Source: a virus
Direction: 5' to 3' (one strand)
Length of the DNA stretch: 27,015 nt
IMG/VR virus record: IMGVR_UViG_3300036861_000368
Span: 1 to 27,015 of that record
Of this stretch, positions 1 through 27,015 are shown piece by piece. Every line of letters starts with the position of its first letter. The stretch's first letter is position 1. The translations under genes were made by a program, and so were the position numbers. Under the pieces are notes generated by a model, which saw only the letters and a list, made by a program, of their open reading frames with translations, searched no databases and was not told the origin of the DNA.

Positions 1-223
1 GATTGGCCCAGGCTGTATAAAAGCGCCACGTCTGCGTTGTGTTGCAACTACCGCCCGCGGCGCTAATGGCGGCCGTCGGCGCAGTCGTCGGGTTGGTAAG
101 CGTGTAGTCCGTGCCGATCTTCGCTGGAGTCTTGATCCTCCCCACGACCGTGCCCTGCGCGAACAATCCCCCGGGAAATAGGACGAGCCACAGAACTAGG
201 GAGCGCCTCAGCCACGATCGCAT
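1..223 (-). CDS. Exported tail-region protein, C-terminus outside window
   Basis: The first 74 codons of a gene that runs off the left edge of the window. Its ATG at 223 has a GGAGAGA Shine-Dalgarno 4 bases upstream and lies 11 bases after the preceding stop. The N-terminus reads MRSWLRRSLVLWLVLFPGG and then LFAQG: a basic n-region, a Leu/Val/Trp core and a probable signal peptidase site after FAQ. The rest seen is Thr/Ala/Gly-rich and beta-like. It is the last gene in a run of tail-tip and appendage genes, where a Sec signal is unexpected because virions assemble in the cytoplasm. I do not recognise the family; it could be an exported host-modifying protein rather than a virion part. Confidence 0.7.
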   Translation of the reverse strand, partial: MRSWLRRSLVLWLVLFPGGLFAQGTVVGRIKTPAKIGTDYTLTNPTTAPTAAISAAGGSCNTTQTWRFYTAWAN

Positions 224-234
224 TGATTCTCTCC

Positions 235-777
235 TCAGAATGGGACCACGTCGCTAGGTCCCTGGACGTCGAAGACGCCGTCCTGTACGACGAGCTTCCA
301 GTTCTTGCCTGCGTTCGCGCCGATGCCCGTGTCGGTGATGTAGACTTTGCCGCCGATTATCTGGATGTCGCCGGGGAAGGGAACCAGCACGGACGGCGGC
401 GAGGGTGCGACACCCACATCACTGACTTCCTTCAGGACCCGGAAGAGCGCCGCGCGCACGAGCGTCGTAGTCTTCCCGCCAAGGACCATCTCGACGTCAT
501 AGCTGTAATCGCCGGCGAGCCCCTGGGTGAAGGTCTCGAGGATGAGCGGGACCACGATGCCGGTGGCCGCGCCCGAGAGATCGAAGTCTCCGGGCGACAC
601 CAGCTGGAACATGGCGGCGGCCAGGGAGTCCTCCAGGGCCGCCTTCACCGTGAGCTTGAAGGTCGCGCCCGTCACGTTCAGGGCCACCCCGTCAGCATCC
701 GTGATCCTCAGCTCCGGGTTGACGAAGTCCCCCCGGTCCATGACCAGGTCGCCGTTCAGCGGATCGATCGTGTACAT
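235..777 (-). CDS. Tail appendage protein with BppU-like N-terminal beta domain
   Basis: A 180-residue protein. Residues 1-115 follow the pattern of N-terminal beta-sandwich domains on phage baseplate and tail-fibre proteins (BppU type): a GD..NPELRITDADG stretch, then VTGATFKLTVK, then a strand pair and a GDYSYDVEM strand. Residues 130-180 hold a second short beta segment (GGKVYITDTG, NWKLVVQDG) that looks like the attachment point of a longer fibre. The ATG at 777 has a GGGGAGC ribosome site and follows the previous stop by three bases. It probably docks an appendage at the tail tip. The fold assignment is by pattern only and the receptor-binding role is inferred. Confidence 0.6.
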   Translation of the reverse strand: MYTIDPLNGDLVMDRGDFVNPELRITDADGVALNVTGATFKLTVKAALEDSLAAAMFQLVSPGDFDLSGAATGIVVPLILETFTQGLAGDYSYDVEMVLGGKTTTLVRAALFRVLKEVSDVGVAPSPPSVLVPFPGDIQIIGGKVYITDTGIGANAGKNWKLVVQDGVFDVQGPSDVVPF

Positions 778-780
778 GCT

Positions 781-1539
781 TCAGCTCCCCTCACCTTTCG
801 GCGCCTTGATGCCGACCGTCCCGTGAGCCGAGCTCCCGGAGATCCCAGCGCGCGGACTCCTCGAGGCGAACCGGACGCGCACGATGACCGGAGCTGCCGC
901 GGCGCGCGGCGCCTGGATTGAGGCGGATGCCCCTGGCCCCTGTGAGCCGGTGACAGCCAGCGCTGCCTGGCCCTCTCCCATGGCCTGAGGCGCCTGCCCG
1001 GTCAACCCGGCCTTCGGTGCCTTCGCCTCCCCGACGGCAATGGGAGCCTGCGGCATGGAGCCCGCCAGGGGCATCTTGGAGACAGCCCGGACGCGGGTGT
1101 GCCGGATCTTCGGCGGCTGCAGCGACTGGTCGAAGTAGGGGAACGGTAGGAACCGCGCGCGGACTTCGCCCCTCGATTCCCTGGCATCCCCCATCCACTG
1201 ACCTCTGATGGGGGAGATGACCGGACTGGACCCGGGTGGCGCGACGGGCGGTGGCGGAACCTGAATGAACTTCGACGCCGGAACGCTGACCGGCTGCAGC
1301 CTGGGGAACCCCACGACTCGCGGTGCGATGACCGGCGGCACCGGGACGTATGGCACCATCCGGAAGAACTGAGGCTGCACCGTCCGACTCGGGCTGGCCT
1401 GGACGGAAGTCACGACGAGGAAGGGGACGATGGCAGTAGCCGCGACGGCCGCGACTACCGGGTTGACGACTGGCCCGAAGCGCGGCCTGACGTCGGCGCT
1501 CCGGTCCAGGCGCGGCAAGATGCGGGTATTACGGATCAT
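781..1539 (-). CDS. Pro/Ala-rich protein with hydrophobic N-terminal segment
   Basis: A 252-residue low-complexity protein that I do not recognise. Residues about 24-48 form a hydrophobic stretch (VVAAVAATAIVPFLVV) ending in SVQAS, which could be a membrane anchor or an uncleaved or late signal. After that come Pro-rich runs (VPPPPVAPPG) and Ala/Gly/Gln-rich segments with recurring QAP tripeptides near residues 165-215. The chosen ATG at 1539 shares a TGATG junction with the upstream stop and has GAGG seven bases before it; a GTG one codon earlier (1542) is the alternative. Codon periodicity is hard to judge in such sequence, but tight coupling on both sides supports it as real. It may be an extended, exposed structural protein. 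Confidence 0.55.
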   Translation of the reverse strand: MIRNTRILPRLDRSADVRPRFGPVVNPVVAAVAATAIVPFLVVTSVQASPSRTVQPQFFRMVPYVPVPPVIAPRVVGFPRLQPVSVPASKFIQVPPPPVAPPGSSPVISPIRGQWMGDARESRGEVRARFLPFPYFDQSLQPPKIRHTRVRAVSKMPLAGSMPQAPIAVGEAKAPKAGLTGQAPQAMGEGQAALAVTGSQGPGASASIQAPRAAAAPVIVRVRFASRSPRAGISGSSAHGTVGIKAPKGEGS

Positions 1540-2222
1540 CACGCCACCTCTGAGTTGCGGAAGTCAATCGTCGGGAAGGTGGTCGTATCGAGCTCGACGA
1601 TGATGTCGCAGAAGGCGGTCCCCGACGTGCTGCCCCAAGTGATCGTCGTGCCCGTGAAGCCGCTGTCGCGTGACACGTATTCCTGGCCGGTTCCCGGAGT
1701 GCTGTAGCCCGTATCGTTCTGCTCCGTCCAGCTCGCGGGCGGGGTCATGGTCGCCGGATTCGTGGCGTTGAAGACCGCTCCCAGGGTCGGGTTGCCGGTC
1801 TGGCAGTTGAAAGCGAACACCGGAGCAGGCGTGCCACCAGCAGCCTGGTTGTTCTCCGCGGCGTTCTGGGAAACGGCCGAGGCTCCCGTCCGAAACATCC
1901 CCGCCACCGAAGCGACCTGGATGATGCAGCCCGTCGCTGCGTCCCCCGTGCAGTCATAGGTCACTGTCATGGAAGAGGCTGATGCGATCAGCTGGTTTCG
2001 GACGAAGAGCTGGAGGGTGTCGGCGCTCGCCACCTTGCCCGCGTTCCTGATCAGGGTCCAGGTCCCGCCCTGGCTGTCCGTGAGCGAGCCGTCATTTACG
2101 CTCGCGGTCTTGCCAATGAAGGCCACGAGCAGATCGCCGACGGCCGGCGTGAACGCCCCGCTGGCATAGGAGCTAACGTTCAAAGTCGACGGCGTTGCTA
2201 TCCGGTTGGTGACAGTCGACAT
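1539..2222 (-). CDS. Beta-sandwich tail-tip or adhesion-like protein
   Basis: A 227-residue protein rich in Thr, Ser, Ala and Gly. Its pattern (AVGDLLVAFIGK, DSQGGTWTLIRN, SMTVTYDCTGD, GFTGTTITWGST, CDIIVELD) matches a jelly-roll-like beta domain found in many phage and cell-surface proteins of unknown detail. Four Cys residues are present, which is unusual for a cytoplasmically assembled beta protein. The ATG at 2222 directly follows the previous stop and has GAGGAT as ribosome site. Sitting among tail-tip genes, it is most likely a virion surface or host-binding protein. Function is inferred from fold pattern and location only. Confidence 0.6.
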   Translation of the reverse strand: MSTVTNRIATPSTLNVSSYASGAFTPAVGDLLVAFIGKTASVNDGSLTDSQGGTWTLIRNAGKVASADTLQLFVRNQLIASASSMTVTYDCTGDAATGCIIQVASVAGMFRTGASAVSQNAAENNQAAGGTPAPVFAFNCQTGNPTLGAVFNATNPATMTPPASWTEQNDTGYSTPGTGQEYVSRDSGFTGTTITWGSTSGTAFCDIIVELDTTTFPTIDFRNSEVA

Positions 2223-2507
2223 TCAATCCTCTTCGTGAAACCCAATGATGCGCGGATCGCGGCGCTCGAAACCCTGGTCCTCGATGATCGTGACCTGCTT
2301 CATCCAGTAGGCCCTGGCCTCGGGGAGTGTCCCGAACTTCTTCAACGTCATCGTGCGCGGGTAGGCGGTCATCCGTTTCGCCACGACGAAAGACACTGCC
2401 CGATCTCCGGTGCCTGCGGACCGGAGGTCGTGATGGCGACGAAGCTCGACATGAATCCCCCCGCCGCCAGGAACCAGGAAACGCGCCGCCCGCAGGCAAG
2501 CGATCAC
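2223..2507 (-). CDS. Small hypothetical protein in tail-tip operon
   Basis: A 94-residue basic protein of no recognised family. The GTG start at 2507 is preferred because AGGAG lies six bases upstream, immediately after the stop of the upstream gene (2518); longer in-frame versions would run back into that gene. The C-terminal half (TMTLKKFGTLPEARAYWMK, then a VTIIEDQGFERR segment) looks like a compact alpha/beta module with a helix around PEARAYWMKQ. No signal peptide or membrane segment is seen. It might be a small tail accessory or chaperone, but nothing in the sequence settles this. Confidence 0.6.
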   Translation of the reverse strand: MIACLRAARFLVPGGGGIHVELRRHHDLRSAGTGDRAVSFVVAKRMTAYPRTMTLKKFGTLPEARAYWMKQVTIIEDQGFERRDPRIIGFHEED

Positions 2508-2517
2508 GCCGTACTCC

Positions 2518-2988
2518 TCACTCTTCGAATACGAGATACGTTTCTGCCTGCACGGAGGCCGGAAGCGCATCCTGGTGCTCCAGGTTGATAGCCGCAACGT
2601 TCGAGCCGCCGTCGGTCTGATCGAACTCACGCCCCGGGGCCGCGACCCAGATCATCCCGCTCACGTTCGGGACCATCCAGCGATGCAGCCGGTTGCCAAC
2701 GAGCGTTCCTTCGACGGTGACATTGACCAGGCCGGCCGTCTGGAGAGTGCCACCGAGGTCGCTCTGGAGCTTTTCGGGGGTCTGGCTGGTCGCCGTTGGC
2801 AGCGCCGTTCCGGTGCGCTTGATGGCCCATCGTACGGGCGCCGCGGTCGAGTTGGGCGCCGCATTGCAGCTGATCCCGATCTCCGTCACCTGGATCGTCA
2901 CGCCAGCGATCGGGTTGAGCGCGACGGTGGTGCGCGCGGTCTCTGCCGCGGCCGATTCGAAGCTTACGATCCCTGCAGGTCTTAGCAT
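2518..2988 (-). CDS. Beta-rich structural protein of tail-tip region
   Basis: A 156-residue protein from the ATG at 2988, chosen because GGAG lies about six bases upstream; an ATG four codons earlier (3000) has no ribosome site. The sequence alternates beta strands and Gly/Thr/Ala turns (GVTIQVTEIGIS, APVRWAIKRTGT, VNVTVEGTLVGN, GMIWVAAPGREF), the pattern of small jelly-roll proteins seen in phage tails and decoration proteins. It has no signal peptide. It lies between two other unrecognised tail-tip genes in the same operon and is followed within ten bases by the next start. Probable virion component; exact role unknown. Confidence 0.6.
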   Translation of the reverse strand: MLRPAGIVSFESAAAETARTTVALNPIAGVTIQVTEIGISCNAAPNSTAAPVRWAIKRTGTALPTATSQTPEKLQSDLGGTLQTAGLVNVTVEGTLVGNRLHRWMVPNVSGMIWVAAPGREFDQTDGGSNVAAINLEHQDALPASVQAETYLVFEE

Positions 2989-3013
2989 GACGATCTCCAT
3001 TGCTTGGTTGGCA

Positions 3014-3457
3014 CTACCATCTCCCAGCGGCGATTGATGGCTTCATGGGCGCCAGGGCGGCCGTCACCCAGACCGTGTCAATCCGGATGCCGATGTTCTT
3101 GTCCCCGAGGTTCGCATCCTGATGCTTCTCCAGGAGGACCTCGCGATAGGTGGTGCCGCCGTCGAGGGAGAGTTCGATCAGATAGTCGTCGTCCTCGGAC
3201 GGGTTGAGCACGGAGTCATTCAGTTCCGTCTCGCTCGCCGATGGCGTGATGAGCTCGAGCAGGATGTGGCAGCGCCCGCGGTAGCCGTAGCGCGTCTTCG
3301 TCAGGCGCCGGTCGAGCATCTCGGAGAACAGGAACTCCGGCTCCCAGGTGGGCTGGAACACGACGAGCCACTGGTAGGCGCTGATGTCGACGACGTAGGG
3401 GTTGCCCGCCGGCGGGGTGATCCGGAACTTTGGGGTCCAGCCGTGCCCGAGCGCCAT
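3014..3457 (-). CDS. Hypothetical tail-tip operon protein
   Basis: A 147-residue protein I do not recognise. It starts at ATG 3457 with only a weak ribosome site and ends with TAG 13 bases before the next ATG. The sequence has several aromatic-rich beta segments (YQWLVVFQPTWEPEFLF, RGRCHILLELIT) followed by an acidic loop (NPSEDDDYLIEL) and a DGGTTYREVLLEK strand, suggesting a beta-sandwich. The 90 bases upstream (3458-3547) hold no gene; they contain a small GGTTG/CAACC inverted repeat but no convincing promoter. By position it is likely a tail-tip or appendage protein. Confidence 0.55.
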   Translation of the reverse strand: MALGHGWTPKFRITPPAGNPYVVDISAYQWLVVFQPTWEPEFLFSEMLDRRLTKTRYGYRGRCHILLELITPSASETELNDSVLNPSEDDDYLIELSLDGGTTYREVLLEKHQDANLGDKNIGIRIDTVWVTAALAPMKPSIAAGRW

Positions 3458-3547
3458 CGGAATCGTGGACCTGGTTGCGGGGCCACAACCCCCGGTTAAC
3501 TTGGCGCCGGCGCGCTGATCAGGCGAGTCGGTGTACTACCAGAGATT

Positions 3548-3841
3548 CTACGTTACCCAGGACGGATCCGCGCCCGGGCCGTTCGTCTGGAGCTTCTGTC
3601 CAGCGCTCCCGGCTCCCAGGCGCTGCCAGCCGTCGACACCGCGATACATGAGATCCCCCTGAACTTCGTCGCTGAACCCGGGGCGCAGCTCGATCCGGTT
3701 CTGCTCAGGAATGACGGTGATCTGCACCCCCGGGAAGGCGATGAGCTGCACGTCACCCTTGAGCGTTATTCCGGACTGCGGTAGCCCGAAGCTCCCGCTT
3801 CCCCCGCCACCGCCAGGATCGCCCGGGTTGATCTTGGGCAT
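3548..3841 (-). CDS. Small tail-fibre-like protein
   Basis: A 97-residue protein. After a Gly-rich leader (GDPGGGGGSGSFG) it has a short beta module and ends in a segment of the form GDLMYRG-DGWQRLGAG-AGQKLQTNG-PSW. That segment matches a motif widely repeated in tail-fibre and appendage proteins (GDLLY..., W..L..G..GQvL, PsW). Here one copy forms the C-terminus. The ATG at 3841 shares a TGATG junction with the stop of the large upstream tail gene, so the two are translationally coupled. It is probably a small fibre or linker at the tail tip. The motif is recognised by eye; trimerisation is inferred. Confidence 0.65.
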   Translation of the reverse strand: MPKINPGDPGGGGGSGSFGLPQSGITLKGDVQLIAFPGVQITVIPEQNRIELRPGFSDEVQGDLMYRGVDGWQRLGAGSAGQKLQTNGPGADPSWVT

Positions 3842-6123
3842 CAGGCTGCATCCTCGAGGAACTTTACCGAGACCTCTTCGGCCCCCAGGTCGTGATCGGA
3901 CTCGTACACCATCCAACGGGCCCCGTCGATCATCACTCTGTCGAGCGGCCGGTAGATCCTCCCGTCGCTGTCCTTGACGGTGGTCTCGATCAGCGCCCGC
4001 TTCTTGTTGTAGAAGTCGATGAAGCTGTCGGCGATCGCCTGCGCATAGGCGGCGTTGGGGATGAACGGCGAGCTGAGGCTGACGCCGCTCGAGGAGAAGT
4101 TCTTGTCCCCGGCGATGGCGGTGCTCCCGATCGTGGCCGACACCTCAACGTACTGCGCGACGTTCTCCCAGAGCAGGTCGTCGGTGCGTTCCTTGATCCG
4201 GTCGGTAATGTCGATCACGTTCCCGGCGTCGAACAGGTCGCGCGCTACGAAGTGCCCGGCCCCCTCGTCATCGATCCAGAACACGGCGTTGACAAGGGTG
4301 GCCAGATCCCGGAGCGCCTCGGCCACGCTCTTGCCGCCGAAGTCGGCATAGTCGATGACGCCGGCGAGCTGCTGGGAGGCCACCATCCAGTTCCGGCCAG
4401 CGCCCGGGTTGCCGCCCTTATAGCTGAAGATCCGGTACTGCTCCTTCACCCGGCCCCCATGGAGGCGGGTGTTGATCGAGCCATCGACGATCTTGTTGGC
4501 CCGATAGGTCAGGAATTCATCGCCCGTTCGGACGAACTGGATGCCTTGGTCATGGCTGATGAGGCCCACCAGGAAGCCGTTCAGATAGCGAATCGAGCGT
4601 GTCGGATAAATGTAGCCCTCGACGGAGCTTTCGCTCCGGACCAAGCAGCGCGGAAAGGGGCGCTTCCAGAGGCGCGTGGTCCCCCGGAAGGCGCAGATTT
4701 CAAACACCGGTCCTGTCGAGGGGATGGAGCGCAGGCAGAGGGCATAGTCGTACTCCGGGATGTAGATGAATCCGGCGTAGTGGCTGCCATCGACGTCCTC
4801 GCCCTGCAGGAGCGACGTGAAGGTGCCGCCCGCGATGTCGTAGTACTGCGAATACCGACTTCCGTCGTCGTACTCCCACCAGCAATAGAGCGCGTTTCGG
4901 ACCGGGTCGAACTCAAGGCCACGCGAAGTCTGGGTGCTCAGTTCCTTCGTGCCTGAATCGGGAAGATCAACGACTCCGGTCGTCGCACCCCAAGTGATCC
5001 CGTCACTCGTGGTCTTTTTCGAAATCTTCTCGGGCTCGGCCAGTTCATCAATGTAGTAACCTGTAAGAGGGGTCGATCCCGCGCCTCCATTGAAATCCCA
5101 GCCGTCACCATAACCCTCAGAGAGATTGCCGCCTCCGATGCCCGTTGGCGCTCGCAACAGGATCACGGGCTGTGCATGTCCTTGTCGGAAGTAGCGCGAC
5201 CAATCTACCCAGGCGCGTTCAGTCCCATCCTCGAGTACCCATGCATCTTCGGGGTTCACCTGATAATAGGTACCCGTATCGTTGACCGTGATGTAGCAAC
5301 GGCCATTCGCTTCTTGGGCTGCCGCCCCCTGGAACTGATTGACCACGAGCCCCTGCGGATTCACGGGCGCGGGCGCGGGGTACTTGAAGGCGCTCCCGGA
5401 CAGGCGGTACTCGGCCACCGGGATGGTCGCCGCGGCGAAAAGCGCCCGCACCAGGAACTCGATCCCCCGGTAGCGGTAGTAGGGCGTGGCCACGGTGATG
5501 ATGCTCAGGTTCGCCGGAGGGGTGCCGCCCCCGTACCCGTTCACGGAGCCGGCCTCGATCTCGACCGACATCGCCGAGATCACCCGCTTGACCACGTAGT
5601 CCTCGGCGGCCGTCTCCGAGGTTATGTGCAGCGTGTCCCCGGGCAAGATGCCGGTCGTATCGTTCAGCGTCAGCGTGGTGTTCCCTGGGTTGATCCCGGC
5701 GGTCGGGTAGATCGCGGCAGCGAAGGTGCGCTGCACGCCCTCGGCGCTCGTGTCCTGGAGGTGCCTGGTCAGGCCGTAGGCGGTAATCTCCACCTCGCGC
5801 GCCTTCCGGTCGAACTTGATGGACCCCGCCCCTAGGAGGATCCCCCAGAACTGGATCTCGTTCCGGCGGAAGAGCCGGAGCTGCCAGCGGTCGGTCGGGC
5901 CGAAGAAGGCGAACAGGTCGTCGAAGAAGGCGCGCACGTTCCGGAACTTCAGTGTGGCATCCCCAGTCTTGAAGGATAGGAGGTCGCGCTCGACGGCGCG
6001 GTTGATGGAGCCCAGGCCGTCGAGCTTCGCGTGCTCGGTGACGTCGAGAGGAGCCGGTAGCGGCCCCGGCGCGCCCGGTTTGTACTGAAGGATCTCGACC
6101 CGGAAGTCCAGATTGTTCGGCAT
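3841..6123 (-). CDS. Large tail-tip / baseplate-hub-like protein
   Basis: A 760-residue protein directly downstream of the tape measure, the usual place of the distal tail and hub proteins. Residues 1-135 resemble a hub or distal-tail N-domain (LDFRVEILQY, RNVRAFFDDLFAFFGPTD, WGILLGAGSIKFDRKAREV). Residues about 140-210 form a small beta domain; about 370-560 are rich in WWEYDDGSRYSQYYD and IYIPEYDYALCL-type strands that suggest a propeller-like insertion; about 600-640 (SVAEALRDLATLVNAVFWIDDE) returns to hub-like sequence. Bases around 4970-5340 look less GC-rich than their surroundings. Role in tail-tip assembly or host contact is inferred from position and domain feel; no enzymatic motif was seen. 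Confidence 0.6.
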   Translation of the reverse strand: MPNNLDFRVEILQYKPGAPGPLPAPLDVTEHAKLDGLGSINRAVERDLLSFKTGDATLKFRNVRAFFDDLFAFFGPTDRWQLRLFRRNEIQFWGILLGAGSIKFDRKAREVEITAYGLTRHLQDTSAEGVQRTFAAAIYPTAGINPGNTTLTLNDTTGILPGDTLHITSETAAEDYVVKRVISAMSVEIEAGSVNGYGGGTPPANLSIITVATPYYRYRGIEFLVRALFAAATIPVAEYRLSGSAFKYPAPAPVNPQGLVVNQFQGAAAQEANGRCYITVNDTGTYYQVNPEDAWVLEDGTERAWVDWSRYFRQGHAQPVILLRAPTGIGGGNLSEGYGDGWDFNGGAGSTPLTGYYIDELAEPEKISKKTTSDGITWGATTGVVDLPDSGTKELSTQTSRGLEFDPVRNALYCWWEYDDGSRYSQYYDIAGGTFTSLLQGEDVDGSHYAGFIYIPEYDYALCLRSIPSTGPVFEICAFRGTTRLWKRPFPRCLVRSESSVEGYIYPTRSIRYLNGFLVGLISHDQGIQFVRTGDEFLTYRANKIVDGSINTRLHGGRVKEQYRIFSYKGGNPGAGRNWMVASQQLAGVIDYADFGGKSVAEALRDLATLVNAVFWIDDEGAGHFVARDLFDAGNVIDITDRIKERTDDLLWENVAQYVEVSATIGSTAIAGDKNFSSSGVSLSSPFIPNAAYAQAIADSFIDFYNKKRALIETTVKDSDGRIYRPLDRVMIDGARWMVYESDHDLGAEEVSVKFLEDAA

Positions 6124-6124
6124 C

Positions 6125-7765
6125 TCAGATCGAGCTCCGGCGCTCGGCGCGGTCCGCCGCGGTCATCTCCCGTTGCAACCACCGGCGCAGTTCCGTCTTC
6201 GAACCGACAACGCCACTGATGGGGCCTATGTTCACCCCGCGGTTGATCGTCGTCCTATGGTAATTGTTGGTGACGCCGCCGCCACCTCTGCCGCTCATGC
6301 CGATCTCAAACCCTTCACCGAAATGCCGCAGGAAATCCGCCGCACTTCTCCGGCCCAGCTTATTGGCGAGCATGTCATTGAAGGGATCGTCAAAGCCGAC
6401 TTCCTGCTCGCGAATCCTCTGTACGTTTGCCAGCCCTTGGGCGATCACGGCCGCCATGAGTGCATAGTTGTAGGGCGGCGGGGCGCTCCTGAGGGCAACG
6501 TTGGCTGCTGCCCATGTGTCGGCGATCGCGGCGGCTATGTTGATAGCCTTGTTTTTGGTAAACGCTCCAACGAGGGTCGTAATCGCCTGCGTCCAGAGCT
6601 GCGCGATGCTCGCTGCTTCCGCTTTTCTGGCGCGGATTCTTTCGTTAATAAGCTTGAGCTCGGCATCCGTGAGAAGGCGACTTTCCCGGAGACGCTTGAG
6701 TTCAGCGAGCGTGATCTGCTCGTTGGCTAATTTCGCCGCGATAACCTCGCGCATGCGGGCCTCGTTCTCGGCCTCGATTTGCAAGATCCGCTCGGCGGAG
6801 GTCTGAATATCCTGCTCGCGCCTCTTCCTTGATTCGATCCGGTCCTTATTCTCTTGCTGCTGCAGCCGGGCACTCTCGGCCCTTAGGTCCCTGCTCAATT
6901 GGAGCTGATCGGCGAGCTCCTGATTCCTTTTGCGAGTTGCCTCTGCAGCGTCGTGCTCCGCTTTCCTGGATTTCTCCATGGCATCGGCGCGTTGTAGATC
7001 GGCGACCGCACCATTGACAATGGCCTCATTCAGTTCATCGAGACGCGCCTTCTCCTGTTTGATCTCGGCTTCGAGGATCGCCGCCTGCGCGGCCCATCTC
7101 GCCGCCGCCTGCTGGCTTGTATCCTGTACCCCGATCAATCGCTGCCAGCTCCAATGGGAGCCGCTGATCGTCTCCATCAGAGTCTTGTACTGGCGTTCGT
7201 GCTCGGCTATTTTGTGCGACAGCTCCAGGGCTTCAAGGCGCTGCTGCGCGGCGACGAGCTGCAGGACTGCCGCGTATTGCTCTCGAATCGCTCGTGAGGC
7301 GCTATCGACCTTTTCGATGTACTCCTTGAGTTGAGGGAGCTCGCTCGCCAGCTCCTGGGCGATCCCCTTATGGATGGCCTCGATGTCCTCGGCCGTGACC
7401 CCCCATTCCTTCAGCTTTGGGAGTAGCAGGGCGAGAGCTGCGACAAGGGCTGCGGCGCTGACACCCACCAGACCAGCGGAGCCGCTGAGCATGTTCATCG
7501 CCAGTCCGGCGGCCTTTGCAACTTCTCCAGACGCCCCCGTGACCCCGATGTTCATCAGGAGGACCCGGGTCATGTCCGCGACCGCGCCCCGGCTTCCACC
7601 CAGCTCCTTCGTGAGGCCCTTGGTCTTCTCCCCTAGATTCCCGACCGCTGGCGCTGCACCTGTAGCGGTGGTCCCAAGTCCGCGCAACTGCGCCTGAGCA
7701 TCCTCGAACCCTTTGCTGTTGAGGAGGGCGGTGATCAGGATCTTCAGGTCGAGTTCTTCACCCAT
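6125..7765 (-). CDS. Tail tape measure protein
   Basis: A 546-residue protein with the composition of a tape measure. It has an N-terminal region starting ELDLKILITALLNSKGF, a hydrophobic Ala/Leu stretch near residues 95-115, a long charged coiled coil (about 120-370, rich in Glu, Arg, Lys and Gln with few prolines), a second hydrophobic region near 385-440, and a Gly-rich C-terminus (MSGRGGGGVTNNY). These proteins set siphovirus tail length and enter the host envelope during DNA delivery. At roughly 0.15 nm per residue this predicts a short tail of about 80 nm (inference). Its ribosome site is weak, and it is separated from the tail chaperone by an opposite-strand cassette, which is unusual. 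Confidence 0.85.
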   Translation of the reverse strand: MGEELDLKILITALLNSKGFEDAQAQLRGLGTTATGAAPAVGNLGEKTKGLTKELGGSRGAVADMTRVLLMNIGVTGASGEVAKAAGLAMNMLSGSAGLVGVSAAALVAALALLLPKLKEWGVTAEDIEAIHKGIAQELASELPQLKEYIEKVDSASRAIREQYAAVLQLVAAQQRLEALELSHKIAEHERQYKTLMETISGSHWSWQRLIGVQDTSQQAAARWAAQAAILEAEIKQEKARLDELNEAIVNGAVADLQRADAMEKSRKAEHDAAEATRKRNQELADQLQLSRDLRAESARLQQQENKDRIESRKRREQDIQTSAERILQIEAENEARMREVIAAKLANEQITLAELKRLRESRLLTDAELKLINERIRARKAEAASIAQLWTQAITTLVGAFTKNKAINIAAAIADTWAAANVALRSAPPPYNYALMAAVIAQGLANVQRIREQEVGFDDPFNDMLANKLGRRSAADFLRHFGEGFEIGMSGRGGGGVTNNYHRTTINRGVNIGPISGVVGSKTELRRWLQREMTAADRAERRSSI

Positions 7766-7777
7766 GGCCTAGACCAC

Positions 7778-7806
7778 TTGACAGAGGCCCGGTTCGGGCG
7801 TATATG
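7778..7806 (+). promoter_or_regulatory. Sigma70-like promoter of the plus-strand cassette
   Basis: TTGACA (7778-7783), a 17-base spacer and TATATG (7801-7806). The -35 box is a perfect consensus and the -10 matches four of six positions. Transcription would start near 7812-7815, at or within about three bases of the ATG at 7815, so the mRNA would be leaderless or nearly so. It points away from the tape measure gene and into the three plus-strand genes. Confidence 0.6.
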
Positions 7807-7814
7807 GGGCGGTC

Positions 7815-8051
7815 ATGAGCGAGACCGCCGCTGAATACGAGGCGCGGCAGAAGGCGAACAGGTCGGAGGAATCGGGCATCCTGCGCATGCAACGGGAAGC
7901 CGTGGCTCGCGCAGAGGCGGAAAGAGGTGCTCGGGGCAGATCCGGTCTGGGCTTCTGGCGCCTGGTCTGGGTCGTGGCGCTCGGGATTCTCCTGGCGCAG
8001 GGGATCGCCGCGGTTATCCTGGCGGTAGCCCGGGCTGTGACCGGATCGTGA
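7815..8051 (+). CDS. Small single-span membrane protein (moron cassette)
   Basis: A 78-residue protein with a charged N-terminal half (about residues 1-42, many Glu, Arg and Ala, probably helical) and one clear membrane segment at about residues 48-72 (FWRLVWVVALGILLAQGIAA). By charge the N-terminus is probably cytoplasmic. It is the first gene of a plus-strand cassette in an otherwise minus-strand tail module and starts a few bases after the predicted promoter, with no Shine-Dalgarno. Its stop overlaps the next start (GTGA). A holin or spanin role was considered, but no lysozyme or partner is nearby; an envelope-associated accessory protein acting with the beta-barrel gene is more likely. 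No family recognised. Confidence 0.6.
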   Translation: MSETAAEYEARQKANRSEESGILRMQREAVARAEAERGARGRSGLGFWRLVWVVALGILLAQGIAAVILAVARAVTGS

Positions 8052-8548
8052 GGGCCGCCCGCGTTCTCTCCGTCCTGGCCGTTCTCTCCCTCTGTGCTCC
8101 GTCGCTCCATGCCGCGCCCGAGTGGCACCACACAGCCTTTTCCCTGGCATTCGTACACAACGACATCGACGGAATCGACGACACCCGCAGCCTCGACGGA
8201 GAGGCCATGTTCCGCGTTCAACATGGGAGCATCGGCATTGCCGCGGCTTTCAACAAGACGGACCTGGTCAACGGCGATTCGGTGACGACGGTCGGGGTCG
8301 GTGCCCTCTATGAGTACACCGACACCTCGAAGGATGTCTCCCCCTTGTTCGGAATCGGAATCATCCGCTGGGTCGATGAGGCCATGTTCGTCTATGACTG
8401 GAAGGCGTCGGTGCGCCTGGGCTTCACCGCCGGGAAGGGTCCGGTCTTCGCGGAGTTGTATGGATCGTGGGGCCGCTACTTCGGGCCGCGTGACCTGGAC
8501 CCGACCGATCTCAGGGAGCTCTTCCTCGGCGTGGGCTTCCGGAAGTAG
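8048..8548 (+). CDS. Outer-membrane beta-barrel protein with signal peptide
   Basis: A 166-residue protein with a typical signal peptide: basic MRAAR, a hydrophobic LSVLAVLSLCA core and a probable cleavage near SLHA/AP (residues 20-24). The mature part alternates polar and hydrophobic residues in strands of barrel length (TAFSLAFVHND, GEAMFRVQHGSIGIAAAF, TTVGVGALYEYTD, ASVRLGFTAGKGPVFAELYGSWG, ELFLGVGFRK) joined by Asp/Gly turns, consistent with a small barrel of about eight strands. The GTG start at 8048 overlaps the previous stop. Such genes are host-type cargo in phages and can change surface receptors or block superinfection; that role is inferred. The last residues are GFRK rather than the usual terminal aromatic. 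Confidence 0.65.
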   Translation: MRAARVLSVLAVLSLCAPSLHAAPEWHHTAFSLAFVHNDIDGIDDTRSLDGEAMFRVQHGSIGIAAAFNKTDLVNGDSVTTVGVGALYEYTDTSKDVSPLFGIGIIRWVDEAMFVYDWKASVRLGFTAGKGPVFAELYGSWGRYFGPRDLDPTDLRELFLGVGFRK

Positions 8549-8564
8549 TGCGAGGACCGCGACG

Positions 8565-8744
8565 ATGCCCACCAAGGACCCCGCAAAGATCGCCGGGATG
8601 GTGTACCTGGTGAAGATGGGGGCGATGGATGTCGGGGTCGTGGAGTGCCCCGGGCTTACGGCTGAAGAGGTCCGCATCGTCGAAGCCTTCATCGAGCGCC
8701 TTCGCAAGGAAGAGCCCCAGATCGCCGGCAAGCCCGAGCCCTAG
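8565..8744 (+). CDS. Small acidic/basic helical protein, third cassette gene
   Basis: A 59-residue protein starting at ATG 8565 with GAGGA eight bases upstream, 16 bases after the beta-barrel gene. It contains a short strand-like segment (GMVYLVKMGAMDVGVVECPG) and a helix (LTAEEVRIVEAFIERLRKEE). No membrane segment or signal is seen. Its last four bases overlap, tail to tail, the end of the minus-strand tail chaperone gene at 8741, so the cassette is fitted tightly into the late operon. I see no hairpin with a T-tract after it. The family is not recognised. Confidence 0.55.
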   Translation: MPTKDPAKIAGMVYLVKMGAMDVGVVECPGLTAEEVRIVEAFIERLRKEEPQIAGKPEP

Positions 8745-9349
8745 TTGACGTAGACCTTCCCGCCGATGTTCCCCAGGCCATGGAGTGCTGTCGGCTCGGC
8801 CTCGGGGTCGAGGGTCGGGTCCTCGCGCATCTCGGCGTCCCGCGCCGCCTTCGCCCCTGCCGAGACGCAGTCACACAGGTCCAGGAAGTCCTGCATGGGC
8901 ATAGTCAGGACGTCCAGAGGGGTCAGGCTGTAGAGCTTGCAGAGTGCGGCGATGTCCATGACCAGGCCGCCTCCCTTCTTCACCCGCTCCCCGGTCCAGT
9001 CGATGAGCGCCAGCATGCGCGCCCAGCCGGGGTCGTTCTCGACCTCCCAGCTGGCCTCGATGACACGGGAGGCGTTGCGCTGCGAGTGCCACCGCCGGAA
9101 GAACCCCCGGGGCTGTCCGATGCAGATCAGATCGGCCAGGGCCGCCGTCGTCGCGGGATCGCCGAGGGCGAACTGAGCCTCGGCCTCGGTCGGCTTCCCG
9201 TCATGCTCCGCGGCGAACTCCAGGAGGCGGGACAGGCCGATCTTGACCGCCTCACGGAAGCCGCGGACGGTGATCCGCCCCACCGTCACCCGCTTGTAGG
9301 CCGGGAACGGCAGGAGCCGGAACAGGGTGACACGCTTCTCGTGCTGCAC
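8741..9349 (-). CDS. Tail assembly chaperone-like protein
   Basis: A 202-residue protein between the tail tube and tape measure genes, the conserved place of siphovirus tail chaperones. The N-terminal part begins with VTLFRLLPFPAYKRVTVGRI. The C-terminal part has a segment (YSLTPLDVLTMPMQDFLDLCD) typical of these helical proteins, which bind the tape measure while the tube polymerises. The GTG start at 9349 has a strong GGAGGGGG site. No clear slippery heptamer was found near the end, and the usual frameshifted second half is absent because the strand switches to the plus-strand cassette at 8744. Assignment rests mainly on position and helical pattern. Confidence 0.65.
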   Translation of the reverse strand: MQHEKRVTLFRLLPFPAYKRVTVGRITVRGFREAVKIGLSRLLEFAAEHDGKPTEAEAQFALGDPATTAALADLICIGQPRGFFRRWHSQRNASRVIEASWEVENDPGWARMLALIDWTGERVKKGGGLVMDIAALCKLYSLTPLDVLTMPMQDFLDLCDCVSAGAKAARDAEMREDPTLDPEAEPTALHGLGNIGGKVYVN

Positions 9350-9361
9350 CGGAGCCCCCTC

Positions 9362-9907
9362 CTAGGCGTCGACGATCTGGAAGGCGCCGCTGGCCGGGGT
9401 GACCGACTCCTCGAGGCCCTTCAGGGTGAACCCGAAGGCCTGCTCGCCGTCCTTCTTCCACTCGATGTCCTCGAGCTCCGCGGCCACCAGCCGCCAGCCC
9501 GTGAAGGTGCGGACCTTGGTCGTCCCGAGCCCGCGCCCGACCACCTTGACCTGGTGGTAGACGCCACGCTCGGAGGCGTTCCACTTGAACGTGAAGTTCG
9601 GGTCCGCGCCCGTGACGTACGTGGCCGGGTCCATCCCCAGGAGGTAGGAGAGGTTCTTCAGCATCCCCTCGAGGAGCTTCCCCTTGATGGCGTACTCGGC
9701 CTTGACGGGCTCCGACAGGACGTCGCCCATGAACTGGTCGGGGGAAACGTTGTAGCGGTCGCGCTTGACGGTGATTTTGACGCCGCCCATGGTGTAGCCG
9801 ACGTCGTAGAAGGTGCCCGCACCCCGGCTGGCGACGTACGGGGAGATCGCCAGCTGCGTCGGGGCGCCGATGATGATGTTGGTGATGTCGGGCGAGGACA
9901 GAGGCAT
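9362..9907 (-). CDS. Major tail tube protein
   Basis: A 181-residue beta-rich protein of the size and pattern of phage tail tube proteins: an N-terminal ITNIIIGAPTQLAIS segment, a Y/D/V-rich region (GTFYDVGYTMGGVKITV), a helix near residues 55-90 (VLSEPVKAEYAIKGKLLEGM), and a C-terminal beta stretch (EQAFGFTLKGLEE) ending in IVDA. It polymerises into the tube around the tape measure. The ATG at 9907 follows a hairpin-bearing leader (9924-9974) with GGGAGCC as ribosome site. It sits between the head-tail joining genes and the tail chaperone, as expected. Confidence 0.8.
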   Translation of the reverse strand: MPLSSPDITNIIIGAPTQLAISPYVASRGAGTFYDVGYTMGGVKITVKRDRYNVSPDQFMGDVLSEPVKAEYAIKGKLLEGMLKNLSYLLGMDPATYVTGADPNFTFKWNASERGVYHQVKVVGRGLGTTKVRTFTGWRLVAAELEDIEWKKDGEQAFGFTLKGLEESVTPASGAFQIVDA

Positions 9908-9923
9908 TTTCGGCTCCCGGGCC

Positions 9924-9974
9924 CAAAAGAAAAGGGCCGTGAGGTGTGGGCCCCACAGCCCTTTTCAGATGGTC
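9924..9974 (-). terminator. Nested hairpin with T-tract before the tail tube gene
   Basis: On the minus strand, an 8-bp outer stem AAAAGGGC/GCCCTTTT (9965-9958 with 9937-9930) encloses a TGTGG/CCACA inner stem and a CCTCACG single strand, followed by CTTTTGGG. It has the form of an intrinsic terminator, yet lies only about 20 bases before the tail tube ATG. A diverged copy lies at 15796-15852 before the prohead protease. It may be a conditional terminator, an antitermination target or an mRNA-stabilising leader. Confidence 0.6.
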
Positions 9975-10019
9975 CCCAGGAGCCGAGCCGCTGATCAGGC
10001 GGACCGGCGGTCGACTTCT

Positions 10020-10265
10020 TCAGGCCTTCGATTCCTTCTTCGGCTTCTCCCCGATGATATGCGCCACGCCGCGATCGACGTGCCCGCGGCAGATGCGCGC
10101 GCGTTCGGACTTCGGGTCGTCCAGGTCCTCTACCTCGACGATGTCCCCCTTCTCGATGCGGGGCTGGGCGATGATGGTGAAGCCCCCCTTCGGGCCGGGC
10201 GTCTCGTCGTAGGTGAACGTGTGCGCCCCCTCGGGGAGCCCGTCGTATTTCAGGCGCGTCGGCAT
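10020..10265 (-). CDS. Hypothetical protein before the tail tube gene
   Basis: An 81-residue protein of no recognised family, starting at ATG 10265 with GGGAGAGA as ribosome site, 10 bases after the preceding stop. It is polar with two beta-like segments (GAHTFTYDE, GGFTIIAQPRIEKGDIVEVED) and a Lys-rich C-terminus (GEKPKKESKA). A small SH3-like or beta-barrel fold is possible. Its position between the tail terminator region and the tail tube suggests a structural accessory. About 55 bases after its stop the transcript meets the nested hairpin at 9965-9930. Confidence 0.55.
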   Translation of the reverse strand: MPTRLKYDGLPEGAHTFTYDETPGPKGGFTIIAQPRIEKGDIVEVEDLDDPKSERARICRGHVDRGVAHIIGEKPKKESKA

Positions 10266-10275
10266 GCTCTCTCCC

Positions 10276-10767
10276 TCAGTTCTTCCCGATCGCTTTGACC
10301 GAGAAGGTATAGCTCGGCGTGGTGCCGGCGATGAACCATTTCACCCGGACGTAATCCCCGAAGATCATGTATTTGGCGACGGACTTCACCCCTGAGCAGG
10401 CGGCGTCTGCGGCCAGGTCGACGAAGTCGCGGGCGTTGATCTCGCCGGCGGTCTCCGTGGCATCCCCGTCGGTCACCATGCCCAGCTCGAACGGCAGGTC
10501 GTACCAGTTGGTCCCCCCGTCGCTCGACGCCTGCAGGAACACGTCGAGCGTCTCGCCGGTGCCCGAACTGGCCGTGCAGTCGAAGAAGATGATGACCTCC
10601 TTGATGCCGCCGACATAGATGGCCCCGCTGTTCGAGGTCGCCGTCTGGGCGGATGAGGTCTGAAGCTCGAATCGGGTCGTGGCGCACCAGGCGGCCGGGG
10701 ACAGCGCCAGGACGGCGGCCAGCAGAAGCGCCAGGGCGGTCAGGCTGCGCGATCTCGTGAAAGTCAT
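10276..10767 (-). CDS. Signal-peptide-bearing beta protein in tail operon
   Basis: A 163-residue protein. Residues 1-29 are a textbook Sec signal (MTFTRSRSLTALALLLAAVL, then ALSPAAWCA), but the region has no lipobox. The mature part is a beta-sandwich of a type common near phage structural genes: SGAIYVGGIKEVIIFFDC, GETLDVFLQASSDGGTNWYD and GDYVRVKWFIAGTTPSYTF, the last recalling motifs of decoration and tail proteins. The start at 10767 forms an ATGA overlap with the tail terminator gene and has GGGGAGCC upstream, so the signal-encoding start is well supported. A virion protein would not normally be exported, so it may act in the host envelope, or the leader may have been acquired. Confidence 0.65.
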   Translation of the reverse strand: MTFTRSRSLTALALLLAAVLALSPAAWCATTRFELQTSSAQTATSNSGAIYVGGIKEVIIFFDCTASSGTGETLDVFLQASSDGGTNWYDLPFELGMVTDGDATETAGEINARDFVDLAADAACSGVKSVAKYMIFGDYVRVKWFIAGTTPSYTFSVKAIGKN

Positions 10768-11231
10768 AGGCTCCCCTTGTGGAAGTGGTACAGGACGACC
10801 ATGTCGGTCTCGAACATGGCGAAGCCGCGGTCGGCGTCCGGGAACCGGGCGGTCTTCCCCAGGATGCTGTTCTTGCATGTCCCGGCGAACCACGGGTCCT
10901 GCAGAAGGGCGACCCGGACGTCCCTCTCCAGGGACCGGATCCGCTGCACCCTGTCGGGCGACATGATGTCCGCTCCGGGCTCGTTCACCATCCCGCCGAT
11001 GACGTAGGGCAGCCGGGCCGCATAGACCGAGGCGTCGTCCCAGGACCAGGTTTCCTCCCCCTCCAGGACCACCAGGGCGGGCAAGGACCCCTCCGGTATC
11101 TGGTCCTGCACCATCGGCACCTCGAAGATGGCCTGCACGTCGTTCTGGTAGCCGTTGGCCCGCTTGATGGTCGCCAGGCGCGCGATGATCGCGGCCGTGA
11201 TGGTCGTCGGGTTGATCGGGATGGTCGGCAT
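10764..11231 (-). CDS. Tail terminator / minor tail protein
   Basis: A 155-residue protein with the layout of phage tail terminator (lambda gpU-like) proteins: N-terminal helix (TITAAIIARLATIKRANGY), central strands (SLPALVVLEGEETW) and a C-terminal beta segment (FAMFETDMVVLYHFHKG). These proteins cap the growing tail tube and join it to the head. The ATG at 11231 shares a TAATG junction with the upstream gp10-like gene. Order (connector, gp10-like, terminator, tube) matches HK97-type phages and supports the call; sequence alone is only suggestive. Confidence 0.65.
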   Translation of the reverse strand: MPTIPINPTTITAAIIARLATIKRANGYQNDVQAIFEVPMVQDQIPEGSLPALVVLEGEETWSWDDASVYAARLPYVIGGMVNEPGADIMSPDRVQRIRSLERDVRVALLQDPWFAGTCKNSILGKTARFPDADRGFAMFETDMVVLYHFHKGSL

Positions 11232-11737
11232 TACTGCGCCTCCTGGAGGGCCTCACCGAGCGACCGGACGAAGATCCGGTGGATGTCCTCGGCCGACTCC
11301 TGGAGCGCCGGGCGCATGAAGGGGCGGGCCGGATAGGTGGCGGTGTGCGACCTGACCGTCACGAAGGCGCGGACGGTGCGCTTTTTCCCGGTCAGGCGCC
11401 CCCCGCGCGGGCCGCGCGCGAAGATTCTGCGCTGATGCTGAGGGACCGTGAACGTCCCGCCGTACTCGTGCACCGGCGCATATTTCACCGGGTCGGAGAC
11501 CACGATCTGCAGGGTCTGTTCGTCAACGGGGGAGGTATGCAGGCGCCTGCGGAGGGTGCCGGTCTGGACCCGCAGGACCTTCCCGGACACATTGTCCAGC
11601 GCCCGCGCATATACCGCCTCTCCGCTCAGGCGCAGCGCCCGGATGACCGTCCGGCGCACTAGGGCCGGCTTCGCGGCGAGCTTGGCCTGCATCTCGGCGG
11701 TGCCCGGGACCTCGATGGTGATCCGGGTCTCGGCCAT
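11231..11737 (-). CDS. HK97 gp10-like head-tail joining protein
   Basis: A 168-residue protein starting at ATG 11737, sharing a TGATG junction with the connector gene. The segments KYAPVHEYGGT (about residues 85-95) and YPARPFMRPAL (about 135-145) are hallmarks of the HK97 gp10 family, whose members sit in the neck between connector and tail tube. The N-terminal half is a helix-rich stretch (MQAKLAAKPALVRRTVIRAL). The upstream in-frame extension seen in a longer reading frame is a shadow of the connector gene. Complete and of normal family length. Confidence 0.8.
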   Translation of the reverse strand: MAETRITIEVPGTAEMQAKLAAKPALVRRTVIRALRLSGEAVYARALDNVSGKVLRVQTGTLRRRLHTSPVDEQTLQIVVSDPVKYAPVHEYGGTFTVPQHQRRIFARGPRGGRLTGKKRTVRAFVTVRSHTATYPARPFMRPALQESAEDIHRIFVRSLGEALQEAQ

Positions 11738-12330
11738 CAGACTGCCCTCCGCGACAGGGACAGATCCCGGTAGGGATCCAGGGAGGCTTTGACTTCCTTG
11801 GGGATCTCCCGGACGTAGTTCGTCACCTGGTTCCCCGTCGTCTTGCTCTGGATGCCGATGCGGTTTTTCTCGACCGTGATGAGGGCGGCCAGGTCGAGGG
11901 CCGCCTGGACGATGGGCTCCGGGATGGCCCCCACGGAGTAGCCGGCCGAGTAGGTGACCGAGTACCACCGGCGCTGCGGGATCCAGCGCGAGAAGGGGCG
12001 CATCAGGTGCCCGAGCTCCTTGTCGACCAGCACGTCGGGGTCGTCGGTGGCCAGGGCGCTCACGGTCAGCGCGCTCGTCCCCTCGAAGACCTGCATCGTC
12101 ACGGCCAAGGCGTCATCCGCGGGGAACTTGATCGGATAGCGGACCTGCAGGGTGTCGGTCCCGTTCCCGTCGTAGAGCTCGGCCGTGTAGGTCGCCAGCT
12201 CGATGGAGCCGCGGTTCAGGTAGCCCACGATCATCGCGGAGGCGCGGCTGAGGGCCTTGGTCAGGCGGGGGTCCTCGCCCGACCCTTTCTCCCCCAGGTA
12301 GTCCCGGAGATCCTTGATGGTCGCGAGCAT
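11737..12330 (-). CDS. Head-tail connector, HK97 gp6-like
   Basis: A 197-residue protein. It opens with TIKDLRDYLGE and a helix (RLTKALSRASAMIVGYLNR), then a beta block with the strands WYSVTYSAGYSVGAIPEPI, and ends in a helix (VQAALDLAALITVEKNRIG). This order, especially YsAGY...P..i..A....a, is typical of gp6/gp15-like connectors that form a ring under the portal. The ATG at 12330 has AGGAGGG immediately upstream. Its length is slightly above the minimal family size, and a C-terminal extension (PKEVKASLDPYRDLSLS) ends in the motif seen in many members. Confidence 0.8.
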   Translation of the reverse strand: MLATIKDLRDYLGEKGSGEDPRLTKALSRASAMIVGYLNRGSIELATYTAELYDGNGTDTLQVRYPIKFPADDALAVTMQVFEGTSALTVSALATDDPDVLVDKELGHLMRPFSRWIPQRRWYSVTYSAGYSVGAIPEPIVQAALDLAALITVEKNRIGIQSKTTGNQVTNYVREIPKEVKASLDPYRDLSLSRRAV

Positions 12331-12338
12331 GAGCCCTC

Positions 12339-12614
12339 CTATCGGCTCTTGCCCTTCGTCTTCACGGCCGCGGGCTTCATGGCACGGTCGATGGGTGATT
12401 CCTTGACGGCCTTCTCGTCAGGGGAGAGGACGGGCTGGCGTCGGCGCTCGATGTCCTCGGCAACTTCCTCCGCATGCGTCTTCGCGTCGTCCTTGACGAA
12501 CTCGGCCAGGCCGGCGTCGACCCACTTCTGGCAGAGGTCTGTGTCGTTCTCCTCAACCATCCCTTCGTGCCGCAGGCCGTCCAGTGGCTTGATCCAGCGA
12601 ATCTTCCTGCTCAT
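12339..12614 (-). CDS. Small hypothetical protein in head module
   Basis: A 91-residue charged protein of unknown family. The N-terminal half (KIRWIKPLDGLRHEGMV, then a helix around TDLCQKWVDAGLAEFV) resembles small phage proteins often found between capsid and connector genes; the C-terminal half is Lys/Glu-rich and likely disordered. Its ATG at 12614 overlaps the stop of the glycosyltransferase-like gene (ATGA), and it ends eight bases before the connector start. No membrane segment or catalytic motif is visible. Confidence 0.6.
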   Translation of the reverse strand: MSRKIRWIKPLDGLRHEGMVEENDTDLCQKWVDAGLAEFVKDDAKTHAEEVAEDIERRRQPVLSPDEKAVKESPIDRAMKPAAVKTKGKSR

Positions 12615-13324
12615 GCGACGTCCTCCTGTTCCGTGAGTCCCGGCAGGCCCCGCTCGACCACGGCACCGACGAAGCGGTTGATGTCCATCAGGTCGACGGT
12701 CTTCTCATGCCCGAAGACGATGCGCGGGTCGATGGTGACCCGGACCCCGAGCGCGTTCGCCTTGTGGCAGAAGTACATGTCCTCGCCTTCCTCGATCGCC
12801 TGGTCCTCCTCGCGCTTGACGGTCTTGAAGTATGGGGGCATCATCCGCTCCAGGAGCGCCCGCGAGACGCTCATGCAGCCGGCGCCCACCGCGTCCACCT
12901 GAAACGGCAGGACGCTGTCGGAGGAGGCCGTGACGTACTTCCCCGTGCGCAGGTCGGCGTGGTACATGACCGTGCAGATTTGCGGGACCCGCTTCTCGAG
13001 CTCCCGGTATCCGATCCAGCCGCAGGCGAGCCCGGACACGATGTCGGCCTTGTGCCCGAACAGGGCCCACCAGTTGGGCGGGGGGTTCATGTCGGCATCC
13101 CAGAACTGGAGCCGCTCCATGCGCTTGTCCTTGAGCGCCTGCATCACGCAGAAGTTCCGGGCGAAGTCCACCTCGCGCAGGCCTACCGGCTTGAAGGTGA
13201 CGTACTCGAAGGGATGATCCGGATCGCGCGACAGCTCGGCCGCGTTCTCCAGGGCGTGCAGGAGCGACACGGTGACGCGCCCGTCGTAGGATGGCACGCA
13301 AATCCAGATGACCCGCTTCGCCAT
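12611..13324 (-). CDS. GT-A fold glycosyltransferase-like protein
   Basis: A 237-residue protein starting at ATG 13324 with GGAGG four bases upstream. It opens with a nucleotide-binding-type strand (KRVIWICVPSYDG), continues with a helix (VDFARNFCVMQAL), then a strand ending in FWDADMNPPPNW; DAD at residues 76-78 fits the metal-binding DXD motif of GT-A (GT2-like) transferases. Later come AVGAGCMSVSRALLERM (about 144-161), EDMYFCHKANALG (181-193) and GHE (205-207), matching acceptor-site and metal-ligand positions of the fold. It would transfer a sugar from a nucleotide sugar; donor and acceptor are unknown. It lies directly after the capsid gene, so a virion protein is a possible acceptor (inference). 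Confidence 0.75.
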   Translation of the reverse strand: MAKRVIWICVPSYDGRVTVSLLHALENAAELSRDPDHPFEYVTFKPVGLREVDFARNFCVMQALKDKRMERLQFWDADMNPPPNWWALFGHKADIVSGLACGWIGYRELEKRVPQICTVMYHADLRTGKYVTASSDSVLPFQVDAVGAGCMSVSRALLERMMPPYFKTVKREEDQAIEEGEDMYFCHKANALGVRVTIDPRIVFGHEKTVDLMDINRFVGAVVERGLPGLTEQEDVA

Positions 13325-13341
13325 TTCGCCTCCGATACTGC

Positions 13342-13380
13342 GGGGAGGGCCAGCGGCCCAACAATCCACCGGCCCTCCCC
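13342..13380 (-). other. 10-bp GC-rich hairpin after the capsid gene
   Basis: A perfect 10-bp inverted repeat, GGGGAGGGCC/GGCCCTCCCC (13380-13371 and 13351-13342), with a 19-base loop, in the 73-base gap between the capsid stop and the next start. No T-tract follows on the minus strand, so it is not a standard intrinsic terminator. It may protect the 3' end of capsid mRNA or lower read-through into the glycosyltransferase gene. Confidence 0.6.
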
Positions 13381-13397
13381 CGTTTCGTGCGCCTCGA

Positions 13398-14777
13398 TCA
13401 GACCGCCATCGTCAGGAGCGGGTCGATCGCGGTGTACTTGGTCCAGGCCGTCGGCACGGCGACGAGGATGCCCGTGCGCTTCACGCCCCGGATGTCGATC
13501 TGGAAGGTCTGGAACTTCGACCACGGGTTCAGGTCGATGGAGAACCCGAGCAGGTCGCCGAAGATGATGGTCTGCGGCGGACCCGAGTACAGGTTCGTCC
13601 GGTTGGTCCCGGTCCCGACCGCGCGGTTGGTCAGGATCCCGGAGTGACCGTAGAACCGGTAGCCCAGGATCGTGTTCGCGGGCATGGGCTGGATGCCGCC
13701 GGCCGGGGCGATGAGGGGCACGCCGCCCTGGTCGGTCGCCGAGGCCGCACCGCTCCTCGACTTGTAGAGCGCCGCGATCAGCTTCTGGTGCATGAAGAGG
13801 TTCTGGAAGTTGATCGCGGAGCCCTCTCCCGAGGCGAACAGCGCGTCGACGAGCTTCTGGTACGACAGCGCGTCCCCGTTCGCGCCCGAGGTCACGGAGT
13901 TGACCCCGGCCGCGGCCACGACGCCGGTGAAGTTGACGCCGGTGCCATCGCCCTCGAGGGCCTGCTGATCCTCGAGACGGCCGATCTGCTCGCCGAACTC
14001 CTGGGCCAGATAGTCGGCCAGGAGGACGACGTTGTCCTGCAGGAGCTCGCCCGCGACCGTGGCGAAGCAGGCCAGCTTCTTCGCGGTCAGGGACGACTGG
14101 CTGAACGGCGAGGCGGGCACGGAGTCGGTGATCGATCCTTCCTCCGCGATGATCGCCGCCGTGAAGGCCGCCGCCCTGGTCGGGTAGGCGTGGGTCTTCA
14201 CCGTCATCGGCACCTTGCGCACGATGGGCCGCATGATGCTGTTGTCGGCGATGAGTCGCAGGATCTCGGACTCGACGATGGTCGGGACCAGGTTGCCCCC
14301 CTCCGACGCCGTATCCTCCTGCAGCGCGACCTTCTCCTTCGCCCCGAACCCGAGGGATTCCTCGAGCTTCTCGTGCCAGGCCAGCCGCTTCATGTACTCG
14401 GCCGGCTGCGTCAGCTTGAGGATGTGGTTTGCCATCCAGATTGAGACGCCCGCCTTCAGGGCCGGGTCGTCGGGGAACATGCAGGCCCGGACCATCGGGT
14501 TGTTCTGCTTCTGCTTGTACTGCTGCGACATCATCTCCGCGATGCGGACCACCTTCTTGTGGCTGTCCGGGATCGCGGCGAGGACGTTGTCCCCGCCGTG
14601 CAGGCTGATGCGCTTGTCGGAGAGCTTCTTCTCGGTCTCGGCCTGCCACTCCTCGAGCGTCTTGAACTTGGCGGCGAGGTCCGCCATCTTGATGCCCGTT
14701 TCCTCGATGGCCTTGACCGATTTCCCAGTCTCCTCGGCCAGCTTGTTGACCGATTCGAGTACCTTTTCCAGGCTCAT
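13398..14777 (-). CDS. Major capsid protein, HK97 fold
   Basis: A 459-residue protein. Residues about 1-60 form a coiled coil (VLESVNKLAEETGKSVKAIE), the usual built-in scaffold (delta domain) removed by the prohead protease. From about residue 155 the HK97 signature follows: SEGGNLVPTIVESEILRLI and NSIMRPIVRKVPM (N-arm and spine helix), then ACFATVAGELLQD...LADYLAQEFG (P-domain helix region), GDGTG, and a C-terminal GVKRTGILVAVPTAW segment. It shares a TAATG junction with the protease gene, ensuring co-translation. It builds the icosahedral shell. Complete, with no sign of a frameshift. Confidence 0.9.
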   Translation of the reverse strand: MSLEKVLESVNKLAEETGKSVKAIEETGIKMADLAAKFKTLEEWQAETEKKLSDKRISLHGGDNVLAAIPDSHKKVVRIAEMMSQQYKQKQNNPMVRACMFPDDPALKAGVSIWMANHILKLTQPAEYMKRLAWHEKLEESLGFGAKEKVALQEDTASEGGNLVPTIVESEILRLIADNSIMRPIVRKVPMTVKTHAYPTRAAAFTAAIIAEEGSITDSVPASPFSQSSLTAKKLACFATVAGELLQDNVVLLADYLAQEFGEQIGRLEDQQALEGDGTGVNFTGVVAAAGVNSVTSGANGDALSYQKLVDALFASGEGSAINFQNLFMHQKLIAALYKSRSGAASATDQGGVPLIAPAGGIQPMPANTILGYRFYGHSGILTNRAVGTGTNRTNLYSGPPQTIIFGDLLGFSIDLNPWSKFQTFQIDIRGVKRTGILVAVPTAWTKYTAIDPLLTMAV

Positions 14778-15784
14778 TACAGCCCTGCCTTTCGGTTGCT
14801 GAAGATGCGGTTGGCGAGCGCGGCATTGATGCCCGCGGTCGCTTCGTTCAGCTGGTCCTGCTCCTGGGCCGCTTTGTGCCGGCTATCCCCTTGGGTGCCA
14901 TCACCCTGCCGGGCCGCGTAGGGAGCCATCAACGAGCTGAGGTATTCGGCCGTGCGGGAACGCACGAGCCCCTTTTTCATGGCCATCGCGAAGGCGTCCG
15001 GGTTCGCTGGGACCGCCACGAGGGACCATTCGAGCAGGTCCTGCTTCGTGAACTTTAGGCCGCGGCCGCCCGCCTTCGTCTCGCGCTCCTCGGGACGGTC
15101 CATCGGCCAGAAGCCGACCGAGGTCGTCGACATGAACCCGTCCTTGTAGAGCGTGTACAGCTCCTCGTTGAATCGAGTCTTCCGGTGGAACTCGACGACG
15201 GCGTTGAGCCCGTGGTCATACTTCTCGATGAGGAGCGTCTTCCCCTGCGAGGGGGGCGAGCCTGCCACCTCCCCATACTCGTGGTTGAAGAGCACGATCG
15301 GGTTGCGCTCGTAGTTCCCGAAGAACCAGCCGCCGGGGTCAATGACGTCCCCCATGCGGTCCTCGGAATCCGTCGTGATGCGGAACCGCAGGCGCCCGTT
15401 GTCGGCGGCGTCCTTTTCGACCACGGCGTCACAGCCCTTGATGAAGATCAGCTTGTCGCCCTCGCGGGGCGACGTGCGCTTCATGAGCATGGCCAGGATC
15501 CGAGGCTGAACCTCGGTGAAGGTGTCCATGTCGTCGGACAGGATCTGAGCCACGGCGCGGGTGGCGCTGCACACGGAGGCGGTCAGGCCCTGCGGATATC
15601 CCTCGGACACGGTGTCGAACACCCCGTCGGCACACTGGTCGGCCGCGAACTGCTTGAAGCGGTAGGCCTCGTCCGCTTCCTCCATCTCCTCCGAGCGGGC
15701 GTCGTGGTCCGAGAGCCACTTCCGGGCCTCCTCGGGCGTCCAGTCGGACTTCTTGAAGCTGTAGGTTTGAACCTTCTTCGCCAT
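14777..15784 (-). CDS. Prohead protease (HK97 / U35 type)
   Basis: A 335-residue protein from ATG 15784, chosen over an ATG two codons earlier (15790) because GGGGG lies at the proper distance. The protease core occupies about residues 120-270: IVLFNHEYGEVAGSP holds the catalytic His, MSTTSVGFWP the catalytic Ser, and LLEWSLVAVPANPDAF the conserved E-S-V-PANP region. A roughly 110-residue N-terminal extension (WTPEEARKWLSDHD, YRFKQFAADQC) is of a type often fused to these proteases. The C-terminal tail is Gln/Ala-rich. It matures the procapsid by cutting the capsid N-arm encoded in the next gene. A nested hairpin precedes it. Confidence 0.88.
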   Translation of the reverse strand: MAKKVQTYSFKKSDWTPEEARKWLSDHDARSEEMEEADEAYRFKQFAADQCADGVFDTVSEGYPQGLTASVCSATRAVAQILSDDMDTFTEVQPRILAMLMKRTSPREGDKLIFIKGCDAVVEKDAADNGRLRFRITTDSEDRMGDVIDPGGWFFGNYERNPIVLFNHEYGEVAGSPPSQGKTLLIEKYDHGLNAVVEFHRKTRFNEELYTLYKDGFMSTTSVGFWPMDRPEERETKAGGRGLKFTKQDLLEWSLVAVPANPDAFAMAMKKGLVRSRTAEYLSSLMAPYAARQGDGTQGDSRHKAAQEQDQLNEATAGINAALANRIFSNRKAGL

Positions 15785-15795
15785 GTCCATCCCCC

Positions 15796-15852
15796 AAAAG
15801 AGAAAGGGCCCCGTGAGGTCGTGGCCCCACGAAGCCCCTGTCTCTGATGGTC
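15796..15852 (-). other. Nested hairpin element before the prohead protease gene
   Basis: Diverged second copy of the element at 9924-9974. On the minus strand an AGGGGC/GCCCTT outer stem (15839-15834 with 15809-15804, one G-T pair) encloses CGTGG/CCACG (15831-15827 with 15824-15820), then ACCTCACGG and CTCTTTTGGGG. Both copies share GACCATC, ACCTCACGG and CTTTTGGG at matching places. The T-tract is weaker here than in the other copy. It ends about 12 bases before the protease ATG. Confidence 0.55.
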
Positions 15853-15895
15853 TTCAAAGCCCACGGGTTCATGAGGCCCGCAGGCGGCGCGCGTC

Positions 15896-16105
15896 CTATC
15901 TCGGTAGACCTTGAATCATGGCGACGATCGCGACCCCGGCCGCAAGGCAGCCAGTGACAACAGCGACCCGCACCCAAAGCGGCCAACTCATGAACTCGCG
16001 GACCTTCTCGTCCAGCGTCGGCTCAATCATGATGGCTATTATCGACCGTGGCGTCGTGAAGAGCAACACAGCGCGATCGCGCCTCATGGTGCGGCGGCAC
16101 TCCAT
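15896..16105 (-). CDS. Small membrane protein between portal and protease
   Basis: A 69-residue protein (ATG 16105, GGAAG about 10 bases upstream) or a 44-residue one from ATG 16030. The C-terminal half has one membrane segment (LWVRVAVVTGCLAAGVAIVA) after a short amphipathic stretch (TLDEKVREFMSWP). If the long start is used, the N-terminus is Arg-rich (MECRRTMRRDRAV). It does not resemble a scaffold protein, and a small holin-like or envelope protein is possible, though no lysin is nearby. It lies 36 bases after the portal stop. No family recognised. Confidence 0.5.
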   Translation of the reverse strand: MECRRTMRRDRAVLLFTTPRSIIAIMIEPTLDEKVREFMSWPLWVRVAVVTGCLAAGVAIVAMIQGLPR

Positions 16106-16141
16106 TAATTTCGATCTTCCCTGGCGCGAACAGCGGGACTT

Positions 16142-18301
16142 TCACGCCACCTCCGGCATCGTCGCGCAGCGACAGTTGATGGTCTGGCCCGCGGGTGCTG
16201 CCGGGTCCAGCGGGTAGCGCATCCCGTACCTGAAGAACTCACCTACGGGGACCGAGTCCCCCTCCATGTCGGCATGGTCGTCCCGGACGCGGGTATCGCG
16301 CGAGGTGATCCAGGTGTGCTTGCGCACGCCCGCCTCGGTCATCGCCTCGAACCGGCCACCGCTGAATGCCGAGAACGTCTCCGTGCGCCCCACCGTGCGC
16401 GCGTTGGCCCGCTCGCCGCCGAAGAAGTCAAGGACCACCTGCTCCAGGTCGCGCTCCGTGGCGTTCTCGGCCAGGGCCTCGGACAGCGCCTCGTGCAGGT
16501 CGGAGAGCATCCGCTCGTTCACCCCGCGGATGTCCTGTCGCCGGTCGGCCAGCATCTTCAGGATGCGCGGGTCTTGGAGGCTGAAGTTGATCCGCACGCC
16601 CAGCTGCTGCGACACGGTGTCCGCCCCGGTCATCATCGCCGCGCGCCATACCGGCTCCAGCGAGATGACGCTGTCGGCATTCGCGTTGTCGAGGTTGAAG
16701 CCGACCGCGTTCGGGTCCTTGAACTCCCGGCGCACGCCCCCGCGCAGGGATTTCCCGGCTGGCCCGCGCAGATTCTTCAGGACCTCGTCCCGGAGGCTCG
16801 CCAGATGGCCCCGCCAGCGGCTCTCCATCTTCAGCTCCAGCGGGTGCACCGCGGCGATCACCGAGCGCCAGATGGCCTCGCGCACGACGGAGGTCACCAT
16901 GGAGCGCCGCGGCTTCGGGGCAGGCGGCGCCTGATCGAGTTCGTCCTGGGCGTTGGGGTCCGCGTTCGGATCTGCGGCCGGCTTCCCTGGCGCGGGTTCG
17001 GCCGGGTCAATATAGACGGAGGCGGCCGGGTTGAGGAGTTGCTCCATCGGCACCACGAAGGACTTGATGAACGCCTTGTCCGCACCGACGATGCCGTCGA
17101 GGTCGAGGCCCAGGTCGAAGCGGTCGTTCAGGATCTCCAGCGGCACGCCCATCTGCCACAGCCGTTCGGCCGTCTGCGTCTTCTCGCCCAGCTCGTCGAT
17201 GAGGGAGTTGATCGCCTCCACCTTGAAATAGCCCTCGAGCGGCAGCTTGAACCGGTCGAGCCAGTCTGCCTGGATGACGCTCTCGATGTACTGCATCCGA
17301 GGCATCACCTCCAGGTGATAGAAGATCCGCAGCTGCGGGATCATGTTCGCGTAATTGGCGTACTCCAGGATCCCCGCGATCGCCGGCGGGACGCCCGAGG
17401 CCGACAGAGTATTCTCGCGCGAGTACCGGCGCCCGGCGACGAAGTCCATCTCCTTCTGCCCCATCGCCGTCTTCACCACTTCGAGGCCGGTCGGCAGAAT
17501 GTCCGGCGTGTGCGCCCGCTCGTACCCCTGGTGCTTGTTGATCCAGCTCTGGCGGATGCGCTCGGCGGCGGGCTCGGAGATGTTGAAGTCCCCCTTCGGC
17601 ACGAGGAGCGTCCCTGCGTCGGCGCCGCGCAGGAAGAACTTCCGGTTCCAGGCCTGCGCCATCCAGTCGGCGGTGAACTCGCCCTCAGCAGGGTCCGTCC
17701 AGGACATCCCCCAGGCCTCATCGAAGGGGTTCCAGAACTTGAAGTGTGTCACCTCTTCGGCGGGGATCTTGATCGTCTGCCCGTTGACCGAGAAGTCGTA
17801 CCGTTCGGGCTCGTCGTTCGAATCCAGCCGGATCTTCGTGCGCCGGGGGTCCAGCCGCCGGATGGAGGCCGGGATGCGCACCCCCGCGCCTGTGGCGCGC
17901 ACCAGGGGGCCGTTCCACCACAGTCCGTTGCCGAAGGCCTCCAGGTCGAGGGCCAGGGCCTCGATCAGCTGTGTCCCGCGCATCAGGGCGTTCGGTCTCA
18001 TGAACAGCCGGTTGACGGGATGGTCCTCATCGACGTCGTCGCTGCCCTTGCGGAAGAACTCGAACGGCACACGCGCGATGTTCCGGCCGAAGGCGTTGAT
18101 CGCCCGGTAGACGGTGGCATGCTCCTTGTAGGGCTGGGTCAAGCGGCCCGGCACGCCCATCGAATCGCCCATGGTGCGGAAGACCTGGTCGATCCAGTCG
18201 GAGCCCGCGGACTTGCGCTCGGGCCGAGGAGGCACGGGGATGCTCGCCAGGGCCTCGGAGAAGGAGCTCATCTCCCGGCGCAGCACGTCGGCCAGCGTCA
18301 C
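16142..18301 (-). CDS. Portal protein fused to Mu F-like minor head domain
   Basis: A 719-residue two-domain protein. Residues about 50-420 are an HK97-type portal: HATVYRAINAFGRNIARVPFEF, LYLG-equivalent AFGNGLWWNGPL, HFKFWNPFDEAWGMS, and GVPPAIAGILEYANYANMI. A Pro/Ala-rich linker follows (about 424-466). Residues about 560-715 are a Mu F-like (SPP1 gp7-like) domain, shown by ARTVGRTETFSAFSGGR (634-650), TWITSRDTRVRDDHADMEG (664-682) and the INCRC end (708-712). The portal ring is the DNA entry channel; MuF proteins bind inside the head near it. These are usually two adjacent genes. Start is GTG 18301, overlapping the upstream stop (GTGA). Confidence 0.88.
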   Translation of the reverse strand: MTLADVLRREMSSFSEALASIPVPPRPERKSAGSDWIDQVFRTMGDSMGVPGRLTQPYKEHATVYRAINAFGRNIARVPFEFFRKGSDDVDEDHPVNRLFMRPNALMRGTQLIEALALDLEAFGNGLWWNGPLVRATGAGVRIPASIRRLDPRRTKIRLDSNDEPERYDFSVNGQTIKIPAEEVTHFKFWNPFDEAWGMSWTDPAEGEFTADWMAQAWNRKFFLRGADAGTLLVPKGDFNISEPAAERIRQSWINKHQGYERAHTPDILPTGLEVVKTAMGQKEMDFVAGRRYSRENTLSASGVPPAIAGILEYANYANMIPQLRIFYHLEVMPRMQYIESVIQADWLDRFKLPLEGYFKVEAINSLIDELGEKTQTAERLWQMGVPLEILNDRFDLGLDLDGIVGADKAFIKSFVVPMEQLLNPAASVYIDPAEPAPGKPAADPNADPNAQDELDQAPPAPKPRRSMVTSVVREAIWRSVIAAVHPLELKMESRWRGHLASLRDEVLKNLRGPAGKSLRGGVRREFKDPNAVGFNLDNANADSVISLEPVWRAAMMTGADTVSQQLGVRINFSLQDPRILKMLADRRQDIRGVNERMLSDLHEALSEALAENATERDLEQVVLDFFGGERANARTVGRTETFSAFSGGRFEAMTEAGVRKHTWITSRDTRVRDDHADMEGDSVPVGEFFRYGMRYPLDPAAPAGQTINCRCATMPEVA

Positions 18302-18564
18302 GCGACCCCCCTCGACCCGCGCAGGACATGGATCAGCTTGCGGGCCTTGGCGCGCGGGCCCATGCGGTACACCACGACACCATCGGGCGCGATTTCGGTA
18401 CGATCGAAGGACCAGCGGCAGAACGGCCCGCCACGGATTGCCGGCTTCGTGCAGATGCAGCGTCCATCCTTCGGGCGGGCGGGGATCATGATTCCAGCCG
18501 GCAGCGGGTCGGGAAGGCTCTGCTCGAGCAGGACCTGGTCGCCGTCCATCAGGCGAACCCTCAC
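18298..18564 (-). CDS. Small hypothetical protein between terminase and portal
   Basis: An 88-residue protein with GTG start (18564) overlapping the large terminase stop (GTGA), and its own stop overlapping the portal start, so it is translationally coupled on both sides. It opens with strand-like VRVRLMDGDQVLLEQSL and has CICTKPAIRGGPFC in the middle, with three Cys that could bind metal, followed by an Arg/Lys-rich C-terminus (MGPRAKARKLIHVLRGSRG). No recognised family. Its position suggests a packaging or head accessory. Confidence 0.6.
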   Translation of the reverse strand: MRVRLMDGDQVLLEQSLPDPLPAGIMIPARPKDGRCICTKPAIRGGPFCRWSFDRTEIAPDGVVVYRMGPRAKARKLIHVLRGSRGVA

Positions 18565-20018
18565 GAGATCACCCCCATGATCGTCCGCGTCTTGCCGTAC
18601 AGGGCGAGGCCGAGGGCCCAGACCGAGTCATCGTGGAAGCCGGGGCCGGGCCGGTAGGTGAAGCCCGCGCCGGTGGGAGTCGGCACGCGCTCGAGCATCT
18701 CCGCTTCCTGGACGCACTCGGCGACCCACGGCATGGAGATCCATCGTCCCTGCGTGGCGGCCTGAATCCTCTCCACCATGCGGCGCTTCAGCACGTTGTC
18801 GATCGTGGTCGGCCGCAGCTCGATCGCGGTGCCGGCCGCCGACTCCTCGATCATCTGACCCACGGGCCCACCGAGCCCAGTCGCATCGGCAATCAGGACG
18901 ATCTCCTGGCCGGGCTTCTGCGTCTTGTCGTCCCGCAGGCGGCAGTACCGTCTGCAGGCCTCGACGATCCGCTCGGCCTGCGGGCGCCAGCCGAGGCCCT
19001 TGAATCGGTCGAGCCCCTTCACCCTGCCGGTCTCCTGGCCGATGATGTAGAGCACGCTCCAGTTCTGGAGGTCGCCCAGGTCGAGCCCCGCGATGCACGG
19101 TTCGTCGTCCCAGGGCTCGAAGTAGGGCATCGCCACCGGATTCAGGGCGTCCCCGCCGTTCGTGCACACGCGGCCCAGGTCGATGAGCCCGCTCCCGAGG
19201 AGGAGGTCCTTCGCTTCATACAGCCGGCTCGCTTCTTCCTCGCCCAGGCGCTTGAACTCGGACTTGATGAAGGCCTCGTACAGGGCCCGCTCCCTGGGCG
19301 GCAGGACGGCGGCGTAGTCGCGCCAGGTCCAGGCCTCGAGGTACAGGCCGCCAGCCGGGCCTTCGCTCTCGGCGCGCCGGCGCAGGATGTTGAACTCGCT
19401 GCTTTCGTAGGAGGCGTTCCCGAGGTAGAGCATCGGGCCGAGGGTTGCCGAGCGGCGCGCCGACAGCTGCCCGTGCGCGCGCCGGGTCAGCTCCTGCGCC
19501 TCGTCGACCACCATCCCGTCGACGGCCGAGCCGCCCAGGTTCTCCTCGCGCTCCCAGGACCGGTACTCGATCTTCGCGTTGAGCACGCCCGGCCAGATGG
19601 TGTGGGACCGAGGGCCGGCGCTGTCCGGGTGCTCCTTGGTCTTCACCGGCACGCCGCGCTCGCGCAGGAGCGTCCCGATCTCCCGGAACCCAGGCTCGGT
19701 CTGATGTCCGACAGGCGCGCACCACCAGAACAGAGACCAGGGGGCCACCCAGGCCAGCGACAGGAGGAACTTCGCGCCCATGCGGCTCTTGCCGATCTGC
19801 GTGCAGCTCACGACCGCGGCCTCCCTGAACTTCGACGCAGCGGCGAGGAACCGCTCCTGGTATGGGCGCAGCGTCGGAAGGACGAGCGTGTACGTCGGCC
19901 TGGCGTCATTCGCTGATGACCGTGAAGATGCCGTTCGCCGGGATGCCCGAGAGATCGACCTCGTGCTTCTCCTTGAGGCCTTTCCACTTCCCGACCTGGA
20001 TGAGCACCTGAGCGTCAC
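18561..20018 (-). CDS. terL: Terminase large subunit
   Basis: The DNA-packaging motor. In the 485-residue frame, SCTQIGKSRMG (residues 71-81) is a Walker A variant, DGMVVDEAQEL (167-177) is Walker B plus the catalytic Glu, and the nuclease half carries acidic residues in GLDLGD (D313, D316), LIADATG (D378) and FHDDSVWALGLA (D463, D464), matching the RNase H-like terminase nuclease. The start is unclear. The only ATG, GTG or TTG upstream of Walker A in this frame, apart from a GTG at the motif itself, is ATG 20018, which overlaps the small terminase by 113 bases. The first 36 residues are Arg/Ser-rich and look non-functional. A +1 frameshift from the small subunit or a non-standard start is possible. 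Confidence 0.88.
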   Translation of the reverse strand: MTLRCSSRSGSGKASRRSTRSISRASRRTASSRSSANDARPTYTLVLPTLRPYQERFLAAASKFREAAVVSCTQIGKSRMGAKFLLSLAWVAPWSLFWWCAPVGHQTEPGFREIGTLLRERGVPVKTKEHPDSAGPRSHTIWPGVLNAKIEYRSWEREENLGGSAVDGMVVDEAQELTRRAHGQLSARRSATLGPMLYLGNASYESSEFNILRRRAESEGPAGGLYLEAWTWRDYAAVLPPRERALYEAFIKSEFKRLGEEEASRLYEAKDLLLGSGLIDLGRVCTNGGDALNPVAMPYFEPWDDEPCIAGLDLGDLQNWSVLYIIGQETGRVKGLDRFKGLGWRPQAERIVEACRRYCRLRDDKTQKPGQEIVLIADATGLGGPVGQMIEESAAGTAIELRPTTIDNVLKRRMVERIQAATQGRWISMPWVAECVQEAEMLERVPTPTGAGFTYRPGPGFHDDSVWALGLALYGKTRTIMGVIS

Positions 20019-20172
20019 CGGCCTCTATGAACTCTTTCACCTTGCGCCAGAAGTAGCGGTCGGGAATGGCCTTGTCCAGGCCTGCCTGCAGGAGGAGCGT
20101 CCGGTTATTGAGCCGGCCGCGAGGTCGCCCGCCTTTGTTTCTCGACGGTTCTTTACTGGCTTCAGTAGCCAT
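19906..20172 (-). CDS. Terminase small subunit-like protein
   Basis: An 88-residue protein from ATG 20172 (a GTG four codons earlier at 20184 is possible; neither has a strong ribosome site). The N-terminal NKGGRPRGRLNNRT is the basic motif common in phage small terminase-type DNA-binding proteins, followed by helices (LLLQAGLDKAIPDRYFWRKV, VKEFIEAGD) and a short beta end (SGIPANGIFTVIS). It lies directly upstream of and overlaps the large terminase, so it probably recognises the packaging site. It is shorter than many TerS proteins. No pac or cos site could be picked out. Confidence 0.65.
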   Translation of the reverse strand: MATEASKEPSRNKGGRPRGRLNNRTLLLQAGLDKAIPDRYFWRKVKEFIEAGDAQVLIQVGKWKGLKEKHEVDLSGIPANGIFTVISE

Positions 20173-20223
20173 GTCACGGCCCACATAACTACCACGGTGT
20201 CAAGGGCGTGGCGGTGAAACTCG

Positions 20224-20634
20224 TCAGGCGGGGAGGTCTTCGAACTCGATGATGGTGGACGGGGACAGCTCGTCGATTTCGGCCTTGCGCTGGAGAGGTA
20301 TGGACTGCTCGCAGACGGAGTCACGGTCGTCGAGGAGCCAGCCGCGATGGACGAGCAGGTCCATGACGATCGCGTTCAGGCCAGCGATGAGGTTGTACGT
20401 GTCGTAGCGTCTCTCGGCTCGGCCCATAACGCGGATGAAGCGGACTCTTCGTGGGCCTCGTGCCTTGAAAGCCGCAGCCCACGGGATTTCCCTGGCCCAC
20501 TTCTCTTCGAGACGCTTCACCCGGATCCAGGCGGCAGGGATGTCGCGCGAGCCCATGCGGAGGATGCCCATGTCCGGCTTGATGTCATTCTTCGTGGGCG
20601 GTTTCAGGGGAATGGTCAGGCGGTAGGTCTTCAC
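20224..20634 (-). CDS. RusA-like Holliday junction resolvase
   Basis: A 136-residue protein with GTG start at 20634 overlapping the VRR-NUC stop (GTGA). It begins VKTYRLTIPLKPPTKND, the usual RusA opening strand and substrate loop, and contains YDTYNLIAGLNAIVMDLLVH then WLLDDRDSV. The Asp/Asn spacing (D78, N81, D92, D102, D103) fits RusA, which cuts four-way junctions as a dimer. The second Asp of the usual DxDN motif is Tyr here (D78-T-Y80-N81), so catalysis may be altered. It would act on recombination or packaging intermediates. Longer in-frame upstream sequence is a shadow of the neighbouring gene. Confidence 0.72.
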   Translation of the reverse strand: MKTYRLTIPLKPPTKNDIKPDMGILRMGSRDIPAAWIRVKRLEEKWAREIPWAAAFKARGPRRVRFIRVMGRAERRYDTYNLIAGLNAIVMDLLVHRGWLLDDRDSVCEQSIPLQRKAEIDELSPSTIIEFEDLPA

Positions 20635-21041
20635 GCCTTCTTGCCCCGGGTCGCACGAATCGCCTGATCCCGGCCCATCCTGTGGAAGCCGCTCTTCGGC
20701 GTCCAGACGTAGCACTCGAGGCCCTTCGATGCGAGGTACTCGAGGATCGACCACTGAGGGGCGCTAACGATGGGGCTATCTGGCTTCACCTCCACGAAGG
20801 CAATCCTGCCGCCACGCCGGATGATGAAGTCGGGCCAGCCCCTCTTCGTGACCTGCCAGCCCGCGCCTTCGGCCCTGTAGCGGAACTCCGTCTCGCTCGG
20901 GTTCGTTGCTGGTCCGTCGCGCTCGATATCGCGGGGCAGGGCGATGATTCCCTGGGCCCTGCGCTGCGCATCGAGGCGCTGCAGACGCTTCATGGCCTGG
21001 CCGGGCGAGCGAATCTTGTTCCGGAATCTTGCGCCCGTCAT
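20631..21041 (-). CDS. VRR-NUC domain nuclease
   Basis: A 136-residue protein with a compact VRR-NUC (PD-(D/E)XK superfamily) domain from about residue 48: TEFRYRAEGAGW, then KRGWPDFIIRRGG with the metal-binding Asp (D71), then RIAFVEVKPDS with the E84-V-K86 pair, then an APQWSILEYLASKG helix with the conserved Gln. Family members cut branched DNA. The N-terminal 45 residues are basic and may help DNA binding. The ATG at 21041 has no strong ribosome site. It is coupled to the RusA-like gene by a GTGA overlap, so two structure-specific nucleases are made together. Confidence 0.8.
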   Translation of the reverse strand: MTGARFRNKIRSPGQAMKRLQRLDAQRRAQGIIALPRDIERDGPATNPSETEFRYRAEGAGWQVTKRGWPDFIIRRGGRIAFVEVKPDSPIVSAPQWSILEYLASKGLECYVWTPKSGFHRMGRDQAIRATRGKKA

Positions 21042-21083
21042 CGGGGTCGATCCAAGCGGTAAGTCATCAATCGGGCGCTCCTG

Positions 21084-21302
21084 TTACCGCGAGGAAACCT
21101 GGTTTTTTCCTACAGTAGGAAAAGTACGGGGTCTGTAGCAGTTCAGGCAGGTCCGACGCCCGGGTATCGGCTTCCATTTTCCGCACCGACCACAGAGCCC
21201 CTTGAGGCGCCTCTCGATGTAGAGCGTCTGCACCCTGGCACGTTCATGGGCATGGAGCTTCCTGCAGCACCGGCAGCGGCAGCGACAGCGGCGGAGGGGC
21301 AT
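21084..21302 (-). CDS. Small Cys-rich zinc-ribbon protein
   Basis: A 72-residue protein with nine Cys. The C-terminal part, LCGRCGKWKPIPGRRTCLNC (residues 36-55), is a CxxC...CxxC zinc ribbon of a type seen at the start of many phage and HNH-associated proteins. The N-terminus is a curious RCRCRCRCC run. The start shares a TGATG junction with the HTH gene. The last codons contain an inverted repeat (21105-21123). It is likely a nucleic-acid-binding accessory; no nuclease motif is present. Confidence 0.6.
   Translation of the reverse strand: MPLRRCRCRCRCCRKLHAHERARVQTLYIERRLKGLCGRCGKWKPIPGRRTCLNCYRPRTFPTVGKNQVSSR
21105..21123. repeat. Perfect 8-bp inverted repeat, TTTTCCTA CAG TAGGAAAA
   Basis: An 8-bp inverted repeat with a 3-base spacer inside the 3' end of the zinc-ribbon gene, about 80 bases before the VRR-NUC start. 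It is A/T-rich in otherwise GC-rich surroundings. It could be a protein-binding operator or a small RNA hairpin; because it is coding it may also be chance. Confidence 0.5.
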
Positions 21303-21796
21303 CAGCGGGCGGCAGCTTCGAGCTTGACCATCGCCTCGTGGATGCGATGGGAGATCCCCCTTTTCCCGGCGGCGATGTTGGAGACCCCGCTGCCGTTCAT
21401 CCCGAGGCGGCGGGCCAGCTCGGTCCGGCTGATGCCGAGCCTGACCTGGAGGTCCTTCATGCGATTGGCCGCGGCGCGCCCTGGAGGTGCGTGTCTGGCG
21501 GCCAGACCGCGGGGGTAGCCGCGGGAGCCCGCGGGAGGCGCTGCAGGCTGAGCGATGGCGAGCTTCGGCAGCTCTTTGATTTTGCCACTCTCGGATGAGG
21601 CAGCGTTTCTATCAATCGCGGGGGCTGGTGGTTGGGCATGCACCGCCGGCCAGCCGAGCCGCAGCTTGCAGTCGCGGACCTCCTGTTCGATGCGCTGCAG
21701 CGAGGACCTGATCGCGCCGAGAAGCCGGAGCACCTCGGGCGGAACCTGGAGAACTATCTGCGGCATCGCCCCCCCCCCCGCCGATCCGTTCTCCAT
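21302..21796 (-). CDS. Xre-type helix-turn-helix protein
   Basis: A 164-residue protein (or 154 from ATG 21766). The N-terminal part is a short helix pair (VPPEVLRLLGAIRSSLQRIEQEV), the middle is Pro/Ala-rich and probably disordered, and residues about 114-158 form a Cro/C1-type HTH: DLQVRLGISRTELARRLGMN, then GSGVSNIAAGKRGIS. It probably binds DNA as a regulator of the early or late region, or as a replication accessory. The ATG at 21796 shares a TGATG junction with the preceding gene. An 11-G run sits between the two possible starts. It lies within the operon rather than divergent from it, unlike a CI-type repressor. Confidence 0.7.
   Translation of the reverse strand: MENGSAGGGAMPQIVLQVPPEVLRLLGAIRSSLQRIEQEVRDCKLRLGWPAVHAQPPAPAIDRNAASSESGKIKELPKLAIAQPAAPPAGSRGYPRGLAARHAPPGRAAANRMKDLQVRLGISRTELARRLGMNGSGVSNIAAGKRGISHRIHEAMVKLEAAAR
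21769..21779 (-). repeat. Homopolymer run of 11 G (minus strand)
   Basis: Eleven consecutive C on the plus strand, read as G on the coding strand, encoding Gly-Gly-Gly near the N-terminus of the HTH protein, two bases before an in-frame ATG at 21766. Runs of this length are prone to slippage in replication or sequencing. Confidence 0.9.
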
Positions 21797-22311
21797 CAGT
21801 CCGTCCCCGCGCTCGCGTCCTTGCCGCGCGCCTTCCTCCGCCGCGGCGCGCGCAGCTCGTGGACCTCGACCTCCGGCTCGTCCTCATCGCTCCGGATCTT
21901 CGCCTTGAGCTGTTCGTCGACTTCGATGTGCGCCTCGTGCCCGTCGACGGCGTAGTCCACGATCCCGGCGTTGTGCATCACCGTCAGGAGGTGCGCCTTC
22001 TTCTCGACCTCGATCTTCGTGAGGCCCATCCGGTTGTCGCGCGCCTCGACGTAGGACTCGATGGCGCGATGCACGGCCACGATCTTCACCGGCTCAGTTC
22101 CGGGGATGAACTCCTGCTTCGCGCTGCGCTTCCGCATGGACGGTCCCCCACCTGCCGGTACGTCGACGACGTCCTTGCCGTTTCCTGACATAGTTTCTCC
22201 TATGGCGCACGTCGCGCCGGAATGGTAAACAGCGCACCCGGGGTGGGTGTGCATCGGTTGGTCGTACTGCGCCGTCGGCTCGGGGCAGGAGCAGAGGCGG
22301 GGCTGGCTCAC
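21796..22311 (-). CDS. Hypothetical early-region protein with Cys/His N-terminus
   Basis: A 171-residue protein if started at GTG 22311, which overlaps the upstream stop (GTGA) and has GGAGG seven bases before it. A second good start, ATG 22191 with GGAG five bases upstream, would give 131 residues. The 40-residue extension contains LCSCPEPTAQYDQPMHTHPGC and HSGATC, a Cys/His spacing that could bind zinc, which favours the longer form. The core (about residues 70-145) has two helices (IVAVHRAIESYVEARD, KIEVEKKAHLLTVMHNAG) and a VDGHEAHIEVD strand. The C-terminus is acidic then Arg/Lys-rich. Unknown family, adjacent to replication genes. Confidence 0.6.
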   Translation of the reverse strand: MSQPRLCSCPEPTAQYDQPMHTHPGCAVYHSGATCAIGETMSGNGKDVVDVPAGGGPSMRKRSAKQEFIPGTEPVKIVAVHRAIESYVEARDNRMGLTKIEVEKKAHLLTVMHNAGIVDYAVDGHEAHIEVDEQLKAKIRSDEDEPEVEVHELRAPRRRKARGKDASAGTD

Positions 22312-22733
22312 GGCCGATCCTCCGCTTCCATTTGCTCGGCCTTGTTGCGATCGGTGATGCGCGCCAGAGCGAGCTCGACCTTGACCGACGCAGGGCCGAG
22401 CCTGTTGATGGCCTCCCGGTACTTCGGAACCCGATCGACGCGTAGCTTCGGCTTTCCCGTGCGGTCCCGCTCCCACAGGAACCGGAACCAGATCCCGGCT
22501 TCGGAGGCGATGCCCTGCTCGCAGGAATGGCAGCACCGCACGAGCTTGTGCTGGCGGTCGTGGAGCGCGACGTCCGATCCGTAGGCGATGCAGCCCTTGA
22601 TCCGGCACGGCACGCTGATGAGCCCCGTGTCCTGGCAGTCTGGGCAGGCGTAGGTCGGCAGGTCCGGGCTCTCTGCCGGCAGGGCGAACTTGCGGGCGAT
22701 TTCCTCGAGCCGGGTCATGCGCTCGTCGTTCAC
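22308..22733 (-). CDS. Zinc-binding protein with DnaJ-like Cys pairs
   Basis: A 141-residue protein, GTG start at 22733 overlapping the replication gene stop (GTGA) with a strong GGAGGTGA site. Four Cys groups appear between residues 30 and 71: ACPDCQDTG, VPCRIKGC, and RCCHSCEQG. The CPDCxDTG form is typical of zinc ribbons and DnaJ-like zinc centres in phage replication-region proteins. The C-terminal half is helical and charged. It lies just after the putative initiator gene, where helicase-loader or initiator accessory proteins are often encoded; that role is inferred. Confidence 0.65.
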   Translation of the reverse strand: MNDERMTRLEEIARKFALPAESPDLPTYACPDCQDTGLISVPCRIKGCIAYGSDVALHDRQHKLVRCCHSCEQGIASEAGIWFRFLWERDRTGKPKLRVDRVPKYREAINRLGPASVKVELALARITDRNKAEQMEAEDRP

Positions 22734-23503
22734 GAATCACCTCCACGGCGCAGGGAGGCCAGGAAGTCGCGCTCCTCGACGGACTCCGGCTGCGACCTGA
22801 CCGGATCGAGAACATCGCCCCACCCGTGGCTTCGCAACCAGGTTCCAGGGTAGGGGATGAACTCCCCGCGCTCTTTGCGCCACTGATGGCTCTGACGCTG
22901 GTTCTGAACCGCGGCCAGGACTTCCGCGAGAGGGGGCCGTGCAGCGGCCACCTGGCCCCAGGCTTTGAGTGCGTCTGGTTTCTTGACCTTCCTCGGGTAG
23001 GCCTTGTAGAACTGCTCGAACTCCAGGTCGCTGTCGTCCGCCGGCGGTTGACCGCCGCGCCTCGTACCTCGGATCCTCGTAGTATCCTCGTACCTCGTAC
23101 CTCGTACCTCGGCGGCGGCTGCCAGCGGTTGACAGCGGATGTCAGCGGATGACGGCGCAGACTCGATTTCAGGCCTGTTTGGAGGGGTCGGGAACTTTGA
23201 CCTGTTCGCCCGCTTCCTCTGTTCCCATCCTGTGAAATAACCTAGCCGGTCCCCGTTCACCTGGTAGGTCACGACCAGGGCGACGTCAACCAGCCCCTGG
23301 AACCACTTCTCGACCTGGCCGAGCCGATACGACTTGACCCTCAGCGGGAAGCACGACGAGAGCAGCGAGAGGCTCTCGGCGTTGAAGCGCCCGAAGTCAT
23401 CCGCGACGGTCTGAAGACGCCAGTACATTCGCTCTGAGTCTCCTGAAATCAGGTCGAGCTTTTTGGACCACCGTGCGGACTCGCGGATCTCTCTGTTCGG
23501 CAA
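22730..23503 (-). CDS. Phage replication initiator-like protein
   Basis: A 257-residue protein. The N-terminal domain (about residues 1-95) has the layout of phage replication proteins with winged-helix folds: LISGDSERMYWRLQTVADDFG, AESLSLLSSCFPLR, VEKWFQGLVDVALVVTYQVNG and GYFTGWEQRK. A variable linker (about 105-155) is encoded by tandem short repeats. The C-terminal part (about 158-235) contains EFEQFYKAYPRKVKKPDALK, and EFIPYPGTWLRSHGW, common at the end of initiators and helicase loaders. It starts at TTG 23503 after GAGG; no ATG or GTG fits. It probably melts or marks the phage origin and recruits host helicase, much as lambda O does. Confidence 0.78.
   Translation of the reverse strand: MPNREIRESARWSKKLDLISGDSERMYWRLQTVADDFGRFNAESLSLLSSCFPLRVKSYRLGQVEKWFQGLVDVALVVTYQVNGDRLGYFTGWEQRKRANRSKFPTPPNRPEIESAPSSADIRCQPLAAAAEVRGTRYEDTTRIRGTRRGGQPPADDSDLEFEQFYKAYPRKVKKPDALKAWGQVAAARPPLAEVLAAVQNQRQSHQWRKERGEFIPYPGTWLRSHGWGDVLDPVRSQPESVEERDFLASLRRGGDS
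23060..23113. repeat. Seven CCTCGKM heptamer units inside replication gene
   Basis: Five exact CCTCGTA copies (starting 23060, 23075, 23086, 23093, 23100) and two variants (CCTCGGA at 23067, CCTCGGC at 23107), spaced 7, 8, 11, 7, 7 and 7 bases. They encode the linker of the initiator-like protein. Direct repeats inside the initiator gene are the arrangement of lambda-type origins, so these are candidate iterons. Confidence 0.7.
23123..23152. repeat. Three tandem 10-bp repeats inside replication gene
   Basis: CAGCGGTTGA, CAGCGGATGT and CAGCGGATGA follow each other exactly at 10-base spacing, close to one helical turn, next to the CCTCGTA array. They differ from that array in sequence. They are a second candidate iteron family, or a coding repeat in the protein linker. 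Confidence 0.65.
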
Positions 23504-23529
23504 CGCCTACCTCACACGAAGGCGGTGAA

Positions 23530-23661
23530 CTACTTCAGTTCCTTCCCGTAGAGCGCCAGGACGGCCGCCAGGACCTTCTCGGCATCCTCCCTGGACAGGG
23601 TGTCAAGCGCTCTCTGGACGCGCTTCTGAACCTTGTGTAGCTCGTTGAACGTGGCGGGCAT
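23530..23661 (-). CDS. 43-residue protein between coiled-coil and replication genes
   Basis: A short gene starting at ATG 23661 with AAAGGAG five bases upstream, 10 bases after the preceding stop, ending in TAG at 23530. The product is a single amphipathic, mostly helical protein: MPATFNELHKVQKRVQRALD, then TLSREDAEKVLAAVLALYGK and ELK. The clean ribosome site, tight spacing and helical pattern support it as real. Function unknown; it may be a small partner of the coiled-coil or replication protein. Confidence 0.6.
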   Translation of the reverse strand: MPATFNELHKVQKRVQRALDTLSREDAEKVLAAVLALYGKELK

Positions 23662-23671
23662 GGGGCTCCTT

Positions 23672-24364
23672 TCAGCGAGTTGATCGGACGGTTTTAGAGA
23701 CGGCCTTGACGCCCGGGATGGAGAGCGCCTGACGCTGCGCCACGGCCAGGCGGTTGAGATTCGGGAGCGCCGGCTCCAGGAGCGAGATCCACTCCGGATG
23801 GGCCGCGACGTACTTCACGAGCTCGAGGAGGTCGGTGACCTCGGCGCTCCAGCGCGTCGTGCTCGAGACGCCCTCTACCCTGGCGACCTGGGGCGCTACC
23901 ATGACCACCGGAGCCGCGACAGGCTCGTCCAGGATGGCCGATGCCTCCTGGGGGTTGCCTCCCTCCTCGGCTTCGATGGCTGCGAGCAGCTGGCGCTCTT
24001 CCTCCTCCTTCCTGGCCTGCTCCTGGAGCCGGCGCTGTTCGTCTTCGGCGATCCGGCGCTGCTCCTGCTCGAAGGTGTTGGCCTTCTGGTCGTAGATGGA
24101 GCGGGCGGCCGCGATGGGTCCGATCAGCCCGTCCCTGGCCGCGAGGATCTCCTTCTTCGCCGCATCGGCTGCCTTGCGTGCGGGCTCGAAGTAGTCCGCG
24201 ATCTTCTTCTCGCCGTCCCGGAGCGCCTTGAGACGCTGCAGGGCGATGGCGTTGGTCTCGACGTCGAGAACCTTGAACGCCTGCGCCCCCTTGACGAGCG
24301 GTGAAAGCTCGGCAACCAGGGCGGGCGGGGAGGGCTTCTGGATCTGGATCAATTCAGCGGACAT
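23672..24364 (-). CDS. Coiled-coil protein of the recombination module
   Basis: A 230-residue protein from ATG 24364; an ATG two codons earlier (24370) has its ribosome site too close. It is mostly helical: residues about 40-75 (ALQRLKALRDGEKKIADYF), about 90-135 a charged coiled coil (FEQEQRRIAEDEQRRLQEQA), then a Pro/Val-rich linker and a C-terminal domain (about 165-228: STTRWSAEVTDLLELVKYVA, then IPGVKAVSKT). The final (I/V)PGvk.v.k motif is common in phage proteins found beside ERF/RecT annealing proteins. It overlaps the upstream nuclease gene by 11 bases. It may assist recombination; the function is not established. Confidence 0.7.
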   Translation of the reverse strand: MSAELIQIQKPSPPALVAELSPLVKGAQAFKVLDVETNAIALQRLKALRDGEKKIADYFEPARKAADAAKKEILAARDGLIGPIAAARSIYDQKANTFEQEQRRIAEDEQRRLQEQARKEEEERQLLAAIEAEEGGNPQEASAILDEPVAAPVVMVAPQVARVEGVSSTTRWSAEVTDLLELVKYVAAHPEWISLLEPALPNLNRLAVAQRQALSIPGVKAVSKTVRSTR

Positions 24365-24881
24365 GTCCATTTCCTTTCCAGGCCGCGAGCGTGATCGCCG
24401 CTTTCGCGACGTCCCAGTCGTGGCGGTCCTTGTGTTCGATCAGTTGGTAGCGTTCGTCCGACAGGTGCAGCGTCCAGCGAGCCAGAGGACGGGGGAAACA
24501 GGCGGCGTACATCGCCACCTGGAGCGCCTGCCACCTGGCCTGACTCGGGCCCTTGAGGTCGAGGATGCCTTCGCGCCCGTTGATGCGGACCCGGCGGTCG
24601 AGGGTTCCCTGGTACTGGAGAGCCTCGTTGACGACCTTCTCCTCGACCGCGAGAATCTCCGGATGGACCTCGTCGACGAAGAGTTGGTACTGCCGCAGAC
24701 GGCCGAGGATGACCGGGTCGACCGTCTCCCAGTTGAGGTCCCCCTGGTCGAGGTAGTGCGTTGCCGCGTGCACGGCCGACCCTCGCGACAGGTCGTAGTC
24801 TCGAAACCATTGCGTGTCGATGAGCCCGACGAACGCGAGGATGTCCGTGACGTGGGGCGGGCCATCTTTACGCACTGGCAC
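24354..24881 (-). CDS. PD-(D/E)XK family exonuclease of recombination module
   Basis: A 175-residue RecB/Cas4-like nuclease. In order: RGSAVHAATHYL with H38, EILAVEEKVVNEALQYQGTL with E80 and then D95 (TLDRR), EGILDLKG with D108 and K110, and WQALQVAMYAA with the Q121-xxx-Y125 motif. This is the arrangement of the superfamily, whose phage members resect ends for single-strand annealing. Start is GTG 24881, or GTG 24875, which has the better-spaced GGAAGAGG; both overlap the DUF6166 stop. With the ERF protein it forms an exonuclease-annealase pair, as in lambda Exo/Beta. It is short but motif-complete. Confidence 0.82.
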   Translation of the reverse strand: MPVRKDGPPHVTDILAFVGLIDTQWFRDYDLSRGSAVHAATHYLDQGDLNWETVDPVILGRLRQYQLFVDEVHPEILAVEEKVVNEALQYQGTLDRRVRINGREGILDLKGPSQARWQALQVAMYAACFPRPLARWTLHLSDERYQLIEHKDRHDWDVAKAAITLAAWKGNGHVR

Positions 24882-25203
24882 CCTCTTCCTGCTGGTACGA
24901 CTTGATCCAGCGCATGATCTCGTCCTCGGTCATGGTCCAGGAGTCTCCGAGGCTGGCCACGAACTGCCACTTGAACGGCTGGTGAAGGCGGACGGCCAGA
25001 CGGTCATCGCCGGTGGCATCGACCAGAAGAGCGAGGGCGAGCTGTGCCGGGCCGCTCCCGCCGTAGCCCCACTGGAAGCCGTCCGGGGAGTGGTTCCAGA
25101 GGTCGTTACGTGGGTTGAGGGTCGTGATGCGCTTTCCCTCTTCTACCTGTACCTGGACGCGCTGACCGCCGTCGCCGTAGCGGGTGCCGCTGTAGAGCTT
25201 CAT
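24868..25203 (-). CDS. DUF6166 family protein
   Basis: A 111-residue protein starting at ATG 25203 in an ATGA overlap with the ERF gene. The central NHSPDGFQWGYGGSGPAQLA, followed by LALLVDA, is the hallmark of DUF6166, a family found in phages and mobile elements with no assigned function. The N-terminus is a small beta strand pair (MKLYSGTRYG, QRVQVQVEEG) and the C-terminus has a helix (TEDEIMRWIKSYQQ). It lies between the annealing protein and its exonuclease, so a role linked to recombination or DNA modification is possible, but this is inference. Confidence 0.78.
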   Translation of the reverse strand: MKLYSGTRYGDGGQRVQVQVEEGKRITTLNPRNDLWNHSPDGFQWGYGGSGPAQLALALLVDATGDDRLAVRLHQPFKWQFVASLGDSWTMTEDEIMRWIKSYQQEEGASA

Positions 25204-26099
25204 GCGCCCTCCTCGCACGGCTCGATGCTGAGAACCTTCATGCTGCCCTTGGGCGTCTTCTCCCACACGATCCGGACGAGCCCGCCCGGGCCAGCCTCCT
25301 CCGCGAAGTCCGCGTGCGCCTTGTCGAAGGTGGAGAACTCCTGGGCGTCGTTCGTGGTCAGGAGGTAAAGTGTCCAGGGCTTGTCGTTCGTCTTCCCGGA
25401 GCGGGTTCCGACCTTGATGATCTTCCCCGTCCAGGCGTTGAGCGGAGCCGTGGCAGGTGCGGCCTGGGCTCCACGGGGCGGTTCGGATGCGCGCCCCGGC
25501 ATGGAGACCCCGGCCCTGTCCTTGCTGCAGTCCTCGTCCTCTTCGTCCTGCGGGGCGATCCCGGTGATCGCCAGGAGCGCGTACCGCTTCGCATAGGTGA
25601 GAGCGATGCCGACCCGCTGTGGCTCGGTGGCGCCCATGTCGGCGGTGGGGACAGGCATCCCGACCTTGCCGCTCTCTTCATGGTGCCCCATCTCATGGGA
25701 GACCCGGCAGACGGCGATGACGCGCGCCTGCTCCTGGTCCGTATGGAAAGAGATAGAGAGACCGAGCCGACCCATCACCGGCTGGATCTTCGACATGATC
25801 TCGGCCAGGTTCGCGTACGAGTAGGAGAACCGGGAGCCGGACTTCGTGGCGATCTGCGCCGTCGAGCTGCGTAGGATCGGCGGGCACTCGCGCTGGAAGT
25901 CTGCCATGGCCGCATACCACGCCTGTCTCGCCCGCTCCTTCTGGACATTCTTCGCCAACTCGAACAGGCGTTCGAGCGTCTCGACTGGGGCGCTCTTGTC
26001 GAGCGCGGTCTGGATCAGCGCCTGCGGGTCGAGAGTCTGGATCTGCTGGATGCGGGCCAGCGCTGTTGACTGTTCGGGTGCTGCTGCTTCTTTGCTCAT
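25200..26099 (-). CDS. erf: ERF family single-strand annealing protein
   Basis: A 299-residue phage recombinase. The ERF core (about residues 60-190) shows FQRECPPI, FSYSYANLAEIMSKIQPVM, GLSISFHT, VSHEMGHHEESGKVGMPVP, then PQRVGIALTYAKRYALLAITGI and an acidic DEEDED stretch, all hallmark positions. ERF proteins anneal complementary single strands and circularise or repair phage DNA. The C-terminal part after a Pro/Ala linker (about 220-299) is a beta-rich domain (AWTGKIIKVGTRSGK, GGLVRIVWEKTPKGSMKVL) that may bind ssDNA. ATG 26099 has GGAGGT. It is followed by DUF6166 and exonuclease genes in one operon, and preceded by a hairpin-rich leader and the tRNA. Confidence 0.9.
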   Translation of the reverse strand: MSKEAAAPEQSTALARIQQIQTLDPQALIQTALDKSAPVETLERLFELAKNVQKERARQAWYAAMADFQRECPPILRSSTAQIATKSGSRFSYSYANLAEIMSKIQPVMGRLGLSISFHTDQEQARVIAVCRVSHEMGHHEESGKVGMPVPTADMGATEPQRVGIALTYAKRYALLAITGIAPQDEEDEDCSKDRAGVSMPGRASEPPRGAQAAPATAPLNAWTGKIIKVGTRSGKTNDKPWTLYLLTTNDAQEFSTFDKAHADFAEEAGPGGLVRIVWEKTPKGSMKVLSIEPCEEGA

Positions 26100-26164
26100 A
26101 CCGACCTCCGAAGTGCCCCCGCCACCAGGCCGTTACTGACTCTGCCGCCACGGTCCCGGGCGGT

Positions 26165-26205
26165 GCCTCGCGGGTGAGGCCCTACGGGCTTGGCCCTAAC
26201 GGGCC
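26165..26205 (-). promoter_or_regulatory. Three tandem hairpins between tRNA and ERF gene
   Basis: In order on the minus strand: GGCCC-GTTA-GGGCC (26205-26192), GCCC-GTA-GGGC (26189-26179) and GCCTC-ACCCGC-GAGGC (26180-26165). The second and third share two bases and cannot both form fully. No T-tract follows. They could mark the tRNA 3' processing site, weaken read-through, or control ERF translation about 65 bases downstream. Confidence 0.55.
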
Positions 26206-26213
26206 GTTGCCAT

Positions 26214-26288
26214 TGGTGCCGGGGGTGGGAGTCGCACCCACGACTTCCAGGTTATGAGCCTGGCGAGCTGCTGCTGCTCTACCCCGGT
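26214..26288 (-). tRNA. Initiator-like tRNA-Met (CAU), CCA encoded
   Basis: A 75-base cloverleaf: acceptor ACCGGGG/CCCCGGC, D-stem GAGC/GCTC, anticodon stem CCAGG/CCTGG with loop CTCATAA (anticodon CAU), variable loop AAGTC, T-stem GTGGG/CCCAC, then A73 and encoded CCA. All stems pair except position 1-72 (A-C). The 1-72 mismatch and A11-U24 are traits of bacterial initiator tRNA, and bases 8-48 resemble initiator tRNA closely. Oddities: the D-loop is only 7 bases (AGCAGCA) and lacks G18-G19, the T-loop is TGCGACT with G where U55 normally sits, and the anticodon stem has A29-U41 instead of a third G-C. An elongator or Ile2 (lysidine-modified) identity is less likely. Its 5' end overlaps the upstream gene by ten bases. 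Confidence 0.8.
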
Positions 26289-26515
26289 ATTTCATCTCCC
26301 TCCGTTGAGTGGTACTCGCACGCCAGATGCCTTCCAGGTGGGCACAGCCGACAGCTCTCCGCTGCCAAGTCTCCGCGCGCCTCACGTATGCAGTCCGGGC
26401 AGTGGTAGACCATGCCGACGCGCTTCTCCGCTTCGTACTGCGGCAGGTAGATCGCCTTCTGCGTCTCGGAGTCGGCGTCGTGCTGGGCCGCGGTGTCGTG
26501 GCAGTCGCAAGTCAT
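26279..26515 (-). CDS. Small Cys/His-rich protein overlapping tRNA
   Basis: A 78-residue protein starting at ATG 26515 (ATGA overlap with the previous gene). It has MTCDCHDTAA at the N-terminus, then YHCPDCIREARGD, then SCRLCPPGRHLACEYH, giving CxxC/CxC/CxxxH-type metal-binding groups. The stop codon TAG is bases 8-10 of the tRNA gene, and its last codons fall in the tRNA acceptor. The similar neighbours at 26512-27015 suggest a family of small zinc-binding early proteins. Function is unknown; DNA or RNA binding or inhibition of host machinery is possible. Confidence 0.65.
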   Translation of the reverse strand: MTCDCHDTAAQHDADSETQKAIYLPQYEAEKRVGMVYHCPDCIREARGDLAAESCRLCPPGRHLACEYHSTEGDEIPG

Positions 26516-26706
26516 AGGCGCACCCTCGTCCTTCTGTCCCCGAGCTGGTCGCCCCGGGTGAAGCAGTTGTGGGTCAGGTAGTCGATCTGGCTCCGCAGGG
26601 TCGCGCCGCAGCGGCATTGCATCGGGAGGGCCGGGATGCGGAAGGGCTCCGAGTCCTTCGCGGACTGGCTGTATACATTCTTCGGGCGCGGGCCGATGAG
26701 GCTCAT
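26512..26706 (-). CDS. Small hypothetical early protein with CxC motif
   Basis: A 64-residue protein starting at ATG 26706 (ATGA overlap) and ending in an ATGA overlap with the next gene. It contains MQCRCGATLRSQIDYLTHNC (residues 29-48), a CxC...C cluster with His, and a basic C-terminus (RGDQLGDRRTRVRL). No recognised family. Coupling to both neighbours supports it as real although short. Confidence 0.6.
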   Translation of the reverse strand: MSLIGPRPKNVYSQSAKDSEPFRIPALPMQCRCGATLRSQIDYLTHNCFTRGDQLGDRRTRVRL

Positions 26707-26885
26707 TGGTGCTGCTCCGCATAGGCCGACTCGCTGCGCTCCCAGGTGTCGAACAGCATCCTGCCGAGACGGCACATCGCATCCGTTTCCTGCCCTGTCT
26801 CGCAGGCGACTTTGCAACGTGGGCACGAATCAACGTGTCGCTTCATCCGCTGGAAAGCCGACTCGGCCATGCCGTAGGAGATCAC
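26703..26885 (-). CDS. Small Cys-rich early protein
   Basis: A 60-residue protein from GTG 26885, overlapping the previous stop and with AGGGAGG a few bases upstream; an ATG five codons later (26870) is the alternative but has no ribosome site at a proper distance. It has the form AFQRMKRHVDSCPRCKVAC, then helical GQETDAMCRLGRMLF. The H-x3-CxxC arrangement recalls zinc-finger anti-sigma-like small proteins, although that family link is only a resemblance. Function unknown. Confidence 0.6.
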   Translation of the reverse strand: MISYGMAESAFQRMKRHVDSCPRCKVACETGQETDAMCRLGRMLFDTWERSESAYAEQHQ

Positions 26886-27015
26886 ACCGCCTCCCTGATG
26901 TCGTAGTCCGGGTTCGGGCAGGCGACGTCGTCGTGCCGGGAGCAGTGCACCTTGCAGATGCGGCAGACGAGGACCAGGTCGCCGAGGCGATCCGTCCGGC
27001 GCCGGTCCGGGCACG
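26882..27015 (-). CDS. Cys-rich zinc-finger-like protein, N-terminus outside window
   Basis: The last 43 codons of a gene entering from the right edge, ending in TGA at 26882 that overlaps the next GTG. The visible part reads CPDRRRTDRLGDLVLVCRIC, then KVHCSRHDDVACPNPDYD: two or more CxxC or CxxxH groups of zinc-finger type, with a DLVLVC strand between. It is too short for the usual length cut-offs. It is the first seen of four adjacent tiny Cys-rich genes. Confidence 0.55.
   Translation of the reverse strand, partial: CPDRRRTDRLGDLVLVCRICKVHCSRHDDVACPNPDYDIREAV

Follow-up and report, generated by a model that had tools for sequence, protein, structure and literature searches.

HK97 gp15 has been published as a superinfection-exclusion moron with a single transmembrane (TM) span (Cumby et al. 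2012, as cited in PMC10883804). It is 62 residues long, and its gene lies between the tail chaperone gene and the tape measure protein (TMP) gene, alone, on the strand of the tail genes, and followed by an annotated terminator. In HK022, lambda, and N15, nothing lies between these two genes, which are contiguous. Other morons are annotated on the strand opposite to the tail operon. HK97 gp23 and HK022 Srb (gp23) are short genes of this kind, each a single gene flanked by tail genes I and J; neither an evident signal peptide nor an evident TM span was found in HK97 gp23. Lambda Lom is an exported outer-membrane protein encoded inside the tail gene region, on the strand of the tail genes and downstream of J. 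In Salmonella, prophage ST64B has a locus (STMMW_20121) that is antisense to the prophage lytic genes and has its own promoter, while STnc6030 of prophage BTP1 is an antisense RNA that targets structural genes and brings about exclusion (PMC7067206). Defence by an inner-membrane protein that works beside the TMP while the DNA enters has been documented for SNIPE (PMC13190303). Morons on the reverse strand are already known, as is a membrane moron in the chaperone-TMP slot, and it is the arrangement described below that is new.

The window, that is, the whole stretch of DNA analysed here, is a virus record of 27,015 bases. A codon-based gene call placed almost all of its genes on the minus strand, and those with Pfam or PHROG assignments include portal, capsid, head protease, terminase, TMP, replication, and recombination genes. 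The one weak plus-strand call, at 10367-10618, is probably a false one; a conserved signal-peptide gene occupies the opposite strand there. The putative tail assembly chaperone gene, which had no family match in Pfam or PHROGs, precedes the TMP gene in the direction of transcription. As listed in Table 1, the gap between them is filled by three plus-strand ORFs, which take up 930 bases. An earlier note on this DNA had described three genes running opposite to all others between the chaperone and TMP genes, and the coordinates and codon scores confirmed this layout.

Table 1. Features of the chaperone-TMP region of the window (codon scores are log-likelihoods per codon)
Feature	Coordinates	Strand	Evidence
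TMP gene, flank	6125-7765	-	PHROG tape measure match, E 3.4e-8
Promoter-like site CTTGAC-N17-GTATAT (TTGACA-17-TATATG in the earlier note)	7777-7805	+	Top-scoring site of the window, both strands
Gene for 78-aa single-TM protein	7815-8051	+	Codon score 0.14
Gene for 166-aa exported protein, GTG start	8048-8548	+	Codon score 0.23
Gene for 59-aa protein, GAGG ribosome-binding site upstream of ATG	8565-8744	+	Codon score 0.37
Putative tail assembly chaperone gene, flank	8741-9349	-	Named by position alone

The codon model was trained on eight minus-strand genes of the window, and the highest of the three scores belongs to the 59-aa ORF. The three ORFs are packed as in an operon. The start of the 166-aa gene overlaps the stop of the 78-aa gene as GTGA, and the stop codons of the 59-aa gene and the chaperone gene overlap tail to tail. 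The GC content of the cassette is 0.648 against 0.655, and its dinucleotide distance falls within the lowest tenth of the window. Since both measures equal those of the remaining phage, the cassette does not have the look of a recent import.

Is the slot also occupied in related phages? Relatives were sought through MTP, TMP, chaperone, and TM alignments. The scans of IMG/VR converged on two phages, and no additional relatives were found among the genome contigs searched. The first, G001 (IMGVR_UViG_3300036853_000089), has 37,564 bases and a tyrosine integrase, and it is probably complete because it has a terminal overlap of 127 bp. The second is G002 (IMGVR_UViG_3300046714_000721). The window TMP is 38-39% identical to the TMPs of the two phages, and the window chaperone is 37-46% identical to the proteins encoded at the corresponding place. 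In G002, the chaperone and TMP genes are 12 nt apart and the cassette is absent. The two genes, which the earlier note had called normally adjacent, are likewise contiguous in lambda, N15, and HK022. In G001, the gap holds one reverse-strand ORF encoding a single-TM protein, so the cassette is reduced to its TM gene. The slot is thus found in three states (empty, TM gene alone, and TM gene with the exported-protein gene and the 59-aa gene), which indicates a variable slot in which the membrane gene is the element that is conserved. As a separate observation, G002 has a plus-strand gene (L005:6162-6413) for an 83-aa lipoprotein-like product (MRSVVAVLVCALVAISVSGC...) between the major tail protein and chaperone genes, and this may be a distinct envelope moron close to the TMP gene.

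The membrane span claimed for one of the products was found in the 78-aa protein. It has one strong TM span (residues 53-71, Kyte-Doolittle 2.6) near the C-terminus, and its hydropathy suggests an inner-membrane location. The N-terminal half is charged and, by the positive-inside rule, is probably cytoplasmic. The G001 homologue (L002:5720-5923:-, 67 aa) is encoded in the same slot and in the same orientation, and the two proteins have the TM signature FWRLxxVVAxGILLxQ in common. Their Smith-Waterman score of 82 exceeds those of all 2000 shuffles that preserve the TM block (maximum 73). When the six frames were compared with G001, the plus frame was the best conserved (BLOSUM sum of 68 versus at most 43). 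The amino acid conservation of this protein and the coding signal in all three ORFs suggest that the products themselves are under selection. By these comparisons, the TM gene is the conserved part of the cassette and the gene for the barrel candidate is not. The stress that the title of the earlier note laid on a beta-barrel is therefore probably misplaced.

The 78-aa protein resembles HK97 gp15 in being a small single-TM protein encoded in the chaperone-TMP slot, and in both cases the slot is variable among relatives (for gp15, present in HK97 and absent in HK022). Both proteins consist of one TM span and a charged, helix-like part that is probably cytoplasmic, although the parts are in reverse order. 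In contrast to gp15, the window gene lies on the strand opposite to the tail genes and is accompanied by two further genes. Gp15 matches Pfam YebO, whereas the 78-aa protein has no YebO match, and BLASTP gave no alignment between the two. It is proposed here that the 78-aa protein may work like gp15, and it is not filed in the gp15 family. As for the other known systems, the cassette shares its orientation with HK97 gp23 and HK022 Srb, which differ in being single genes at another position in the tail operon. Independent transcription opposite to the late genes during lysogeny would be a likeness to ST64B STMMW_20121 and BTP1 STnc6030 (PMC7067206); in those cases, however, other genes at another place are involved, and STnc6030 acts as an RNA.

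The earlier note had assigned a signal peptide and barrel-like strands to the 166-aa protein. The first part stood, since inspection of the translation revealed a Sec signal peptide (MRAARVLSVLAVLSLCAPSLHA/APEW). The second was not demonstrated. The protein is rich in beta structure, and its last strand-like stretch is LFLGVGF, followed by RK. AlphaFold2 single-sequence models of the full-length and mature forms were all-beta, with about eight long strands, but at a pLDDT of 38 they are unusable. Foldseek searches with these models gave no significant match, and an outer-membrane barrel was absent among the matches listed. A home-made strand-alternation test was not significant (p 0.22), and the test itself failed to distinguish candidate barrels from the remaining proteins. 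No usable homologue was found in IMG/VR, phages, plasmids, Pfam, PHROGs, NCBIfam, PADLOC, or PDB sequences, no barrel family profile in Pfam, NCBIfam, or PHROG matched, and there was no match in G001 or G002. Like lambda Lom, the protein is exported and encoded inside a tail gene region, but no similarity to it was found in the phage collection and the strand and position of the two genes differ. An outer-membrane location is probable for the 166-aa protein, which is an unproven candidate for a small outer-membrane beta-barrel. The 59-aa protein is probably cytoplasmic. It had no family match in Pfam, PHROGs, NCBIfam, or further family searches, and a homologue was found nowhere among the collections searched.

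G001 encodes a barrel-like protein of its own at another locus. The product of L008:168-632 (+) has 154 residues and a signal peptide, and it weakly matches PF24653 (Phage_OMP) at an E value of 0.005, under the cut-off. A second small gene (L008:632-973, +) overlaps this gene, and the pair lies just upstream of the integrase gene. The idea that the 166-aa protein is this protein in a new location was dropped, as a single comparison gave an E value of 0.13. The two proteins differ, and the phage group may carry proteins of this sort.

The promoter-like site of the earlier note is present and is the best one in the window. TTGACA begins at 7778 and TATATG at 7801, with a spacing of 17 nt. The site matches the E. 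coli consensus at 10 of 12 positions; it is the sole such site in the window, while 0.27 are expected per shuffled window. A strict E. coli promoter scan rejects it, since the final T is missing. For Sinorhizobium meliloti, CTTGAC-N17-CTATAT has been reported as the sigma-70 consensus (PMC2873474). The site agrees with this alphaproteobacterial consensus at 11 of 12 positions, and a shuffled window is expected to contain 0.03 such sites. The alphaproteobacterial register is only a lead to the host, and portal similarity did not identify one because the portal matches are too distant. The -35 box overlaps the TMP gene leader and adjoins the TMP ribosome-binding region. Its complement, CTGTCAAG, is kept in G001, where the TM gene is present, and is missing in G002, where that gene is absent. 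The -35 stretch reads CTGTCAAGGGGTCCAG in G001 versus CTGTCAAGTGGTCTAG in the window, and TGTCAA is missing in G002, which has no cassette. No -10 box was recognisable in the G001 slot. With a motif well above chance in exactly the place where one is needed, the cassette is predicted to have its own promoter.

The predicted transcript start is around 7812-7813. This would leave a leader of 2-3 nt, in agreement with the claim of almost no 5' leader, and the mRNA would be nearly leaderless. Translation might instead begin at an internal ATG, at 7887. A scan for intrinsic terminators found none between 7000 and 9600, the stretch 3' of the cassette included, so the cassette transcript may run antisense into the chaperone gene. 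Conversely, the opposite orientation would make the late tail transcript antisense to the cassette. I infer both antisense effects from the anatomy of the locus.

What is the cassette for? The reading that I tentatively prefer, giving it slightly less than an even chance, is that the cassette is a three-gene moron operon expressed in the prophage, which makes envelope proteins and whose TM protein excludes other phages at the TMP step, with the late transcript lowering its expression. A promoter of its own would drive the operon, which lies opposite to the tail operon, and envelope proteins would be made in the lysogen. The small inner-membrane protein would most likely hinder the DNA entry of related phages at the passage of the TMP through the inner membrane, the step proposed for HK97 gp15. 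The exported protein would probably be located in the outer membrane and alter the surface or a receptor there. As the late tail transcript passes through the cassette in antisense, it would reduce the expression of the three genes. The earlier note had suggested surface modification or superinfection exclusion in the lysogen, switched off when the late operon is on, and this interpretation is supported in part, namely for a reverse-oriented accessory cassette with its own promoter-like site. TMP-directed superinfection exclusion is the leading guess for the TM protein, and this guess gains weight by analogy because gp15 occupies the same slot. The presence of extra genes between genes that are adjacent in G002, lambda, N15, and HK022 is what is expected of a moron. 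The cassette has neither a terminator of its own nor a deviant base composition. Deviant composition is a non-obligatory feature of morons. In favour of the moron-operon reading stand the codon usage of the three ORFs, the promoter motif, the co-located TM gene of the integrase-bearing G001, the empty slot of G002, and the precedents of HK97 gp15, SNIPE, the reverse-strand morons, and the ST64B locus. Against it, a homologue is known for just one of the three genes, the TM protein has no sequence similarity to gp15, neither a terminator nor a sign of recent import was found, G001 has no recognisable -10 box, and no integrase was found in the window record.

If this reading is true, small membrane genes have settled independently beside the TMP gene in HK97-like phages and in an uncultured siphophage-like group, on opposite strands. 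This would suggest that exclusion genes travel with the gene of the protein on which they act, and it would provide a simple position rule for finding new exclusion genes. It would also allow strand opposition to be tested as a switch between lysogeny and lysis.

Lysogenic conversion without exclusion is less likely but deserves some weight. Here, a Lom-like exported protein and its partners would change how the host adheres, how permeable it is, or how well it survives, and the location of the slot beside the TMP gene would be functionally meaningless. Lambda lom, an outer-membrane protein gene inside a tail region, and the different signal-peptide barrel-like protein beside the G001 integrase are consistent with this. 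However, the conserved gene of the slot is the TM gene rather than the gene for the exported protein, and the HK97 precedent in this slot is exclusion. A more elaborate version of the preferred exclusion reading is that the cassette encodes a two-membrane injection guard, in which an inner-membrane TMP blocker is combined with an outer-membrane protein acting on adsorption. The guard would be encoded beside and antisense to its target gene, and lytic antisense transcription would silence it while the tails of the phage itself form. I regard this version as unlikely.

It is improbable, again, that the RNA is the effector. A cassette transcript without a terminator would continue in antisense across the genes for the chaperone and the major tail protein and, in the manner of STnc6030, limit the expression of the tail genes of an incoming or induced phage. 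The lack of a terminator-like site fits this, and exclusion by an antisense RNA directed at structural genes has been published (PMC7067206). The coding signal in all three ORFs and the conservation of the TM protein at the amino acid level argue against it. A role in the lytic phase, in which the genes are active during infection and help lysis or block the re-adsorption of progeny, has an equally small chance. A TM protein and an exported protein are compatible with envelope disruption, and no integrase was found in the 27-kb window record, but the genes oppose the late operon and their promoter is of the host type. The reading that can safely be set aside as very improbable is that the plus-strand ORFs are artefacts and that a minus-strand ORF (7769-8731) is the real gene. 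This ORF extends over 320 codons in the frame of the chaperone gene past its TAG stop, fits the gap exactly, and stops just short of the TMP start. Its codon log-likelihood is -0.10 per codon whereas all three plus-strand ORFs are positive, and long antisense ORFs are common in the window (plus-strand reading frames of 354 to 768 aa face known minus-strand genes for structural or packaging proteins). Against G001, the plus frame is the best conserved one, and G002 has no gene there. The minus-strand ORF was thus rejected as a gene and is judged to be an antisense shadow.

Two further minus-strand genes of the window may be mentioned. A Sec signal-peptide gene (10276-10767) lies in the head-tail operon, two genes ahead of the tail tube gene; an exported product amid virion assembly genes is unusual. 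It has homologues in both relatives (L003:6122-6580, +, and L002 within ORF 2950-4050, +), and the C-terminus KA(I/V)GKN is common to them. Downstream of the capsid gene, the gene at 12611-13369 encodes a glycosyltransferase-like protein by a weak PHROG match (E 0.02), with a better match to an unknown PHROG. Its homologue in G002 (L005:1657-2373) is found in the same place.
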